Below are positions 1 to 64,000 of a stretch of DNA of 64,000 nucleotides, one piece after another. The position numbers and the translations under genes were made by a program. The notes beneath the pieces were generated by a model. That model saw nothing but the letters and a program-made list of their open reading frames with translations, searched no databases and was not told the DNA's origin. The stretch covers positions 62,001 to 126,000 of the forward strand of contig JAENYK010000006.1 in the NCBI GenBank assembly GCA_016841825.1. Reading direction: 5' to 3'. Origin of the DNA: Halothermothrix sp. (lineage in GTDB: Bacteria; Bacillota; Halanaerobiia; DY22613). The stretch's first letter is position 1, and each line of letters starts with the position of its first letter.

Positions 1-46
1 GAGTGTCACTTTACTGTTACTAGTTTTTTATAAAGGAGTGATTGGA

Positions 47-1513
47 GTGGAAAGAACAGATTTTGATCATCATCGAACCCCAATTTTTTCGTTTTTACAG
101 GATTATTTGGAAAAAGATATAACTCCATTCTTTGTTCCTGGACATAAACATGGAAGGGGACTTAAGGAATTTTCGGATTTTGTAGGTAGTCGAATTCTTG
201 GTATGGATATTACCAGTTTACCTGAAAGTGATAATCTGGCGAATCCAATTGGGATCATTAAGGAATCACAAGAGCTTTTGGCAGATGCCTTTGGTGCAGA
301 GAATGCATACTTTCTGGTGAACGGAACCAGTGAAGGTGTGCAAGTCATGATTCGGAGTGCAGTCAAACCAGGCGAGCAGATTATCATCCCTCGCAATGCT
401 CATAAGTCTACAGTAGGTGGTTTGATTCTCTCAGGTGCTGTCCCTGTATATGTTTATCCTGAAATGAATGCAGAATTAGGAATTAGTACTGTAGTTGATA
501 GTTCAACAATTAAAGAGATTTTTAAAAAACACCCCTTTGCCAAGGCCGTATTTGTAATTAACCCTACATATTATGGGATGGTTTCAGATATTAAGACTAT
601 AGTTCGGACAGCTCATCGCGAAGGTGCAGTAGTTCTGGTAGATGAAGCACATGGTGCACATATGGGTTTCCATGATGATTTTCCTTTGACCGGGATGGAA
701 GTAGGGGCAGATATGAGTGCTGCCAGTCTGCACAAAACTGGTGGTTCTTTGACCCAGAGCTCTGTGCTGCTTTTAAGAGGAGCCAGAATTCCCCAGGAGA
801 ATGTCAAGCAGACTTTAAACTTGACCAGAACAACTAGTCCTTCATATATATTGATGGCATCTCTGGATGTAGCCAGAAAACAGTTGGCTCTTTGGGGAGA
901 CGAACTGTTGGAAGAAACTTTAGAGCTGGCCCGATATGCCAGAAGAGAGATTAATGAGATTGAAGGTTTATATGCTTTTGATCATAATCTTAGCGGCACG
1001 AGTGGTATTTATGATCTGGATGAGACCAAATTAGCCATCTATGTCGGAAAGTTAGGGGTCACTGGTTTTGCACTGGAGCGGGAGTTGATGACCCGGTTTG
1101 GAATTGGTTTAGAACTGGCTGATTTAAACAATGTTTTAGCTTTGATTACTATTGGAGATACGAAACAATCTGTAGATAAATTAATTAATGCCTTGAAGAC
1201 GATTGTTCAGGAACGGGGGACTCATGATGTAAAAAAACTGATTGAATTACCAGAGATGCCTGATCTGATTGTTAGTCCCCGTGACGCATATTATGGAACC
1301 AAAAAGAAAGTATTGTTAGAAGAAGCAGCTGGTGAGATTTGTGGAGAGATGCTGATGGCTTATCCTCCCGGTATTCCATTAATCTGTCCAGGTGAACGAC
1401 TTACCCAGGATGTAGTGGATTATGTAAAGGTTCTTAAAGAGCAACATGCGTCACTCCAGGGTACTGCTGATCCTTATGTTAACTATATTCGTGTCCTTGG
1501 TCACGATTACTAA
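47..1513 (+). CDS. Orn/Lys/Arg decarboxylase family protein (PLP-dependent)
   Basis: A 488-residue fold-type I PLP enzyme of the bacterial ornithine/lysine/arginine decarboxylase family, expected to decarboxylate a basic amino acid in the cytoplasm to give a polyamine precursor such as agmatine or cadaverine. The cofactor signature is visible: VDEAHGAH with Asp199, and SLHKTGG with the Schiff-base Lys230. The short length matches the Firmicute type (about 480-490 residues) rather than the 700-residue enterobacterial type. GTG at 47 is chosen because AAAGGAG at 32-38 then lies 8 nt upstream; the GTG at 38 would overlap that ribosome binding site. Substrate specificity cannot be read from the sequence. 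It ends in a strong terminator and is followed by a separately promoted cinA. Confidence 0.88.
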   Translation: MERTDFDHHRTPIFSFLQDYLEKDITPFFVPGHKHGRGLKEFSDFVGSRILGMDITSLPESDNLANPIGIIKESQELLADAFGAENAYFLVNGTSEGVQVMIRSAVKPGEQIIIPRNAHKSTVGGLILSGAVPVYVYPEMNAELGISTVVDSSTIKEIFKKHPFAKAVFVINPTYYGMVSDIKTIVRTAHREGAVVLVDEAHGAHMGFHDDFPLTGMEVGADMSAASLHKTGGSLTQSSVLLLRGARIPQENVKQTLNLTRTTSPSYILMASLDVARKQLALWGDELLEETLELARYARREINEIEGLYAFDHNLSGTSGIYDLDETKLAIYVGKLGVTGFALERELMTRFGIGLELADLNNVLALITIGDTKQSVDKLINALKTIVQERGTHDVKKLIELPEMPDLIVSPRDAYYGTKKKVLLEEAAGEICGEMLMAYPPGIPLICPGERLTQDVVDYVKVLKEQHASLQGTADPYVNYIRVLGHDY

Positions 1514-1521
1514 AATTTGCA

Positions 1522-1555
1522 AGCACCTTGAGAGTTTTTCTCAGGGTGCTTTTTA
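1522..1555 (+). terminator. Rho-independent terminator of the decarboxylase gene
   Basis: A 12-bp stem (AGCACCTTGAGA with TCTCAGGGTGCT, one G-T pair) and a 5-nt loop are followed by TTTTTAT. It begins 8 nt after the stop codon. Confidence 0.9.
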
Positions 1556-1578
1556 TATACTATTTTTATTCTAATAAA

Positions 1579-1606
1579 ACAGGATTTTGGGAGTTTTCCA
1601 AAGAAT
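1579..1606 (+). promoter_or_regulatory. Sigma-H-type promoter upstream of cinA
   Basis: ACAGGATTT (1579-1587), a 12-nt spacer and AAAGAAT (1600-1606) match the Bacillus sigma-H consensus RnAGGAwWW / RnnGAAT at every defined position. It lies 50 nt before the chosen cinA start. The assignment to sigma-H rests on the known consensus only. Confidence 0.65.
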
Positions 1607-1655
1607 TAATTTGTTAAGATGTAAGTTTTTATCATACAAGGAGAGTGACAATGAA

Positions 1656-2912
1656 GTGAAAGCTGAAATCGTCTGTATAGGTACCGAACTACTTTTGGGT
1701 GATGTTGTTAATACTAATGCTACCTGGCTGGCTAAAGAACTAAAAGAATTGGGAATAGGCCTTTATTATGTGAATACTGTTGGTGATAATCGTCAACGTA
1801 TGGAAGAAGTTATAAAAAGTGCATACCAGAGATCTGATTTGATTATTATTACAGGAGGATTAGGTCCGACAGAGGATGATTTAACCAGAGAGATTATCGC
1901 TGTAGCTACTGGTCGGCCTTTGATCTTTTCGCAAGATTTAGCAGATCAAATTCAACATCGTTTTAATCATTTTAAACGTAAGATGACTCCGAATAATTTG
2001 CGTCAGGCATATTTACCTGAAGGTGCTGCTCCGATAGTTAATCGAGTAGGTACAGCACCTGGTGTATATCTCAAAGATGGAGAGACTATTTTTGTGGCTC
2101 TTCCGGGGGTACCACGTGAGATGAAGATTAATTTTACAGAAGAGGTTGTTCCCCGATTGAGAGAGGAACTGCCGGCAGTAGAAGTTATTTTTTCCAGACT
2201 TCTGCGGATGTGTGGAATTGGAGAATCCAGTATGGAAGAGTTGGTCAAAGACTTGATTCAGAATCAGACTACACCAACTATTGCTCCCTATGCAGGTCAA
2301 AGTGAGGTTTTTTTAAAGGTTACTGCTAAGGCTTCCAATAGAGAATCAGCTCAAAAGATTATGGCTGGAACAATTGATGAACTATATCGAAGGTTGGCAG
2401 ATCATATTTATGGAGAAGATGAAGAGACTTTAGAGTTGGTAGTAGGTCGGATGCTGCATCAGCAGGGCCAGATGTTAACTGTGGCAGAGTCCTGTACTGG
2501 AGGTTTGATTGCTCACCGCCTTACTAATATTCCGGGAAGTTCAGCTTATTTTGAACGGGGATTTGTTACATATAGTAATGATGCGAAAATTGAAGAGTTG
2601 GGCGTTTCGCAGGACGTTATTCAAAAATGCGGAGCAGTTAGCCCGGAGACTGCCAGAGCTATGGCCAGGGGAGCACTAGAACATTCCAGAGCTCAAATAG
2701 GGATTGCCGTTACTGGAATTGCGGGTCCAACCGGTGGTACTCCCGAAAAACCTGTAGGTCTGGTTTATTGTGCTATTGGCAGCCTGGATGACGATATTAT
2801 TGTCCATGAGTTCAATTTTATGGGGGAGCGGGAATGGATTAAATATTCCACTTCTCAATATGTCTTATACCATCTGTGGAGGTATTTATGTGTCCGGGCT
2901 GATACTAGGTAA
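1656..2912 (+). CDS. cinA: CinA family protein (NMN deamidase / competence-damage protein)
   Basis: A 418-residue two-domain protein. The N-terminal half is the MoaB/MogA-like CinA domain (KAEIVCIGTELLLGD, then ITGGLGPTEDD). The C-terminal half is the nicotinamide-nucleotide amidase domain (AESCTGGLIAHRLT, VSPETARAMA, AVTGIAGPTGG), which returns NMN to the pyridine nucleotide cycle. The usual family length is about 415. GTG at 1656 is chosen because AAGGAG at 1638-1643 precedes it and the CinA fold starts right there; an upstream in-frame TTG at 1587 would add an unrelated leader and overlap the promoter. cinA usually sits beside recA in Firmicutes; here the type II secretion operon and several other genes lie between them. 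Confidence 0.93.
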   Translation: MKAEIVCIGTELLLGDVVNTNATWLAKELKELGIGLYYVNTVGDNRQRMEEVIKSAYQRSDLIIITGGLGPTEDDLTREIIAVATGRPLIFSQDLADQIQHRFNHFKRKMTPNNLRQAYLPEGAAPIVNRVGTAPGVYLKDGETIFVALPGVPREMKINFTEEVVPRLREELPAVEVIFSRLLRMCGIGESSMEELVKDLIQNQTTPTIAPYAGQSEVFLKVTAKASNRESAQKIMAGTIDELYRRLADHIYGEDEETLELVVGRMLHQQGQMLTVAESCTGGLIAHRLTNIPGSSAYFERGFVTYSNDAKIEELGVSQDVIQKCGAVSPETARAMARGALEHSRAQIGIAVTGIAGPTGGTPEKPVGLVYCAIGSLDDDIIVHEFNFMGEREWIKYSTSQYVLYHLWRYLCVRADTR

Positions 2913-2987
2913 TCTAAGATAAGATTATTATAATTATCTCGTCATTTATCGAAAAGATTGCTATTTTTTAATTTCTCGTAAGATAAG

Positions 2988-3014
2988 GCAGGAAAAAGTC
3001 GTTTAGTGAAGAAA
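2988..3014 (+). promoter_or_regulatory. Sigma-H-like promoter upstream of the type II secretion operon
   Basis: GCAGGAAAA (2988-2996), an 11-nt spacer and GAAGAAA (3008-3014) match the sigma-H consensus with one mismatch (GAAA for GAAT). The position, about 70 nt before gspE, suits the promoter of an eleven-gene operon. Weaker than the cinA, thpR and nikR examples. Confidence 0.45.
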
Positions 3015-3082
3015 CTAAAAATAAATGGAATTTAACACAAAGGAAGGAAATACAATACGATTTGAATAAAGGTGGAATGCTA

Positions 3083-4582
3083 ATGATAGTTGAAAGAACA
3101 AGCCTAACTGATGAGAGTTATCGTCTGCCCAGAGATTATGTACAGAAACATCGGGTAATTCCACTGGGGATTGATGAAGGTCGATTGGCGATTGCAATTC
3201 CTGATGGATTATCGTTAGAGATTAGAAGAGATCTGGAGATTTTTTTTAATCAACCACTAACCTTTAGGATTCATCAGGTTTCGGAATTGGATAATTTGAT
3301 TCAGGAGTATCTGGAATCTGGTGGCGAAACAATTGAGGGAATGTTAAAGAATATTGATTCAGATGAGTATTCCACGGGTGATATTTATTTTAGCCAGAGT
3401 GTCGAAAATTTGGAAGATATGGCTTTGGAAGCTCCGATAATTAGATTAGTTAATCTGGTGATCAGTGAGGCATTAAAACAAAGAGCCAGTGATATTCATC
3501 TTGAACCTTTTGAAGATCAGGTTAAGTTACGTTATCGGGTTGACGGTATCCTTTATGAACAGACCCCACCTTCAAAAACCCTCTTCCCTGCTATTATTAC
3601 GAGAATCAAAATTATGGCGAATCTCAATATTGCCGAAAGACGTTTACCCCAGGATGGAAGAATCAGAATAAAGATTGCTAATCGGGAAGTAGATATTCGT
3701 GTTTCTACAATCCCGACGATTTACGGGGAGAGTTTGGTAATGCGTCTTTTAGATCAAAGTTCATCTTTATTAGATTTTGGGGAACTGGGATTTGAACCTG
3801 ATACTTTAGAACTTTTTCGGAAGAATTTACAGTTTATCAATGGAATTATTTTAGTTACCGGACCTACCGGAAGTGGTAAGAGTACAACTCTGTATTCCAG
3901 TTTAAACTTAATGAATGGACCAGATAAAAAGATTCTTACCGTAGAAGATCCTGTTGAATATCACATAACAGGGATCAATCAGATGCAGGTTAATGACAAA
4001 ATAGGGTTTACTTTTGCAACAGGATTAAGATCTATCTTGCGTCAGGACCCTGATATTATTATGGTTGGTGAGATGCGTGATCTGGAGACTGCTCAGATGG
4101 GCATTCAGGCTGCATTGACAGGTCATTTAGTATTTTCTACATTACATACAAACGATTCGGCCAGTACTATTGCCCGCCTACTGGATATGGGTGTTGATGA
4201 CTATCTGGTAGCATCAACGGTCAGATGTATTTTGGCACAGCGATTAGTTAGAAGAATCTGTCCGAACTGCAAAGAAGAGTATCATCCGGGTCCCAGTGAA
4301 CTAAATGCCCTGGATTTGCCGATTGATAGTCAGGTTTCTTTTTATCATGGTAGAGGTTGTGAGGAATGCAATTATAGTGGTTATCGGGGGCGAATCGGAA
4401 TATTTGAATTGATGAATATTACACCAGAAATCGAAGAGATGATTACCAGTCGGCGAAATTCTAGTGAGATCAAAAAATTAGCCTGCACTCATGGGATGGT
4501 GACTTTACGGGAGTATGGATTTAAGAAAGTACTTAATGGAGTTACTACGCTGGATGAAGTTATCAGGGTCACACAAGTATAG
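3083..4582 (+). CDS. gspE: Type II secretion system ATPase GspE
   Basis: A 499-residue hexameric secretion ATPase that powers pseudopilus assembly from the cytoplasmic face. An N-terminal GspE/PilB N-domain is followed by the ATPase core: Walker A GPTGSGKST at residues 260-268, Asp/Walker B region DPDIIMVGEMRD, and the His box STLHTNDSA. A C-terminal tetracysteine zinc motif (CPNC ... CEEC) is typical of GspE and PilB. ATG at 3083 is chosen because AGGTGG at 3069-3074 is correctly spaced; an in-frame TTG at 3062 is possible. It is the first gene of an operon with the pseudopilins and secretin, which favours GspE over a pilus PilB. Confidence 0.93.
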   Translation: MIVERTSLTDESYRLPRDYVQKHRVIPLGIDEGRLAIAIPDGLSLEIRRDLEIFFNQPLTFRIHQVSELDNLIQEYLESGGETIEGMLKNIDSDEYSTGDIYFSQSVENLEDMALEAPIIRLVNLVISEALKQRASDIHLEPFEDQVKLRYRVDGILYEQTPPSKTLFPAIITRIKIMANLNIAERRLPQDGRIRIKIANREVDIRVSTIPTIYGESLVMRLLDQSSSLLDFGELGFEPDTLELFRKNLQFINGIILVTGPTGSGKSTTLYSSLNLMNGPDKKILTVEDPVEYHITGINQMQVNDKIGFTFATGLRSILRQDPDIIMVGEMRDLETAQMGIQAALTGHLVFSTLHTNDSASTIARLLDMGVDDYLVASTVRCILAQRLVRRICPNCKEEYHPGPSELNALDLPIDSQVSFYHGRGCEECNYSGYRGRIGIFELMNITPEIEEMITSRRNSSEIKKLACTHGMVTLREYGFKKVLNGVTTLDEVIRVTQV

Positions 4583-4593
4583 GGGTGAAATTG

Positions 4594-5799
4594 ATGGTGG
4601 AATTTAGATATCAAGCTGTTGATCGTTCGGGGAAGATACTCAATGGGAGAATTCTGGCAGAGTCCAGAGAGCAAGCTATCTCAAAAATAAAATCAGAACT
4701 AGGTTTGATTCCGACAGAAGTTAAAGAAGAAGTCGGTCGCGTAAGAGGTGGTAATCGTTTAGGGGGATCAAAGCAGAATTTTGTCCTCAACTTTTCTCAA
4801 CAGATGGCCAACCTTTTAAATTCGGGAATTCAAATAGATGATGCTTTGACTGTTTTGATTCAACTGACAGGAGATTCTGCCCAGCGGGAGTTGATTAGAG
4901 AGATTCAAGAAGATATTCAGGGTGGTTCAGATCTCTCACAGGCTTTAGCCAAACATCCAGCTTATTTTAATGAATCTTACATTAATATGATTAAAGCCGG
5001 AGAAAGTGGGGGAGTATTAGGCCTTTGTATCCAGAGATTGACAGATTATCTTGAGCAGGACAGACAGTTTAAAGGTTCAATTAAATCTGCTCTGTTATAT
5101 CCTATGATAGTGCTGCTTATGGGTATCGGGGCAGTAATTATTCTCTTTATTGTGGTTATTCCGCGTTTCGTGGGGATTTTCGATTCTCTTGGACAGGAGT
5201 TACCATTACCTACCCGAATTCTTCTGGGGATAAGTAGTAGTATTAATCTTTACTGGCCGTATATGCTTGTTGGTCTGGCTGTAGTCATCGGGGGAATTTT
5301 TGCTTATGTGACTACATCGGAAGGTCGCTACCAGCTGGATAAATTTCTTAATGGACTACCTTTTCTCGGTCAGGTGAGAATTAAGCTAACAGTCTCAAGG
5401 TTTACCAGAATTCTTGGAACGATGTTAGATAGTGGGGTACCTTTACTTAAAGGGTTGGAGATTGCTAAAAATACTTTGAACAACAAAATTTATATTAAAA
5501 TAATCGGAAATTTGTATGAACATGTTCGCAAAGGTGGTACATTGATCGGATTTTTGCAGACTGAGCCAGCATTTCCAGATCTAGCAGTTTTTCTAATCGG
5601 TGTTGGAGAGCGAACAGGTAATTTAGAGAACATGTTAAATAAGGTTGCAGATACCTTGGCGTTTGAGGTACAAAAGACTCTGAAAAATTTCTTAACTATT
5701 CTGGAACCAATAATTATTCTTTTTTTGGGATTGTTTGTCGTATTTGTTGTTCTATCAATATTATTACCGATTTTTTCACTTAATGAATTACCATTTTAA
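4594..5799 (+). CDS. gspF: Type II secretion inner-membrane platform protein GspF
   Basis: A 401-residue polytopic membrane protein with the duplicated T2SSF domain. The first copy carries NFSQQMANLLNSGIQIDDAL and the second FTRILGTMLDSGVPLLKGLEIA. There are hydrophobic segments after each copy (LYPMIVLLMGIGAVIILFIV and LEPIIILFLGLFVVFVVLSI). The family length is about 400. It is the membrane platform that couples GspE to pseudopilin assembly. ATG at 4594 has AGGGGTGA at 4581-4588 just upstream; a GTG at 4585 is inside that site. It follows gspE after 11 nt. Confidence 0.93.
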   Translation: MVEFRYQAVDRSGKILNGRILAESREQAISKIKSELGLIPTEVKEEVGRVRGGNRLGGSKQNFVLNFSQQMANLLNSGIQIDDALTVLIQLTGDSAQRELIREIQEDIQGGSDLSQALAKHPAYFNESYINMIKAGESGGVLGLCIQRLTDYLEQDRQFKGSIKSALLYPMIVLLMGIGAVIILFIVVIPRFVGIFDSLGQELPLPTRILLGISSSINLYWPYMLVGLAVVIGGIFAYVTTSEGRYQLDKFLNGLPFLGQVRIKLTVSRFTRILGTMLDSGVPLLKGLEIAKNTLNNKIYIKIIGNLYEHVRKGGTLIGFLQTEPAFPDLAVFLIGVGERTGNLENMLNKVADTLAFEVQKTLKNFLTILEPIIILFLGLFVVFVVLSILLPIFSLNELPF

Positions 5800-5823
5800 A
5801 ATTTTGAAAGGAAGGGGATTTTG

Positions 5824-6324
5824 ATGCTAGGATTTTCTTCAGATAAGTTTAGAAAAAAACGAGTAGTGCAGAATGCTGCTAAAAGAATGTCTAATCAGCG
5901 AGGTTTTAGCTTTATTGAGATTATGATTGTGGTTATCATCATCGGTTTTTTGGCATCTATCGTAGGTCCGCAGATTATCGGTAGAGTTGGTAAGGCCAAA
6001 CAGGTCACAGCCCAGAGTCAGTTGACCAATATAAAATTGGCTTTGGAGCAGTATTATTTGGATTGTGGGTCTTACCCTTCATCTGAACAGGGACTCGGGG
6101 CATTAGTCGAGAATCCTGGTGATTCATCAGTAGTAAATAAATGGACTGGCCCGTATATTTCGAAAGCGGTTCCAAAAGACCCATGGGGATATGATTATCA
6201 TTATACATGTCCTGGTGAACATAGTACTGAAGGTTACGATTTATATTCTTTAGGAAGTGACAATCAGGAAGGTGGTAGTGGTGAGAACACAGATATTACC
6301 AACTGGTCGAATCTTGACCTGTAG
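5824..6324 (+). CDS. gspG: Major pseudopilin GspG
   Basis: A major type II pseudopilin of 166 residues. The prepilin peptidase site G/FSFIE is followed by the hydrophobic helix IMIVVIIIGFLASIVGPQII, then the globular GspG domain. The C-terminal calcium-binding signature YDLYSLGSDNQEGG is diagnostic for GspG rather than a type IV pilin. The leader from ATG 5824 is long (27 residues); an internal ATG at 5887 would give the usual six-residue leader but lacks a visible ribosome binding site, whereas AGGAAGGGG lies at 5809-5817. No prepilin peptidase gene is present in the window. Confidence 0.92.
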   Translation: MLGFSSDKFRKKRVVQNAAKRMSNQRGFSFIEIMIVVIIIGFLASIVGPQIIGRVGKAKQVTAQSQLTNIKLALEQYYLDCGSYPSSEQGLGALVENPGDSSVVNKWTGPYISKAVPKDPWGYDYHYTCPGEHSTEGYDLYSLGSDNQEGGSGENTDITNWSNLDL

Positions 6325-6754
6325 TAAGGGATTTACCCTGATAGAGATTTTGGTTGTTCTGGTAATCATGGCTCTGGCATTATCTATTTCTATTCCTAAT
6401 TTTAATAAAATGTTTGCCTCTGTTGAGGGTGTCCGGGAAGGAAGTCGGGTAATGAATCTGTTAGAGAAAGCCAGAGCTGAAGCTATATTTCAGGCCAAAC
6501 TACAAGATATCACTTTCTATATTGATGGTACATGTAAGTTTAACTATAAAGGTAAATTATGGGAATACACAAACTTACAAATGACAATTCTTCTGAATGA
6601 GGAAAAACAAGATCATGTGGTGCAAACTTTTAACCCGGATGGAACTGCTTTACATCCTTTGTTATCTTTTCAAACTACCCAAGGAGAGTATATTACCTAT
6701 TCTTTTAACCCAATTAATGGGAAAATTCAGATGGAACGGAGTTCTGATATATGA
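6281..6754 (+). CDS. gspH: Minor pseudopilin GspH-like
   Basis: A 157-residue pseudopilin with prepilin site G/FTLIEILVVLVIMALALSIS after a leader of about 17 residues. Position in the operon and weak overall similarity suggest GspH. GTG at 6281 is chosen because AGGAAGG at 6266-6272 lies 8 nt upstream; the gene then overlaps the end of gspG by 44 nt, which implies translational coupling. An upstream GTG at 6257 cannot be excluded. Confidence 0.75.
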   Translation: MRTQILPTGRILTCSKGFTLIEILVVLVIMALALSISIPNFNKMFASVEGVREGSRVMNLLEKARAEAIFQAKLQDITFYIDGTCKFNYKGKLWEYTNLQMTILLNEEKQDHVVQTFNPDGTALHPLLSFQTTQGEYITYSFNPINGKIQMERSSDI

Positions 6755-7131
6755 GAGAATATGCAAAAAAAGATACAGGTTTTACTCTCATAGAGATTCT
6801 GGTAGCTGTGACTATTGTGGGTATAGCTTTTGCAATTATTGCCCATGGTTATATATCTTTGACAGGACTTGTCCGCCAAATTAGAGAGTATCAGGTTGTC
6901 GATTCTTTTGCCAATAATAAGTTAAATCAGGTTGTACGGAAGATTGATCCTGGAGTGATTGGCTATCATGATCTAGGACTGATGGAGGTTGACTGGCAGG
7001 TCATTGATCTGGATATGGGTGATGGAGTCAGAAGGGTAACGATTACTGTGGAATGGTCAGGCAGACGCGGACCAAGAACATATCAACTAACGACATTGAC
7101 TGAAGGTGGAACATATGCAAGTGATTACTAA
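6751..7131 (+). CDS. gspI: Minor pseudopilin GspI
   Basis: A 126-residue minor pseudopilin: prepilin site G/FTLIEILVAVTIVGIAFAII, then a short domain containing NNKLNQV and the paired strands VDWQVIDL and VRRVTITVEW typical of GspI. Its ATG overlaps the gspH stop codon (ATGA). GspI, J and K form the tip complex of the pseudopilus. Confidence 0.83.
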   Translation: MREYAKKDTGFTLIEILVAVTIVGIAFAIIAHGYISLTGLVRQIREYQVVDSFANNKLNQVVRKIDPGVIGYHDLGLMEVDWQVIDLDMGDGVRRVTITVEWSGRRGPRTYQLTTLTEGGTYASDY

Positions 7132-7678
7132 ATCGACGAATGGATTTACATTTATCGAAATTATTGTTGCGATAACTATTCTTTCTATAATCATTCTGAC
7201 TCTGTATAGTTTAATGGATCTGGGTTTTTCTTTTTGGGATTATATTGACAATTCTCGTTGGAGTTATACTGATTTGCAGATGGCTGTTGGTCGCATGGCC
7301 AAAGATATTCGCTCTACTTTTTATCGTTCTTCATCCGATAATTATTCATTTACCGGGAATATGTATCAGATACAGTTTTGCACTCGTGATTTTGTAACCC
7401 TAGAGACACAGCAGATATTATATGAGTATTCACCTTATGATGAGGCTGTTTTTATTATTCAGGGGGAAGAACGAATCCCTTTGTTGACCCAACTGGAGAG
7501 TTGTAATTTTTATTTTTATAATTCAGAGTATGGCTATTGGGATAACTATTGGGATTCTACTGATCAGAAAAAGATACCCTCAATGGTGAGAATTGAATTT
7601 ATTTTTACATATGCCGAAGATGGGTATCAGTATGATTTTCCAATATATGTTGACCAGAAGGGAATTAGTGGGAGATGA
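7115..7678 (+). CDS. gspJ: Minor pseudopilin GspJ
   Basis: A 187-residue pseudopilin with prepilin site G/FTFIEIIVAITILSIIILTL and the GspJ-type segment DLQMAVGRMAKDIR. ATG at 7115 lies 6 nt after GAAGGTGG (7101-7108) and overlaps gspI by 17 nt. The order I-J-K is the same as in proteobacterial operons. Confidence 0.82.
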   Translation: MQVITKSTNGFTFIEIIVAITILSIIILTLYSLMDLGFSFWDYIDNSRWSYTDLQMAVGRMAKDIRSTFYRSSSDNYSFTGNMYQIQFCTRDFVTLETQQILYEYSPYDEAVFIIQGEERIPLLTQLESCNFYFYNSEYGYWDNYWDSTDQKKIPSMVRIEFIFTYAEDGYQYDFPIYVDQKGISGR

Positions 7679-8703
7679 GAAGATTGGATTCTAAAGATGG
7701 GGTTGCTTTAATCCTGGTTCTCTGGGCTATTGTGATTTTGAGTTTTCTTTTACTCTCTTTGACAGAAGAAATCCAGCTGGAAAGTTACCTAACTCGAAAT
7801 CTGTTGGAACAGACTCAACTTCAACATATTGCTCAGGCGGGTATTGCCAGGGGAATTGCTGCATTAGAAGGTGATCAGACTATTGTTGATGGTAGAACTG
7901 AAATCTGGTTAGCACCAATTATAGGTGAGATTGAAGATCAGGGTATTTTTGAGGTTACGATCGAAGATATCGGTAGTAAATTTAATATGAATTATATCGG
8001 TTTTCCAATCCTGGATCAGTTAGTTCCAACCTATGTTGAGGAGTTTAAAGAGTGGCGTCTTAAGGAATTTCCTTTTTTTATTCAGCAGGATATAGAGCAA
8101 TTTCCCAATAGTGAAGATTTCGAATCTACCGCACAGTATATGAGCTTCTATGGTAAATTTAATATCACTATAGATGACCTGGAAGTTTTAAAAGCTTTGA
8201 TGGTGCAGCAGGATATTGCGGAGTGGACTGCTGAATCGGTAGTTCAGGAGTTAGGACAGATAGAAGAACCAATAACTTCTCTGGATGAATTGTTGTTACA
8301 TATCCCCAGTATGGATACGACTACATTTAATGCCATCAGAGATGAGCTTACAGTTACGGGAAATCTTAATATTAATCTGGTGGATGAAGGTGTTCTGGTT
8401 GCTTTAGCTGAGAGCTTAAAAATCGATCAAGATTTGATTGCTGTAATATTAGAAGCCCGGGAGAGGGAAGTGATTTTGGATTTTAAAGAATTAGAGGATG
8501 AATTAGGTGCAGAAGATTATCATCGATTGGCTGCTTATTTTGATGTTAAATCTAGTTATTTTCGAATAACCTGTACAGCCAGATCTAACAATACGTCTCT
8601 GGAAAAGACTATTGTCGTTGAGGTAGAAAGAAACCCAGAAAGGGTATCACGGGATCGGGTCTTGGAGTGGAATACGAAGATTTTATCCTGGGTAGAGTCT
8701 TAA
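7675..8703 (+). CDS. gspK: Minor pseudopilin GspK
   Basis: A 342-residue atypical pseudopilin. The N-terminus GVALILVLWAIVILSFLLLS lacks the +5 Glu that the other pseudopilins have, as is known for GspK. A large alpha-helical insert with helix-hairpin-helix-like repeats (LNINLVDEGVLVALAESLKI) follows. It overlaps gspJ by four bases (ATGA). It is predicted to cap the pseudopilus. Confidence 0.85.
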   Translation: MRRLDSKDGVALILVLWAIVILSFLLLSLTEEIQLESYLTRNLLEQTQLQHIAQAGIARGIAALEGDQTIVDGRTEIWLAPIIGEIEDQGIFEVTIEDIGSKFNMNYIGFPILDQLVPTYVEEFKEWRLKEFPFFIQQDIEQFPNSEDFESTAQYMSFYGKFNITIDDLEVLKALMVQQDIAEWTAESVVQELGQIEEPITSLDELLLHIPSMDTTTFNAIRDELTVTGNLNINLVDEGVLVALAESLKIDQDLIAVILEAREREVILDFKELEDELGAEDYHRLAAYFDVKSSYFRITCTARSNNTSLEKTIVVEVERNPERVSRDRVLEWNTKILSWVES

Positions 8704-8719
8704 GAAGTGGGTGAAATTA

Positions 8720-9970
8720 ATGCGAAAGAGAAAAAAAATCTTTGCCAGTATCGATCTGGGATCAGAAGGGGTTCGTTTGTTGATAGCCCAGAAAAAATTC
8801 AAAAATTTGAAGATATTGGTTAATAAAACATACAGTATGGAGGAGATCCATGTTCTAAGTCAACAGATACAGACCTATGCTCCCCGGGAGGTAATTATGC
8901 TATTACCTACAGAACGGGTATTGGTAAGAGATGTTACGTTACCTCCGGCGGAAAAAAAGCGAATTAAATCTATGTTGTACTTTGAACTTGCCGGACGAAT
9001 TCCCTATGCGATAGAACAGATTCAATTAGATTATATCTTATTGGAGAGGACCAGACGAGAGATTAAGGTTAAGGCTTTCATCATTCCCGAGGCTGTACAT
9101 AAAGAGGTAGAGCAGTTAAAACGGACAGGTATTATGATTAATCGACTTCTCCCCAGGGGAGTAGCCTTAACGGAATATTTGCAGATAGAAGGATTAGAAA
9201 ATCGCCTTGTCAGATTTGTAACTCCTAATGGGGAGCTGGTGGTCTATCCATCTATGAATGACTATTTTTCCAGGTTCTATCATCTGGGCCAGTCAATAGA
9301 TGAGCAAGAGTTAAAAGATATTTTGAGCAGGGAAGGGGCGAAACTAGATCGGTGGGATCTGATGGAGTTGACTCAAGCTGATGCTGACCTATTGGGGGCC
9401 GTTCGTTTTTGTTTGAAAAATCGAACCTTTAATCTATTATCAGTAAATGAGGTACAGAACTCTTATAATTCGCGATTAGTTGGGTTTATTGTTGTTCTGA
9501 TAGCTATTCTATTAGTGAATGCTGGGACTTTTTATTTACGTTATATGATGGCCCGTAATGAGCTTCAAATCTATCAAGAGAGGTTAGCTATGCTTATTCC
9601 CCGAACTGAGAAGATTAAGAAAATAACCGATGAGACCCATCAATTAGCAGAAAAATTTGATAGTTTGCAAACTCGCTATTTGCAGACTACTGACTATCTA
9701 ATCTGGCTTAAGCAGTTACATCTGTTATTACAGGAAGATACAGAGGTAAATATTCTGGTATTAGAGGACAATCTTTTGCGGGAGATGCATGGAACTTCTT
9801 CTTCCGCAACCAGAGTTAGTGCAAGATTAGCAGATTCTGAATATTTTACCAAAGCTGAATTAACAGCACCGATTACTACTAAAGAAGTTGAAGATAAATT
9901 AGTTGAGGAATTTAACATTACCGCGGTGCTACTCAATCCTCATCAGGAGGGGGTTGGAGCAGATGAGTAA
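8720..9970 (+). CDS. gspL: GspL-like assembly protein (PilM-type actin fold plus PilN-like region)
   Basis: A 416-residue protein. The N-terminal two-thirds has the actin-like PilM/GspL signature (IDLGSEGVRLLIA near residue 14, then LPTERVLVRDVTLPPAEKKRI). One transmembrane helix (about residues 255-275, LVGFIVVLIAILLVNAGTFY) is followed by a periplasmic coiled-coil and ferredoxin-like part resembling PilN. This is the domain order of GspL. ATG at 8720 is preferred over an in-frame GTG at 8711 inside the likely ribosome binding region. It overlaps gspM by 8 nt. Confidence 0.75.
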   Translation: MRKRKKIFASIDLGSEGVRLLIAQKKFKNLKILVNKTYSMEEIHVLSQQIQTYAPREVIMLLPTERVLVRDVTLPPAEKKRIKSMLYFELAGRIPYAIEQIQLDYILLERTRREIKVKAFIIPEAVHKEVEQLKRTGIMINRLLPRGVALTEYLQIEGLENRLVRFVTPNGELVVYPSMNDYFSRFYHLGQSIDEQELKDILSREGAKLDRWDLMELTQADADLLGAVRFCLKNRTFNLLSVNEVQNSYNSRLVGFIVVLIAILLVNAGTFYLRYMMARNELQIYQERLAMLIPRTEKIKKITDETHQLAEKFDSLQTRYLQTTDYLIWLKQLHLLLQEDTEVNILVLEDNLLREMHGTSSSATRVSARLADSEYFTKAELTAPITTKEVEDKLVEEFNITAVLLNPHQEGVGADE

Positions 9971-10538
9971 ATTAACCCGAAGGGAGAAAAATTTACTGAC
10001 CTTTGCTATTGTTTTTATGACAACTGTATCAATTTTTTACTGGGGAATAATTCCTATCTGGCAAGATTATGGGAGGATAAAAGGAGAACTGGTAGAAGCT
10101 AAACAGGCATATCAGCAGGCAGAGACTATCGTTAGCAAAGAGAAGACCTATATTGAGAGACATAAAGCATACCAGGAGAGTTATGACAATTTGAAATCCC
10201 GCTATTATGTTAATCTAGATGAAGAGATCGGAAAAATTCAGTTTTTATCATTAGTCGAAAATCTGATTTCTGAAAGCCAGATTACGATCATTAGTAAAGG
10301 TACTCTAGGTGTCAGTGAGGAGAATGGGTATAAGACGTTACAGGTCAATCTTACTTTAAAAGGAACTAGTACACAGTTGACAGAAGTATTACTTGGCTTT
10401 CGAAACTCACCTATTGCCATTAATGTTGACCGTTTGCGAGTTGATCTGGATCAACGTAATCGATTGTTACAGCTCAAGCTAATCGTCTCCACTTTGATAT
10501 TAGAGGAAGAAGGTGAAGAAGATGTCCAAAATATATGA
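9963..10538 (+). CDS. gspM: GspM/PilO-like assembly protein
   Basis: A 191-residue bitopic protein. A short cytoplasmic stretch (KLTRREKNLL, a GspM hallmark) leads into one transmembrane helix (FAIVFMTTVSIFYWGIIPIW). A coiled coil (residues about 40-80) and a ferredoxin-like periplasmic domain follow, with the PilO-like end LRVDLDQRNRLLQLKLIVSTL. It should pair with GspL. ATG at 9963 is taken because the TM helix then starts near residue 11. Confidence 0.75.
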   Translation: MSKLTRREKNLLTFAIVFMTTVSIFYWGIIPIWQDYGRIKGELVEAKQAYQQAETIVSKEKTYIERHKAYQESYDNLKSRYYVNLDEEIGKIQFLSLVENLISESQITIISKGTLGVSEENGYKTLQVNLTLKGTSTQLTEVLLGFRNSPIAINVDRLRVDLDQRNRLLQLKLIVSTLILEEEGEEDVQNI

Positions 10539-11040
10539 ATCACGGGTAATCATGCTTCTTCTAATTATAACTCTACTGGTAAGTATCTCATATTTGGCAT
10601 TGGAGATTTCCATATATATTGAAGGCAGATGGCAATTAGTCCAGAGCGCCGGTTTTCAACCCATTCCTGAACAGCGTAATCCTTTTGCAGTGCAGACGGC
10701 GGAAAAAGATACTTATCCTCAAGATTACTGGACCGTGGTCAGTGAAGGAGAATTATTCTTTAAACCTTTATCTGCACAGCCAGTCACTCAACAGCCAATT
10801 GTAGTACCTCAGACTCCTACGGTTAAAGAATCGCCAAAACCAACCTGTCCATGGGTTAATATGGGGGTTATGATTGGGAATCCTTCTCTGGCTATATTAA
10901 CTAATGGGCAGAGTCAAAAAAGTGAGATTGTTAAAGTAGGAACCAGGTTGGGAGATTATGAAGTACTAGAGATAACAGTAGGTTATGTATTAGTACGAAG
11001 TTCTGAGGCGGAATTCAAATTAGAAGTAGGAGGTATGTAA
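10522..11040 (+). CDS. GspC/PilP-like protein linking inner membrane and secretin
   Basis: A 172-residue protein with one N-terminal transmembrane helix (VIMLLLIITLLVSISYLALEI), a Pro/Gln-rich linker (about residues 88-112) and a C-terminal beta domain (WVNMGVMIGNPSLAILTNG ... VGTRLGDYEVLEI) shaped like the HR domain of GspC and PilP. That domain contacts the secretin N0 domain. Its place just before the secretin gene supports the role. ATG at 10522 overlaps gspM by 17 nt; a GTG at 10513 is possible. The call is from fold-level resemblance, so it is less certain than its neighbours. Confidence 0.65.
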   Translation: MSKIYESRVIMLLLIITLLVSISYLALEISIYIEGRWQLVQSAGFQPIPEQRNPFAVQTAEKDTYPQDYWTVVSEGELFFKPLSAQPVTQQPIVVPQTPTVKESPKPTCPWVNMGVMIGNPSLAILTNGQSQKSEIVKVGTRLGDYEVLEITVGYVLVRSSEAEFKLEVGGM

Positions 11041-11041
11041 G

Positions 11042-12850
11042 GTGAAGAGGAATCTTAGTATATCATTAGTTCTTATTCTGGTTATATCACTCTTTTCGAT
11101 AACTATATACGCTGCTTCAGCAGATAATTCTGGTGAAGGTTTAATTACGCTAAATGTTAAAGATCTGGATGCCCGGGATGTATTACGCCTGATGGGGGAG
11201 CAGAGCGGAATGAATATTGTGCCAGATTCTTCTGTCAGAGGTCAGGTAACTTTGACTTTGAATAAGGTGACTGCTGAACAGGCATTGGAAGCACTATTTA
11301 GAGTCTATAAATACTATTATGAGAAAGTTAATGAGAACACATATATCATTAGCCAGCAGACTTTGACGGAACCATATCTGATGGAGATTGTAGATGGACG
11401 ACTGACCCTGATCGCCCAGGCAATTGATATTAAACGGATTTTGAATGATGTAGGTACTATAGGTAATGTAAACATCATTTATGATCAGAGTGTAAATGGA
11501 CAGATTAATGCTAACCTGATCGAAGTTGATTTTGTTCATGGCTTAAAAACTTTATGTTCTACTAATAATCTTCTGTTGTTGGAGAGAGAAGGAATCTATT
11601 CAATTACCTCAAGTATGGCAGTTCAACAGGGCCGCCAGATGGCAGTTAGTTATTCCAATGGATTGGTTAGTATTGATGCTAAAAATGGAGATCTGAGTGA
11701 ACTAATTCGCGCTATTGCTGAACAGGCTGGGATTAATATCGTGCTGTATGGGGGCAATCATCAGTTGGTCGATATGAAGATTGAGAATGTTCCTGTGGAT
11801 GAGGCTATTGGAATGATTATTTCCGGTACTCGCTACGCTTTTAAGAAGGTTAACGGGGTTTATCTGATTGGTGATAAGAGTATTAATAGCCCGTCTTCTG
11901 CATTATTGACTACCAATGAGGTAATTAATCTTAAATATTTGCAGGCAGAGAAGGTTCCGGCGATGTTACCGAATACGTTTCCTGCGACTAATATTAAGGT
12001 AATCAAAGAGTTAAACGCTCTGGCTGTGGTAGGTACTAAAGAAGAAGTAGAGGATCTGAAGGGTTATCTGGCAAAAATTGATAAAAAGATACCCCAGATT
12101 GTCATAGAAGCATTGGTCGTTGAATTTAATAAATCCAAGAGTCATAACCCTGTTCTTAATGCAGGTTTGAAATACAATGGGAAAGATACTATTGAAGATA
12201 TTATTAACCTGTCTTCGGGTAAACTTGGTTATACTTCTGCTCTCTGCTCATTAACACCAGAGTTTTATTTGAACCTATCTAATTTAGTGGAAGATGGTTA
12301 TGCTTCAGTTAAATCAAGACCTAAGATTACTACTTTAAATGGTTTTCAGGCCAAAATTAATGTAGGGCAAGTACTGTATTATAAAGTGGATACACCAGCC
12401 AGTGACGATCAACCGGCTAAGACACAATATCAGACGATAACTGCCGGGGTAATACTGGATGTTACTCCATGGGTCAGTAGTTCTGATGAGGTTACTTTAG
12501 AGCTGCATCCGAACATAAGTAATACGGGTATTCAAAAAGATAGTGCACCGCCTCCTGTTGCTCAGCGTCAAATTGATACAACGGTGAGAGTAAAGAGTGG
12601 TGAGACTCTGGTTCTGGGTGGTCTGATCTCTGAAAATATTAATGAAAGCTTAAATAAAGTTCCGTTTTTTGGTGACATTCCTATTATAGGTAAATTATTT
12701 CAATCCACTACATATGGAACCAATCAGACTGAATTAGTTATTTTTATTACTCCACATATTTTACCAGAAGGAGAGGAGAGTGTGTCTCAAGACTACATCA
12801 GCGAAACTATTGAAGATATGTCTTCGCGAATGGGGATTGATGGTAATTAA
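11042..12850 (+). CDS. gspD: Type II secretion outer-membrane secretin GspD
   Basis: A 602-residue secretin. A signal peptide (residues 1 to about 24, LVLILVISLFSITIYA) is followed by an N0 domain (ITLNVKDLDARDVLRLMGEQ), further N-domains, and the C-terminal secretin barrel (LNGFQAKINVGQVLYY, GVILDVTPWV, GETLVLGGLI, PFFGDIPIIGKLF, ELVIFITPHIL). GTG at 11042 lies 7 nt after TAGGAGGT. A secretin needs an outer membrane to sit in, so this gene is strong evidence for a diderm envelope. No GspS-type pilotin gene is next to it. Confidence 0.93.
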   Translation: MKRNLSISLVLILVISLFSITIYAASADNSGEGLITLNVKDLDARDVLRLMGEQSGMNIVPDSSVRGQVTLTLNKVTAEQALEALFRVYKYYYEKVNENTYIISQQTLTEPYLMEIVDGRLTLIAQAIDIKRILNDVGTIGNVNIIYDQSVNGQINANLIEVDFVHGLKTLCSTNNLLLLEREGIYSITSSMAVQQGRQMAVSYSNGLVSIDAKNGDLSELIRAIAEQAGINIVLYGGNHQLVDMKIENVPVDEAIGMIISGTRYAFKKVNGVYLIGDKSINSPSSALLTTNEVINLKYLQAEKVPAMLPNTFPATNIKVIKELNALAVVGTKEEVEDLKGYLAKIDKKIPQIVIEALVVEFNKSKSHNPVLNAGLKYNGKDTIEDIINLSSGKLGYTSALCSLTPEFYLNLSNLVEDGYASVKSRPKITTLNGFQAKINVGQVLYYKVDTPASDDQPAKTQYQTITAGVILDVTPWVSSSDEVTLELHPNISNTGIQKDSAPPPVAQRQIDTTVRVKSGETLVLGGLISENINESLNKVPFFGDIPIIGKLFQSTTYGTNQTELVIFITPHILPEGEESVSQDYISETIEDMSSRMGIDGN

Positions 12851-12869
12851 TTTTGTATGCCGAACTATC

Positions 12870-12898
12870 TTGTATTTTTTACTGACATAAGGTATGAT
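12870..12898 (+). promoter_or_regulatory. Candidate sigma-A promoter of the EamA permease gene
   Basis: TTGTAT (12870-12875), a 17-nt spacer and TATGAT (12893-12898) lie 85 nt before the start codon. The -10 box is good, the -35 box only fair. Confidence 0.5.
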
Positions 12899-12983
12899 AG
12901 TGAATGTGTGATCGGTCTGATTATTTGTCCGAAAATGCGGTATCTGGCAATTAATTATGATTCAAGATAGGGAGGAATGTGAT

Positions 12984-13931
12984 ATGTCTAAACATACTGA
13001 GTTGTTACCAATTATAGCAGGTATTGTGGTCTCTTCTATTTTCGGTTTTTCCTTTTTCTTTACAGCTGAGGCCCTGGACATGGTTGAGCCAATGCAGTTA
13101 CTGGGATATAGGTTTGCAATAGCTGCCCTTACTTTGACTATTTTACAATTGAGTGGAGTAATTAAGATTAATTTTCGGGGTAAAAAGCTTAAAACTTTGA
13201 TGCTGCTTGCTTTGTTTCAGCCCGTTGTGTATTTTATCTTTGAAACCATTGGTGTAAAAATGAGTTCAGCTTCTGAAGCCGGGATGATAATCGCAACTAT
13301 TCCTGTGATAGTTACTATTTTTTCAGTAATCTTTTTAAAAGAGCGTCCTTCTATCTGGCAGGTAGGTTGTGTATTACTTTCGGTAAGTGGTGTAGTATTT
13401 ATTGTTTTTATGAAGGAATCCGGTGGCGGTGGGAATATTTTGGGGATGTTAATTCTATTTGGGGCAGTTTTGGCTGCCGGAGTATATAATATTCTATCCA
13501 GAAAGCTCTCATTGTCCTTTAAACCCGTCGAGATCACCTATGTAATGATGTGGACTGGTGCTATTGCCTTTAATGTAATTGCCCTCTCTCAGAAGGTTTT
13601 AGAGGGCAATGTTCGCGAATACTTTAATCTGTTGACTAATCACCAGGTTTTGACCTCAATTCTTTATTTGGGAATACTCTCATCCATTGGAGCATTTTTT
13701 CTTTTAAATTATATGCTTTCCAAGATGGAGGCTTCCCGATCAGCTGTTTTTGCAAATCTGACTACAGTAATTGCTATTATAGCTGGAGTAGTTTTTCGTG
13801 GTGAACCATTTTATTGGTTCCATATTGTGGGTAGTGTGTTAATTCTGATTGGTGTTTATGGAACCAATTATTTTAACGACATTTCAGAAAGGAAGTCTCC
13901 GGCCTCTGTAGGTGGGAGTATAAATAAATGA
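12984..13931 (+). CDS. EamA-family (DMT) membrane permease
   Basis: A 315-residue inner-membrane protein with ten hydrophobic segments and two EamA repeats, the drug/metabolite transporter architecture (for example GFSFFFTAEALDM early, ERPSIWQVGCVLLSVSGVVFI at the end of repeat 1, LGILSSIGAFFLLNYMLSKM in repeat 2). The substrate cannot be predicted. ATG at 12984 follows GGGAGGA by about 7 nt. The last 19 codons and the stop codon lie inside a dispersed repeat (13872-14019), so the polar tail ISERKSPASVGGS is repeat-derived. Confidence 0.85.
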   Translation: MSKHTELLPIIAGIVVSSIFGFSFFFTAEALDMVEPMQLLGYRFAIAALTLTILQLSGVIKINFRGKKLKTLMLLALFQPVVYFIFETIGVKMSSASEAGMIIATIPVIVTIFSVIFLKERPSIWQVGCVLLSVSGVVFIVFMKESGGGGNILGMLILFGAVLAAGVYNILSRKLSLSFKPVEITYVMMWTGAIAFNVIALSQKVLEGNVREYFNLLTNHQVLTSILYLGILSSIGAFFLLNYMLSKMEASRSAVFANLTTVIAIIAGVVFRGEPFYWFHIVGSVLILIGVYGTNYFNDISERKSPASVGGSINK

Positions 13932-14019
13932 TGTTACTTCAGGGGGGACATATCCCCTTCTGAAGTCGTTAAGTCCAGGTATTAACAGTTTGCTTACTGT
14001 TAACATGATTTTAATTAAT
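13872..14019 (+). repeat. Dispersed repeat family A, copy 1
   Basis: About 148 bp. It opens with TTTAACGACATTTCAGAAAG, has a stem around CTCC-GGCC-TAGG-GGGAG, a stem CTTCAG ... CTGAAG closing with GTCGTTAA (pairing with the opening TTAACGAC), and then ATTAACAG-TTTG-type hairpin sequence. It overlaps the end of the EamA gene. Six other copies are at 20901, 30625 (minus), 49201, 54422 (partial), 62334 and 62600. Confidence 0.85.
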
Positions 14020-14060
14020 GAAAACTTACTCAGCTAGCAGTTGTGGTAAGCAAATAGGAT

Positions 14061-14222
14061 TCAGTTAAGTTCCTGATATTTTTTGATTATCTTTTTCTGA
14101 TCTTCGGTGAGAGTAGATGTGTCTAGCATCTCTTCTAATTCCTGATCAACAAAATAGGAGTGTATCCAGTCCAATAGTTTTTTGCTGTTGGACTTTTTGG
14201 TATCAGGGATATTTTTTGACAT
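14061..14222 (-). CDS. Small conserved-looking protein of unknown function (53 aa)
   Basis: A 53-codon reading frame on the minus strand with a near-ideal ribosome binding site (AAAGGAGGT, 14231-14239) 8 nt before its ATG. The product is hydrophilic: a Lys-rich start (MSKNIPDTKKSNSKKLLDWI), an amphipathic middle (YFVDQELEEMLDTSTLT) and a Lys-rich helical end (EDQKKIIKKYQELN). No signal peptide, membrane helix or cysteine is present. A promoter-like pair lies upstream (14262-14289). Sporulation genes are nearby and small proteins are common in them, but no function is assigned. Confidence 0.6.
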   Translation of the reverse strand: MSKNIPDTKKSNSKKLLDWIHSYFVDQELEEMLDTSTLTEDQKKIIKKYQELN

Positions 14223-14261
14223 ATGTTTAGACCTCCTTTAACTGAAGGATAGTTTGTTCGA

Positions 14262-14289
14262 ATTATAGTTTATGTTTTACCAGTATCAC
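14262..14289 (-). promoter_or_regulatory. Candidate sigma-A promoter of the 53-residue gene
   Basis: On the minus strand, TATAAT (14262-14267) with GTGATA (14284-14289) 16 nt upstream. The -10 box is perfect and the -35 box matches at four of six positions. Confidence 0.5.
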
Positions 14290-14329
14290 CTATGCCCTGA
14301 AAACCTTGTCAATAATCATCTAATTTTTG

Positions 14330-14356
14330 AAAGGAAAAAATCTATTCATAGCGAAT
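14330..14356 (+). promoter_or_regulatory. Sigma-H-type promoter upstream of thpR
   Basis: AAAGGAAAA (14330-14338), an 11-nt spacer and AGCGAAT (14350-14356) match RnAGGAwWW / RnnGAAT exactly. It lies 110 nt before thpR. The rest of 14223-14466 shows no gene. Confidence 0.65.
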
Positions 14357-14466
14357 ACTACTTAAGGATAGGTCAGTTAAGGTTGATCATGTGTTGGATC
14401 ATCCACGACTTAGGATTTATATACTGCAGATAATATTTGCAGGACATCCGCTAAAGGAGGTATAGA

Positions 14467-15030
14467 ATGGCAGAAGTGAGAACATTTGTGGCGATTGAGT
14501 TTAGTGCAGAGCTGCAAAGGGAGATTGGACAGATTCAGAGTAAACTCAAAGGTGAGTTGAGTCAACTGAAGTGGGTGGCGAAATCAAACTTTCATCTAAC
14601 CCTCAAATTTTTGGGCGATGTAGACCAGCGAAAGATTCCGATGATGGCTGTAGGGCTAAAGAAAGCTATTCGGGGTCTGGATAGTTTTAGCTTAGGATTT
14701 GCGGGTGTGAGTGGATTTCCCGGAATTCATCTGCCCAGGGTTATCTGGTTGGGTGTGAGTCAGGGTAATACTGAACTGGTTCGTTTACAGAAGAAAGTGG
14801 ATCAAGAATTAGTGGCTCAGGGGTTTGAGTCTGAGAAGCGTGCTTATCATCCTCACTTGACTCTGGCCCGTTCTAAACCAGAGACAGATTTAGCTGTTGT
14901 TGGGAAACGATTGAGTCAGATCAAGGTTGAAGCTACCAGGATGGATTTAATCAAATCGATTCGAATTATGAAAAGTGATTTACATCCAGGAGGGCCGATT
15001 TATACTTGTCTGGAAGAGATTTTCTTTTAA
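14467..15030 (+). CDS. thpR: RNA 2',3'-cyclic phosphodiesterase ThpR (LigT family)
   Basis: A 187-residue 2H phosphoesterase. The two catalytic HxT motifs are intact: FHLTLKFLGD (His43, Thr45) and HPHLTLARSK (His130, Thr132). The enzyme opens 2',3'-cyclic phosphates on RNA ends. ATG at 14467 follows AAAGGAGG by 6 nt. thpR next to recA is a common Firmicute arrangement. An imperfect hairpin at 15030-15060 follows without a T-run. Confidence 0.92.
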   Translation: MAEVRTFVAIEFSAELQREIGQIQSKLKGELSQLKWVAKSNFHLTLKFLGDVDQRKIPMMAVGLKKAIRGLDSFSLGFAGVSGFPGIHLPRVIWLGVSQGNTELVRLQKKVDQELVAQGFESEKRAYHPHLTLARSKPETDLAVVGKRLSQIKVEATRMDLIKSIRIMKSDLHPGGPIYTCLEEIFF

Positions 15031-15114
15031 ATACTCTTATAGAGAAAAAGATAGAGTATTAGAGGATTGTAGAGTTATTTTGAGATTAAGAGATCTAATA
15101 TTGTTTAGTAATGT

Positions 15115-15143
15115 TTGCACAAACCAAACAAATGTTCTATACT
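15115..15143 (+). promoter_or_regulatory. Sigma-A promoter of recA
   Basis: TTGCAC (15115-15120), 17 nt, TATACT (15138-15143), 72 nt before the recA start codon. The spacer contains a LexA-box-like sequence. Confidence 0.75.
15126..15137 (+). promoter_or_regulatory. LexA (SOS) box-like operator in the recA promoter
   Basis: AAAC-AAAT-GTTC differs by one base from the Gram-positive LexA core GAAC-N4-GTTC. It sits between the -35 and -10 boxes of recA, where a repressor would block polymerase. No lexA gene is in the window. Confidence 0.5.
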
Positions 15144-15214
15144 AGTAATGTATTTAGCACGAAGTTAGACTTATCGCAGTGTGTTTATACATATATTTAA
15201 GGAGTGTGAGACGA

Positions 15215-16264
15215 ATGTCAACTGATAAGGAAAAGGCTCTCGAAGTCGCGATAAAACAGATTGAGCGTCAATATGGACAAGGTTCTATTATGAAACTTGG
15301 TGAGGCCACTGCTTTGAATGTGGAATCTATTCCAACCGGAGCCATTTCTTTGGATATGGCTTTAGGTGTTGGTGGTTTACCACGGGGGAGAATTGCTGAG
15401 ATTTATGGTCCAGAATCTTCCGGTAAGACTACTGTTGCTCTACATGTAGTAGCAGAAGCTCAGAAGATGGGCGGTATTGCAGCTTTTATTGATGCTGAAC
15501 ATGCTTTAGATCCTAAGTATGCGAAAGCTATTGGGGTAAATATAGATAATCTGCTGATCTCTCAGCCTGATACAGGTGAACAGGCATTAGAGATTTGTGA
15601 AGCCTTGATTCGCAGTGGAGCTATTGATATCGTAGTAGTTGACTCGGTCGCAGCGTTAGTGCCAAAAGCTGAGATTGAGGGTGAGATGGGTGATTCTCAT
15701 GTAGGTTTACAGGCAAGGTTGATGTCTCAGGCTATGAGGAAACTTTCTGGTACTGTTTCTAAGTCTAAAGCTGTCTGCGTGTTCATCAACCAGCTTCGTG
15801 AAAAGGTGGGAGTGATGTTTGGTAATCCGGAAGTTACTCCCGGGGGACGGGCGCTTAAATTCTATTCTTCTGTCCGTTTGGATGTTCGTAAGACTCAGTC
15901 CATCAAAGCCAGCTCCAGTGGTGATGAATATATTGGTAACCGGGTCAAAGTCAAAGTTGCTAAGAATAAGGTGGCTCCACCTTTTAAAATAGCTGAATTT
16001 GATATCATGTATGGTCAGGGTATCTCCTCTGTAGGATGTATTCTGGATGAAGCTGTGGAAGCAGAGATCATCTCGAAAGCTGGTTCCTGGTACTCCTTTG
16101 GCGATGAGCGCCTGGGTCAAGGTCGGGAGAATGTGAAGGAATTCCTGGAGAAGAATTCAGATATTTTACTTCAGGTGGAGAAGCTGCTTAAAGAGAAGTT
16201 GGGTGTGACTGTTGTAGAAGACTCAGAGGCAGTAGATACTTCCTCTGATGAAGAACCTGCATAA
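15215..16264 (+). CDS. recA: Recombinase RecA
   Basis: A 349-residue RecA with all hallmarks: Walker [10 protein letters not shown] near residue 66, the Walker B strand [23 protein letters not shown]-binding loop 1 ([20 protein letters not shown]) and loop 2 ([20 protein letters not shown] with GGRALKFY). It catalyses homologous strand exchange and LexA self-cleavage. The acidic C-terminal tail is normal. ATG at 15215 follows AAGGAG by 10 nt; an upstream GTG at 15179 would add a leader not seen in RecA proteins. Confidence 0.98.
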
Positions 16265-16284
16265 GAATATATGTTGATTGATTT

Positions 16285-16310
16285 AACCCCTGAATTTTCA
16301 GGGGTTTTTT
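16285..16310 (+). terminator. Terminator of recA
   Basis: AACCCCTGA / TCAGGGGTT, a 9-bp perfect stem with a 4-nt loop followed by TTTT, 20 nt after the recA stop. Confidence 0.92.
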
Positions 16311-16587
16311 AGTGTGCTAAATTATATAAAGTATGAATACATCTAGATAAAGTCTGTTCATTAACAGATGGTTAGGTTTAGGGAGCTAAGAATTGGTAAA
16401 AATAAGATTTGGCGATACGTGGGAAAAATGGTGGAATAGTAACACTAATTAAGCAATATTATGGAAAAAAGATAAAAGTTGGGTAGATATAAACGATGTA
16501 AAATGTAGGTAAACTAGTTTATATTATATAGCAATTAATGGAACAATATTCAGTATTTTACCTTTAAATATTCAAAAATGAGCAAAA
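16311..16587. other. AT-rich intergenic stretch, no gene seen
   Basis: Stops are frequent in all frames and no start codon with a plausible ribosome binding site leads into an open frame. No family A or B repeat is present. The stretch just separates the recA terminator from the promoters of rny. Confidence 0.6.
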
Positions 16588-16651
16588 GTAGGAATCGGTA
16601 ACAAGTTTAGTGAAATGATTTCTTGACAGTTAAAATAAAAAGATATAAAAT
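16588..16651 (+). promoter_or_regulatory. Two candidate promoters upstream of rny
   Basis: A sigma-A pair TTGACA (16623-16628), 17 nt, TAAAAT (16646-16651) is good. Just upstream a sigma-H-like pair GTAGGAATC (16588-16596), 12 nt, AGTGAAA (16609-16615) has two mismatches and is weaker. The sigma-A pair is the more likely main promoter. Confidence 0.55.
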
Positions 16652-16737
16652 AGATTCGAGATACTATTCTTTCTTTTTCTCAACCCCGACCAAGAAGAAT
16701 ACTGTATTTTTGATAGGAAAATAGATATAGAGGGGAG

Positions 16738-18282
16738 GTGACGATTATTTTAACGACACTGCTATATATTATTATCTCCCTGTCTATCGGGTTATTGATT
16801 GGTTATCTGATCAGAAAATATATCGCGGAAGCTAAAATTCAATCAGCTGAACAAGAAGCAACAAAGATCGTTGATGAAGCTAATCGCTCCGCTGAATCCA
16901 GAAAACGTGAAGTTTTGCTGGAAGCTAAAGAAGAGGCACATCAGATTAAGGAAGATATCGAAAAAGAAGTACGTGATAGAAGAAGTGAATTACAGAGACT
17001 AGAGCGCAGATTGATGCAAAAAGAAGAGAATCTTGAGCGGAAGGGTGATTCTCTTGAAAAGAAAGAAGAGAATTTGCAGAGACGTGAACGTCAGATTTCC
17101 GTACTTGAGGAGGAGATTGAACAATTACGCGGAAAACAGATCGTTGAATTAGAACGTCTATCTGGATTATCTTCAGAAGAGGCGAAAGTGATTTTGATGC
17201 GCAATGTTGAACAGGAGATCGAGCACGATCTGGCAAAAATCATTAAAGAGAAAGAACAGATGGCTCAGGAAGAATCAGAAAAGCGGGCCCGTGAGATTAT
17301 CTCTCTGGCTATTCAACGCTGTGCTGCGGATCATGTTGCCGAAACTACGGTATCTGTAGTAAATCTTCCTAATGATGAGATGAAAGGTCGGATTATCGGC
17401 CGTGAAGGTCGTAATATCCGGGCATTAGAGAATCTGACAGGTATAGATCTGATTATTGACGATACCCCGGAGGCAGTGATATTATCTGGGTTTGATCCCA
17501 TTCGTCGTGAAGTTGCACGGGTTGCTTTGGAAAAATTAATTATTGATGGTCGAATTCATCCAGCACGTATCGAAGAGATGGTGGAAAAAGCTCGCAAAGA
17601 GATTGAAGCCAGGATTCGTGAAGAAGGTGAGCAGGCTACTTTTGAAACTGGTGTACATGGTTTACATGGCGAACTGATCAAATTATTAGGACGACTGAAG
17701 TTTAGGACTAGCTATGGACAAAATGTTTTGAAACACTCTATTGAAGTTGCTCATTTGGCAGGCGTTATGGCTGCTGAATTAGGTGCAGATGTAAATTTAG
17801 CTAAGCGTGCAGGTTTGCTGCATGACTTAGGTAAAGCAGTGGACCATGAAGTTGAAGGTCCTCACGTGGAGATTGGTGCTGATCTGGCTAAAAAGTATGG
17901 CGAATCTCCAAAGGTTATTCATGCTATTGCTGCACATCATGGTGATATTGAAGCACAATCTATCGAGGCTGTATTAGTTGCTGCAGCCGATGCTATCTCT
18001 GCTGCACGTCCAGGTGCAAGGAGAGAGACATTAGAATCTTATATTAAGCGTCTTGAAAATCTCGAAAAGATCGCAGATTCTTTCGATGGGGTTGATAAAG
18101 CCTATGCTATTCAGGCTGGTCGAGAAATTAGAATTATGGTTAAACCTGATAAAATTGATGACGAGGCATCACCGAAGTTAGCGCGGGATATTGTAAAAAA
18201 TATCGAACAGGATCTGGATTATCCAGGTCAGATCAAAGTGACTGTTATCCGCGAAACACGTGCGGTTGATTATGCAAAATAA
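16738..18282 (+). CDS. rny: Ribonuclease Y
   Basis: A membrane-anchored endoribonuclease of about 511-514 residues that initiates mRNA decay. An N-terminal transmembrane helix ([18 protein letters not shown]) is followed by a long charged coiled coil (residues about 30-200), a KH domain ([17 protein letters not shown]) and an HD domain ([32 protein letters not shown]). It ends in [12 protein letters not shown] as in Bacillus Rny. The start is unusual: GTG at 16738 lies inside the strong Shine-Dalgarno sequence GGGGAGGTG (16732-16740). Properly spaced in-frame codons downstream are ATT at 16744 and 16747, so initiation at AUU is possible. Confidence 0.95.
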
Positions 18283-18307
18283 GCATATCTTTAAAATTTG
18301 AAAACAA

Positions 18308-18349
18308 AAGGCTTCTCTAACGTTTAAGCGTAAGAGAGCCTTTTTTATT
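18308..18349 (+). terminator. Terminator of rny
   Basis: AAGGCTTCTCTAACG pairs with CGTAAGAGAGCCTT (one bulge), followed by TTTTTTATT. Confidence 0.85.
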
Positions 18350-18462
18350 AGTCTTGGTGACCGTTAAAAGAGGAAATATCAGGCATTATGGGATTTATAA
18401 CAAATTCATTGGTGTAAAAGGTAATAAATGGATTAATGACTAAAAAATTCTCTCCAAAATAA

Positions 18463-18489
18463 GCAGGATTTACAGGGGATTTAGCGAAA
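18463..18489 (+). promoter_or_regulatory. Sigma-H-like promoter of the unknown gene at 18531
   Basis: GCAGGATTT (18463-18471), 11 nt, AGCGAAA (18483-18489): one mismatch (GAAA for GAAT). The position 42 nt before the start codon is ideal. Confidence 0.58.
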
Positions 18490-18530
18490 TTAATTATGAT
18501 AACTGCTGAAGAGTAGTGAGGTGATTATAA

Positions 18531-19058
18531 ATGAAAAAATACTATCAATTTGATGATGGAGTGGACGACAGTATTGAATTAATGATCTCAATTTTGATTC
18601 GGTATCCGGAGATCAATACTGTAAAGACAGATCCTAAGTCTAAGGAGATTATTTTTTCCTTTCTTCTAAACAAAGATCTGTCCCAGGATGAGTTTATGAA
18701 AATAGAGGCAAAATTACGAGATAGTATTGAAACATTTTTATTTGTTCAGAATACTGAACCCGTTACTGCAAGAATTAGAACACAATCGTACAATAATTAT
18801 TCACTGATTGAAGTTATTCGAGATTTTAAAACGATTACTCAACGGGAGTTATCACTTTTAATTTACTTGATGAATAGCGAACTGGGTTCTTATTTATTGA
18901 CCGAACATGGCGTCTCTTCAGATGTGGAAGAGTTGGAGGTTCAAGAAGAGATTATTGAGGATCTTCTGATCAGATTACAGTATCAGAGTCAGGGAGATTT
19001 GATTGGTTTTCGGGAATCAGGTAAAGTAATGGTTTTCCATAAAACCAGTGCCAATTAA
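18531..19058 (+). CDS. Hypothetical protein between rny and ymdB (175 aa)
   Basis: I do not recognise this gene. The product is acidic and soluble, with no signal peptide, membrane helix or cysteine. The N-terminal half looks like an alternating alpha/beta domain (SIELMISILIRYPEINTVKT, then KEIIFSFLLN). A helical stretch in the middle (ITQRELSLLIYLMNSELGSY) is followed by an acidic helix (SSDVEELEVQEEIIEDLLIR). The start has a visible site (GAGTAGTGAGGTGA upstream). It has its own sigma-H-like promoter and a terminator, so it is a one-gene unit. Position between rny and ymdB suggests, but does not prove, a link to sporulation-entry regulation. Confidence 0.8.
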   Translation: MKKYYQFDDGVDDSIELMISILIRYPEINTVKTDPKSKEIIFSFLLNKDLSQDEFMKIEAKLRDSIETFLFVQNTEPVTARIRTQSYNNYSLIEVIRDFKTITQRELSLLIYLMNSELGSYLLTEHGVSSDVEELEVQEEIIEDLLIRLQYQSQGDLIGFRESGKVMVFHKTSAN

Positions 19059-19081
19059 GAATGCGGTTACATCTGACAAAG

Positions 19082-19120
19082 ACCATGCTTTAGCTAGAAT
19101 CTGGTGAGGCATGGTTTTTT
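19082..19120 (+). terminator. Terminator of the gene at 18531
   Basis: ACCATGC (19082-19088) pairs with GCATGGT (19109-19115), with a partly paired 20-nt interior, followed by TTTTT. Confidence 0.8.
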
Positions 19121-19152
19121 GTTGCGATTTTTCGACTGTCTTTTGAATAAAA

Positions 19153-19201
19153 GAAGGTATTTCTAAATTTTTGGCGAAATTATGAAAGTCGCCAAAAATT
19201 T
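19153..19201 (+). promoter_or_regulatory. Sigma-H-like promoter overlapped by a 13-bp inverted repeat, upstream of ymdB
   Basis: GAAGGTATT (19153-19161), 11 nt, GGCGAAA (19173-19179) resemble sigma-H boxes with two mismatches. A perfect inverted repeat, AAATTTTTGGCGA (19165-19177) and TCGCCAAAAATTT (19189-19201), overlaps the -10 box. There is no T-run, so it looks more like a repressor operator than a terminator. Confidence 0.5.
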
Positions 19202-19287
19202 ATCTAATGCAGTTAGGTGTCTCTAATGAAATAAGCTTAAGCAGTATCGGTAACACTAGAAATAGTAGAAAATATGGGGTGAAAGAA

Positions 19288-20076
19288 ATGAGAATATTTT
19301 GTATAGGGGACATAGTAGGACGTCCGGGACGTAAAGCAGTAAAAGAATTATTACCAGCTTTAATTCAACGACATAAGATTGATTTAGTTTTAGCCAATGG
19401 AGAGAATGCCTCTGGAGGTGTAGGTTTGACCCGTAAGACTGCTGAAGAGTTGGTTAGCTATGGGATTAAAATTATTACTCTGGGCAATCATACCTGGGAT
19501 AATCGGGAGATCTTTCAATTTATTGATGATGATGCTTATCCCTTAATCAGACCTGCTAATTATCCGCCTAACACACCGGGTAAAGGGCAGCGGGTATTTC
19601 ATATTGAAGGTTTGCGTATTGGTGTAATCAATCTTTTGGGACGGGTATTTTTAGGTGATTTTGATTGTCCTTTCCGTACTTTTGATGTTATTTATGATGA
19701 ACTCAAAAATAAAACTGATTTTATCCTGGTAGATTTTCATGCAGAAGCCACTGCTGAAAAGATGGCTTTTGGATGGTATGTTGACGGTAGAGCTGCTGCT
19801 GTATTCGGTACTCATACCCATGTTCAGACAGCAGATGAACGAATTTTGCATGCTGGTACAGGATTTATTAGTGATTTAGGAATGACCGGGCCAGTCAATT
19901 CAGTCATTGGGGTCAAAAAAGATGTGGTAATTGAGAAGTTTATCACTCAGCTTCCACGAAGATTTGAGGTAGCTAAAGGTGATGTTATCTTATGTGGATG
20001 TATTTTTGATATTGATGAGATCTCTGGTCGAACTCGCCATGTCCAACGTGTATATGAGAATTTATATGAAAAATAA
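19288..20076 (+). CDS. ymdB: Metallophosphoesterase YmdB (2',3'-cAMP phosphodiesterase)
   Basis: A 262-residue dinuclear metallophosphoesterase. Metal motifs are in order: CIGDIVGRPGR (Asp8 region), ANGENASGG, LGNHTWDN, DFHAEATAEK and GTHTHVQTADE. In Bacillus YmdB hydrolyses 2',3'-cyclic nucleotides and affects biofilm, motility and sporulation choices, and it lies beside rny and spoVS, as here. ATG at 19288 follows GGGGTGA; an upstream ATG at 19207 would add a non-homologous leader that starts just past the inverted repeat. Confidence 0.94.
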   Translation: MRIFCIGDIVGRPGRKAVKELLPALIQRHKIDLVLANGENASGGVGLTRKTAEELVSYGIKIITLGNHTWDNREIFQFIDDDAYPLIRPANYPPNTPGKGQRVFHIEGLRIGVINLLGRVFLGDFDCPFRTFDVIYDELKNKTDFILVDFHAEATAEKMAFGWYVDGRAAAVFGTHTHVQTADERILHAGTGFISDLGMTGPVNSVIGVKKDVVIEKFITQLPRRFEVAKGDVILCGCIFDIDEISGRTRHVQRVYENLYEK

Positions 20077-20079
20077 TTT

Positions 20080-20174
20080 TCAGCGAACTCGTTTAGCTAA
20101 AGCTGAACTTCGGGGCTTCAGGTGGGAATTCGACCCCACCTGAAGAGCCACTTATAGAAGTGGGAGTCATATAG
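20080..20174 (-). repeat. Dispersed repeat family B, copy 1
   Basis: This copy is the reverse complement of the copy at 35574. It contains CAGCGAACTCGTTTAGCTAA, a perfect hairpin CTTCAGGTGGG / CCCACCTGAAG (20116-20126 with 20135-20145) and a second hairpin CCACTTATAGAAGTGG. Subterminal hairpins of this kind occur at ends of IS200/IS605-type elements, but no transposase is present. Confidence 0.75.
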
Positions 20175-20339
20175 TCGATGGTAGTAGAGCTATTGGTGGA
20201 GGATAAATTTTAAAATTCATTTTCAGGAATGAGCGTGCAAATTTTTTTTTGAATAAGTGGTATTTTTTCTTCTTGTATTGAATATAATGCCATTAGTGGG
20301 GAATTGATAAAAAAATTCTGAAAAAAATCCCGCGCAGAA

Positions 20340-20367
20340 GCAGGAATTTTAAAATTTATGACTAAAT
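20340..20367 (+). promoter_or_regulatory. Sigma-H-like promoter of spoVS
   Basis: GCAGGAATT (20340-20348), 12 nt, ACTAAAT (20361-20367), one mismatch in the -10. spoVS is a known sigma-H gene in Bacillus, which supports the reading. A second AGGA box (GTAGGAATT, 20385) lacks a matching -10. The remainder of 20175-20339 shows nothing else. Confidence 0.58.
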
Positions 20368-20423
20368 AAATATATACATAAGAAGTAGGAATTTTTAACA
20401 AAAAGAGGAGGTATTTAACTAGC

Positions 20424-20690
20424 ATGGAAGTATTAAAAGTATCATCCAAATCAAGTCCCAATTCTGTTGCTGGAGCGTTGGCTGGTGTACTTAGAGAACG
20501 TGGGTCTGCCGAACTACAGGCTATTGGCGCTGGTGCTCTAAACCAAGGAATTAAAGCAGTAGCAATCGCTAGAGGTTTTGTCGCTCCTAGTGGTATTGAC
20601 CTGATCTGTATTCCTGCTTTTACCGACATCGAGATTGATGGCGAAGAGCGGACTGCAATCAAATTGATTGTCGAGCCTAGATACAAGTAA
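20424..20690 (+). CDS. spoVS: Stage V sporulation protein SpoVS (Alba-like)
   Basis: An 88-residue protein nearly identical to the SpoVS family consensus: EVLKVSSKSSPNSVAGALAG, then GSAELQAIGAGALNQGIKAV and FTDIEIDGEERTAIKLIVEP. It is a small nucleic-acid-binding-fold protein needed for late spore development. ATG at 20424 follows AGAGGAGGT by 9 nt. The usual length is 86. Confidence 0.97.
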   Translation: MEVLKVSSKSSPNSVAGALAGVLRERGSAELQAIGAGALNQGIKAVAIARGFVAPSGIDLICIPAFTDIEIDGEERTAIKLIVEPRYK

Positions 20691-20708
20691 TACTTATATC
20701 TGTAGGTC

Positions 20709-20743
20709 AAAAACCTGTCTGCATTACGCATACAGGTTTTTTT
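20709..20743 (+). terminator. Terminator of spoVS
   Basis: AAAACCTGT / ACAGGTTTT stem with an inner GC pair set and a TTTTTTT tail. Confidence 0.9.
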
Positions 20744-20900
20744 GTTATCAAAATGGGTTTCAGATCGACGATAGGTGTATTGCTGGGTAGAAAATAAAGA
20801 TAGATTGATTGAGAAAAATCTATAAAATTAGAATATTTTTATCATTAAAAGAGGATATTCATTTATTTATATTGAATATATGTAATAAACTTAAATTAGA

Positions 20901-21043
20901 TTTAACGACATTTTAGAAAAGAAGTCTCCCAGCCTCTATAGGTGGAGTATAAATAACTAAATGATGTTTACTTCAGTAGTCAAATCCCCTTCTGAAGTAG
21001 TTAACCCCAGGGATTAACAGTTTGCTGTGAATGCGACTTTAAA
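20901..21043 (+). repeat. Dispersed repeat family A, copy 2
   Basis: It starts TTTAACGACATTTTAG, has the CTCCCAGCC/TAGGTGGAG stem, TATAAATAACTAAATGATGT, CTTCAG ... CTGAAG, and ATTAACAGTTTGCTG. It ends 20 nt before the ribosome binding site of the next gene. Between the spoVS terminator and this repeat (20744-20900) I see nothing. Confidence 0.85.
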
Positions 21044-21065
21044 TGGAATTAAGGGAGGGGGATAC

Positions 21066-22469
21066 ATGCAGCAAAAGCGAAAATTACTTAAAGGTGGGAT
21101 TATTGTCACCGATAATCAGATGTATAAAAGTGATTTACTAATAGAGGGTGAGAAGATTTTGCAGATAGCCGAAGATATAGATTCTACAGAGTTAACGGCA
21201 GCCCAACAGATTATCGATGTTTCTGGTAAACTGATTATGCCAGGTGTGATTGATCCTCATACCCATTTTCAACTGAGATCGCGTAACACTATAACTGCTG
21301 ATGATTTTGCCAGAGGTTCGATCTCTGCAGCCTGTGGTGGTGTGACTACTTTTATTGATTATTCTGATCATCTTCCTGGATTAAGCTTAAAAGAGGCGGT
21401 CAATCGACGAATTGCCGAAGCCCGTGACCAGACTGTTCTGGATTATACTTTACATCAGACGATAACGCATTTTGACAATCAGGTTAGTCAGCAACTGGAT
21501 GAATTATTGGAATTGGGCATTAACAGTATTAAAATTTTTACTACTTATCGTCGTGAAGGATACATGATTCCGAGAACAGAGTGGGAACAGGTTTTCCATA
21601 GATTGAGAGAGTTACAGATATTGCCGACGGTTCATGCAGAAGATGATGAGTTGGTAGTTCGACGAGAAGCTGAATATGGAGCTAAAGATCAGTGCTCACC
21701 AGAGATGCATCCTAAGATTAGACCTGCAGAATCTGAGGCTCTGGCGGTTGAAGAGATAGGTAATCTGGGTAAAAAGGTTGGACTCCCGGTCTATATTGCT
21801 CATCTTTCATCTCAGGTAGGTTGTCAGGCTCTGCAGAGAGTGAAGAGAGCGGGTGGCCAGATTTATGCTGAGACGACTCCCCATTATCTATTATTGACAG
21901 AAGATAAACTGTTAGAACCCGAAGCTCAAAAGTTTATTATGACACCACCATTACGTACGACACAGGATAGACAAGCTCTTTGGGAAGGTTTACGGTTAGG
22001 GGAGATACAGTTGGTGGCCACAGATCACTGTTCTTTTACCCTGGAACAGAAGTTAGCTGATGATAATTGTCTGACTATCCTGCCGGGAATTCCCGGTTCA
22101 GAGACTATGTTGCCGTTGATTCATCATTTTGGAGTTGGACAGGGTCTGTTTGATTATCCGCAGTTGGTAAAAATTCTATCCACATCAGCCGCGAAGATAT
22201 TTGGTCTCTATCCTGAAAAAGGCAGTCTTTTACCGGGAACTGATGCTGATATAGTAGTCTTTGATCCGGTCAAATCTGTGGTTTTGTGTACGGAGATGCT
22301 GCACTCTGCCGCCGGATATACCCCTTTTGATGGAATAGAACTGACCGGTTATCCAATAATGACAATTTTGCGTGGGGAGATCATTGCTCGGGAAGGAGAG
22401 TTCTGTGGTCAAACCGGGTATGGTAAGTTCCTTAAAAGTTCTGTCTCTTGTTTATATTGTGTTGAATAA
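21066..22469 (+). CDS. Dihydropyrimidinase / hydantoinase-type amidohydrolase
   Basis: A 467-residue metal-dependent cyclic amidohydrolase expected to open dihydropyrimidine, hydantoin or allantoin-like rings. The binuclear centre is complete: DPHTHF (His65, His67), the lysine to be carboxylated in SIKIFTTY (Lys156), VHAEDDE (His190), AHLSS (His246) and ATDHCSF (Asp320). Length and residue spacing fit dihydropyrimidinase best; dihydroorotase is unlikely by length. ATG at 21066 follows GGGAGGGGG; an upstream in-frame ATG at 21027 would start inside the repeat. The gene precedes a xanthine-dehydrogenase-type operon, which suggests purine or pyrimidine breakdown. Confidence 0.85.
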   Translation: MQQKRKLLKGGIIVTDNQMYKSDLLIEGEKILQIAEDIDSTELTAAQQIIDVSGKLIMPGVIDPHTHFQLRSRNTITADDFARGSISAACGGVTTFIDYSDHLPGLSLKEAVNRRIAEARDQTVLDYTLHQTITHFDNQVSQQLDELLELGINSIKIFTTYRREGYMIPRTEWEQVFHRLRELQILPTVHAEDDELVVRREAEYGAKDQCSPEMHPKIRPAESEALAVEEIGNLGKKVGLPVYIAHLSSQVGCQALQRVKRAGGQIYAETTPHYLLLTEDKLLEPEAQKFIMTPPLRTTQDRQALWEGLRLGEIQLVATDHCSFTLEQKLADDNCLTILPGIPGSETMLPLIHHFGVGQGLFDYPQLVKILSTSAAKIFGLYPEKGSLLPGTDADIVVFDPVKSVVLCTEMLHSAAGYTPFDGIELTGYPIMTILRGEIIAREGEFCGQTGYGKFLKSSVSCLYCVE

Positions 22470-22543
22470 GATGGCCAGGGCATTTAATTTGCATGCTAAG
22501 TTTGTCTAGATTAATTCAAAATTTTGGTTATAGGAGGTGCAGC

Positions 22544-24847
22544 ATGTATAGATACATACGTCAGACTATCCCCAAAATTGATTTAAAAGCGAAAGTTACA
22601 GGTAAAGCCAGATATGGTGGAGATATAAAATTACATGGTATGGTATATGGTAAAACCGTATACAGTAAATATCCGCATGCGAAAATTCTGAATATTGATA
22701 CTTCTAAAGCTGATAATTTTCCGGGTGTTGTCGCTGTCTTAACTATGAAAGATGTAATGGGAAATAATGAACTATTTGGAGGTTTTCATGTATTAACTGG
22801 AGATAAAGTTAGATTTATCGGTGATGGGATAGCATTGGTGCTTGCTAAAGATTTGAAAACTGCAGAGAAAGCTCAAAAACTTGTGGAAGTAGAGTATGAA
22901 GTGCTGCCTAGTGTCTTTAACATTGATGAGGCACTGGCTGAAGATGCTCCAATAATTCATGATTTTGCACCTGGTAATATTATTCCCGATAGTACTCATC
23001 ATCTGATCAAAGGTGATCTAGAGAAGGGACTTGCTGAAGCTGATTTTATTTTTGAACGGACATATCAGACTCAATTCATCGAACACGCCTATATTGAACC
23101 AGAAGCTGTTGTTGCTATAGCAGATGCTTATGAAGAGATGGTCACTGTTTATGGTTCTATTCAGAATCCTTTCTCCGTACGGGGGGCAGTCGCTGATGCT
23201 CTGGGGTGGAGTTTAAATCAAGTCAGAATTATACCAAGCGTAATTGGTGGAACATTTGGCGGTAAAGATGAGATCGCTTCTACTCTTTCTGCCAGGGCTG
23301 CAGTTGCAGCTGTCAAATTAGGACGTCCCGTCAAGATTATTCTTAGTAGGGAAGAATCGATTCTGGAGAGTCCTAAACGACACCCATATCGTTTTTATTA
23401 TAAAGTAGGTGTGAAAAAGGATGGTACTATCACTGCAATGAAGTCCACGGTGATTGCTCAGGGTGGCGGTTATAATAATAAAGCACAGTTTACTAATTGG
23501 CGGGCAGCCATCCATACTTCCGGTGCTTATCGAATTCCAAATATCTACACAGAGGTTTTTGGAGTATTTACCAATACGATTCATGGTGGGGCGATGCGGG
23601 GATTTTCTTCACCTCAGACTATCTTTGGTCAGGAATCATTAATGGATGAATTGGCAGAAGAATTGGGTTTTAATCCTGTTGAATTTCGCCAGATCAATGC
23701 CCTGCGTCCTGGTGACACAACACCGACAAGTCAGCCATTGGGTCCGGGTAAGATCCCTGCACCATTACCCGAGATGATCAAAAAAGTTGCGGAACAGACT
23801 GAGTTTGTTAAGCGAAAGGAAGAATTTTCTAGGATTAATGAAGGCCCAATTAAGCATGGAATTGGCATGGCTCTGGCGATGCGGGGAGCAGGTCTGGGTG
23901 GTGAAGGATTAGATGCCACTGGAGCTAATGTGATGATTCAGAGAGATGGTAGTGTGGTTGTTCGCACTGGACTTACTGAGAACGGTCAGGGGTTAAAAAC
24001 AGCCCATTCTCAGATTGTAGCGGAAGCTTTAGGAATTTCGTTGGAAAGAATTATATATCCTAATGTAGATACGATGACTGTTCCCGATGGTGGTCCGACG
24101 GTGGCTTCTCGCGGTACAATGATCGGTGGTCGGGCACTACTTAAAGCCTGTGAAGAGATTAAACAAAACTTATTTAAAGTGGCAGGAGAGATGTTAGATT
24201 GTAGTTCTGTAGAATTAGAGATCAGGGATGAGAAGATTTTTTCTATAAATAATCCAGAACAATCATTGGACTATTTGAAAGTGGTGGATCAGGCAGTTTC
24301 TATAGGTGTAATGTTGGCCTCTCTACAGTGGTTTAGTCCTGGAGTCGCTAATTTAGATCACCATACCAATCAGGGTGAAGCTTTTCCAACTTATGTTTGG
24401 GGTGTGGTAGTCGCAGAGGTGGAAGTGGATACTGAGACAGGAAAAGTTGAAGTTACAAAAGTAGTATCTGCCCATGATGTGGGAACCGCGGTAAATCCTG
24501 AAGCTATTAAAGGTCAGGTCTATGGTGGAATTGTAATGGCTCAGGGTATGGGAGTACTGGAGGAAGTGGAGGAGGAGGATGGCATCCTGAAGAGCAAAAA
24601 CCTCGATGAGTATCTGATCCCTACCAGTATGGATATGCCTGAGATGGAAGTTATAATTGTAGAAACCGATGATGCCTTTGGCCCATACGGGGCGAAGAGT
24701 ATTGGCGAGCCGGCAACGGAAATTCCTGCTGCAGCTATTGCCAATGCGATCACCCATGCCACAGGTCAAAGAATTCGCTATCTACCATATAATCTGGAAC
24801 GGGTTCTCCTGGGTCACAAACTAACCAAAAAGGGGGTCCGACCATGA
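22544..24847 (+). CDS. Molybdenum hydroxylase large subunit (xanthine dehydrogenase family)
   Basis: A 767-residue molybdopterin-binding subunit. Features visible: the a/b hammerhead start (KVTGKARYGGDIKLHGMVYG), IGGTFGGKDE, GGAMRGFSSPQ and the C-terminal SIGEPATEIPAAAIANAI, whose Glu722 is the catalytic base in this family. It hydroxylates an N-heterocycle such as xanthine or a purine. TAGGAGGTG precedes the ATG at 22544. With the FAD and 2Fe-2S subunits it forms a heterotrimer, cytoplasmic by lack of signal peptide. It overlaps the next gene by 4 nt. The true substrate cannot be fixed. Confidence 0.9.
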   Translation: MYRYIRQTIPKIDLKAKVTGKARYGGDIKLHGMVYGKTVYSKYPHAKILNIDTSKADNFPGVVAVLTMKDVMGNNELFGGFHVLTGDKVRFIGDGIALVLAKDLKTAEKAQKLVEVEYEVLPSVFNIDEALAEDAPIIHDFAPGNIIPDSTHHLIKGDLEKGLAEADFIFERTYQTQFIEHAYIEPEAVVAIADAYEEMVTVYGSIQNPFSVRGAVADALGWSLNQVRIIPSVIGGTFGGKDEIASTLSARAAVAAVKLGRPVKIILSREESILESPKRHPYRFYYKVGVKKDGTITAMKSTVIAQGGGYNNKAQFTNWRAAIHTSGAYRIPNIYTEVFGVFTNTIHGGAMRGFSSPQTIFGQESLMDELAEELGFNPVEFRQINALRPGDTTPTSQPLGPGKIPAPLPEMIKKVAEQTEFVKRKEEFSRINEGPIKHGIGMALAMRGAGLGGEGLDATGANVMIQRDGSVVVRTGLTENGQGLKTAHSQIVAEALGISLERIIYPNVDTMTVPDGGPTVASRGTMIGGRALLKACEEIKQNLFKVAGEMLDCSSVELEIRDEKIFSINNPEQSLDYLKVVDQAVSIGVMLASLQWFSPGVANLDHHTNQGEAFPTYVWGVVVAEVEVDTETGKVEVTKVVSAHDVGTAVNPEAIKGQVYGGIVMAQGMGVLEEVEEEDGILKSKNLDEYLIPTSMDMPEMEVIIVETDDAFGPYGAKSIGEPATEIPAAAIANAITHATGQRIRYLPYNLERVLLGHKLTKKGVRP

Positions 24848-25713
24848 GAGAATTTGAATTTCTCCATCCTGAAAGTGTTACTGAGGTTTTAGATCTTCTC
24901 GAGACATATGGAGATAGAGTTAAAATAATCGCTGGTGGAACAGATCTGATTATTGAGTTAAGAGAGGATGAAGGCCCTGAAAATTTAGAGTTTGTAGTAA
25001 ATATTGCCCATCTTGAAGAGCTGAACTATATTCGTCAAGACGCAGAGAAAATATATATTGGATCCGGAACTACTCATAGTCAATTGGCCCAATCCTCACT
25101 AATTAAAGAGAAGATTCCCGCTCTGGCAATCGCTGCGAATTCTGTAGGTTCTCCACAGATTCGCAATCGGGGGACTGTGGGGGGAAATATTTTAAATGCT
25201 TCTCCGGCTGCAGATACTGTTCCTGTACTGATTGCACTAGATGCACAGTTAAGATTTAAATCTACTGCGGGCGAGCGAACTGTACCACTTCATGATATCT
25301 ATATTAAACCCTATAAGACCAATATCTCTTCTCAAGAGTTATTGGTTGAGGTTGCTTTTAATAAATTATCCAGATCAGCCAGTAGTTCGTTTATCAAATT
25401 GGGTAGACGTAATGCACTGGCTATTTCGAGGATGAATGTAGCAGTAATTCTTGATCAGGACTCCGATGGTGTAATTACTGATCTTAGAATTGCTCCAGGT
25501 TCCACGACACCTGTACCCTCTAGAATAAAAATTGCTGAAGAGGTTCTTTTAGGTCAAAAGCCAACTCCGGAATTAATTAAAATCTCTGGGGAGAAGGTTT
25601 CTGAGGAGATGATTAATCTGAGTGGCTATCGTTGGTCCACTGATTATAAGAAACCAGTAATTGAAACTTTGACCAGACGTGCAATTCAGGAAGCATTGGA
25701 GGGAAGAGGATGA
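24844..25713 (+). CDS. FAD-binding subunit of the molybdenum hydroxylase
   Basis: A 289-residue subunit of the xanthine dehydrogenase FAD-binding family. The FAD loops are visible: IIAGGTDLIIELRED near residue 30 and the segment SPQIRNRGTVGGNILNASPA (about 100-120). It carries electrons from the iron-sulfur subunit to NAD or another acceptor. ATGA overlaps at both ends indicate translational coupling with its neighbours. Confidence 0.92.
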   Translation: MREFEFLHPESVTEVLDLLETYGDRVKIIAGGTDLIIELREDEGPENLEFVVNIAHLEELNYIRQDAEKIYIGSGTTHSQLAQSSLIKEKIPALAIAANSVGSPQIRNRGTVGGNILNASPAADTVPVLIALDAQLRFKSTAGERTVPLHDIYIKPYKTNISSQELLVEVAFNKLSRSASSSFIKLGRRNALAISRMNVAVILDQDSDGVITDLRIAPGSTTPVPSRIKIAEEVLLGQKPTPELIKISGEKVSEEMINLSGYRWSTDYKKPVIETLTRRAIQEALEGRG

Positions 25714-26183
25714 AAACTATACAATTAAATTTGATCATTAATAATCAGCAGTATGAACTGCAGGTTGACCCTAACTTGCGTCTTTTGGATCTTTTGCGGG
25801 AAGAATTAGACCTGCTGGGGACGAAAGAAGGGTGTGGAGTCGGTGAATGTGGAGCCTGTACGGTGATAATGAATGGTCAGACGGTTAATTCCTGCCTGGT
25901 TTTGGCTGGTCAGGCACAGGATGCGGTTATTTTTACTATTGAAGGAATCCAGGGAGAGGGGGAGGAACTCCATCCCATTCAGGCAGCTTTTATTGAAAAA
26001 GGAGCAGTTCAGTGTGGTTTTTGTACACCGGGAATGATTTTGAGTGCCAAAGCTCTATTAGATCATAATCCTCAGCCGACGGTAGAGGAGATAAAAGAAG
26101 GAATTTCGGGCAATCTATGTCGTTGTACAGGCTATCAGCAGATTATTGAGGCGATTCAGTTGGCGGCTGAGAAGATGAAATAG
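25710..26183 (+). CDS. 2Fe-2S subunit of the molybdenum hydroxylase
   Basis: A 157-residue iron-sulfur subunit with two clusters. The plant-ferredoxin type cluster uses GCGVGECGACTVIMNG with a distal Cys in NSCLV. The second uses CGFCTPGM and CRCTGY. Length and motifs are standard. It is the last gene before a long palindromic terminator. No molybdopterin biosynthesis or insertion gene is in the operon. Confidence 0.95.
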   Translation: MKTIQLNLIINNQQYELQVDPNLRLLDLLREELDLLGTKEGCGVGECGACTVIMNGQTVNSCLVLAGQAQDAVIFTIEGIQGEGEELHPIQAAFIEKGAVQCGFCTPGMILSAKALLDHNPQPTVEEIKEGISGNLCRCTGYQQIIEAIQLAAEKMK

Positions 26184-26193
26184 GTAATACCAC

Positions 26194-26256
26194 CCTTAAA
26201 ATATGAGAGCGGTATGGCCAATTGGTCATACCGCTCTCATATTTTAAGGTTTTGTA
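26194..26256 (+). terminator. 56-nt near-perfect palindromic terminator after the hydroxylase operon
   Basis: Two perfect 23-nt arms (26194-26216 and 26227-26249) flank GCCAATTGGT, which itself nearly continues the pairing, followed by TTTTGT. Unusually long for a terminator; symmetric, so it could work both ways or be a protein site. Confidence 0.75.
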
Positions 26257-26286
26257 AAACTAGACATGGTTAAGTTGCTAAATTTA

Positions 26287-26295
26287 TGGTACAAT
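26287..26295 (+). promoter_or_regulatory. Extended -10 promoter of the dipeptidase gene
   Basis: TGG-TACAAT (26287-26295) with the TGn extension; no good -35 box at 17 nt. It lies 51 nt before the start codon. Confidence 0.5.
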
Positions 26296-26346
26296 AAGGG
26301 ATAAAGATGTATTAGAGTTAACAATATTAAAGGAGGTTGTGTTAGT

Positions 26347-27333
26347 ATGGAAGCTATTTTGGTAGATGATCCGATGATTTTTCATGAGAATCTTTATGTA
26401 GTTAATTCCCATCTTGATACCATTTTACGAGTGGTCAATGAAGAGCTGGATATTCGGGAAGCCACAGGAGTCTGGCATGTGGATGTTCCAAGAATTAAAG
26501 CTGGAGGAGTAGATCTTCTGGTTTTCGCCATTTATCTAGAATCCCAATATCTGCCCGACAGAGCGAGGGAGAGAACAGAGCAACTGTTGACAGCTATTAA
26601 AAAGCTTGTTGAGTCTTCGTCAGATCTGGAATTGGTTTTAGACCCGGAAGATTTTGAACGAATTAAAGCAGAAGGTAAGATTGGCATTATGATCGCCATT
26701 GAAGGTGCAGATGGTATTACCAGCGTAGAAGATGTACATAAATTTTACCGGGAAGGCGTTAGAATGATTAGCTTTACCTGGAATTATGGTAATCAGTTGG
26801 CAGATGGTGTAAAAGAGGAGAAGCCGGGAGGTTTGACTGAATTGGGCAAAGCTTGTCTGGCCGCGATGAACGAATTAGGAGTTATTGTTGATGTCTCTCA
26901 TCTGGCAGAACCAGGCTTCTGGGATGTTATTAAATATTCATCAGCTCCGATAATTGCTTCTCATTCTAATGCCAGAGCTTTAGCCAGTCATCCACGTAAT
27001 CTGACAGATGAGCAACTGTTAGCCATTAAAGATAAGGGCGGTATGGTGGGATTGTGTTATGAACCGTGGTTTTTGAAAGATGGTGGACAGGGAGTTACTA
27101 TTGCTGATATTGTGAAACATTATTCATACATAAGTGATCTAATTGGCAGTGACCGGGTGGGTCTGGGAACTGATTTTGATGGTATTGGTAATGTTCCTGC
27201 AGGAATGGAAGATATTGCGAAGACACCTGAGTTGACCAAAGCTCTGCTGACTGAAGGGGTCTCAGCTGAAGATGTTAGGTTGGTAATGGGAGAGAATTTT
27301 TTAAGATTGTTTAAGCAGATTATGGATAAGTAA
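26347..27333 (+). CDS. Membrane dipeptidase family (M19) peptidase
   Basis: A 328-residue zinc dipeptidase of the renal-dipeptidase fold. Likely metal ligands are in order: SHLD near residue 22, AIEGAD, DVSHLAE, ASHSNARAL, and the terminal GLGTDFDG. It should hydrolyse dipeptides, often with D-residues. No signal peptide is present, so it acts in the cytoplasm as is usual in Firmicutes. AAAGGAGG lies 9 nt before the ATG. It forms a single-gene unit facing the superoxide dismutase gene. Confidence 0.88.
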   Translation: MEAILVDDPMIFHENLYVVNSHLDTILRVVNEELDIREATGVWHVDVPRIKAGGVDLLVFAIYLESQYLPDRARERTEQLLTAIKKLVESSSDLELVLDPEDFERIKAEGKIGIMIAIEGADGITSVEDVHKFYREGVRMISFTWNYGNQLADGVKEEKPGGLTELGKACLAAMNELGVIVDVSHLAEPGFWDVIKYSSAPIIASHSNARALASHPRNLTDEQLLAIKDKGGMVGLCYEPWFLKDGGQGVTIADIVKHYSYISDLIGSDRVGLGTDFDGIGNVPAGMEDIAKTPELTKALLTEGVSAEDVRLVMGENFLRLFKQIMDK

Positions 27334-27340
27334 ACGTTTA

Positions 27341-27403
27341 AAAAATCGGTGTCGAGGTAAATCATTTTGGATGAATGATTAGACTATTCGACACCGTTTT
27401 TTT
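27341..27403. terminator. Bidirectional terminator between dipeptidase and superoxide dismutase genes
   Basis: AAAAAATCGGTGTCGA and TCGACACCGTTTTTTT form the stem (one bulge), with a nested AATCATT/AATGATT hairpin. A-run and T-run on the two sides allow use by both convergent genes. Confidence 0.85.
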
Positions 27404-27426
27404 GATTGTCATGTAATTTTGAACCA

Positions 27427-28080
27427 CTATCTTTGCCAGATAGTCAGCGGCATTTGTCCTCTCATCGCCAATAACAATCTTCTCTCTACTTCAAACCAAT
27501 TAATTAAATCCCACCAGGAGTGTACATAATCACCCCGTCTATTCTGATAGTCCAGATAGTAGGCATGTTCCCAGACGTCTACTACTAAAATCGGAATGCT
27601 ACCCCATATAGTAAGATTTTGGTGTTTCCCAGCCTGAAGGATTTCTAAACGATTCCAGGCAGGATTCCAGACTAATACTCCCCAACCAGAAGCTTCAACT
27701 TTGATTGCGGCTTGCTCGAACTGTTCCTGAAATGCCCGAAAGTTGCCAAAAGATCTGCGGATTTCTGATAGAGTGTAATTTTGTGGTTGACCTCCCATAC
27801 CCGGAGGTGTCATCACAGTCCAATAGATGCTATGCAGTATGTCTCCGGATCCATTATAAGCCAGTTCACCCTCCCAGTATTTAATTAAATCAAAATCGCC
27901 GCTCCGGCGAGCTTCTACCAACATAAGCTCTGTTCTATTTAAACCTTCTACATACCCTCGATGAAGTATATCGTGGTGTATCCGTAATGACTCAGAACTA
28001 ATAATTGGCTCTAAAGCATCATAAGGATAGGGCAGTGGTGGCAAAGTATGCTCACCGGGAGGGACAGTAATACTATACAT
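27427..28080 (-). CDS. Superoxide dismutase (Fe/Mn family)
   Basis: A 217-residue Fe/Mn superoxide dismutase. The four metal ligands are in place: His35, His83 (ILHSIYW), Asp168 and His172 (VDVWEHAYYLDY). The usual KHH segment near the first ligand is replaced by DILH, and the N-terminus is slightly extended, so it is divergent. It dismutates superoxide, plausible oxygen defence in an anaerobe. Its ribosome binding site is a strong GAGGAGGAGG. Fe versus Mn use cannot be told from the sequence. Confidence 0.9.
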   Translation of the reverse strand: MYSITVPPGEHTLPPLPYPYDALEPIISSESLRIHHDILHRGYVEGLNRTELMLVEARRSGDFDLIKYWEGELAYNGSGDILHSIYWTVMTPPGMGGQPQNYTLSEIRRSFGNFRAFQEQFEQAAIKVEASGWGVLVWNPAWNRLEILQAGKHQNLTIWGSIPILVVDVWEHAYYLDYQNRRGDYVHSWWDLINWFEVERRLLLAMRGQMPLTIWQR

Positions 28081-28100
28081 TTCAAAGACCTCCTCCTCAT

Positions 28101-28130
28101 AATATAACTTTTGCTATATTTTATTGTAAA
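28101..28130 (-). promoter_or_regulatory. Candidate sigma-A promoter of the superoxide dismutase gene
   Basis: Minus strand TTTACA (28125-28130), 18 nt, TATATT (28101-28106). One mismatch in each box. Between 28131 and 28323 I see nothing further. Confidence 0.5.
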
Positions 28131-28323
28131 TATCTCAAAGATGTGTTTGCAATTTTTACAATTTAGTTCCACTTCGACTAACTCCAAATCTGTCAAATTA
28201 AACAGTTATCGTTCTGGACAATACTGCATATACATTAAATAAATATTAGCAGCCATTTGCCGAAAATTCAGGTTTTATATAAAAGCCAATCTTGTATTTA
28301 GGATTGTTAATATATATCCTGCC

Positions 28324-28390
28324 TTGTTCTACTTCAGGTGGGGTTGAATCCCCATCTGAAGCTCCGAGGTAACGAGTTCACTTTGCGTGT
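28324..28390 (+). repeat. Dispersed repeat family B, copy 2 (short)
   Basis: TTGTTCTACTTCAGGTGGGG, a loop, CCCCATCTGAAG and then AACGAGTTCACTTTG, matching the copy at 35574 in the same orientation. It lacks the CCACTT hairpin. Confidence 0.7.
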
Positions 28391-28456
28391 GAATCAGTTC
28401 CTTATGGTTCACTGACATGTGTATCAGATTCGAATAATTCTTAGGGAGGGATTAAA

Positions 28457-29803
28457 ATGGGACTAAAGCAGTATATAATTAGACTGATGATGAAACAGGG
28501 ATTGAGGTATGTGAAAAAGGACCCAGATAATAATATTCCAAAACTGATTGACCTGAGTGAGAAGTTTTCTGCGCGTCAAGAGCATAGAATGATTATCAGA
28601 ATGATAAGAAATATCTGGCAAAATCAAGATAGTAATTGGTATATTTATATGAATAAGATTCTTACTCAACTACATCCAGGGGTTTTAGAAAAATTGATTT
28701 TAAACTTTTTTGTTAATTCAGCAATTATCGGTACTCCACTGGCAAAGAGTTTGTCTCAGAAATATGAATGCAATATTCCCTGGGCGATCTTAATGGATCC
28801 AACAGTTGCCTGTAATTTGAAGTGTACAGGTTGTTGGGCTGCGGAATATGATAAAACTGCAAACATGAGTTTGCAGACTCTGGACAGGATAATTGAAGAA
28901 GGTAAACTGCTGGGGATTTATATGTATATCTTCTCAGGCGGAGAACCACTAGTAAGAAAAACTGACTTAATTAAGCTGGCAGAGAAGCATAATGATTGTG
29001 CCTTTCTGGCTTTCTCGAATGCTACTTTAGTGGATGAAGAGTTTGCACAGGAACTGGCCCGGGTAGGTAACTTCGCGCTGGCAATTAGTGTAGAAGGATT
29101 TGCTCAGGAGACAGATATGCGTAGAGGGAAGGGAACCTATCATAAAGTACTTCATGCTATGGATTTGTTGAAAGAAGAAGGAGTGGGTTTTGGATTTTCT
29201 ACTTGCTACCATAGTCAAAATACGGAATCTGTTGGATCAGATGAATATATTGATCTAATGATAGCTAAGGGCTGTCTCTTTGGATGGTATTTTACATATA
29301 TTCCATTGGGTAGAAATGCTAAATCTGAGCTTTTGGCAAGTGCTGACCAGAGAGAATACATGTATCATCGGGTGAGAAAAATGCGGGAGACTAAACCGAT
29401 TTTTGTTATGGATTTTTGGAATGATGGTGAATATGTAGATGGTTGCATAGCTGGAGGAAAGAGTTATATTCATATTAATGCTAATGGAGATGTGGAACCC
29501 TGTGCATTTATTCATTACTCGAATGTGAATATTCATGAAACCAGTCTATTGGAAGCTTTACAATCGCCAATAATGCAGCAATATCGTCAGAATCAACCAT
29601 TTAACGAGAATCATCTTAGACCATGTCCACTATTGGATAATCCTGAGAAGTTGCAGATGATGGTTCATAAATCGGGATCTTATTCTACTCAGCCAGTAGA
29701 TCATGAATCAGTGGATAGATTAGCTGATAAATGTAGAGATGTCTCGAAAGAGTGGGCTAAACGAGCTAATGAATTGTGGGAAGGTGTGAAATATGAGCAA
29801 TAA
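28457..29803 (+). CDS. Radical SAM protein with C-terminal cysteine-containing extension
   Basis: A 448-residue radical SAM enzyme. The 4Fe-4S motif CNLKCTGC gives Cys119, Cys123 and Cys126, followed by FSGGEPLVR, the SAM-binding GGE motif. A Cys in DGCIAGG and further ones in EPCAFIHYS and RPCPLLDNP resemble SPASM-type auxiliary cluster ligands. The first 100 residues are a helical region of unknown role. The natural reaction cannot be named. GGGAGGG precedes the ATG by 7 nt. It stands alone, with gene remnants downstream. Confidence 0.82.
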   Translation: MGLKQYIIRLMMKQGLRYVKKDPDNNIPKLIDLSEKFSARQEHRMIIRMIRNIWQNQDSNWYIYMNKILTQLHPGVLEKLILNFFVNSAIIGTPLAKSLSQKYECNIPWAILMDPTVACNLKCTGCWAAEYDKTANMSLQTLDRIIEEGKLLGIYMYIFSGGEPLVRKTDLIKLAEKHNDCAFLAFSNATLVDEEFAQELARVGNFALAISVEGFAQETDMRRGKGTYHKVLHAMDLLKEEGVGFGFSTCYHSQNTESVGSDEYIDLMIAKGCLFGWYFTYIPLGRNAKSELLASADQREYMYHRVRKMRETKPIFVMDFWNDGEYVDGCIAGGKSYIHINANGDVEPCAFIHYSNVNIHETSLLEALQSPIMQQYRQNQPFNENHLRPCPLLDNPEKLQMMVHKSGSYSTQPVDHESVDRLADKCRDVSKEWAKRANELWEGVKYEQ

Positions 29804-29847
29804 ATAAAGAAACTGGCATATATCTTGCATTTATCATAATATACAGT

Positions 29848-30021
29848 GCCCAGACGATTATGACAGGAGATAATGAGATAGTAGTTGTCGGCGGTACAGA
29901 GAATATGAGCCAGGCTCCTTATCTATTACCAAATTCCAGGTGGGGTATTCGGATGGGACATAATCAGGTTGTGGATTCCATGATTAAGGATGCCTTGACT
30001 GATGCATTTAATCAATATTGA
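29848..30021 (+). pseudogene. Remnant of an acetyl-CoA acetyltransferase (thiolase) gene
   Basis: Reads as an internal thiolase segment: AQTIMTGDNEIVVVGG, TENMSQAPYLLPNSRWGIRMG, then [15 protein letters not shown] and a stop. This is about residues 95-155 of a 390-residue enzyme. The catalytic Cys (upstream) and the His/Cys motifs (downstream) are missing. The N-terminal side is replaced by unrelated sequence, and the C-terminal side runs straight into a FabG fragment. Confidence 0.75.
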
Positions 30022-30419
30022 AAGGTGTTTATAATTGTGGTCAGGCAGCGGCGAAAGTTATGGTTGAACAAGGCTCTGGAGTTATCTTAAATGCTTCTTC
30101 TGTTGTTGGCATATATGGTAATTTTGGGCAAACCAATTATGCTGCTACTAAGTGGGGAGTTATTGGAATTACAAAAACCTGGGGTAAAGAATTGGGTAAG
30201 AAAGGTGTGCGTGTTAATGCTGTAGCCCCTGGTTTTATCCTTACTCCGATGACAGAAAAAATGCCTGAAAAGGTATTAGATATGATGAAAGATAAAGCTT
30301 CACTTAAAAGATTGGGTACTTCTGAAGATATTGCCAATGCGTATACATTTCTGGCTTCCGATGAAGCTAGTTTTATCACTGGAACAGTGCTCAGCGTTGA
30401 TGGTGGTGTTGTACTTTAA
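30018..30419 (+). pseudogene. C-terminal remnant of a 3-oxoacyl-ACP / acetoacetyl-CoA reductase (FabG-like SDR)
   Basis: The C-terminal 133 residues of a short-chain dehydrogenase: [15 protein letters not shown], the catalytic Ser in NASSVVG, YAATKWG (Tyr-x3-Lys), VNAVAPGFI and the end SVDGGVVL. The N-terminal Rossmann part with the nucleotide-binding TGxxxGIG is absent. The frame is open, but it cannot bind cofactor normally and has no ribosome binding site. With the thiolase piece it looks like one deletion through adjacent phaA-phaB or thl-fabG type genes. Confidence 0.78.
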
Positions 30420-30478
30420 TTTGCACTGCGAGTAAAGCTGATTATAAGTTTTAAAATATAAAAACCAGGTTATTAAGG

Positions 30479-30516
30479 GGAAGTATCTATGTTTTAGGCT
30501 AGATACTTCCTTTTTT
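30479..30516 (+). terminator. Terminator after the remnant genes
   Basis: GGAAGTATCTA / TAGATACTTCC, an 11-bp perfect stem with TTTTTT. Confidence 0.9.
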
Positions 30517-30624
30517 AATGATTTGACGATGCGAACAAAAACTTGAGTAAATAAGAAAAATTTTATACTCTGACCGTGATTTTTCCCTTTTATTCACGTA
30601 TTCTTTTAAAAGACGTCTATTAAA

Positions 30625-30766
30625 ACTGATTCAAAGTCGCATTAACGGCCTTGAATTAAACGATTTCAGAAGGAAATTTATTCTTCCACTGCAGTGTAAA
30701 CACTATTTAGTTATTTATCTCTCGCCTATAGAGGGTGGGAGACTTTCCTTTTGAAATGTCGTTAAA
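30625..30766 (-). repeat. Dispersed repeat family A, copy 3 (inverted)
   Basis: On the minus strand it opens TTTAACGACATTTCAAAAGG, then GTCTCCCACCCTCTATAGG, ATAAATAACTAAATAGTGTT and CCTTCTGAAATCGTTTAA, as in the plus-strand copies. It is the only reversed copy in the window. 30517-30624 shows no other feature. Confidence 0.82.
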
Positions 30767-30799
30767 GTTAATCACTAATTTTAAAGGAGAGTGAGATAA

Positions 30800-31669
30800 A
30801 TGGAGATCAAAATCACAAATCTGAGTAAAGCTTACAGAGGTAAAAATTATGTTTTAAAGGAGATTAATCTTGACCTGAAAACTCCTGCTCTAATAGGGTT
30901 GGTCGGGCCTAATGGAGCAGGAAAAACTACATTAATGCGCTTATTGGTGAGTCAAATTTTGCCCAGTCAGGGCGAGATTACGGTTGATGGATACAATTTA
31001 TTTAAGAACCAGCACTATTTAAAAGAGCGGTTAGGTTATCTACCCCAGGATTTTGGATTATATGATGAATTGACGGTAGAACAATTTTTGGACTATATCG
31101 CCTGTCTGAAGGGAAGTAAAGCGAATCGGAAAAAAGTGATTAATGATGCAATTGGCAGGACTAATCTGGACGGAAAGAGGAGAGCCAGGATCAAAACTCT
31201 CTCTGGAGGGCAAAAACAGCGAGTAGGGATTGCTCAGGCTATGTTAAACGATCCGGAGTTATTTATCGTGGACGAACCGACTGTTGGATTAGACCCAGAA
31301 GAAAGGATAAAGTTCCGCAATCTCTTTTCGGAAAACGCCAGTAATAAGATTGTTATTCTCTCAACCCATATTATCGATGATGTGGAATCTATCTGTAATC
31401 GATTAATTGTGATGGATCATGGAATAATCCTTTATGATGGCACACCAACGGAATTGGTTCAGAAAACAGTAAATCATGTCGCAGTTGTCGAACTGACAGG
31501 AGCTGAACAGATGATTACGGAAGGACAATATAGGGTTGTATCCAGACTGGTTTCTCCTACTGGTGTCAGATATAGATTGGTTGGAGATGATCTTCCCAGA
31601 TCCAGTAAATTGATTACTCCTACACTGGAAGATGCGTATGTTTATTGTATGATGAAGGGAGGGTTTTAG
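30800..31669 (+). CDS. ABC transporter ATP-binding protein
   Basis: A 289-residue ABC-2-type ATPase. Walker A GPNGAGKTTLMR near residue 37, signature TLSGGQKQRVGIAQA near 135, Walker B LFIVDEPTVGLDP and the His switch LSTHIIDD are all present. The C-terminal 60 residues form the extra domain common in export ATPases. AAAGGAGAGTGAG precedes the ATG. It is transcribed with the fused permease-peptidase and second permease that follow within 2 nt, so it probably powers an exporter or a membrane-embedded processing complex. Confidence 0.88.
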   Translation: MEIKITNLSKAYRGKNYVLKEINLDLKTPALIGLVGPNGAGKTTLMRLLVSQILPSQGEITVDGYNLFKNQHYLKERLGYLPQDFGLYDELTVEQFLDYIACLKGSKANRKKVINDAIGRTNLDGKRRARIKTLSGGQKQRVGIAQAMLNDPELFIVDEPTVGLDPEERIKFRNLFSENASNKIVILSTHIIDDVESICNRLIVMDHGIILYDGTPTELVQKTVNHVAVVELTGAEQMITEGQYRVVSRLVSPTGVRYRLVGDDLPRSSKLITPTLEDAYVYCMMKGGF

Positions 31670-31670
31670 T

Positions 31671-33824
31671 TTGAGAGACAGGGTTGAATTAATTTGGAAT
31701 GAGGTAAAGTTGTTATTCAAATTAAAAATGGTAATAGTTCTTATCCTATTAACGATTATTTTCATGATTATAGGTTTGGGAGCAGTAAATTCTTCTGATA
31801 ACTATGCTTTACACAATATGCGGCAGACTTCCAGAATTATCGCTCTGGGTTCTGCCAGGTATGGTGCACTATTTGGGTCAGTTCTATTTGGAATGATGAC
31901 AATTATTCTATTGAATAGAGATCAACGAAAAGGCAGTAAAGATTTGATAGAAGCAAATCTGGAGTATTATCAGTTAATTATTGTCAGGATTATTTCCCTT
32001 ATTTTACTGGTAATTGGGACAATTTTACTGGGAATGCTAGTGGTTTTTATAGTGCAAACCTGGATATATCAGACAGTTTTTGAACTGAGAATATACCTCT
32101 TTTCCTATGGTGTGGTTTTCTTTCCGGCTATACTTTTTGCAATTTTGCTAACAAGTGGAGTGTATTTGATCACTGATAATAGTGATATGAGTTTATTATC
32201 ATTGGCGGGGTTGTATTTTTTGAGTTTAACTTCAAATAATTATTTACTAAACTGGGTTCAGACCCATGCATTGCTGTATTCCGATTTTGCTTCAATCAGA
32301 CCCGTGACCTCATTTATCCTATATAATCGGCTATTCTGGGTAAGTATTTCATTGGGAGTTTTGGCTCTGGGTCTTTTGTTTAAGCGGCGGTATCAACGAG
32401 GAATTTACGAATCTATGCTAATTAATGGGCAAAAGTTATTTATACCACTGGCTGTAGTTGGTTTGCTCTGTTTAGCTCTGCTGATCTATTCTCATGAGCC
32501 ATTGATTAACTCTGCAGACAGTGCACTGAATATAGAGGAACCAGTAATAAATGAACGGGTTATCCTCACCAAAATATTACCAGATATAACTTTTTATCCA
32601 GATAAAGGTGAGATGAAAGCAGTGGTAAATTATATTTTTTGCAAAGAGTTAGCTGAAGAAAGGATTGAATTGATTACTAATACAGGTTTACAGATAACTT
32701 CTGTTAAAGTTAATGGTCTTCCTACGGGTTTTGAATATCTGAAGGGAACAGATAGAATACAAGTAGATTTGGCAGATGGGGAACAGGTGGAGTTGGAAGT
32801 GACTTATGAAGGTAGGATCAAATATCCCCATGTCAGCACCGTTGCAGGATATATCTCTGAAAACAGTATTTATCTCCTGGAACAGTCTCATTGGATTTTT
32901 GAGCCATTGACAGCTCGGGATGAACAGGTGGAGATAATCGGAGCCGTTACTCTACCGGCAGAATTGACGGCTGTCCCTGTCGGTGAAATAACAGCCATCA
33001 AAGAGGAAGCTGGACAGAAAACCTGGGAGTATATGCTAAAAACGAGAAGTCTGGAATTGGGTTTTTTTGCTGCAGAATACACCCAAAAAATATTCAATGT
33101 CGCCGGGATTGAAGTTCAATTATTCACTTCACCCAGGCATGAGGCATATTTGTTTCAGAAGGATTTAGAGCACTACATTACTGGAATTGTGGAATATTAT
33201 ACTCAGGTAATAGGTGAATATGCCTTTCTAGATCAACCCTTGAAGATTGTCGAGAGTTCTCTGTACAAAACAGGAGGTCATTCTACAGCGAATGTGATCA
33301 CTATTGCTGAATATGTGTTTAATCGAGAATTTACTAATTCTACATCAATGGAAGAATGGCGTTTCTATCAGGACATCGAGCTGCTGGCCCACGAAATAGC
33401 GCATCAATGGTGGGGTTCAGGAGTAGAAGTTACTGTTAATACACCCTGGTCATCAGAAGGTTTAGCCTGCTATATGTCCAACAAATATATGGAAGCTGAA
33501 TTTGGAGAGGAAGTTAGCTTTATGCTGTCCAGTTATTGGGAATCATCTGTCCGGTTAATGCAAGGGAAGTATTATTATCAACATCCCAATCAGGTGGGAT
33601 TGTTGAAAAAGGATATGCAGACCCAGATCGCTACAGAGAAACTGAAGACCGAACTTTATTCAATCATGCCTTTGCAATTGCTGAAAGCTGAAAAAATTCT
33701 GGGAAAAGAGCAGTTTTTGCAAAGTTTAGCCAGGCTATATAAGCAAAATCTTTTCCAGAGTGTTAGTTATCAGGAATTTTTTGCTGAAACTAATCTGACG
33801 AAGGAGGCGATCACTCTTGACTAA
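31671..33824 (+). CDS. ABC permease fused to an M1-family aminopeptidase domain
   Basis: A 717-residue two-part protein. The first half (to about residue 280) has about six hydrophobic helices of an ABC-2 permease (for example MVIVLILLTIIFMIIGLGAV). The second half is an M1-type zinc peptidase: the catalytic motif HEIAHQWWG gives His574, Glu575 and His578, and the third ligand Glu596 lies in SSEGLACY, the standard 18-residue spacing. Orientation suggests that the peptidase domain lies outside the cytoplasmic membrane. TTG at 31671 follows GGGAGGG. Fusions like this are known but poorly characterised; the substrate is unknown. Confidence 0.85.
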   Translation: MRDRVELIWNEVKLLFKLKMVIVLILLTIIFMIIGLGAVNSSDNYALHNMRQTSRIIALGSARYGALFGSVLFGMMTIILLNRDQRKGSKDLIEANLEYYQLIIVRIISLILLVIGTILLGMLVVFIVQTWIYQTVFELRIYLFSYGVVFFPAILFAILLTSGVYLITDNSDMSLLSLAGLYFLSLTSNNYLLNWVQTHALLYSDFASIRPVTSFILYNRLFWVSISLGVLALGLLFKRRYQRGIYESMLINGQKLFIPLAVVGLLCLALLIYSHEPLINSADSALNIEEPVINERVILTKILPDITFYPDKGEMKAVVNYIFCKELAEERIELITNTGLQITSVKVNGLPTGFEYLKGTDRIQVDLADGEQVELEVTYEGRIKYPHVSTVAGYISENSIYLLEQSHWIFEPLTARDEQVEIIGAVTLPAELTAVPVGEITAIKEEAGQKTWEYMLKTRSLELGFFAAEYTQKIFNVAGIEVQLFTSPRHEAYLFQKDLEHYITGIVEYYTQVIGEYAFLDQPLKIVESSLYKTGGHSTANVITIAEYVFNREFTNSTSMEEWRFYQDIELLAHEIAHQWWGSGVEVTVNTPWSSEGLACYMSNKYMEAEFGEEVSFMLSSYWESSVRLMQGKYYYQHPNQVGLLKKDMQTQIATEKLKTELYSIMPLQLLKAEKILGKEQFLQSLARLYKQNLFQSVSYQEFFAETNLTKEAITLD

Positions 33825-34539
33825 ACTAAATGTTTTGAGATATGAGATTAGACGTTTGATTAGTACTAAACAGTATTTGTACAGTCTTTTAATCATTTCG
33901 CTTTTGACTTATGATGTTTTAAATAGGTTATTAATTGGGGGGTTTAAAGGGACAGCTCCTTTTTCTCCCTGGAGTTATTCAGAATTTCTCGCTCTGGTTA
34001 TATCGGTGTTTTCGGTGATCGTTATCCTTATGTGGATAAATGTTTTTTCGGAAAAGGAGCAAAAAGTGCGGGGTATTATCTTTTCTGCCCCTATCACCCA
34101 AAGCAGATATTATCTGATTAAAGGTATAGCTATAGGTCTTGCAGCTTCGTTAATACTGTTGGTAATCATTATTTTGAGTTTTGGCTATTATTATCTGGTC
34201 TATGGTTTTAGCGATTATGGAACTTTTATTATGCCGATGGTGTATTTTATCTGTCCATCATTTCTCATTAGCCTGGGACTAGGTCTGTTCATAGGTAAGA
34301 TAAATGTAAAGATTCTCTATCTCTTGATTCCCTTATTTTTAGTGATTGGTTTATTCAATCTTGGGCTGCCAGGTTTATTAGATTTGACTGGCGGAAGTTA
34401 TCTTTTTGATCACTTTAATTACCTGAATCTCGAGGTTATCGAAAAGTACACCTTAACTAAAGAGTTCTTGTGTAGTCGAATGATCTTAATTGTCTTAGGT
34501 CTTTGCCTGTTTGGTATCGGTTGTAGGATAAAACAATAG
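33817..34539 (+). CDS. ABC-2-type membrane protein, second permease
   Basis: A 240-residue membrane protein with about six hydrophobic segments (FLALVISVFSVIVILMWINV and LILLVIIILSFGYYYLVYG among them) and the ABC-2 permease feature VFSEKEQKVRGIIFSAPITQ. It starts with TTG at 33817, 8 nt before the previous gene ends, after AAGGAGGCGA. It completes a three-gene transporter with the ATPase and the peptidase-fused permease. Confidence 0.78.
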   Translation: MTKLNVLRYEIRRLISTKQYLYSLLIISLLTYDVLNRLLIGGFKGTAPFSPWSYSEFLALVISVFSVIVILMWINVFSEKEQKVRGIIFSAPITQSRYYLIKGIAIGLAASLILLVIIILSFGYYYLVYGFSDYGTFIMPMVYFICPSFLISLGLGLFIGKINVKILYLLIPLFLVIGLFNLGLPGLLDLTGGSYLFDHFNYLNLEVIEKYTLTKEFLCSRMILIVLGLCLFGIGCRIKQ

Positions 34540-34662
34540 CAGGACAATTATCAGGTAGTGAAGAATATTTATTCGAAAAGGAACAATTTCTAATCTGGAG
34601 GAGTTTTGATAGAATTATGGAGGATAATCTGACGAATTTTATTTTCATGGGGGTGAGCGGGG

Positions 34663-35469
34663 ATGATTCATCTGAGGAAAGTCAAATATATAGAGCCAGT
34701 AAAATCATATCAGGATAGATTTCCTTTTAACATCCCCATTATCAAATTTTTAAAAGAGATTGAATTTACTTCTCAGGTAACTTTTTTAGTGGGGGAGAAT
34801 GGGACTGGAAAATCTACATTTATTGAAGCACTTGCTGCTGCTGTTGGTTCGATCACTGTTGGAGGTGAAGGTGTTCAATGGGACAAATCTTTAGCTCATG
34901 CTAGATTGCTGGCCAATCAGTTCAAACTAACCTGGCAGAAAAGGACCCATCGGGGATTCTTTTTGCGAGCAGAAGATTTTTTTAACTTTACGAGAAAACT
35001 TTCTGCTATGAGGTCAGAGATGATGGAGCGACTTAAGGAAATTGAGGAGGAATATCAGGGACGACCTATATATTCCCGGGAACTGGCCCAATCGCCTTAT
35101 CGGCGTTCCCTTTATGAAATGGAAGAGCGATATGGGGAAAACCTGGACGCCAATTCTCATGGGGAGAGTTTTTTGAAACTTTTCGAGTCTCGTTTTGTAC
35201 CTAATGGTTTGTATCTTTTAGATGAACCCGAAGCTGCCCTTTCTCCAATGAGACAGTTAGGATTGTTGGTCATGTTAAAGGAGATGGTTGCCCAAAATTC
35301 TCAGTTTATCATCGCAACCCATTCACCAATTCTGATGGCTTTTCCTGATGCAGCTATTTTTAGTTTTGATCAGACACCTATTGGAAAAGTAGAATATGAA
35401 GATTTGGAGCATGTGAAGCTAACACGAGATTTTTTGAATAACCCTGACCTATTTATTAGGAGACTATAG
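34663..35469 (+). CDS. AAA family ATPase (predicted ATP-binding protein)
   Basis: A 268-residue stand-alone ABC/SMC-like ATPase. Walker A GENGTGKST (about residues 44-52), a helical insert, HGESFLKLF and Walker B LYLLDEPEAALSP, then THSPILMAFPDA. Such proteins act in DNA or RNA transactions or unknown roles; no partner domain is visible. It has its own start region (GGGGGTGAGCGGGG before ATG) and need not be in the ABC operon. Function is not assigned. Confidence 0.8.
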   Translation: MIHLRKVKYIEPVKSYQDRFPFNIPIIKFLKEIEFTSQVTFLVGENGTGKSTFIEALAAAVGSITVGGEGVQWDKSLAHARLLANQFKLTWQKRTHRGFFLRAEDFFNFTRKLSAMRSEMMERLKEIEEEYQGRPIYSRELAQSPYRRSLYEMEERYGENLDANSHGESFLKLFESRFVPNGLYLLDEPEAALSPMRQLGLLVMLKEMVAQNSQFIIATHSPILMAFPDAAIFSFDQTPIGKVEYEDLEHVKLTRDFLNNPDLFIRRL

Positions 35470-35481
35470 AAAATTACAAAT

Positions 35482-35527
35482 TGGCGGTAACTGTATCCTT
35501 TTCACAAAGAGGCTGCGGTTACCGCCA
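35482..35527 (+). terminator. Hairpin after the AAA ATPase gene
   Basis: TGGCGGTAACTG pairs with CGGTTACCGCCA around a 22-nt loop. No T-run follows, so it may be a processing or protection hairpin instead of a terminator. Confidence 0.45.
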
Positions 35528-35573
35528 GGTTAGTTTACTAAGAGAATTCTCGATGACTATAGATCTAAGTTCT

Positions 35574-35676
35574 ATGACCCCACTTCTATAAGTGGAAGCT
35601 GCGTTGTTCTACTTCGGGTGGGATAGAATTTCCATCTGAAGTAGAACAACGCAGCTTTAGCTGAACGAGTTCACTG
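35574..35676 (+). repeat. Dispersed repeat family B, copy 3 (longest)
   Basis: Contains CCACTTCTATAAGTGG, then a perfect 19-bp hairpin (35597-35615 with 35638-35656) enclosing CGGGTGG-like sequence, then TTTAGCTGAACGAGTTCACTG. It ends 1 nt before the stop codon of the minus-strand radical SAM gene, and so sits exactly between two convergent genes. Confidence 0.78.
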
Positions 35677-35677
35677 A

Positions 35678-36733
35678 TTATGTTAATGATTCTGGACTTA
35701 TTCCCATCTCAACTTCATATTTTCGTAAACACATCGGGTTCTCCAGGAAAGTATTGGTTAGTGAATAGGCGAGAGATGAGCACCCTGCTAAACAGATATG
35801 GGCAAACTCGCACTCTTTACAAAAACCAGTTAACTTGTCAGGAGTACGTTCTCTGAAAATCTTAAAGGTTTCTGAATCCTCCCAGATCTCTTTTAAGGAC
35901 CGTTGTCTGATGTCACCTACAACATTCTCATCATTGCGAATGGACAGACAGCCCCTGATTTTACCATCGGCTTCGATGCCGATATTCCATTTTCCGGCCG
36001 GGCATCCCCGAAAGGGATGGGTTCTGACATAGGGTTCGAGAGATGTAAAGTGTCCGATATTATCTGCAATATCGATCTTCATCTTCTGATCCTGTTGGAA
36101 TTTGAGAACAGATTTATACATAGTATATAGTTTGTCGGCAGTTATCTGTAATTCCGGATTCTGATTGGCTCGACCAAAGTCTTCAACACATTGAATCTGC
36201 CAACTTTTGATCCCCAGATTGCAGAACAATGAATAAAGCTCGGGAATCTGATCAATATTGATTCCAGAGACCGCAGTATTTATACCAATTCCTATGCCAT
36301 TGTTCTGGGCCAGTCTGATATTAGCGAGAACTTTCTCGAAAAGACCAGGAACTCCTCGCAGATAATCATGGGTCCCATCGATTCCATCGATGCTGACCGC
36401 GATAAATTTTATTCCAATATCGTTTAAGATGTGAATATTCTTTTCTGTGAGGAGGATTCCATTGGTCAAAAGAGCCACCTGAATCTCCAGGCCTTTGAGT
36501 TTAAGACAAACATCTTGCCAGTAGGGACTAAGGAAAAATTCACCACCAATTATTCCTACCACCTTACAGCCCAATTCCTTTAACTCCTCACATAAATGTA
36601 GAGCTTCCTCTCTGGATAGTTCATTGATCCGACTTTTACCAGATGATGAACCACAGTGCAGACAATTTGCATTACATCGGTTGGTCAATTCCCAGACAGC
36701 AAAATGGGGGTAATACTTTCTTTTCTCAGACAA
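35678..36733 (-). CDS. Radical SAM / SPASM domain enzyme, RiPP-maturase-like
   Basis: A 351-residue radical SAM enzyme. The cluster motif CNANCLHC gives Cys20, Cys24 and Cys27 near the N-terminus, and IIGGEFF is the SAM-binding motif. The C-terminal third has SPASM cysteines: GCPAGKWNIGIEADG, GCLSIRNDENVVGD, FCKECEFAHICLAGC, MCLRKYE. SPASM enzymes bind two extra 4Fe-4S clusters and often modify peptides (for example AlbA, PqqE, anSME). No PqqD-like recognition domain is seen. TTG at 36733 lies 9 nt after GGAGG and overlaps the preceding gene by 8 nt. It is the last gene of the peptide operon. Confidence 0.85.
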   Translation of the reverse strand: MSEKRKYYPHFAVWELTNRCNANCLHCGSSSGKSRINELSREEALHLCEELKELGCKVVGIIGGEFFLSPYWQDVCLKLKGLEIQVALLTNGILLTEKNIHILNDIGIKFIAVSIDGIDGTHDYLRGVPGLFEKVLANIRLAQNNGIGIGINTAVSGINIDQIPELYSLFCNLGIKSWQIQCVEDFGRANQNPELQITADKLYTMYKSVLKFQQDQKMKIDIADNIGHFTSLEPYVRTHPFRGCPAGKWNIGIEADGKIRGCLSIRNDENVVGDIRQRSLKEIWEDSETFKIFRERTPDKLTGFCKECEFAHICLAGCSSLAYSLTNTFLENPMCLRKYEVEMGISPESLT

Positions 36734-38192
36734 ATTTGGTCACCTCCAGCTTTAAATTAAGTAATTCTTGTGTCCGATCTTTCAGGAGCTGAGGGGATGG
36801 TTCTTTGATATAAGTCAAGATAGTTTCAATGAAAAGAGTGCAGATCTCACCATTCAAAGCGGCCATCTTTTTTGATCGATCGGGATCAGACCGTTCACGA
36901 AAGCGGACACCTAGTCTTTCAATATCAGGTAACACTTTCAAATAAAAGGTAATGATGTAATCATAGAGTTGTAAGACATCTTGATTTGAAAAAGAATAGG
37001 TATAACCATGCCATGGCCCGGTTAATTTAGCATCTTTTTTTAGTTTAGTAGCTATTGGGGTGTTGGGAAATACCTGTAACATATTCTTCAGACTATATAA
37101 CAGGTTTCTCTGGTCAGTTTTAAATAAAAAGTTAATATTCGCCTCAACCTCTGCAAGAGTTGTATAAGGATGAAACATTATAAAGCCAACAGTGTAGTTA
37201 ATCCCTAAATTTTGTAAAATTTGAATAGCCTGTTCATTATCTTTGACAGTTAGATCTTTTTGAAAGAGGTTAAGAGTAGGCTGGTATCCAGATTCTACAC
37301 CCAAAAAGACAGAACGGAGTCCAGCCTGTTTAAGAAGTTTCATCAGATCAACCTTTACTTCATTAGAGCGACACTCAACAGTAAACTGTAGATCGAGTTT
37401 GCGGTTGATTAATTCCCGGGCAAATTCTTCAATTCTAAGTGAATCTTGATGACTGCCGCCGACAAAAGTGTCATCGACAATTTGAATATGCTTAACCTGA
37501 TAATCATAGTGGAGTCGTTCCATCTCATCGAGGACAGAGTTAATATTACGACACCGTCGATTTCGGGTATTGGTGGTTATCGAGCAATAGCTACACCGGC
37601 CATAACATCCTCTGCTAGACAAGATTAATGGACTCATCCCCTGTTGAAGTACAGCCGGTAATGTATCTCTGGCTGGCTCAATCAGGGAATCCAGACTTTC
37701 TTCATATTTAGGATATTTTTGCTCCCAGAGTGGATCATTAGCAAAGGTAATATGGGGATGTTTAGTCCAATCCTGAGCTGAGAAGATCGACTCAGCCAGT
37801 TCGACAAATGTATTCTCACCTTCTCCCAGGACCAGGGAATCCAGTTCTCTTAGTTCACTGAGGATATAGGTATACGTATTGGTTGCAAAAACCCCTCCTA
37901 ACGAGATATGGGTAGTTGGAAGTTGTTCTTTCACAGTTTTCACAAAATCAGTTAAAGCAGAATAGGAGTCCTGATAACAGGAGAGGCCAATTAATGTTGG
38001 TTTAAGTTCCAGAGTTTTGGAGATAATCTGCTGTAGGGGAATTTTGGTAATATTTTGGTCAATGATTTTCACTGTATATCCAGCTTGTCGGAGAGCTGAG
38101 GTTAGATAACCAATTCCCAAATGTTCAAAGATTCGATCTGTTACATATTCTTTTGTCGATTGTAAGACAATCAAAAGGACCTGGATATTCAT
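36726..38192 (-). CDS. B12-binding-type radical SAM enzyme, RiPP-maturase-like
   Basis: A 488-residue radical SAM enzyme with an N-terminal Rossmann-like region of about 140 residues (IGYLTSALRQAGYTVKIIDQ, IGLSCYQDSY, ISLGGVFAT) of the cobalamin-binding type. The central motif CYGRCSYC gives Cys196, Cys200 and Cys203. The DxHxxG cobalamin-ligand motif is not visible, so cobalamin binding may be base-off or lost. Family members perform methylation or ring-forming chemistry. ATG at 38192 follows GGAGG by 8 nt; TTG at 38207 is less likely. It follows a 33-residue peptide gene. Confidence 0.83.
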   Translation of the reverse strand: MNIQVLLIVLQSTKEYVTDRIFEHLGIGYLTSALRQAGYTVKIIDQNITKIPLQQIISKTLELKPTLIGLSCYQDSYSALTDFVKTVKEQLPTTHISLGGVFATNTYTYILSELRELDSLVLGEGENTFVELAESIFSAQDWTKHPHITFANDPLWEQKYPKYEESLDSLIEPARDTLPAVLQQGMSPLILSSRGCYGRCSYCSITTNTRNRRCRNINSVLDEMERLHYDYQVKHIQIVDDTFVGGSHQDSLRIEEFARELINRKLDLQFTVECRSNEVKVDLMKLLKQAGLRSVFLGVESGYQPTLNLFQKDLTVKDNEQAIQILQNLGINYTVGFIMFHPYTTLAEVEANINFLFKTDQRNLLYSLKNMLQVFPNTPIATKLKKDAKLTGPWHGYTYSFSNQDVLQLYDYIITFYLKVLPDIERLGVRFRERSDPDRSKKMAALNGEICTLFIETILTYIKEPSPQLLKDRTQELLNLKLEVTKFV

Positions 38193-38234
38193 CTTCCATA
38201 CCTCCAATTCATCAAGGAAATAGAGAGAAGAGAG

Positions 38235-38257
38235 AAAAAATGTATGTATCTTACATA
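38235..38257 (-). terminator. Weak attenuator-like hairpin between the peptide gene and the radical SAM genes
   Basis: On the minus strand TATGTA-AGA-TACATA is followed by C and ATTTTTT. Stem is only 6 bp. Partial terminators after precursor genes are common in RiPP operons, giving more peptide than enzyme transcript. Confidence 0.4.
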
Positions 38258-38290
38258 TACTTTTGTAATTACAAAGGTATTCTCAAAAAA

Positions 38291-38392
38291 TTAAGCTAAA
38301 TCACCAGGAAGAGATGGCATGTAGCAAATTAAATCAGATGGCTGATCTTCAATAACTTCCATTTGATCTAAATTCCAGAATTTGTTTACCAT
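38291..38392 (-). CDS. Candidate RiPP precursor peptide (33 aa)
   Basis: A 33-codon gene with an excellent ribosome binding site (AAGGAGGTGAT, 8 nt before ATG). The N-terminal part looks like a leader: MVNKFWNLDQMEVIEDQPSD, hydrophobic then acidic. The C-terminal part ICYMPSLPGDLA carries one Cys, one Tyr, two Pro and one Gly-Asp, a plausible core. It stands 98 nt upstream of two radical SAM genes of the kinds that modify peptides. I do not recognise the peptide family. Without the neighbours it would be dismissed as too short; the ribosome site and placement are the evidence. Confidence 0.6.
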   Translation of the reverse strand: MVNKFWNLDQMEVIEDQPSDLICYMPSLPGDLA

Positions 38393-38449
38393 TAGTATCA
38401 CCTCCTTAAAATAAATAGTAATAATCCTCTCTATTTCCTTATTAGAAAA

Positions 38450-38476
38450 TTTCTATGTGATTCATTAAAATCCTTT
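38450..38476 (-). promoter_or_regulatory. Sigma-H-like promoter of the peptide/radical SAM operon
   Basis: Minus strand AAAGGATTT (38468-38476), 11 nt, ATAGAAA (38450-38456): one mismatch. It lies 58 nt before the peptide start. Facing the other way, TTGATA (38555-38560), 17 nt, TATATG is a fair promoter for murG. No other feature is visible in 38393-38731. Confidence 0.45.
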
Positions 38477-38731
38477 AGTAAGTGCATATAATTTATAAAA
38501 AAATCTAAAGAGAAGATATTTTTGGAAACAAAAATTGTATGAATTAATAGACAGTTGATAAACATAATAATTTATATTATATGAAGGGGAATAGAAGGAA
38601 GGTGGTGAATTAATTATATATCTGTTCGAAAGATGTTAGCACAGGGAATTATTCAATAATATTAGTAATATATTGGGTGGATTTATTAGCAAACTACTAA
38701 GGATTAATTAATATTTAGAGGGAGTGAGATT

Positions 38732-39802
38732 GTGAAACGGATTATTATGACGGGTGGTGGAACTTCCGGGCATGTAACACCTAATATGGCGCTGATCCCA
38801 CACTTACAGAACTTAGGATATGAGATTCACTATTTAGGAACTCAAACCGGAATTGAACGTGGTTTGATTGAAGATCTGGCTATTCCATATCACGTGATCA
38901 AAGCAGGTAAATTAAGAAGATATCTTTCGGTAGAGAATTTTAAGGATATTCTTCGGGTTATTGGTGGATTTAGAGATGCCTTTTCAATTATGAGAAATTT
39001 GAAACCAGATCTAGTCTTTAGTAAAGGAGGATTTGTAGCTTCTCCTGTAGTTTGGGCAGCTTATTTGAATCGTATTCCGGTTATTATTCACGAATCCGAT
39101 ATGACTCCTGGGTTGGCTAACAAATTATCTATGCCTTTTGCAACCAAGATCTGTTATACTTTTCCCGAGACAGAAAAGCATATTTCTTCCATAAAAGGAG
39201 TGTTTACAGGTTTACCCGTTAGAGAGATGTTATTATCCGGTGACCCGGAGGTTGGACGTAATCTATGTGGTTTTATTAAAAATAAACCAATTATTGTAGT
39301 CATCGGTGGAAGTCAGGGTTCGGAAGTAATTAACTCGATGATCAGAGAGACATTGAATACACTACTTAAGGATTATCAGGTCTGTCACATCTGTGGAAAA
39401 GATGGGATTGATCAATCTTTACAGGATGTTAAAGGGTATATACAGTATGAGTATGTCAAAGATGAGTTGGCTCATTTATTTGCCATGGCTAATCTGGTTA
39501 TTTCTAGAGCTGGAGCTACGGTAATCTTTGAACTATTGGCTTTAAAGAAACCTAATCTCTTGATCCCCCTCTCCAAACGAGTTAGTAGAGGTGATCAGAT
39601 TTTGAATGCCTATTCTTTTGAAAAACAGGGATTTAGCCTGGTTCTGGAAGAAGAAGAGATGACGGGCGGGACATTCTTACAGAAGATCCAGCAATGTTAT
39701 GGGCAAAAGGCTCAGATGGTTAAAGCTATGAAGACTAGTGATTTTGGTCAAGGAGTCAAAAATGTTCTGACTATCATTCAGGATTTGACATCAACCGAGT
39801 GA
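38732..39802 (+). CDS. murG: UDP-GlcNAc transferase MurG
   Basis: A 356-residue GT28 glycosyltransferase that adds GlcNAc to lipid I to form lipid II at the cytoplasmic membrane face. The N-terminal GGGTSGHVTPNMALIPHL, IHESDMTPGLANKLSMP and the C-terminal SRAGATVIFELLALKKPNLLIPL are family signatures. GTG at 38732 follows GGGAGTGAG. It stands alone, away from the division and cell-wall cluster, so a second copy may exist elsewhere in the genome. Confidence 0.92.
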   Translation: MKRIIMTGGGTSGHVTPNMALIPHLQNLGYEIHYLGTQTGIERGLIEDLAIPYHVIKAGKLRRYLSVENFKDILRVIGGFRDAFSIMRNLKPDLVFSKGGFVASPVVWAAYLNRIPVIIHESDMTPGLANKLSMPFATKICYTFPETEKHISSIKGVFTGLPVREMLLSGDPEVGRNLCGFIKNKPIIVVIGGSQGSEVINSMIRETLNTLLKDYQVCHICGKDGIDQSLQDVKGYIQYEYVKDELAHLFAMANLVISRAGATVIFELLALKKPNLLIPLSKRVSRGDQILNAYSFEKQGFSLVLEEEEMTGGTFLQKIQQCYGQKAQMVKAMKTSDFGQGVKNVLTIIQDLTSTE

Positions 39803-39823
39803 TTATTAAAATCTATGATGCCT

Positions 39824-39857
39824 AATACCTCTCTGCTAAAGGGAGGTATTGTTGTTT
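39824..39857 (+). terminator. Terminator of murG
   Basis: AATACCTCTC pairs with GGGAGGTATT (one G-T), loop 7 nt, tail GTTGTTTT. Confidence 0.75.
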
Positions 39858-39879
39858 TCCGAAATAAATATTTCTTGAC

Positions 39880-39909
39880 TTGACAAAATATTAAACAAAA
39901 TTATATAAT
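39880..39909 (+). promoter_or_regulatory. Sigma-A promoter of the DUF2087 regulator gene
   Basis: TTGACA (39880-39885), 18 nt, TATAAT (39904-39909): both boxes perfect. Confidence 0.8.
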
Positions 39910-39947
39910 GTTTAGAGAATAACCAAACGAAGAAGGAAGGTGTTTGT

Positions 39948-40712
39948 GTGAAAGATATAGCAGAACTATTTTGGAGTGCATCTCTAGAAGAGGTTAAACA
40001 GGGTTATATCTATGATGAGTCAGCTGAAGAATACATCTGCTTAATCTGTGGTCAAAGTTTTGTAAGAGGAGTTATTTATTCTATTGATAATGTTTTTTAT
40101 GAAGCAGAGAAGTTTATGGAGATTCATCTGATCAAGGAGCATAATTCAATGTTCAATTATCTGCTTAATATGGATAAAAAATATACAGGATTGACAGACC
40201 ATCAGAAAAGTCTATTAGAGTATTTTCACCAGGGCTGTAATGATAAAGATATAGCTAAACAATTGGGCGTAGGTAGTACCTCAACCATAAGGAGTCATCG
40301 GTTTAGTTTAAGAGAGAAAGAGAAACAATCCAAAATCTTTTTGGCTATCATGGAGTTATTGGGTGAGAATCCTGAATCGGAGAAAAAATTTATCAGTATT
40401 CCCCGAACTGCAGTTCTGGTAGATGATCGTTTTGCGATTACTGCAGAGGAGAATGAAAAGATTTTAAAAGCCTATTTTAAAGAGGGTCTTGATGGTCCTT
40501 TATCTGACTTCCCGGCTAAAGAGAAGCGAAAGATTGTGATTTTGAAACATATATTAAAAAGATTTGAACTAAACAAAGAGTATACTGAAAAAGAGGTTAA
40601 TGAGATTCTTGGTGAGGTTTATTTTGACCATGTGACTTTGAGAAGATATTTGATTGAATATGGCTTTATGAACCGACGGCCTGATGGTAGTTCCTATTGG
40701 ATAGAGTTATAA
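39948..40712 (+). CDS. Putative transcriptional regulator with DUF2087 domain
   Basis: A 254-residue protein with three parts. Residues about 20-70 hold a zinc-finger-like CLIC ... HLIKEH pattern. Residues about 85-115 resemble a LuxR/sigma-type helix-turn-helix (DKDIAKQLGVGSTSTIRSHR). The C-terminal 70 residues are DUF2087 (FPAKEKRKIVILKHILKRF ... MNRRPDGSSYW), which also has a helix-turn-helix look. GTG at 39948 follows AAGGAAGGTG. It is single-gene with a strong promoter. Target genes are unknown. Confidence 0.8.
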   Translation: MKDIAELFWSASLEEVKQGYIYDESAEEYICLICGQSFVRGVIYSIDNVFYEAEKFMEIHLIKEHNSMFNYLLNMDKKYTGLTDHQKSLLEYFHQGCNDKDIAKQLGVGSTSTIRSHRFSLREKEKQSKIFLAIMELLGENPESEKKFISIPRTAVLVDDRFAITAEENEKILKAYFKEGLDGPLSDFPAKEKRKIVILKHILKRFELNKEYTEKEVNEILGEVYFDHVTLRRYLIEYGFMNRRPDGSSYWIEL

Positions 40713-40752
40713 AGGTGAACAATTAGCAAATAATATAGTTGTGGATAGACAA

Positions 40753-40781
40753 AAAGCCAGTTTCCGGGGGAAACTGGCTTT
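40753..40781. terminator. Bidirectional terminator
   Basis: AAAGCCAGTTTCC / GGAAACTGGCTTT, 13-bp perfect stem with a 3-nt loop. The minus-strand side ends in TTTTT and serves the NDH-2 gene; the plus side has a weak T-tract. Confidence 0.85.
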
Positions 40782-40792
40782 AGTAATTTAAG

Positions 40793-42541
40793 TTATTCTT
40801 CGAAGGTTATATGCTTAGGATAGGGAACAGGCTTTTTAGATAGGCTGAATATCCACGGTAAGATATAGTAGTCGAGACCAAAGGCACGACCAGCACCACC
40901 TAACAGAGCAAAAGAACCAATCAGCAGAATCAATGGATCCCAGAATGCTCCACCCCAGGCAGCCATAACGAAACTAGCACTCATCGCCATAGTACCCAAA
41001 GCAGCCAGAGCAGTGAAGATACCGAAGATTAACATTAGACCGAGGCCGATCTCAGCAACAACGATAGCTTTTTGTAAAACCATCTGATAAGGAACGATGA
41101 AAGTCTTCATGATCCAGATATACCATTGAGGAGTAGCATCGCTCCACAGCATGTTGGAAGCACCTGAATATAACTTCGCCCAGTCGCCAAACCAGCCATC
41201 CTGGAACTTGTGGATACCTTCCAATAAGAAACGTAAACCAATAAATACGCGTAACAATGTTAACCAGAAAGCATTAGTTTTAGTAGATAAATGACGCACT
41301 AACACACCGATTCCTCCTTTTATATCACCGAATTCATGTCCAATATATCTCCATATTTGTTTAAAGCCATTGATCTCCCACAGATAGTGGAGATCCACTA
41401 TGTGTTTCATCATCATTGCTAAAAAGCCCCACATAGGGATGCCCATAATATCAGCAACAGCAAAGTTACCACCGACTGAAACCATCAAACCATGTAGTGC
41501 AGGCTTGAGTTTCTTTTTAGGTGTACCTTCAATATCAGCGATAATATTCTTGGCAGCATTAGCACCAGTTTGCATTGCGGATTCAACCAATGGAGGAAGA
41601 ACCTGACTTTTGTCATCGACAAAGTAAGAGTTATCGCCAATGGCATAAACATTATCATAATTGGTCTGGCAATACTCGTTAACGTCGATACGATCACGCT
41701 TATTTAGAGTTAGACCAAGATCTTTAGTGAATTCATTAGCTTTAACACCACCAGTCCAGATACAAGTCCGTGTATTGATGGTCTCATTCTCTAAGATGAT
41801 GTGATCTGGCTGTACTTCCTTAATTGCAGCCCCGGTCATAATTTCAACATGCAGACTTTTCTCTAAATAGTCAACCATTCTCTTAACAAGACCTTTTTTC
41901 TCTAATACAGGACAGATTTCAGGTAGTGCTTCAACGATGATAAGACGGACTTCACCGCGGTCAACATTATAGGTTTTGCACAGAGTACTTACCCATTCTG
42001 CCAGTTCACCCATCATCTCAACACCTGTAAAACCGCCACCACCAACTACAAAAGTGAGTAGTGCTTCTCTTTTTGCTGGGTCTGATTCTTTAGAAGCTGC
42101 GATAAACATGGATCTAATATGGGTTCTAATTGTCTTTGCATCATCTAAAGACCAGAGAGTAAAACTGTGTTCTTCCATGCCAGGGATTCCATAATAGGTA
42201 GGTTCGCTACCAGTACCTAAGATTAAATAATCAAAGTTATACACTTCACCACTGGCACTGGTCAAGGTTTGTTTGTCCAGATCGGCATTTGCAATGCGAT
42301 CTTGAATATATTCAACCTTAGACCCGTCAAAAATCTCCTTTAAAGAAACCTGTAAATCTTTTGATTTTGACCGATTGCCTGCAACTTCATGCAGTTGGGT
42401 CAAAAGAACGTGGCTTTCATTTTGGTCAATGAGTCTGACCCGGACATTAGGATTTTTGCGCAATTTTTTCTTGAAAACTTTACCTGCGTAAATCCCTGCA
42501 TAGCCACCGCCCAGGATGATAATCTCTTTTAATCCATCCAT
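40793..42541 (-). CDS. Type II NADH dehydrogenase with fused C-terminal DoxX-like membrane domain
   Basis: A 582-residue protein. The first 400 residues are an NDH-2-type flavoprotein: FAD site IIILGGGYAGIYAG, second nucleotide site VVGGGGFTGVEMMG, and VYAIGDNSYF. It passes electrons from NADH to a quinone. The C-terminal 145 residues are a membrane domain with about four helices and the DoxX pattern (LRVFIGLRFLLEGIHKF). NDH-2 is the entry point in the flavin-based extracellular electron transfer system, and the genes next to it fit. ATG at 42541 follows AAGGAGG by 11 nt; an in-frame TTG at 42562 is less likely. Confidence 0.87.
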   Translation of the reverse strand: MDGLKEIIILGGGYAGIYAGKVFKKKLRKNPNVRVRLIDQNESHVLLTQLHEVAGNRSKSKDLQVSLKEIFDGSKVEYIQDRIANADLDKQTLTSASGEVYNFDYLILGTGSEPTYYGIPGMEEHSFTLWSLDDAKTIRTHIRSMFIAASKESDPAKREALLTFVVGGGGFTGVEMMGELAEWVSTLCKTYNVDRGEVRLIIVEALPEICPVLEKKGLVKRMVDYLEKSLHVEIMTGAAIKEVQPDHIILENETINTRTCIWTGGVKANEFTKDLGLTLNKRDRIDVNEYCQTNYDNVYAIGDNSYFVDDKSQVLPPLVESAMQTGANAAKNIIADIEGTPKKKLKPALHGLMVSVGGNFAVADIMGIPMWGFLAMMMKHIVDLHYLWEINGFKQIWRYIGHEFGDIKGGIGVLVRHLSTKTNAFWLTLLRVFIGLRFLLEGIHKFQDGWFGDWAKLYSGASNMLWSDATPQWYIWIMKTFIVPYQMVLQKAIVVAEIGLGLMLIFGIFTALAALGTMAMSASFVMAAWGGAFWDPLILLIGSFALLGGAGRAFGLDYYILPWIFSLSKKPVPYPKHITFEE

Positions 42542-42584
42542 TTGCTGCCTAACCTCCTTCAAAAATTCTAAATATAATTTATAC

Positions 42585-42609
42585 TAGTCACCTTTTTCAC
42601 ATGTGACTA
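42585..42609. promoter_or_regulatory. Inverted repeats in the NDH-2 promoter region
   Basis: TAGTCAC (42585-42591) and GTGACTA (42603-42609) form one inverted repeat, and TCACATGTGA (42597-42606) is a perfect 10-bp palindrome inside it. The shape resembles FNR/CRP or Rex half-sites but matches none exactly. 42610-42880 is AT-rich with one possible extended -10 (TGCTACAAT at 42759). Confidence 0.4.
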
Positions 42610-42884
42610 ATCCTTATTTATTGTATTTTAAAATGGTCAAAGTTTCAAGCCCTAATTTAAAAATCGCAATATTATAATACTATGATTTTAAAATAGAACA
42701 TCAAATTTTAAAAGTTGACCAAATAGCTAGGGATTATTTTAAAAAAAATATTAGTATATGCTACAATATTATAAAATAATTGAATAGTTTTTGCTACGAT
42801 CTTGTAATTATTCGTGTACTACTCACAACTTAATGACATTTTTCACAAAAAAAATTGATTTTATATAAAAAATATTCTACATCG

Positions 42885-42911
42885 GCAGGAAAAATCCTTT
42901 TAGCAGCGAAT
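42885..42911 (+). promoter_or_regulatory. Sigma-H-type promoter of the FMN-binding protein gene
   Basis: GCAGGAAAA (42885-42893), 11 nt, AGCGAAT (42905-42911): exact match to the consensus. A further inverted repeat GTGAAC (42922) / GTTCAC (42952) follows in the leader. Confidence 0.68.
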
Positions 42912-42995
42912 ATTTTGTTATGTGAACTAACGAAATATTGATTGTTCATAAGTTCACTTACATGAAATGGATTATATTGAAGGGGGGTGCAAGAG

Positions 42996-43694
42996 ATGAG
43001 AAGATTTATGATTGTTGCCCTAGTTGCTGTGCTGACTGTAGGTATTTTCGCTACTATGGCTTTGGCTGAGTATAACAGTGGTGAATACATAGGCGTTGCA
43101 TTAGACGAAGAACATGGTCATACTGTGGTTGCTGTTTCTATTTGGAATAACCACATTGTAAACGTCGAGATTATTAATCAGGTTAAGCACGAGTATCCTT
43201 ATGAAGCTGGTATCACTGCTTATCTGGAATATCCAGGCGAAGTACTGGCAAAACAAGCTGGTGATATTGATGCTGTTGCAGGAGCCACAGGTTCTTACGT
43301 TAGCTACAATGCTGCTGTGGAGATGGCTTTACAGCAAGCTGCAGGTACTTATACTGGTAATGTTTACTATGGTCTGACTCGTGATTACGGTCATGGACAT
43401 GTATTAGTAGAAGTTACTATGAATGGTAAGAAGGATAAGATCGAAGCTGTCAAAATCATCACTGGTAATCCAGACAAAACTATGGCGAGCCGTGAGACTT
43501 TAATGCAAGCTAAAACCGATGCATATCCATTTGCTGCAGCTGTTGAAGCTTTTAGAGTTTTCCCTGGAAAAGTTGTTGAGGCTCAAAGTGCTCATGTTGA
43601 TGGAGTAGCTGGTGCTACCCATTCTAACCATGCCTATGAAGCTGCTTTAATCCAGGCATTGACTACTGCTGGCGTTCTGGAAAGCTTCGAATAA
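42996..43694 (+). CDS. Secreted protein with two FMN-binding domains (flavinylated electron carrier)
   Basis: A 232-residue exported protein. Signal peptide residues 1 to about 24 (RRFMIVALVAVLTVGIFATMALA), no lipobox. Two FMN_bind repeats follow, each ending in a flavin attachment-type motif: DAVAGAT (Thr98) and DGVAGAT (Thr208). ApbE would add FMN to these threonines, and an apbE gene lies next. The Listeria electron-transfer lipoprotein PplA has the same two-domain layout but is lipid-anchored. In a diderm the protein would be periplasmic. ATG at 42996 follows GGGGGG; GTG at 42987 is too close. Confidence 0.85.
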   Translation: MRRFMIVALVAVLTVGIFATMALAEYNSGEYIGVALDEEHGHTVVAVSIWNNHIVNVEIINQVKHEYPYEAGITAYLEYPGEVLAKQAGDIDAVAGATGSYVSYNAAVEMALQQAAGTYTGNVYYGLTRDYGHGHVLVEVTMNGKKDKIEAVKIITGNPDKTMASRETLMQAKTDAYPFAAAVEAFRVFPGKVVEAQSAHVDGVAGATHSNHAYEAALIQALTTAGVLESFE

Positions 43695-43717
43695 TCTTAT
43701 AGATTATGAGGACTTTA

Positions 43718-43757
43718 GAGAGAGTCTCAGTTTACTGAGACTCTCTCGATTTTTACT
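43718..43757 (+). terminator. Terminator after the FMN-binding protein gene
   Basis: GAGAGAGTCTCAG / CTGAGACTCTCTC, 13-bp perfect stem, loop TTTA, tail GATTTTTA. This separates the FMN-binding gene from the apbE operon. Confidence 0.9.
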
Positions 43758-43782
43758 GAAGGGTGGATTTTTTTATTTTGTA

Positions 43783-43791
43783 TGGTATAAT
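43783..43791 (+). promoter_or_regulatory. Extended -10 promoter of the apbE operon
   Basis: TATGG-TATAAT gives an extended -10; no clear -35 box is present. It lies 113 nt before apbE. Confidence 0.5.
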
Positions 43792-43903
43792 AGAAAAGGA
43801 TTACCTCTAAGTTAATTTTATATTAATAAACTATTTTCTAAAATATGTAATAATATTGGCATTATTCTGAATGAATTATGATCTGAAAATGGAGGGTTTA
43901 AAA

Positions 43904-44938
43904 ATGAAGCTGAAACAAATCTCAGTAATAATAATGCTCATCTTTATATTGATAATAACAGGATGTGGAAAAAGATCTTCAGAGGAAGAACCTTCAACGA
44001 TCAAAACTAATTTTGTTATGGGTACTATGGTGACTGTTACAGTATATGGTGAAAATCGTAACGAAGTTGCACGTGAGGTTTTGGACGAATTGGATCGGAT
44101 TGAAAAATTAATGAGTATTAACCTTGATGATAGTGAGATTATTCGGGTTAATAAGAATGCTGGAATAAAACCGGTAAAAGTAAGTGATGATACTTACAAA
44201 GTTGTGCAAACAGCCTGTGAATTCGCTGAAAAAACAGATGGACTTTTTGACCCCAGTGTTGGTCCTCTGGTACAATTGTGGGGGATCGGATCTAAAAATG
44301 CCCGGGTGCCTTCGAAAGAAGAGATTGCCCAGGTATTACCTTTAATTAATTATAAAAATATTATTTTAAATGAGCGAGAGAAGACAATTTACCTGAGTAA
44401 ACCAGGAATGATTATAGATGTTGGTGGAATTGCCAAAGGATATGCAGCTGACCGTGGAGTAGAGATCTTTAAACAACACAATGTTAAATATGGATATGTA
44501 AATATTGGTGGGAATGTGATTGTCCATGGAGCAAAACCTGATAAATCGCTGTGGAAAATCGGAGTCCAGGATCCTCGTGCTCCAAAAAGAGGTGACCTGA
44601 TGGGAGTTATTGAAATGCACGATCAAGCTATTGTTACTTCTGGTGATTATGAGAGATATTACACAGACAAAAATGGGAAACGATATCACCATATATTAAA
44701 TCCTAAAACTGGATATCCTGCTGAAGCAGGTCTAATTAGTGCCAGTACGATTGGGGATAACTCATTAAGAGCTGATGCTTTATCCACCTCTGTCTTTCTG
44801 TTAGGAGCAGAAAAGGGACAACAACTGGCTGAAAAAGAAGGTTTTAAGGTAATTTTGATTACTGATAAGAAAAAAGTGATTAAATCTAGTGAATTGGGTG
44901 ATAAGTTTGAGATTACAGTGGAGGGATATACACCATGA
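43904..44938 (+). CDS. apbE: FAD:protein FMN transferase ApbE (lipoprotein)
   Basis: A 344-residue flavin transferase that links FMN to threonine in target proteins such as the product at 42996. The lipobox LIITGC puts the processed Cys near residue 22, so it is membrane-anchored on the outside. Signatures: TNFVMGTMVTVTVYG, IDVGGIAKGYAADRG, YVNIGGNV, HHILNPKTGYPA and SLRADALSTSVFLLG. ATG at 43904 follows GGAGGG by 7 nt. It overlaps the next gene by 4 nt. Confidence 0.93.
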   Translation: MKLKQISVIIMLIFILIITGCGKRSSEEEPSTIKTNFVMGTMVTVTVYGENRNEVAREVLDELDRIEKLMSINLDDSEIIRVNKNAGIKPVKVSDDTYKVVQTACEFAEKTDGLFDPSVGPLVQLWGIGSKNARVPSKEEIAQVLPLINYKNIILNEREKTIYLSKPGMIIDVGGIAKGYAADRGVEIFKQHNVKYGYVNIGGNVIVHGAKPDKSLWKIGVQDPRAPKRGDLMGVIEMHDQAIVTSGDYERYYTDKNGKRYHHILNPKTGYPAEAGLISASTIGDNSLRADALSTSVFLLGAEKGQQLAEKEGFKVILITDKKKVIKSSELGDKFEITVEGYTP

Positions 44939-45327
44939 AACAGCTGAAATTTGGAGATATGATTATGATTGCTCTAATTTTGTTAGCTGCCATTTCTCTA
45001 TTCATCTACTATCAGTATACTAATTCGACCAGTAGTGCAGAGCAAGTGATTATTGAAGTTGACGGAGAGGTGATTAAGACCTTTGATTTACCTCAAAATG
45101 AGTTAGTTCAATATAAAGTCCAGATTGATGAAGATGATTATAATCTTGTTGAGATTGTAGGTAACAGAGTACGTTTAAAAGAGGCGACATGTCCAGACCA
45201 GGTTTGCGTGAAAGAAGGATGGATCAGTAAAGCAGGTGAGGCTCTTATCTGTTTACCCCATAAACTGGTCGTGAAAATTTCTGGTGAATTAGTTGAGGAT
45301 GACGGAGTGGATGTAAAATCTTTTTAA
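44935..45327 (+). CDS. NusG domain II protein, EetA-type
   Basis: A 130-residue membrane-anchored protein. One N-terminal helix (MIMIALILLAAISLFIYYQY) and an external NusG-domain-II fold with a conserved cysteine pattern (TCPDQVC, then ALICLPHKLVVKI). In Listeria an EetA protein of this type is encoded in the flavin-based extracellular electron transfer locus. The role of the cysteines is not known. It is coupled by ATGA to apbE. Confidence 0.83.
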   Translation: MKQLKFGDMIMIALILLAAISLFIYYQYTNSTSSAEQVIIEVDGEVIKTFDLPQNELVQYKVQIDEDDYNLVEIVGNRVRLKEATCPDQVCVKEGWISKAGEALICLPHKLVVKISGELVEDDGVDVKSF

Positions 45328-45351
45328 ATTCTATGAGAGAGGATAGTGGCT

Positions 45352-45885
45352 ATGTCCAGATATACACGTGTAACCTATATTGGTGTTATGGTGGCATTAG
45401 CCCTGGTACTCCAGTTACTGGAGGGGATAATGCCATTACCTTATATCGCTCCCGGGGTCAAACTGGGATTGGCAAATATTATTTCTTTGATTGCACTGAT
45501 CTATTTTGGATTCAAAAGTGCACTTTTAGTAGTAGTAATCCGTACTTTTATGGCTGCTTTTTTGAGTGGTAGAGTGTACTCATTTTTTTATAGTGGTGCA
45601 GGTGCTCTTTTGAGTGTTTTGATTATGGGATTAGTTTACTGGAAATTCAGGAAATATTTCAGTATTCAAGGCATTAGTATCCTGGGGGCAGTAGCTCATA
45701 ACATTGCTCAAATTTCTGTTGCCAGTTTATTGATTGACACTGTAAGTGTTTTTTCCTATTTGCCTATACTGATGGTCAGTGGGATAATAACAGGTTATTT
45801 TATTGGATTAACTGTTAATTTACTGCGGCGAGTTTTAGATCCAATGTTACTGGATAAATTTCTTAAACCGAAATTTTCAAAATAA
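45352..45885 (+). CDS. Gx transporter family membrane protein, EetB-type
   Basis: A 177-residue membrane protein with about five helices and the family start YIGVMVALALVLQLLEGIMP, PGVKLGLANIISLIALIYFG. These proteins resemble ECF substrate-binding components and are often annotated as heptaprenyl synthase component I. An EetB-type member occurs in the electron transfer locus of Listeria. ATG at 45352 follows GAGAGGA by 9 nt; GTG at 45346 is possible. Confidence 0.82.
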   Translation: MSRYTRVTYIGVMVALALVLQLLEGIMPLPYIAPGVKLGLANIISLIALIYFGFKSALLVVVIRTFMAAFLSGRVYSFFYSGAGALLSVLIMGLVYWKFRKYFSIQGISILGAVAHNIAQISVASLLIDTVSVFSYLPILMVSGIITGYFIGLTVNLLRRVLDPMLLDKFLKPKFSK

Positions 45886-45904
45886 TCAGGATGGGTGATG
45901 AAAG

Positions 45905-46870
45905 ATGAAAAGATTATGGGATAAGTACCCTTTCTTACGAAAACAATTAGATGAATTTGAAGAATATCTATTAACAATATTACAGGCTCGTCAACCTTTA
46001 ATTCATGAAGCTATAAGTCAATTGGCCACTGCCGGTGGGAAGCGGATTAGACCAGCACTTGTTCTGGCCACAGGTCAGATAAGTAAAAAGAGCTCGTTGG
46101 ATAATCTACTTCCCTTAGCTGCTGCTGTGGAAGTGATGCATATGGCAACATTAGTTCATGATGACATCATTGACGAAGCTAATTTGCGGCGGGGAGTTGA
46201 GACTACCCAGTCAAGATATGGCAAAGATGTAGCCGTATTTACTGGTGATTATCTTTTTGCTCAAGCATTTCTCCTGTTGTCAGGTGAGGCGGATACTGAA
46301 CTATTAAAGCGGGTGGCCAGAGCGATTAAGTATATCTGTGAAGGTGAGATCGATCAGTATCAAAATAGATATAATTTAGACGTTAGTTTTTTGAAATATT
46401 TTCGCAGAATTAGAAGAAAAACTGCCATTCTCTTTCAGGCCAGTTGTTTCACTGGTGGGTATCTGGCAAAACTTCCGGAAAAAAGTCAATATTCAATCTC
46501 TAAATATGGTAAATATTTAGGAATGATTTTTCAGATAACTGATGATGTTTTGGATGTAGCCAGTACTGAAGATCTAACTGGAAAACCTGTCGGCAATGAT
46601 TTTGCTCAGGGAGTTTATACGCTTCCTATAATCTTTGCCTTACAAGATGAACATGTAGGAGGAAAATTAAAGAAAGAGCTGCAAAAGACAGAGATCGACA
46701 AGGTCGAAGTGATCAAATTAATTCATTCTACGAATGCTCTGTCTAAAACCCGTCAGATTGTGGAATTATATGCAGAGAAGGCCAGAAAAGAATTGAAACA
46801 GTTTACCTCTAAGAAGGCTGTACAGTTTATGAGTGATCTGTTAGAGTTAGTGATGGAACGTAATTATTAA
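45905..46870 (+). CDS. Polyprenyl diphosphate synthase
   Basis: A 321-residue trans-prenyltransferase making the isoprenoid tail of menaquinone or demethylmenaquinone. Both Asp-rich motifs are visible: LVHDDIIDEAN (first, DDxxD) and QITDDVLDVAS (second). GGKRIRP is the substrate-binding motif. It corresponds to the DmkB role in the Listeria locus. Chain length cannot be told. Confidence 0.93.
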   Translation: MKRLWDKYPFLRKQLDEFEEYLLTILQARQPLIHEAISQLATAGGKRIRPALVLATGQISKKSSLDNLLPLAAAVEVMHMATLVHDDIIDEANLRRGVETTQSRYGKDVAVFTGDYLFAQAFLLLSGEADTELLKRVARAIKYICEGEIDQYQNRYNLDVSFLKYFRRIRRKTAILFQASCFTGGYLAKLPEKSQYSISKYGKYLGMIFQITDDVLDVASTEDLTGKPVGNDFAQGVYTLPIIFALQDEHVGGKLKKELQKTEIDKVEVIKLIHSTNALSKTRQIVELYAEKARKELKQFTSKKAVQFMSDLLELVMERNY

Positions 46871-46894
46871 TTTATGGAGGATGGTGTTAGTTAG

Positions 46895-48358
46895 ATGACA
46901 TATCGGGATTTGCAAGAGTTTATTAAAAAATTAGAAACAGCTGGAGAGTTGGTAAGAATTACTGCTGAAGTTGACCCAGAATTGGAGATTACCGAGATTG
47001 TTGATCGGATTTCTAAAATTTATGGTCCTGCTCTTTTGTTCGAGAATGTTAAAGGATCTGAATTCCCGGTGTTAATTAATGCTTTTGGAACAGATAAACG
47101 AATGGCCTGGGCATTGGGAGTTGAAGAATTAGATGATGTTGCCCGCAATATCGAACGATTTCTGGATGTTCCGGGAGGAGGCTGGATTGAGAAGATTAAA
47201 AAATTACCTTTACTTTTGGAAGTTACCCGTTTTTTCCCAAAGAAAGTGAAAAAGGCTCCCTGTCAAGAGGTGGTTCAAACAGAGGTAAATCTTGAGACAT
47301 TGCCTATATTAAAATGTTGGCCTCAAGATGGAGGTAAATATATAACTTTACCTCTGGTTTTTACAAAAAATCCTGAGACAGGGATACAAAATATTGGAAT
47401 GTACAGATTACAGATTTTTGATAAGAATACAACAGGTATGCATTGGCATCTGCATAAGGATGGAGCAAAGAATTTTCACATGCATAAGGCAATGGGGAAA
47501 AAGATGGAAGTAGCGGTAGCTATCGGAGCAGATCCTGCTACTATCTATTCATCCATAGCACCTCTGCCACCAATGATTGATGAGATTCTTTTTGCTGGTT
47601 TTCTACGTAAGTCCCCTGTCGAGATGGTTCAGTGTAAGACTGTTGATTTACAGGTTCCTGCCCATGCTGAATTTATCTTAGAAGGTTATGTAGATCCTGC
47701 AGAAGATTTTCGGATTGAAGGACCTTTTGGCGACCACACAGGGTATTATTCTTTGAAAGATAGTTATCCAGTTTTCCATGTAACCTGTATCACCCATAAA
47801 TCTAAACCTATATACAACACTACTATAGTCGGTCAACCACCTCAGGAAGATTGTTATCTGGCCAAGGCAACAGAACGAATCTTTCTGCCATTAATTAAGA
47901 TGATGATTCCTGAGATCGTGGATATTAACATGCCTTTTGAAGGAGTATTCCATAATTGTGTAATCGTCTCGATCAAGAAATCCTATCCCGGTGCCGCCCG
48001 GAAAGTAATGAATTCTTTATGGGGATTGGGTCAGATGGCCAATTCCAAGATGATTATTGTTGTTGATAAAGATGTAGATGTGCAAAATCTATCTGAGGTA
48101 GCCTGGAAGGTGACTAATAATATTGATGCCAAACGGGATCTGGTAATCACAGAGGGGCCTCTTGATGTTCTGGATCATTCATCCCCATTACCAAATTATG
48201 GTGCCAAACTGGGTATTGATGCTACGAAAAAACTTCCTGAAGAGGGACATACCCGGGAATGGCCAGATGACATTGTGATGTCTAAAGAGGTGAAAGATCT
48301 GGTGAGCAGGAGGTGGGCAGAGTATGGTCTCGACCAACTTCCTGAGAAGAAAGGTTAA
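46895..48358 (+). CDS. UbiD-family decarboxylase (menaquinone pathway, MqnL-like)
   Basis: A 487-residue UbiD-type decarboxylase that uses prenylated FMN. The family start TYRDLQEFIKKLETAGELVR and the segment FDKNTTGMHWHLHKDGAKNF (metal and cofactor site) are visible, as is EGPFGDHTGYYS. In organisms with the futalosine route, UbiD- and UbiA-type proteins named MqnL and MqnP finish menaquinone; here ubiD and ubiA overlap and follow a polyprenyl synthase gene. The futalosine genes mqnABCD are not in the window, so the route is inferred. A UbiX partner is also absent. Confidence 0.88.
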   Translation: MTYRDLQEFIKKLETAGELVRITAEVDPELEITEIVDRISKIYGPALLFENVKGSEFPVLINAFGTDKRMAWALGVEELDDVARNIERFLDVPGGGWIEKIKKLPLLLEVTRFFPKKVKKAPCQEVVQTEVNLETLPILKCWPQDGGKYITLPLVFTKNPETGIQNIGMYRLQIFDKNTTGMHWHLHKDGAKNFHMHKAMGKKMEVAVAIGADPATIYSSIAPLPPMIDEILFAGFLRKSPVEMVQCKTVDLQVPAHAEFILEGYVDPAEDFRIEGPFGDHTGYYSLKDSYPVFHVTCITHKSKPIYNTTIVGQPPQEDCYLAKATERIFLPLIKMMIPEIVDINMPFEGVFHNCVIVSIKKSYPGAARKVMNSLWGLGQMANSKMIIVVDKDVDVQNLSEVAWKVTNNIDAKRDLVITEGPLDVLDHSSPLPNYGAKLGIDATKKLPEEGHTREWPDDIVMSKEVKDLVSRRWAEYGLDQLPEKKG

Positions 48359-49196
48359 AGATTATGCTGATTTGGTGATCTTCCGTCACACAATTTTTGC
48401 ACTACCTTTTGCTTATATGAGCATGTTTTTGGCAGCTGGGGGTTTTCCAACCTGGCGAGTGTTTTTCTGGATTACTGTGGCTATGGTTGGAGCCCGTAAT
48501 GGGGCCAATGCCTTTAATCGTCTGGTGGATGCCAGGATAGATTATGAGAATCCGAGAACCCGGAGTAGACATATCCCCAGTGGGGTTGTGAGTAAGTTAG
48601 AAGCTCTGGGTCTTTCGGTTATTTGTCTGGCTTTATTGGTAGTAGCTGCTTATCAGTTGAATGATCTGGCAATTCATCTGTTACCACTGGGTGTAGTATT
48701 GATTTTAGCGTATTCTTTTACTAAACGTTATACCTGGAAGTGTCATTTTTATCTGGGATTAGCGTTAGCCGGAGCACCTGTGGGGGCATGGGTCGCTGTA
48801 CGGGGGACTCTGGATTATCCAGCAGGTATATTGGGATTGGCAGTCGCTCTCTGGGTTGCGGGATTTGATATTATTTATGGTTCACAGGACTATGAACATG
48901 ATGTCGAGCATAATATATATTCGGTACCTATGTTTTTTGGAGTCCAATTAGGATTATGGATTGCAAAAATTTGTCATTTGTGTACTGTCATACTGCTGTT
49001 TCACGCTGGATTCTATCTACCTGTAGGTTGGGTATACTATTTGGGTGTGACAGTGGCAGCAGGACTACTCTTTTTAGAGCACTTAATTATCTCACCTAAA
49101 GATCTGTCCCGGGTAACTATTGCTTCTTATCATATTAATGAAATTGTGGCACCTTTGATGCTGTTGGCAGTGATTATTGATATATTTTTGTTCTAG
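48324..49196 (+). CDS. UbiA-family prenyltransferase (MqnP/DmkA-like)
   Basis: A 290-residue membrane prenyltransferase with about eight helices and both Asp motifs: NAFNRLVDARID (NRxxD type) and DIIYGSQDYEHD. It joins a polyprenyl tail to an aromatic acid in quinone synthesis, upstream of UbiD action. ATG at 48324 follows AGGAGGTGGG by about 7 nt and overlaps ubiD by 35 nt. Confidence 0.88.
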   Translation: MVSTNFLRRKVKDYADLVIFRHTIFALPFAYMSMFLAAGGFPTWRVFFWITVAMVGARNGANAFNRLVDARIDYENPRTRSRHIPSGVVSKLEALGLSVICLALLVVAAYQLNDLAIHLLPLGVVLILAYSFTKRYTWKCHFYLGLALAGAPVGAWVAVRGTLDYPAGILGLAVALWVAGFDIIYGSQDYEHDVEHNIYSVPMFFGVQLGLWIAKICHLCTVILLFHAGFYLPVGWVYYLGVTVAAGLLFLEHLIISPKDLSRVTIASYHINEIVAPLMLLAVIIDIFLF

Positions 49197-49200
49197 TTGG

Positions 49201-49358
49201 CTTAACGATATTTCATAAGGGAAGTCTTCTACCCTCTATGGCGGTAAGTATAAATAACTAAATAGTGTCTATTTCAGGGAGTTGCAAATCTTCTGCTGAA
49301 GTCGTTGAGTCCAGATATTAACGACTTGCTGTTAATGAACTTTAACTGTTTTTAAAGA
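49201..49358 (+). repeat. Dispersed repeat family A, copy 4
   Basis: About 158 bp: CTTAACGATATTTCATAAGG, GTATAAATAACTAAATAGTG, ATTTCAG ... GCTGAAGTCGTTGAG, ATTAACGACTTGCTGTTAAT and CTTTAACTG. It begins 4 nt after the ubiA stop codon and precedes an ABC gene pair. Confidence 0.85.
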
Positions 49359-49419
49359 AAAAGTTTTGAAGTTCTAATTAATAGCTAGAACCTTAATAAA
49401 CGAGAAATGAGGTAGTACT

Positions 49420-50169
49420 ATGATTCGAATTGAGAATCTTGTGCTAGAATATAAGAATAATCATCAACCTGTTACTGCATTTACTAATATTAATCTTCAT
49501 CTTATCCGAGGAAGTACGACGGTTTTGATCGGTCCTTCTGGTTGCGGTAAAACCAGTCTGTTGTATGCTCTCGCCGGTTTGAAGCAGGTGAGTTCTGGTG
49601 AGATAAGTTATGGAATTGACGAGCCAACTAATCAGTTGGCCATTATTTTGCAAGATTATGGCTTGTTTCCCTGGAAAACAGTTGCAGAGAATATAGCTTT
49701 AGGTATGCAGCTGAAAGGATTTGCAAAAAGAGAGATTGAAGCACGGGTTGAACATTATCTGGATAATTTACAGATTTCACCTTATCGAGATCATTATCCT
49801 GGTCAGCTAAGTGGGGGCCAAAAGCAGCGGGTGGCGTTGGCACGTTCATTAGCAGTGGAACCTCAAATTCTTCTGATGGATGAACCTTTCTCTTCTCTGG
49901 ATGCTCTCAGTCGGGAGAAGGCTCAGGAACTATTTCTGGAGATGAAGTTGGCACAGCCGGAGATGACCGTGATTCTGGTAACTCATAGTATAGAGGAAGC
50001 TGTTTATTTGGGAGATCGCATTTTGGTGATGTCGCCAGGGCCAGGTAGAATCATCGCTGATATAGTCAACCCCCATTGGGGATTGAAAGATTATCGACAG
50101 ACCGAGGTTTTTTTCAATATGACCAATCGCTTGCGGGATGAGTTAAAGCGTGGGGAGAGCAATGAATGA
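49420..50169 (+). CDS. ABC transporter ATP-binding protein (SsuB/TauB type)
   Basis: A 249-residue importer-type ATPase: Walker A IGPSGCGKTS near residue 38, QDYGLFPWKTVAENIALG, signature YPGQLSGGQKQRVALARS, Walker B LLMDEPFSSLDAL and VTHSIEEAVYLGDRI. Sequence class is that of nitrate/sulfonate/taurine importers. Its partner permease is 75 nt downstream. No substrate-binding protein gene is nearby, so the substrate is open. Confidence 0.9.
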   Translation: MIRIENLVLEYKNNHQPVTAFTNINLHLIRGSTTVLIGPSGCGKTSLLYALAGLKQVSSGEISYGIDEPTNQLAIILQDYGLFPWKTVAENIALGMQLKGFAKREIEARVEHYLDNLQISPYRDHYPGQLSGGQKQRVALARSLAVEPQILLMDEPFSSLDALSREKAQELFLEMKLAQPEMTVILVTHSIEEAVYLGDRILVMSPGPGRIIADIVNPHWGLKDYRQTEVFFNMTNRLRDELKRGESNE

Positions 50170-50244
50170 TGGAAAATAGTACTCTCTAAATGTGATATAA
50201 GTTTACAAAAGTGTAGGGGAAATAATCGATCGAGGTGGCACAAA

Positions 50245-50994
50245 ATGCAGGAAAACAGGAATTGGATAGGAGTAAAAAGATATTTTTTGGGTATTATCTC
50301 ATTGTTAATTCTCTGGCAGTGTCTATCTTTGTTGATTAATCATCCGGCTTTGCCCCATCCCTGGCGGGTTCTGGTATTACTCAGTCACTATTGGAGTGAA
50401 TTACTGGTTCACTTTATCCGGAGCGGATATCGGATACTGCTCGGAATCGGATTGGCTCTTGGCGTTGGTATACCTTTAGGGATTAGTCTGGGTTATTGGC
50501 AGAAGTTTGATGAATTTCTCTCTCCATTAATCTATCAGATATATCCTATCCCGAAGAGTGCTTTTTTACCTTTGATTCTTCTTTTATTGGGCTTAGGTGA
50601 TCTGGCAAAAGTTTTTTTGATCTCTTTTATTCTGGTCTTTCAGATAATTGTGGTGACGAGAGATGGTGTGAAGGATCTTCCGGTAGAGTATTTTTATTCG
50701 ATTCGTTCACTGGGAGCAGGACATAGGCAGATTTTGTATCATGTAGTTATTCCAGCTGTTCTACCTCAATTGTTAACTGCTTTACGTTTGAGTATAGGCA
50801 CCGCTATTGCTGTACTTTTTTTTGCTGAGACGTTTGTTACCCGACAGGGACTGGGGTATTATATTCTGGATGCCTGGACGATGTTAGATTACGAAAAGAT
50901 GTTTGTCGGGATTGTGGGTCTAAGTATTTTGGGCCTGGTATTTTTTGCACTGGTTGATTTGGTGGAAAAGATGCTGGTTCGTTGGCGCCAGTGA
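50245..50994 (+). CDS. ABC transporter permease (SsuC/TauC type)
   Basis: A 249-residue membrane protein with about six helices and the EAA-loop-like segment SLGAGHRQILYHVVIPAVLP. It is the permease for the ATPase before it. GAGGTGGC precedes the ATG at 50245. It is followed by a strong terminator, which closes the pair. Confidence 0.88.
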   Translation: MQENRNWIGVKRYFLGIISLLILWQCLSLLINHPALPHPWRVLVLLSHYWSELLVHFIRSGYRILLGIGLALGVGIPLGISLGYWQKFDEFLSPLIYQIYPIPKSAFLPLILLLLGLGDLAKVFLISFILVFQIIVVTRDGVKDLPVEYFYSIRSLGAGHRQILYHVVIPAVLPQLLTALRLSIGTAIAVLFFAETFVTRQGLGYYILDAWTMLDYEKMFVGIVGLSILGLVFFALVDLVEKMLVRWRQ

Positions 50995-51009
50995 ATAAAT
51001 TTATGGCTT

Positions 51010-51048
51010 AAAAGAGTAATCCTGGTGGATTACTCTTTTCATTTTATC
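51010..51048 (+). terminator. Terminator after the ABC permease gene
   Basis: AAAAGAGTAATCC / GGATTACTCTTTT, 13-bp perfect stem, 4-nt loop, tail CATTTTAT. Confidence 0.88.
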
Positions 51049-51053
51049 AGAAG

Positions 51054-51082
51054 TTGAACAAAAATTTCTAATTTGGTATAAT
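51054..51082 (+). promoter_or_regulatory. Sigma-A promoter of the MazG-like gene
   Basis: TTGAAC (51054-51059), 17 nt, TATAAT (51077-51082), 40 nt before the start codon. Confidence 0.78.
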
Positions 51083-51121
51083 GAACTGTAAACAATGGTA
51101 AAAACTAAGTGAGGTGAGTAG

Positions 51122-51442
51122 ATGGTGAACCAAAGATTTCAGCAAAAAGTCGCTAAATTTGTGCAAGAGAATAATCTGGAGATTGATCTGGCATATCGAT
51201 TGCTGGATCTGGTTTCTGAGTTGGGAGAGGTGGCTAAAGAGGTTTTAAAATCAACCAATTATGGTAGGACTGAGTTTAATTCTGATGATAAGTTTGCTGA
51301 TGAATTGGGTGATCTATTGTTTGCCCTTTCCTGTATTGCCAATACTGCTAATCTTGATCTGGAAGAGATTGTGGATAAGACTTTAGCTAAGTATCAGAAT
51401 AGAATTGATCGGGGAGGAGCTCCTGATTCTGGAAATGAATAA
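51122..51442 (+). CDS. MazG-like nucleotide pyrophosphohydrolase
   Basis: A 106-residue all-alpha NTP-PPase domain. The metal-binding pattern is visible: LVSELGEVAKEV (ExxE) and DELGDLLFALS (ExxD). Such enzymes hydrolyse NTPs or aberrant dNTPs as house-cleaning. A single-domain form is common in Firmicutes. GAGGTGAG overlaps the region just before the ATG; GTG at 51125 is an alternative start. Confidence 0.85.
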   Translation: MVNQRFQQKVAKFVQENNLEIDLAYRLLDLVSELGEVAKEVLKSTNYGRTEFNSDDKFADELGDLLFALSCIANTANLDLEEIVDKTLAKYQNRIDRGGAPDSGNE

Positions 51443-51508
51443 TCTGGATAAAAAAGAGGGGTTTTGTACATATCTATATCAATAATATATAAAAGAGGAG
51501 TATGATTT

Positions 51509-52651
51509 ATGTCTAAGATTGAATTAATTGCAACAGCAGCTTTTGGTCTAGAATCTCTGGTAGCCCGGGAAGTTAGAGATTTAGGTTATTATCATGATGT
51601 CAAGGTGGATAATGGACAGGTTCAGTTTAATGGGGATGAACTGGCTATCTGTCGTTCTAATCTATGGTTACGTTGTGCAGATCGAATTTTGCTTAAGTTT
51701 GGTGAATTTAATGCTACTACCTTTGATGAGCTTTTTGATCAGACTAAGGCATTGCCCTGGCATGAGTGGTTACCAAAGAATGCGGAGTTCCCAGTGACGG
51801 GTAAATCGGTTAAATCGCAGCTTTCCAGTGTTCCTACCTGCCAAGCTATTGTCAAAAAGGCTATTGTTGCTGAGATGAGCGAACATTATGGAATCGAATG
51901 GTTTGATGAGCTGGGGCCATTGTACAAGATTCAGGTATCTATCGTCAAAGATGAAGTAACTCTAACCATTGATACCAGTGGTGAAGGTTTACATAAACGC
52001 GGCTATCGGGAGTTAACTGCTGAAGCTCCCCTGAAAGAAACCCTGGCAGCAGCGTTGATTTACTTAAGTAATTGGAAGATAGATCGTCAGTTGATCGATC
52101 CTTTTTGTGGTTCTGGAACTATACCTATTGAAGCAGCGATGATTGGGAGAAATATGGCTCCTGGACTGAATCGGGAGTTCATTGCTGAAGAATGGCCCAA
52201 TATTTCTGACGGATTGTGGAAACAGGCGAGAGAAGAAGCTAAAGATCTGCTCAAAACAGATGCTGATTTTCGAATATTGGGCTATGATCAGGACAAAGCG
52301 GTTTTAAGAATGGCACGCTATCATGCCGAGAAAGCAGGGGTAGTGGATTTTACTGATTTCCACCCTGTTCCTGTAGAGGAACTTCAATCCAGTAGAAAGT
52401 ATGGCTATATTATCTGTAATCCACCATATGGTGAACGACTGAGTAATAAAGGAGAGATTATCCAGTTATATAGAGATATGGGGAGGGTGTTTGCTGATCT
52501 GGGTGAAGGGACATGGTCTTTTTATGTGTTGACATCTTTAAAAAATTTTGAAAATTATTTTGGGACAAGGGCTCACAGAAAACGGAAACTTTTTAATGGT
52601 AGAATAGAGGTTAACTATTATCAATTTTACGGACCTAGACCAGGACAATAA
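51509..52651 (+). CDS. THUMP-domain 23S rRNA (guanine-N2) methyltransferase, RlmL-N-like
   Basis: A 380-residue RNA methyltransferase. The N-terminal part is a THUMP-type RNA-binding domain; the C-terminal part is a SAM Rossmann domain (IDPFCGSGTIPIEAAMIG) with the catalytic CNPPYGERL. This is the YpsC-like family acting on 23S rRNA at the position of E. coli G2445. AAAGAGGAG precedes the ATG. The target nucleotide is inferred from the family. Confidence 0.9.
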   Translation: MSKIELIATAAFGLESLVAREVRDLGYYHDVKVDNGQVQFNGDELAICRSNLWLRCADRILLKFGEFNATTFDELFDQTKALPWHEWLPKNAEFPVTGKSVKSQLSSVPTCQAIVKKAIVAEMSEHYGIEWFDELGPLYKIQVSIVKDEVTLTIDTSGEGLHKRGYRELTAEAPLKETLAAALIYLSNWKIDRQLIDPFCGSGTIPIEAAMIGRNMAPGLNREFIAEEWPNISDGLWKQAREEAKDLLKTDADFRILGYDQDKAVLRMARYHAEKAGVVDFTDFHPVPVEELQSSRKYGYIICNPPYGERLSNKGEIIQLYRDMGRVFADLGEGTWSFYVLTSLKNFENYFGTRAHRKRKLFNGRIEVNYYQFYGPRPGQ

Positions 52652-52752
52652 TTGAAATACGATTTTTAAATTGAGGAATTTCCCTTGAAAAATCTTTATT
52701 AAGTGCAATGACTGAATATAGTTATTGATTTAAGACGAGAGGATGATAGACA

Positions 52753-53295
52753 ATGAATTTTTTTTCTAATGTGTTTGCAAATCTCTTCAGATTTGACGGA
52801 CTGATTCTGATTGTCGCAGCTGCCAATCTTGTTGTGGTCTATCCTATGCTACGAAAAATCTCTAAAAAATTGAATCAGACTCTTAATCCCACGGTCTCCA
52901 GACCGATTGAAGATTTGATTAAAGCTTTACAACCTTCCGCAGTGGAGAAATTGGATTTGCAGGTTATTATGAAGCAGAAAGAGAAGGAGAATCAGCTTTT
53001 TCAAATATATATTTCGATCACTAGCATTTTTCCGCTGTTAGGAATTCTGGGTACAGTGATCGCGCTATTGTCTGTAGGTGATTTTTCTGCTAATCTGATA
53101 AACTTAAATTTTGGCAAAGCTCTAACTTCTACTTTCTGGGGTTTAATCTGGGCGATCTTCTTTAAGTCATTGGAAGGATTTTTTGCATCAACTATTCAGC
53201 AAAATGAGGAGAATATCAAACTTTTATTACATCGAATTGACCAATATGCTTATGACAAGGTTGGAGGTAATGATGAAAAAGCGGTCGATTATTGA
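52753..53295 (+). CDS. MotA/TolQ/ExbB-like membrane protein
   Basis: A 180-residue protein with three helices in the MotA/TolQ/ExbB pattern: the N-terminal helix (LILIVAAANLVVVYPML), then ISITSIFPLLGILGTVIALL, matching the proton-channel loop P-LLGLLGTV, and ALTSTFWGLIWAIFFKSL. It is shorter than typical ExbB (about 210-240) because the cytoplasmic loop is short. It starts a three-gene operon with two unusual partners. Its target is unknown. Confidence 0.78.
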   Translation: MNFFSNVFANLFRFDGLILIVAAANLVVVYPMLRKISKKLNQTLNPTVSRPIEDLIKALQPSAVEKLDLQVIMKQKEKENQLFQIYISITSIFPLLGILGTVIALLSVGDFSANLINLNFGKALTSTFWGLIWAIFFKSLEGFFASTIQQNEENIKLLLHRIDQYAYDKVGGNDEKAVDY

Positions 53296-54010
53296 GTTGA
53301 CATCCTTGCTGGATATTATTTTAATTTTGTTATTCGCCTTTATGCTGAATATGAATACTGCCGGTGAGTCATTACATGAAGAGAATCTTCAGTTGAAAGA
53401 GCAGACCACTTTTTTGACAGGTGAACGACAGGAATTGCAGACTGAATTGGATCAATTACAAACCCAGATGGAAGCTATGCAATTTACCCATGAGAAGGAG
53501 AAAAAAACATTGGGTGAATTGGCGAAAGGCATTGCCAGGTTCTTAGAAGTGGAAGAAGAGGAACTTCTGTCAGCTTTAGAATTAGTAGAGAGTAATGACT
53601 ATGAACGTATGGAACGAATGTTAAATCAGGTAACTGAAAGAGGTCAGATAGTTAAAGAATTATGGAAACATGAGATGTTAGTGAAAAGATTTTATTTTAT
53701 TGAGGTTGGTTTAAAGCATAGTACTAATCAGTTGTATATTAATGATTCCCAGACCACTGTGACAATCCATCATGATGAGTTGAAAAATTCCCCTGATCGG
53801 ATTAATAAAAAAGAAGAGATTAAGGATACTATCGAGCGTTTTATCAATGAACGGGAAGGTGGTATTGGAATGATGGTCATTTCTTTGACTCTGCTCGATC
53901 AGGAAGTATATCAATATGCCTATGAGATCACCTGGGAAGCTATCAAAGAGTTACAGGAGAAGTATGGGACAGATAAGGTATTTATCACAGAATACACATT
54001 ATTGATGTAA
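53273..54010 (+). CDS. TolR/MotB-like membrane protein with coiled coil
   Basis: A 245-residue bitopic protein. The N-terminal helix ELTSLLDIILILLFAFMLNM carries the conserved Asp of ExbD/TolR/MotB proton-conducting helices. A long coiled coil follows (about residues 30-85, rich in Leu/Glu/Gln), then an alpha/beta external domain. It lacks the usual short ExbD periplasmic fold and does not contain an OmpA peptidoglycan-binding motif. It overlaps the previous gene by 23 nt after GGAGGT (53263-53268). It is a plausible stator partner of the product at 52753. Confidence 0.7.
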   Translation: MKKRSIIELTSLLDIILILLFAFMLNMNTAGESLHEENLQLKEQTTFLTGERQELQTELDQLQTQMEAMQFTHEKEKKTLGELAKGIARFLEVEEEELLSALELVESNDYERMERMLNQVTERGQIVKELWKHEMLVKRFYFIEVGLKHSTNQLYINDSQTTVTIHHDELKNSPDRINKKEEIKDTIERFINEREGGIGMMVISLTLLDQEVYQYAYEITWEAIKELQEKYGTDKVFITEYTLLM

Positions 54011-54022
54011 GGAGGGGTTAAC

Positions 54023-54358
54023 ATGAAGAAGTTTATCCTGGTTTTATTCGTGATAGCAGTTGTGGGTCTGGTTGTGTTTTGGGGACTAAAGATTGGTTTT
54101 GGCGGGGGAGCGAGTTTTGTATTTTTTAATACATCGGCGACGTCTAATGAGGTAAAAATTAACGAGAGTCAGATATATTTTAATGACAAGGTTGTAGAAT
54201 TTGAACAGCTTGCAGAAAAATTACAGAATTTAGAGATTGAGAAAAAACAGATTAAGTTGATAGATGATAATGCTAAAAGTATCCTGTTTCAAAAGGTTGA
54301 AAAATTATTGGAAGATGAGAAGTTTACTGTGATCAAGATCTCTGAACCTGATGCATAA
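54023..54358 (+). CDS. Small membrane-anchored protein resembling an ExbD external domain
   Basis: A 111-residue protein with one N-terminal helix (FILVLFVIAVVGLVVFWGLK) without a charged residue, and an external part whose pattern (NEVKINESQIYFNDKVVEFE, then a terminal strand TVIKI) parallels the ExbD periplasmic domain. It follows the TolR-like gene after 12 nt. It could supply the ExbD-type external fold that its neighbour lacks. This reading is by pattern only. Confidence 0.55.
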   Translation: MKKFILVLFVIAVVGLVVFWGLKIGFGGGASFVFFNTSATSNEVKINESQIYFNDKVVEFEQLAEKLQNLEIEKKQIKLIDDNAKSILFQKVEKLLEDEKFTVIKISEPDA

Positions 54359-54421
54359 CAGTAGTGCTCTGGGACTGGCGATATAAGTCAGTCCTTTGTT
54401 GATGATCATGCCTTTCATGAT

Positions 54422-54475
54422 TTTGACGACATTTCAAAAAGGAAATCTCTGAGCCTATATTGGTGGGGGGATAAA
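54422..54475 (+). repeat. Dispersed repeat family A, copy 5 (partial)
   Basis: Only the first third is present: TTTGACGACATTTCAAAAAG, then ATCTCTGAGCC/TTGGTGGG and ATAAAG. The rest is lost or diverged. Confidence 0.65.
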
Positions 54476-54651
54476 GGAAGTTCGCTTTCATAGTATTTCT
54501 TATTTATTGAAACAAAATTGCTTAATTTATCTCCTGATTTTTTTTGAGGAATGGGGTTATTAGGTTAGATTTTTGAAAGATCAATAAAAAAATGATCGAG
54601 AAGAGCGGTTTTGACAGAGGTAAAGAGAAGACTATAGAAAGGAGTGAGTGG

Positions 54652-55728
54652 ATGAATAGTTATGATAAGGTAAAGCAGATGATAGCAGAGTATATGCAAG
54701 AAGATTTTCTGTTGAGTTACTCAGAGTTTGCAGAGAAAGTTAATCGTTTATTTGCGGGAACTTCAGAGGTTAACCTTGATTCTGAGCTGGTTGGAAGATT
54801 GGTTAGAGATGGAGAGATCAGTGCTCAAAATGATCTAGTTCCTTCCCGGGAACTGACAAAGATCTGTCCTCTAACCTATATAGATCTCCAGGGTTTTGCC
54901 ATAGAAGCAAAGATCTCCCGGGATCAGGTTACTTCGATGATTGAGGATGGTGAGATAAAGACAATTTATCTGGGTTGCCCGATGATTTCCAGATTAGAAC
55001 TGCGTCGTTACTGGCGAGAACATGATATGCAGGTTATTTACAGTATGGAAGACCTGTTGAAAATGCTGGATCATTCTTTTCGGGATACAGCTACCTGGTG
55101 GAATAATTTTTTTTCTGATCGTAATAAGCGGATACCTTTCTTTGTTGAGCTGCCAGATGAAAATCTGGTCTCATATATCGAAATCAATCAACTCAAACCG
55201 CATAAGGTTCTGGAGTTAGGTTGCGGTAATGGTCGCAATGCTGTCTATCTCAGTCAACAGGGTTGTGAAGTCGATGCCGTAGATATCTCTGAAGAGGCAC
55301 TTAGGTGGGCCAAAGATATTGCCGATAAGAAACAGGTTCAGGTCAATTTTCTCAATGAATCAATATATGACTTGCAGATTTCAACTAATACATATGATTT
55401 TATTTATGATGCTGGCTGTTTCCACCATGTATTACCTCATCGTAGATTTACTTATAAAGAATTGGTTAAAAGAGCATTAAAACCTGATGGGTATCTGGGC
55501 ATGACCTGTTTTACCCATGAGATCAATCCAGGTTTTTCTGATTGGGAGATTTATGAATATAAATGGGCTGGTGGTGGGATGGCTTTCTCGAGAATTCAGT
55601 TGGAAGAAATTTTTGGAGATATATTTGAGATTGTGGAGTTTCGTCGGATGAAAGACATCAAACAACCTGCCGGTGTCTTTGGAATACCATACCTTTGGAC
55701 TGTCCTCTTCAAAAAGAAGAGTAACTGA
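54652..55728 (+). CDS. Class I SAM-dependent methyltransferase with N-terminal extension
   Basis: A 358-residue protein. Residues about 190-350 form a Rossmann methyltransferase (VLELGCGNGRNAVYLSQQGC, EVDAVDIS, YDFIYDAGCFHHV). The N-terminal 150 residues are mostly helical with possible DNA- or protein-binding helix-turn-helix features (KISRDQVTSMIEDGEIKTIY). The substrate is unknown. ATG at 54652 is chosen because AGGAG lies 7 nt upstream; an ATG at 54592 has no site. Confidence 0.78.
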   Translation: MNSYDKVKQMIAEYMQEDFLLSYSEFAEKVNRLFAGTSEVNLDSELVGRLVRDGEISAQNDLVPSRELTKICPLTYIDLQGFAIEAKISRDQVTSMIEDGEIKTIYLGCPMISRLELRRYWREHDMQVIYSMEDLLKMLDHSFRDTATWWNNFFSDRNKRIPFFVELPDENLVSYIEINQLKPHKVLELGCGNGRNAVYLSQQGCEVDAVDISEEALRWAKDIADKKQVQVNFLNESIYDLQISTNTYDFIYDAGCFHHVLPHRRFTYKELVKRALKPDGYLGMTCFTHEINPGFSDWEIYEYKWAGGGMAFSRIQLEEIFGDIFEIVEFRRMKDIKQPAGVFGIPYLWTVLFKKKSN

Positions 55729-55739
55729 TGATTATTATC

Positions 55740-55813
55740 TAGCCCGGATGATCAGTTTGGATACGTGCGGTGAGAATTTCGCTGTATAGCCAACTAATTC
55801 CGGGCTATTTTTA
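55740..55813 (+). terminator. Long multi-helix terminator
   Basis: Outer stem TAGCCCGGA (55740-55748) with TCCGGGCTA (55799-55807), then TTTTTATAT. Inside, AGTTTGG/CCAACT and an ATACGTGCG ... CGCTGTAT stem pair stacked on the outer one. It is longer and more ordered than the other terminators here. Confidence 0.65.
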
Positions 55814-55864
55814 TATAAAATTTCAGTTATTTTTATATGAAGTCATAATATTTTATTTGATTTG

Positions 55865-55891
55865 GCAGGAAAATCGATTTGCATAGCGAAT
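55865..55891 (+). promoter_or_regulatory. Sigma-H-type promoter of nikR
   Basis: GCAGGAAAA (55865-55873), 11 nt, AGCGAAT (55885-55891): exact match. It lies 71 nt before nikR. Confidence 0.68.
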
Positions 55892-55961
55892 TGAATAAGT
55901 GGCACAAAAATTATAATCGTGCTACGCTGATAGAATTGGCTGAAATGAAGGGAGGACAGCT

Positions 55962-56375
55962 ATGAGTAACTTAGTACGTTTTGGAGTATCGATTGATGAA
56001 GATTTATTACACAAGTTCGATCAGTTGAATGAAGGAATATATTCGAATCGCTCTGAAGCGATCCGTGATCTAATCAGGGACAGGATTGTTGAAGAGGAGT
56101 GGCAGGATGGGGAAGAAAAAATGACCGGATCGTTGACTCTCATCTATGATCATCATCAACGTGGATTAACAGAAAAGATGCTACAGCTGCAGCACGATTA
56201 TCATCATCTCTTTAAATCAAATCTGCATCTACATTTAGATCATGATTATTGTCTAGAGGTGATTGTGGTTCAGGGTAAGGCGAAAGAGCTAAGACAGGTT
56301 TCTGGAATGTTGATTGGCTTAAAAGGAGTAAAACATGGCAAACTGACTTTGACTTCAACGGGCAAGGATTTATAA
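55962..56375 (+). CDS. nikR: Nickel-responsive regulator NikR
   Basis: A 137-residue ribbon-helix-helix repressor. The N-terminal DNA-binding domain (VRFGVSIDEDLLHKFD, NRSEAIRDLIRD) is followed by an ACT-like nickel domain. The four nickel ligands fall at His78, His89, His91 and Cys97, a constant +2 offset from E. coli NikR (76, 87, 89, 95). It should repress the adjacent transporter genes in the presence of nickel. AAGGGAGGACAG precedes the ATG. Confidence 0.93.
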   Translation: MSNLVRFGVSIDEDLLHKFDQLNEGIYSNRSEAIRDLIRDRIVEEEWQDGEEKMTGSLTLIYDHHQRGLTEKMLQLQHDYHHLFKSNLHLHLDHDYCLEVIVVQGKAKELRQVSGMLIGLKGVKHGKLTLTSTGKDL

Positions 56376-56403
56376 ACTAATACTAGTAGGAGGTTGTTAT
56401 ATT

Positions 56404-57051
56404 ATGCATATTCCAGATGGATTTTTAGATTTGAAAACCTGTGCCACTACATATCTGGCATCGGGAGGATCTTTGGTATATGGATTGAGAAAGATGCGAA
56501 ATAAATTAGGAGAAGAACAGATTCCGTTATTAGGGCTAATGGGGGCATTTATTTTTGCAGCTCAGATGATTAATTTACCAATTGCTGCCGGAACTTCTGG
56601 GCATCTTCTGGGAGGGGTATTGGCAATGCTTGTTGCTGGTCCCTGGGCTGCCTTTTTTATCATGACTTCTATTTTGATTATTCAATCGATTTTTTTTATG
56701 GATGGGGGGATAACTGTTCTGGGTGCCAATATTTTTAATATGGCGATAGTTCAGGTATTTGTGGGCTTTTGGATCTTTTATGGTCTGCGAAAGCTGATCA
56801 AATCTCCATTGGTGAGAGCTTTTGTAGCAGCTTTAGTGGGAACTCTGGTCTCTGCGATGGCAGCTGCTTTTGAGTTGGCGATTTCGGGGACTATTGCCTT
56901 AAAGTTGGTTTTCCCTGCCATGGTGGGCTGGCATCTGTTGGTTGGTCTTATAGAAGGGGTTATCACTGTACTAATAATCGGTTATTTGATGCGAGTGACC
57001 CCGGAAAGATTGCACTTTATTAAAAGAGAAGGAGGGGAGCTTGATGTTTAA
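56404..57051 (+). CDS. cbiM: Cobalt/nickel ECF transporter substrate component CbiM/NikM
   Basis: A 215-residue membrane protein with the metal-binding start MHIPDGFL. His2 and the N-terminal Met are ligands in NikM and CbiM. About six helices follow. Adjacent nikR makes nickel the likely metal. AGGAGGTTG precedes the ATG by about 9 nt. Confidence 0.9.
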   Translation: MHIPDGFLDLKTCATTYLASGGSLVYGLRKMRNKLGEEQIPLLGLMGAFIFAAQMINLPIAAGTSGHLLGGVLAMLVAGPWAAFFIMTSILIIQSIFFMDGGITVLGANIFNMAIVQVFVGFWIFYGLRKLIKSPLVRAFVAALVGTLVSAMAAAFELAISGTIALKLVFPAMVGWHLLVGLIEGVITVLIIGYLMRVTPERLHFIKREGGELDV

Positions 57052-57334
57052 TCGTAAGCATTTGGTATTGATTTTATTGGTAATCTGTGGACTGGCGTTT
57101 TTTAATTTGTATCTGGCATCTTCCCATCCTGATGGATTGGAGAGGGTTGCTGAAGATCAAGGATTCATCGAGCATGCGAAAGATAGTTTTTCTATCTTTG
57201 GTGATTATGCCCTTCCTTTAAATAATGAGCTTTTAAGTACTGGGTTAGCTGGATTATTAGGAGTAGCTTTGACCTATTTTATTGTAATGGGTATTGGTAA
57301 ATTTCTAGCAGTTGGTTCAAAGAAAGTTAACTAA
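57044..57334 (+). CDS. PDGLE-domain protein (CbiN/NikN-like accessory)
   Basis: A 96-residue membrane protein with two helices and the signature SSHPDGLERVAED. It is the small accessory subunit fused or adjacent to NikM/CbiM in many metal ECF transporters. ATG at 57044 follows GGAGGGGAG and overlaps cbiM by 8 nt. Confidence 0.88.
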   Translation: MFNRKHLVLILLVICGLAFFNLYLASSHPDGLERVAEDQGFIEHAKDSFSIFGDYALPLNNELLSTGLAGLLGVALTYFIVMGIGKFLAVGSKKVN

Positions 57335-57336
57335 TC

Positions 57337-58023
57337 ATGATGCTACAACCGGGAAGCAGGTTGTTGATCTATCTGTTAGGAGTATTGGGCATTATAACTG
57401 TTCAGCATTGGTTAACTCTGACTCTTCTTGCAGGCAGCATACTGTTAATTATTTTTGCTAAAAATAGATTTAAGAGGGTTTGGCAAGGTTTACGCCTTGC
57501 CAGTCCTTTTTTATTAACAGCTGCTCTTTTGGGACTATTTCACCAAAAAGGTGGCATGTTCTTTGCGGGTCTTTTGATAAGTAAATTGGTGATTATCGTT
57601 TTTTTTAATAGTTTAATCTTTTATTCGTTTAAAGAAAATGATCTGGTACTGGGATTAAATCAGTTGAGAGTTCCTTCTATTCTCTCGAAAATCATCTTTT
57701 TCACTTTGCGTTATCGCCAGGTTTTGAAAGAGGAGATGGGTAGGCTCAGACTGGCCCGGGAGATCAGAGGAGGCAGAGTTGGGCAGGGATTTAATCGAAA
57801 AGGATATACTATTTTGGGACAGGTAATGGGTGCAGGTCTGATTCGTTCTCTAGATCGTGGGGATCAGGTGTATCGGGCTATGCGGTTACGGGGGTTAAAT
57901 GCTCAAACTCTGATTAATCTTCGGGGTCGCAAGTTTGTGCGAACAGATGGATTATGGATTGGATTTATAGTTATGCTTTTGGGGATGATAATTTTTATTG
58001 ATCGGAGTGGATTGCTATGGTGA
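57337..58023 (+). CDS. cbiQ: ECF transporter transmembrane component CbiQ
   Basis: A 228-residue membrane protein of the EcfT family. About five helices and the two cytoplasmic Arg/Gly motifs AREIRGGR and RAMRLRGLN are visible; these couple it to the ATPase. It follows the PDGLE gene after 2 nt and overlaps cbiO by 7 nt. Confidence 0.9.
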   Translation: MMLQPGSRLLIYLLGVLGIITVQHWLTLTLLAGSILLIIFAKNRFKRVWQGLRLASPFLLTAALLGLFHQKGGMFFAGLLISKLVIIVFFNSLIFYSFKENDLVLGLNQLRVPSILSKIIFFTLRYRQVLKEEMGRLRLAREIRGGRVGQGFNRKGYTILGQVMGAGLIRSLDRGDQVYRAMRLRGLNAQTLINLRGRKFVRTDGLWIGFIVMLLGMIIFIDRSGLLW

Positions 58024-58835
58024 TGAAAGCTGAACCAATCTTACAGGTAGAGAAGTTAACCTTTGGTTATCAGGAGGGTGAACCCGTGTTAAGAGATATA
58101 TCTTTTTCTCTTGAAACTAACCAACCGACAGTGCTCTTGGGTCCGAATGGTGCAGGCAAATCTACTCTGATGTTTAACCTGTTAGGACTATATAAACCTG
58201 GTGCAGGAGAGATCTTTTTTCAGGGACAATCTCTGGAGTCACTGGGAGAGGAGACTTTACGCCAAAAGTTAGCATATATTTTTCAAAATCCAGATGATCA
58301 GGTTTTTGCTCCAACCGTGAGAGAAGATATCCTTTTTGGACCACTGCAGTTTGGTATGGATTCTCAATTGACTACAGATCGCTTAACAGGAATAGTTGAG
58401 CAGTTACAGATTAGCCATCTTTTGGAACGTAACCCTCGTCATCTAAGTTATGGAGAGAAACGAAGGGTTGCTCTGGCAGGAGTTTTGATTATGGAACCAG
58501 AGATTATCTTTTTTGATGAGCCTTTGGCGTTTCTAGATCCTCCCGGTCGGAAACTGTTTATTGAAATTTTAGCACAATTAAAACGCGAAGGGAAAAGTCT
58601 TTTTGTAGCTACTCATGATCTAAACTTTGCAGCTGAATGGGGTGAACGGTTTTTAGTTTTGCATGATGGAGAGATATTGAGTAATGGAGACAGACGGCTT
58701 TTTCAGAAAGGCATTGAAGCATTTGGTGAGATTAAACCACTGGTTACCCAGATTTTTGAAGGTTATGTAAAAACAGTTGAGCTTCCGGTAACTGTCGCTG
58801 GAGGTAGAGAATTAATAGCTAAACTACAGTCCTAA
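58017..58835 (+). CDS. cbiO: ECF transporter ATPase CbiO/NikO
   Basis: A 272-residue ATPase: Walker A LGPNGAGKST, IFQNPDDQVFAPTV (the ECF-type Q-loop), signature LSYGEKRRVALAG, Walker B IIFFDEPLAFLDP and ATHDLNFAAEWG. The signature carries SYGE where most ABC proteins have SGGQ, which is common in EcfA-type ATPases. It completes the metal transporter. Confidence 0.92.
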   Translation: MVMKAEPILQVEKLTFGYQEGEPVLRDISFSLETNQPTVLLGPNGAGKSTLMFNLLGLYKPGAGEIFFQGQSLESLGEETLRQKLAYIFQNPDDQVFAPTVREDILFGPLQFGMDSQLTTDRLTGIVEQLQISHLLERNPRHLSYGEKRRVALAGVLIMEPEIIFFDEPLAFLDPPGRKLFIEILAQLKREGKSLFVATHDLNFAAEWGERFLVLHDGEILSNGDRRLFQKGIEAFGEIKPLVTQIFEGYVKTVELPVTVAGGRELIAKLQS

Positions 58836-58839
58836 ACCC

Positions 58840-58879
58840 CCCCTCCCGGTCATATGATTGATTGAGGAGGGGATTTTTT
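58840..58879 (+). promoter_or_regulatory. Terminator-like hairpin that contains the spmA ribosome binding site
   Basis: CCCCTCC (58840-58846) pairs with GGAGGGG (58866-58872), followed by ATTTTTT. GGAGGGG is also the Shine-Dalgarno sequence of spmA, whose start is at 58881. The hairpin may terminate cbiO transcripts and hide the spmA site in read-through RNA. Confidence 0.6.
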
Positions 58880-58880
58880 G

Positions 58881-59462
58881 ATGATGAACAAAATCTGGTT
58901 AGGGTTGATCGTACTGGGGATCGTTGTCGGGGCAATTAATGGAAAAATGGAAGCCGTTTCTGCGAGTATCTTGCAGGCGGCGATAGATAGTGTAGAAATC
59001 TTATTCAAACTTATTGGGCCGATGGCTTTTTGGTTGGGAATTATGAAGATAGCTGAAGAATCAGGATTTACAACCCTAATCGCCAGAATGATTAAACCTG
59101 TGATGCGAAGATTATTTCCTGAAATACCTCCTGAACATCCGGCAATGGGTGCGATGATTATGAATTTCAGTGCGAATATCCTTGGCCTGGGCAATTCCTC
59201 AACCCCTCTTGGAATTCAGGCGATGAAGGAACTACAGACTCTTAATCCGCAAAAGAAGAGAGCAACTAAAGCTATGCTGACTTTTATGGTGATTAATACT
59301 TCCAGCATAACTTTGCTGCCAGGAACTATGATTGGTCTACGAGTAGCAGCAGGTTCAACAGAACCTACAGTAATTATTGGTACTACGATTTTTGCCACGG
59401 TTTGCTCGACAGTGGCAGCATTAACAGTGGATAGATTCTGTAGATTAGTGATCAGAGATTAG
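58881..59462 (+). CDS. spmA: Spore maturation protein SpmA
   Basis: A 193-residue membrane protein of the nucleoside-recognition (Gate) family: IGPMAFWLGIMKIAEESGFT, MNFSANILGLGNSSTPLGIQ, then INTSSITLLPGTMIGLR. In Bacillus spmA and spmB are needed for spore core dehydration. ATG at 58881 is placed 8 nt after the site GGAGGGG; TTG at 58878 is less likely. Confidence 0.92.
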   Translation: MMNKIWLGLIVLGIVVGAINGKMEAVSASILQAAIDSVEILFKLIGPMAFWLGIMKIAEESGFTTLIARMIKPVMRRLFPEIPPEHPAMGAMIMNFSANILGLGNSSTPLGIQAMKELQTLNPQKKRATKAMLTFMVINTSSITLLPGTMIGLRVAAGSTEPTVIIGTTIFATVCSTVAALTVDRFCRLVIRD

Positions 59463-59474
59463 GAGGGTTAAGGA

Positions 59475-60008
59475 ATGTTAAATATTGTTCAGGTGATCTC
59501 TATCTGGGCTATTCCGGTAATCATAACTTTGATTCCCTGTTATGCTTTTGTTAAAGGTGTGCCTGTTTATGATACTTTTGTCAAGGGGGCAGTAGATGGT
59601 TTTAAAACAGTAGTAAGGATTATTCCATATTTGGTGGCAATGATGGTAACTATCAATATTTTACGGGCATCGGGGACTTTGGAATTGGTGACTAAGGTGA
59701 TGCAGCCAGTTCTGGATCTATTAGCTATCCCCGGTGACATCTTTCCTCTGGTAATCTTACGCCCCCTTTCTGGGAATGGTTCTTTGGCTTTTGTCAATTC
59801 CATCTTTCAACATCATGGGCCAGATTCATTGTTAGGCAATATGGCTTCCACAATTATGGGTAGTTCTGAGACCACCTTCTATGTAGTCGCAGTTTATTTT
59901 GGTGCTGTAGGAATCAGTGATAGTCGTTATGCGATCCCTATCGGATTGATAGCAGATATAATCGGATTTATTGCAGCTGTTTTTATCTGCAATCTGGTAT
60001 TTGGTTAA
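59475..60008 (+). CDS. spmB: Spore maturation protein SpmB
   Basis: A 177-residue partner of SpmA, also a nucleoside-recognition domain membrane protein (ISIWAIPVIITLIPCYAFVK, VLRPLSGNGSLAF-type segment and IMGSSETTFYVVAVYFGAVG). It follows spmA after 12 nt with AGGAGGG before the ATG. The two-gene order is standard. Between its stop and 60183 no terminator with a T-run is seen. Confidence 0.92.
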   Translation: MLNIVQVISIWAIPVIITLIPCYAFVKGVPVYDTFVKGAVDGFKTVVRIIPYLVAMMVTINILRASGTLELVTKVMQPVLDLLAIPGDIFPLVILRPLSGNGSLAFVNSIFQHHGPDSLLGNMASTIMGSSETTFYVVAVYFGAVGISDSRYAIPIGLIADIIGFIAAVFICNLVFG

Positions 60009-60182
60009 CATATTTTTTACATCAAGTGAACAGACGGGACTCTTCTGGTAACATTTACTGGATAGACTTCTCTACTTTTGAACCAGTACGATTAGCGCAT
60101 TGACTCCACCTCCAAATCAGCATATAATAAAAGATATAACCCTTCCGGTTAAGATAGAATAAAGACAGGCAGGAGGCAGAAA

Positions 60183-61007
60183 ATGGCTATAGATTTGCAC
60201 ATTCATACGACTGCATCAGATGGAATTTTTACACCTTCACAGGTGGTGGAGATGGCAAAAGAGGTTGGTCTGACAGCTATTGGCATTACTGACCATGATA
60301 CTATGGGTGGTGTAGAAGAGGCATTAAAACGGGGGTCAGAGCTTGGATTAGAAATTGTGCCGGGAATAGAATTAAATACTGATTATAAAGATCGGGAGAT
60401 TCATGTGCTGGGGTATTATCTGGACTATAGAGATTCAGCATTACAAATAATGTTAAGAGATCTTCAGGATACCCGTATTAATCGGGCGAAAAAGATGGTT
60501 GATAAATTGAATCAACTGGGAGTGAATATCTCATATGAACGAGTTTTAGAGATCGCAGGAGAGGGATCTGTAGGAAGACCACATCTGGCTCAGGCTATTG
60601 TGGAGCAAGGATTTGCTGTTAATTGGGAGGAAGTTTTTGCAAGATATATTGGCAAAGACTGTCCAGCATATGTGCCACGAACTCGCCTTACACCTTTCTC
60701 GGCGGTGGAACTGATCTTAGAAATGAGAGGAATTCCGGTTTTAGCTCATCCGGGTTTAAATGATATTGATGAGATTATTCCTGAATTAATTCAGGTTGGT
60801 CTCCGGGGAATTGAAGTTTTTCATTATGAACATACATTGGAAGATCAGGAACGTTATTTGAAGATCGCTCAGACGAATGGGTTATTAATTACTGGTGGTT
60901 CTGATTTTCATGGTCCTGCCAGATCACCTTTAGAATTGGGAGATCTTAAATTATCCACTGAGTATTTAATAAAATTAAAAGAAGCCAGAGAAGGGAACTG
61001 TGACTAA
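60183..61007 (+). CDS. PHP-domain phosphoesterase (RNase AM / nucleotide phosphatase-like)
   Basis: A 274-residue PHP domain metal-dependent phosphoesterase. Motifs: DLHIHTTASDG, ITDHDTMGGV, VPGIELNT, VLAHPGLND and GGSDFHGP. The closest characterised types remove phosphate from 3',5'-bisphosphonucleotides or trim RNA 5' ends; which applies is not visible. GGCAGGAGGC precedes the ATG. Confidence 0.88.
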   Translation: MAIDLHIHTTASDGIFTPSQVVEMAKEVGLTAIGITDHDTMGGVEEALKRGSELGLEIVPGIELNTDYKDREIHVLGYYLDYRDSALQIMLRDLQDTRINRAKKMVDKLNQLGVNISYERVLEIAGEGSVGRPHLAQAIVEQGFAVNWEEVFARYIGKDCPAYVPRTRLTPFSAVELILEMRGIPVLAHPGLNDIDEIIPELIQVGLRGIEVFHYEHTLEDQERYLKIAQTNGLLITGGSDFHGPARSPLELGDLKLSTEYLIKLKEAREGNCD

Positions 61008-61036
61008 AGATCACAGATTAACTTAATTTACAAGTA

Positions 61037-61064
61037 GCAGGATTTTAATACATTTATATAGAAG
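61037..61064 (+). promoter_or_regulatory. Sigma-H-like promoter of the parvulin gene
   Basis: GCAGGATTT (61037-61045), 12 nt, ATAGAAG (61058-61064): one mismatch at the last -10 base. 38 nt before the start codon. Confidence 0.52.
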
Positions 61065-61102
61065 TATTAGCAAATAAATAAAAAGTAGGGGAGATGTAAT
61101 TA

Positions 61103-62092
61103 ATGAGAAAAAGAGGTAAAATTTTTATTTTATTAAGTTTGTCAATACTCATCTTAGTTGTGGGAATAACTGCACAAGCAGAAGATGTCGTGCCCGCAGA
61201 GGCTATGGCCAAAGTAAACGGAAACTATATCTATCAAGATTTTTTTGATCGGTATATAGATAGACAGTTAAATACATATGAATCTAACTATGGAACTGAC
61301 TACACTCTTCCGGAGCATGCTGATGATTTGCTGATAATTAAATCGCAGATATTAGAGAGCATGATTGGTAATGAAATTTTACGACAGGCTGCTATTGAGT
61401 TAGGTTTGGAAGTTACCGAGGATGAGATTCAGGCTGAATTGGATAATATAAAGGTTAACTATCCTGATGAAGCAACATTTTTAAGTATTTTGGAGAGGGT
61501 AAAATATACTTTAGAAGATTTGCGCTATGATATTTTATTACAGAAATCTTTTGACAAAGTTACTGCATATTTGGGTAAATCGGAGACTGTTACTGAAGAA
61601 GAGATTCAAAGTTATTATGAAGAAAATATAAGTCGTTATAGTCAACCTGAGCAGATTAAAGCATCTCATATTCTGGTCGATACAGAAGAGGAGATTTTGG
61701 CTGTAGTTGAGCAGTTAGAGAATGGAGCTGATTTTGCTAAATTAGCTGAAGAGAAGTCAACATGCCCAAGTTCTGCCCGTGGTGGAGAGTTAGGCTTTTT
61801 CTCGCGCGGTCAGATGGTGCCTGAATTTGAATATGTAGCTTTTAAAACTGAAATTGGTCAAATAAGTGAGCCGGTTCAAACTGAGTTTGGTTGGCATGTC
61901 ATTTTGGTTACTGATAAGAAAGAGGCAGCAGTTCAACCGTTAGATGACGTGAGAACTAATATTGAAACTACTTTGATGTTGAAAAAACAGAGTGAAAAAG
62001 CTGTTGAGTATTTGAAAGATAAGTGGGAAAAGGCTGAGATTGAATATTATGTAGAGTTTGAACCTGAACTGGAAACAGAACCTGTTAATTAA
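61103..62092 (+). CDS. Exported parvulin-type peptidyl-prolyl isomerase (PrsA/SurA-like)
   Basis: A 329-residue chaperone-isomerase. An N-terminal signal peptide (FILLSLSILILVVGITAQA, cut before EDV) is followed by a SurA_N-like helical chaperone region and a parvulin domain (IKASHILVDTEEE, GGELGFFSRGQMVPEFEYVA, TEFGWHVILV). There is no lipobox, so it is a soluble exported protein, unlike lipoprotein PrsA of monoderm Firmicutes. That fits a periplasm. AGGGGAG precedes the ATG. Confidence 0.88.
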   Translation: MRKRGKIFILLSLSILILVVGITAQAEDVVPAEAMAKVNGNYIYQDFFDRYIDRQLNTYESNYGTDYTLPEHADDLLIIKSQILESMIGNEILRQAAIELGLEVTEDEIQAELDNIKVNYPDEATFLSILERVKYTLEDLRYDILLQKSFDKVTAYLGKSETVTEEEIQSYYEENISRYSQPEQIKASHILVDTEEEILAVVEQLENGADFAKLAEEKSTCPSSARGGELGFFSRGQMVPEFEYVAFKTEIGQISEPVQTEFGWHVILVTDKKEAAVQPLDDVRTNIETTLMLKKQSEKAVEYLKDKWEKAEIEYYVEFEPELETEPVN

Positions 62093-62165
62093 AAATGTGA
62101 ATAACCCTTGATATGTACGCGGATACTAATAGAAAATCCATGTACAAAGAGGGGGAATTAATCAA

Positions 62166-62324
62166 ATGTCCAATGAGTTAATGAATCGCCTGGAGCAGCA
62201 GTTTTACAAGTATTGTGAAATGTATGATAACAATATTATTGCTATCTGCAAAGAAAAGAACGTTGGAGTGGATATGAATACCCTGAAACAGGTTTTGGAT
62301 GATGCAAAGCACCGCACTGTTTAA
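62166..62324 (+). CDS. Small protein of unknown function (52 aa)
   Basis: A 52-codon reading frame with a GAGGGGG site 10 nt before its ATG. The product is predicted all-helical: NELMNRLEQQFYKYCEMYDN then IIAICKEKNVGVDMNTLKQV. Two Cys are present. It is followed at once by a family A repeat. Not recognised; no function assigned. Confidence 0.55.
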   Translation: MSNELMNRLEQQFYKYCEMYDNNIIAICKEKNVGVDMNTLKQVLDDAKHRTV

Positions 62325-62333
62325 TAACAAACA

Positions 62334-62476
62334 TTTAACGACATATTAGAAGGAAAGCCTTCCGATTTTTATTGGTAGGAGTATAATACTTCAGTGGAGG
62401 TACAATCCTCTTCTGAAGTCGTTAACCCTGGGCATTAATAGTTTGCTGTTAATGTATCTTTAACTTAAATTTAAAG
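62334..62476 (+). repeat. Dispersed repeat family A, copy 6
   Basis: TTTAACGACATATTAGAAGG, ATTGGTAGGAGTATAA, ACTTCAGTGGAGG/CCTCTTCTGAAGTCG, TTAACCC, ATTAATAGTTTGCTGTTAAT, CTTTAACTTAAATTTAAAG. It lacks the central 16-nt AACTAAAT segment. Confidence 0.85.
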
Positions 62477-62480
62477 AGTT

Positions 62481-62518
62481 AGAAACCTTGCGTCTGCTGT
62501 GAGGTTTCTTTCTTTTTT
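62481..62518 (+). terminator. Terminator between two family A repeats
   Basis: AGAAACCT (62481-62488) / AGGTTTCT (62502-62509), then TTCTTTTTT. Confidence 0.78.
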
Positions 62519-62599
62519 CTGCAGATATTTTTTAAAAATGCATAATTATCCTGGTTTGTACCACATAAAATGGAGTGTGAGACAAAGTACCGGTTCAGT

Positions 62600-62750
62600 T
62601 TTAACGACATTCAGAGGTAAGTCTCCCGGTCTTTATAGGAGGGAGTGAATGACTAAGTAGTGTTTACTTCGGTGGAGATAATTTCCCTTTCTAAAATCGC
62701 TAAACTAAAGAATTAACAGCTTGTTGTTAATACAACTTTATTAAAATAGA
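62600..62750 (+). repeat. Dispersed repeat family A, copy 7
   Basis: TTTAACGACATTCAGAGG, TCTCCCGGTC/TAGGAGGGAG, ACTTCGGTGGAGA, then a diverged second stem and ATTAACAGCTTGTTGTTAAT. Two copies within 300 bp is unusual; the rest of 62325-62894 shows a terminator and the exbB promoter. Confidence 0.82.
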
Positions 62751-62814
62751 AATTTTTACATGTCGTACTTGTTGGAAATAGGTCATATGTCCCTGGCTAT
62801 ACCTTAGTAATTAA

Positions 62815-62842
62815 GAAGGATATTCTGTTTTAGGCGTCGAAA
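62815..62842 (+). promoter_or_regulatory. Sigma-H-like promoter of exbB
   Basis: GAAGGATAT (62815-62823), 12 nt, GTCGAAA (62836-62842): one mismatch. Confidence 0.48.
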
Positions 62843-62894
62843 TTATAACTAAATAATCAGCAAGAATATAAAATTTATGGGGAGGTTATTGAAT

Positions 62895-63524
62895 ATGCTG
62901 GAATTTTTGAAACAAGGTGGTCCAACTATTTATCCGCTAATCGCTTGTTCTGTTATTGGTTTTGCCGTAGTACTCGAGAGACTTATCTATTTTCGGAAAG
63001 TCAAGAATAATAATTTCCGAATGTTTAAGAAGATAGAGCTTTTGATTATTGAAGGTGAGATAACCCATGCAGCTCATGAATTAAAGAATGAACGTGGTCC
63101 TGTTGCCAAAATTGTAGCTGCTGGTCTGGCTCATTATGGTCAAGACCGTCAATTAATTGAAGAACATATTCGGGTTGCCGGAGAACATGAAGTTCACAAG
63201 ATGGAAAAAAATCTGTCTATTTTAGATGTTATCGCTACTATTTCACCACTATTGGGGCTTTTGGGTACAGTCTTGGGAATAATTGCTAGCTTTAACATTT
63301 TGGGGGCTGCAGTTGATGGAATGGCTGCACCTGCCCAGTTAAGTGTGGGAATTGCCGCTGCTCTGATCAGTACTGCGGTTGGTCTGATTATTGCAATTCC
63401 TGCTATGTTATGTTATTCCTATTTTGTGAGTATAGTAGATTATAACACTAAAGAGATGAATAAATGGAGTGTTGAACTACTAGATCTCTTGAGTCATAGG
63501 GGTGAAGAAAATGTTCAAATCTAG
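62895..63524 (+). CDS. exbB: ExbB-type proton channel protein
   Basis: A 209-residue MotA/TolQ/ExbB-family protein with three helices: N-terminal (PTIYPLIACSVIGFAVVLER), then ISPLLGLLGTVLGIIASFNI and AALISTAVGLIIAIPAML, the ExbB/TolQ signature. With ExbD it uses the proton gradient to energise a TonB-type outer-membrane step. ATG at 62895 follows GGGGAGG by 9 nt; ATG at 62877 is too early for that site. Overlaps exbD by 14 nt. Confidence 0.92.
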   Translation: MLEFLKQGGPTIYPLIACSVIGFAVVLERLIYFRKVKNNNFRMFKKIELLIIEGEITHAAHELKNERGPVAKIVAAGLAHYGQDRQLIEEHIRVAGEHEVHKMEKNLSILDVIATISPLLGLLGTVLGIIASFNILGAAVDGMAAPAQLSVGIAAALISTAVGLIIAIPAMLCYSYFVSIVDYNTKEMNKWSVELLDLLSHRGEENVQI

Positions 63525-63924
63525 GCTGAAAAAGCGAACACGGATTGACATCGTCCCAATGATAGATGTTATCTTCTTTTTACTTGTTTTCTTTATGCTG
63601 TTCACCACTTTTAAGACCACTCCCTATGGTTTTGATTTAAAACTGCCAAAAGCTACAATGGTGGTTGAGACTGAATCGAGTAATATTTTAATCAATATCT
63701 CCAGTGATGGGCAGCTGTTTTTAAAGGATAAAGCGGTTACCATAACCGAGTTAAAGAATCAGGTTAAGCTAAATCTGGTCAATAATCCAGAGACTGCTGT
63801 TGTAATTAAAGCAGACGAGAAAGCAGAGTACAAATATTTAATTCAGGTGATGGATGCAGTAAGCCAGGTGGGAGGGTCTAAATTCTCTCTGGCTGCTGAT
63901 AAAACAAACGAAAGTAATAATTAG
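63511..63924 (+). CDS. exbD: ExbD-type proton channel protein
   Basis: A 137-residue bitopic protein. The helix DIVPMIDVIFFLLVFFMLFT carries the conserved Asp. The external domain (INISSDGQLFLKDKAVTITE, then DEKAEYKYLIQVMDAVSQVG) is typical ExbD. ATG at 63511 follows AGGGGTGA; GTG at 63502 overlaps it. Confidence 0.92.
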   Translation: MFKSRLKKRTRIDIVPMIDVIFFLLVFFMLFTTFKTTPYGFDLKLPKATMVVETESSNILINISSDGQLFLKDKAVTITELKNQVKLNLVNNPETAVVIKADEKAEYKYLIQVMDAVSQVGGSKFSLAADKTNESNN

Positions 63925-63935
63925 GGGATGATAAT

Positions 63936-64000
63936 ATGAGCAGGCAGCAAAAGGACAAATCTTTCTTAAAATATTATATTGTCATCTCATTGGCGATCCA
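63936..64000 (+). CDS. Partial gene cut by the window edge, probably TonB-like
   Basis: AGGGGATG at about 63923 precedes an ATG at 63936. Only the first 21 codons are visible: a charged start (SRQQKDKS) and the beginning of a hydrophobic helix (YYIVISLAI). A TonB or energy-transducing protein is usual after exbB-exbD. The family call rests on position only. Confidence 0.4.
   Translation, partial: MSRQQKDKSFLKYYIVISLAI

Follow-up and report, generated by a model that had tools for sequence, protein, structure and literature searches.

A 33-residue peptide beside a splicease-like radical SAM enzyme in Halothermothrix suggests a spliceotide-type locus with a minimal leader

Spliceases are radical enzymes that remove part of a tyrosine from the backbone of a peptide, with loss of a tyramine equivalent (C8H9NO), and so create beta-amino acids. 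PlpX, the enzyme of the PlpXY system of Pleurocapsa, is presumably a member of the family TIGR04103 (nif11-class maturase 3). This assignment agrees with the cyanobacterial loci of that family: TIGR04103 was found above its cut-off in 20 genomes of the cyanobacterial phylum, and most of these loci have adjoining Nif11 peptides with LYGV-type sites, including repeated PLYGV. A small PlpY-like ORF (LLPRSAW...AYLR...AKKALDRIE) followed the enzyme in seven of the eight loci checked by eye. The published spliceotide layout of Nif11 peptides, Xaa-Tyr-Gly (XYG) sites and PlpY matches this arrangement (PMC10533398, PMC11002830). The motif defined for PlpX includes the glycine (PMC10373908).

We compared these systems with an operon on the minus strand of a 64,000-nucleotide stretch of Halothermothrix DNA (the window). 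The precursor gene (38291..38392), an ATG frame behind the ribosome-binding site AAGGAGGTGAT (38397..38407), encodes the 33-residue peptide MVNKFWNLDQMEVIEDQPSDLICYMPSLPGDLA. Its stop codon lies 98 nt before the ATG (38192) of a gene for a 488-residue enzyme with B12-binding and Radical_SAM domains (36726..38192; PF02310 and PF04055), which overlaps by 8 nt a gene for a 351-residue enzyme with Radical_SAM and SPASM domains and a TTG start at 36733 (35678..36733). An earlier sequence-only reading had given these coordinates, the gap, the overlap, the ribosome-binding site and the B12-type and SPASM identities, all of which were confirmed by the sequence and by Pfam. Downstream of the SPASM gene, a hairpin with a perfect 20-bp stem (35595..35657, minus strand; fold −37 kcal/mol, z = −10.7) may mark the 3′ end of the operon; one copy of its arm, with two mismatches, occurs at 28318, and the arm was absent from all paralogue loci examined. 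No attenuator was supported between the precursor and the B12-type gene (z −1.2), and a promoter scan gave scores no better than those of shuffled sequences. The opposite strand carries ABC/M1-peptidase genes at 30.8–35.5 kb, for which an unsystematic look gave no support for a link to the operon. One of them (31671–33824) follows an ABC ATPase gene and codes for a fusion of a membrane protein with an M1 aminopeptidase-like domain.

The window's own genome (G000; 5.08 Mb, 43 contigs) contains a second peptide with 54% identity to the window precursor and seven SPASM genes of one family, the other six being 51–59% identical to the window's. When the sequence around each was read, every one of the seven loci had one to four tiny ORFs of a common design: an M[VIL][ND]..W[NDE]L box (the WNL box), a partly acidic stretch, Xaa-Tyr-Xaa and a short tail that is often rich in proline or acidic residues. 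Used as a regular expression, the motif matched 16 of the 1133 ORFs of 24–60 residues at the seven loci, against 0.19 expected in shuffled ORFs, and all 16 adjoin a SPASM gene. A profile of these 16 precursors recovered all of them together with a held-out 17th, MINKWNLENLSYESATEPPYMDYMPSEPPYDEHFNIA, on contig C2 (E = 2e-8), which brings the genome to at least 17. AGGAGG-like ribosome-binding sites, with small variations, belong to the 16 other precursors too. Tandem precursor copies have many synonymous differences and are under purifying selection, with dN/dS well below 1 and mostly <0.25: the values were about 0.08, 0.07, 0.10, 0.21 and 0.22 at locus L028 and 0.07 at L031, and dS was saturated in one further pair.

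The 17 precursors have the make-up of a RiPP locus, namely a short precursor, a conserved leader, a variable core and adjoining modifying enzymes, and on this sequence evidence the small frame does encode a RiPP precursor of 33 residues; a spurious ORF was rejected on the motif enrichment, the dN/dS values and the held-out match. That the locus makes a modified peptide, as the sequence-only reading had proposed, is strongly supported by the precursors beside every paralogue, by purifying selection and by an independent homologue in a SAR324 genome (see below). The outcome which that reading had named as its refutation, a small frame that is not conserved or is conserved only at the DNA level, clearly did not occur. 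Its division of the peptide into an acidic leader and a C-terminal core was supported as well, except that conservation is not confined to the C-terminal end: in the alignment of the 17, the most conserved parts are the WNL box at the N-terminal end and the spacing from Trp to Tyr. It had recognised a RiPP and overlooked both the splicease superclade and the key core tyrosine.

The 17th precursor (L183, 9808–9972; G000 contig C2:115831–115920) lies directly downstream of two NRPS genes and adjoins no SPASM gene. It may be modified in trans, as its YMPSEPP core is identical to that of peptide 1 at locus L027.

The best NCBIfam match of the window's SPASM enzyme was TIGR04103 (2.7e-67; 227 bits, cut-off 725), followed by TIGR03913 (GDL-peptide maturase; 1.4e-65; 221 bits against a cut-off of 592). 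AhbD and NirJ were secondary matches, and sactipeptide families matched far more weakly than TIGR04103. The enzyme has the cluster motif CNANCLHC and seven SPASM cysteines, which are invariant, and its AlphaFold model (pLDDT 94) shows a SPASM fold whose nearest solved structures are SkfB, PqqE and SuiB, and also EpeE. In a phylogenetic tree, all seven G000 enzymes grouped with one from SAR324 in a single clade (100/100). This WNL clade falls within a superclade to which TIGR04103 also belongs and from which the AhbD-type haem enzymes are cleanly set apart (100/100); branch order inside the superclade is weakly resolved, and the position of the WNL clade in it is not resolved.

W[NDE]L is present in all 17 precursors of this genome and in the SAR324 precursor; in the window it forms leader residues 6–8 (38369..38377) and is the proposed enzyme-recognition element. 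The core tyrosine lies 17–20 residues past the box Trp in 17/17 precursors, compared with a shuffle mean of 5.5/17 in a spacing test that was chosen after the alignment had been seen. Tyr24 of the window peptide is 18 residues from Trp6, within Cys-Tyr-Met (residues 23–25; 38318..38326), the proposed splice or modification site. Three of the seven loci have XYG cores (CYG at L028, PYG at L029 and at L030). In the other four, Met, Cys or Ser follows the tyrosine: YMP in the window and at L027, as in the orphan precursor, YC at L031 and YS at L032. The residue after Tyr tracks the enzyme tree, YMP going with the pair L003/L004, PYG and PYS with L006, L007 and L009, YC with L008 and CYG with L005.

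Like the PlpXY spliceotides, the window system has an enzyme of the same SPASM superclade and a tyrosine-centred core; XYG occurs at three sister loci and at that of SAR324. It differs in its 33-residue WNL-box precursor, where theirs has a Nif11 or nitrile-hydratase leader, in its CYM instead of XYG core and in its additional B12-type radical SAM partner. No PlpY-like ORF (a truncated RRE) follows any of the WNL enzymes; the window peptide matched no Nif11 or nitrile-hydratase-like leader family, and none of the WNL peptides of G000 has a Nif11 or NHLP leader. Because the window core, Cys-Tyr-Met-Pro, lacks the Xaa-Tyr-Gly site of spliceotides, PlpY and a Nif11 leader are absent and the enzyme scores below the TIGR04103 cut-off, we do not class the locus as a spliceotide.

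A strict XYG-type pattern was found at 14/20 cyanobacterial loci, 8/23 other loci of the superclade and 1/23 AhbD loci. A sister locus is present in SAR324 (L184; SPASM enzyme 54% identical). Its 98-residue precursor begins with a leader of the Os1348/NHLP clan (NF038399, slightly above its cut-off), continues with FWNLDVDNIG... and then SAYGGCSGCGGW, and has the XYG core SAYGG, 20 residues from Trp to Tyr. The WNL box thus occurs in two settings: appended to a normal RiPP leader and, in G000, making up almost the entire leader. Other members of the superclade also lie near tyrosine-glycine sites. In genome G031 (L090, 589–3872), seven peptides with LSLEELEEITGG-type (GG) leaders surround a SPASM gene with a C-terminal extension, and several of them have Tyr-Gly sites, including repeated SRYGVM(L/M)PD; we also found TKYGVYFPDD in secreted-looking Melainabacteria proteins, PLYGISVP in Elusimicrobia and PVYGIPTP in a Muribaculaceae MAG.

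DUF1843 'GDL' peptides (L186, L188, L189 and L190) lie upstream of related TIGR03913-type enzymes on Azospirillum and Aureibacter plasmids, and one column of their alignment reads Tyr-Gly, Tyr-Met or Tyr-Ala. These sequences suggest that GDL-motif maturases may be spliceases with DUF1843 substrates. Both this system and the window's have a short peptide just upstream of the enzyme and a tyrosine followed by Gly or Met (or, in DUF1843, Ala), whereas in DUF1843 the tyrosine is N-terminal and precedes a helical, SGDL-containing domain. The window peptide ends in PGDL, probably by coincidence: membership of the GDL/DUF1843 family on that ground was rejected, since the peptide has no DUF1843 similarity and no Pfam match, its Tyr and GDL are arranged otherwise, and its enzyme falls below the TIGR03913 cut-off. 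On an Agathobacter rectalis plasmid from the human gut (NZ_CP143948.1; L187, 3324–3431), a related radical SAM gene is preceded by an unannotated 35-residue ORF, MFNLEELSLEFVKISELKTSKNLFGPVMYGTGVRM, which has a ribosome-binding site. Like the WNL precursors it is short, with the box near the N-terminus, the tyrosine site (MYG) near the C-terminus and a related SPASM enzyme downstream; in contrast to them, its box is FNL, the box-to-Tyr distance is longer (27) and the enzyme is only 37% identical.

Among 300 genomes of the window's phylum, G000 was the sole positive, and among 59 genomes of its class three were positive, namely G000 itself and two genomes whose systems are more distant; an orthologous operon from a close relative was therefore not available for comparison. 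One of 52 other SAR324 genomes was positive, and viral contigs contained no relative. No description of WNL-type precursors was found in the literature searched, in which coverage of splicease surveys was incomplete, so that they may have been described before.

The B12-type gene is present at three of the seven loci. Only two other proteins of the genome are close to its product (47–48% identity), and both are encoded in splicease-like operons (L029 and L032). Since four loci lack the gene, among them L030 with its one precursor and one enzyme, we regard the enzyme as an add-on and not as part of the core reaction. BchE was its top NCBIfam match, with no sequence family above cut-off, and its model (pLDDT 74, modest) comes closest to OxsB, TsrM and TokK. 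It shares the B12-binding and radical SAM architecture of the class B cobalamin radical SAM enzymes (OxsB, TsrM, TokK, CysS), these being its nearest solved folds, and differs from them in that its substrate is presumably the peptide. OxsB is not a methylase; by analogy with the group, the B12-type enzyme probably C-methylates the peptide core. Elsewhere in the genome, far from the peptide operons, five B12-binding radical SAM genes lie in a row (contig C22:285927–293583).

The data establish a selected precursor family with a conserved box, spacing and tyrosine, an enzyme clade that shares a superclade with XYG-associated enzymes, and a B12-type gene tied to the operons. The window system probably works like a spliceotide. 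We put the probability at about 0.6 that the locus is a minimal, PlpY-free splicease-type RiPP operon that excises tyramine at Tyr24. This reading draws its support from TIGR04103 as the best match, from the XYG cores in the sister loci and among the superclade neighbours and from the fixed position of the tyrosine; the main doubt is that no glycine follows the tyrosine of the window core. In such an operon, the WNL box of the very short acidic leader would be bound directly by the SPASM enzyme, with no need for a PlpY/RRE partner, and would place the tyrosine 17–20 residues downstream in the active site. Radical chemistry there would most likely excise tyramine and leave a ketoamide on the preceding residue. 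The B12-type enzyme would probably contribute an optional methylation of the core, and cleavage and export may be carried out by unlinked genes elsewhere.

The strongest competitor, which we consider unlikely though worth keeping in mind, is a diverged relative of the spliceases that acts on the same tyrosine at the YMP, YC and YS loci and yields another product (a tyrosine-centred cross-link, a thioether or a change at the alpha-carbon) without excision of tyramine. It would explain why the glycine that defines XYG is replaced at four of seven loci in step with the enzyme tree, and cross-linking and epimerising SPASM enzymes (SkfB, SuiB and EpeE) are among the closest solved folds. However, XYG cores are kept beside sister enzymes of this genome that are 53–56% identical, and Tyr-Met has a precedent as a site variant in the DUF1843 peptides, where it shares a column with Tyr-Gly and Tyr-Ala. 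Formation of cysteine thioethers by the SPASM enzyme, as in a sactipeptide or ranthipeptide, is highly improbable: a Cys adjoins the tyrosine, before or after it, in 9/17 precursors, and many SPASM enzymes make thioethers, but the other eight contain no Cys at all despite a common leader, spacing and enzyme family, and the weak sactipeptide family matches point the same way. That the small ORF is a regulatory leader or spurious and that a small molecule is the true product of the two enzymes, perhaps by haem-like chemistry as the AhbD/NirJ and BchE matches might hint, is scarcely credible in view of the motif enrichment, the dN/dS values, the held-out precursor, the WNL box in the SAR324 peptide and the separate clade of AhbD-type enzymes, the last of which was the ground for rejecting a haem-type enzyme.

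More tentatively, the tyramine-excising reading may extend to a whole leader-minimal splicease lineage, in which the WNL box alone recruits the enzyme and distance sets the splice position, the glycine after Tyr has been relaxed to Met, Cys or Ser, and some loci pair the enzyme with a B12 methylase that would give C-methylated beta-amino-acid peptides. The lineage would comprise seven parallel operons and 17 precursors, one of them beside NRPS genes and without an enzyme of its own. If so, the precursors, of about 30 residues and with no separate recognition protein, would rank with the smallest splicease substrates that we know of, and the box would be a portable N-terminal tag at a fixed distance from the cut. 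In the PlpXY system a partner protein takes part, and of the tag sites tried in FtsZ most stayed unmodified (PMC10533398); a single-enzyme system with a short tag would therefore help to introduce ketoamides or beta-amino acids into proteins. Between them, the seven operons have Gly, Met, Cys and Ser behind the tyrosine, and would also offer a naturally occurring series for exploring the substrate scope of an unusual reaction.

G000 encodes many radical SAM enzymes of RiPP pathways. Upstream of the splicease-like locus L032, on the other strand, lies a gene for a CcpM-like radical SAM peptide maturase (4003–5466; TIGR04068, below cut-off). Both L031 (8492–13869) and the SAR324 locus L184 (4489–8491) have HxsB-type (TIGR03978) and MoaA-like radical SAM genes near the splicease-like gene, which suggests that the two share a larger island.
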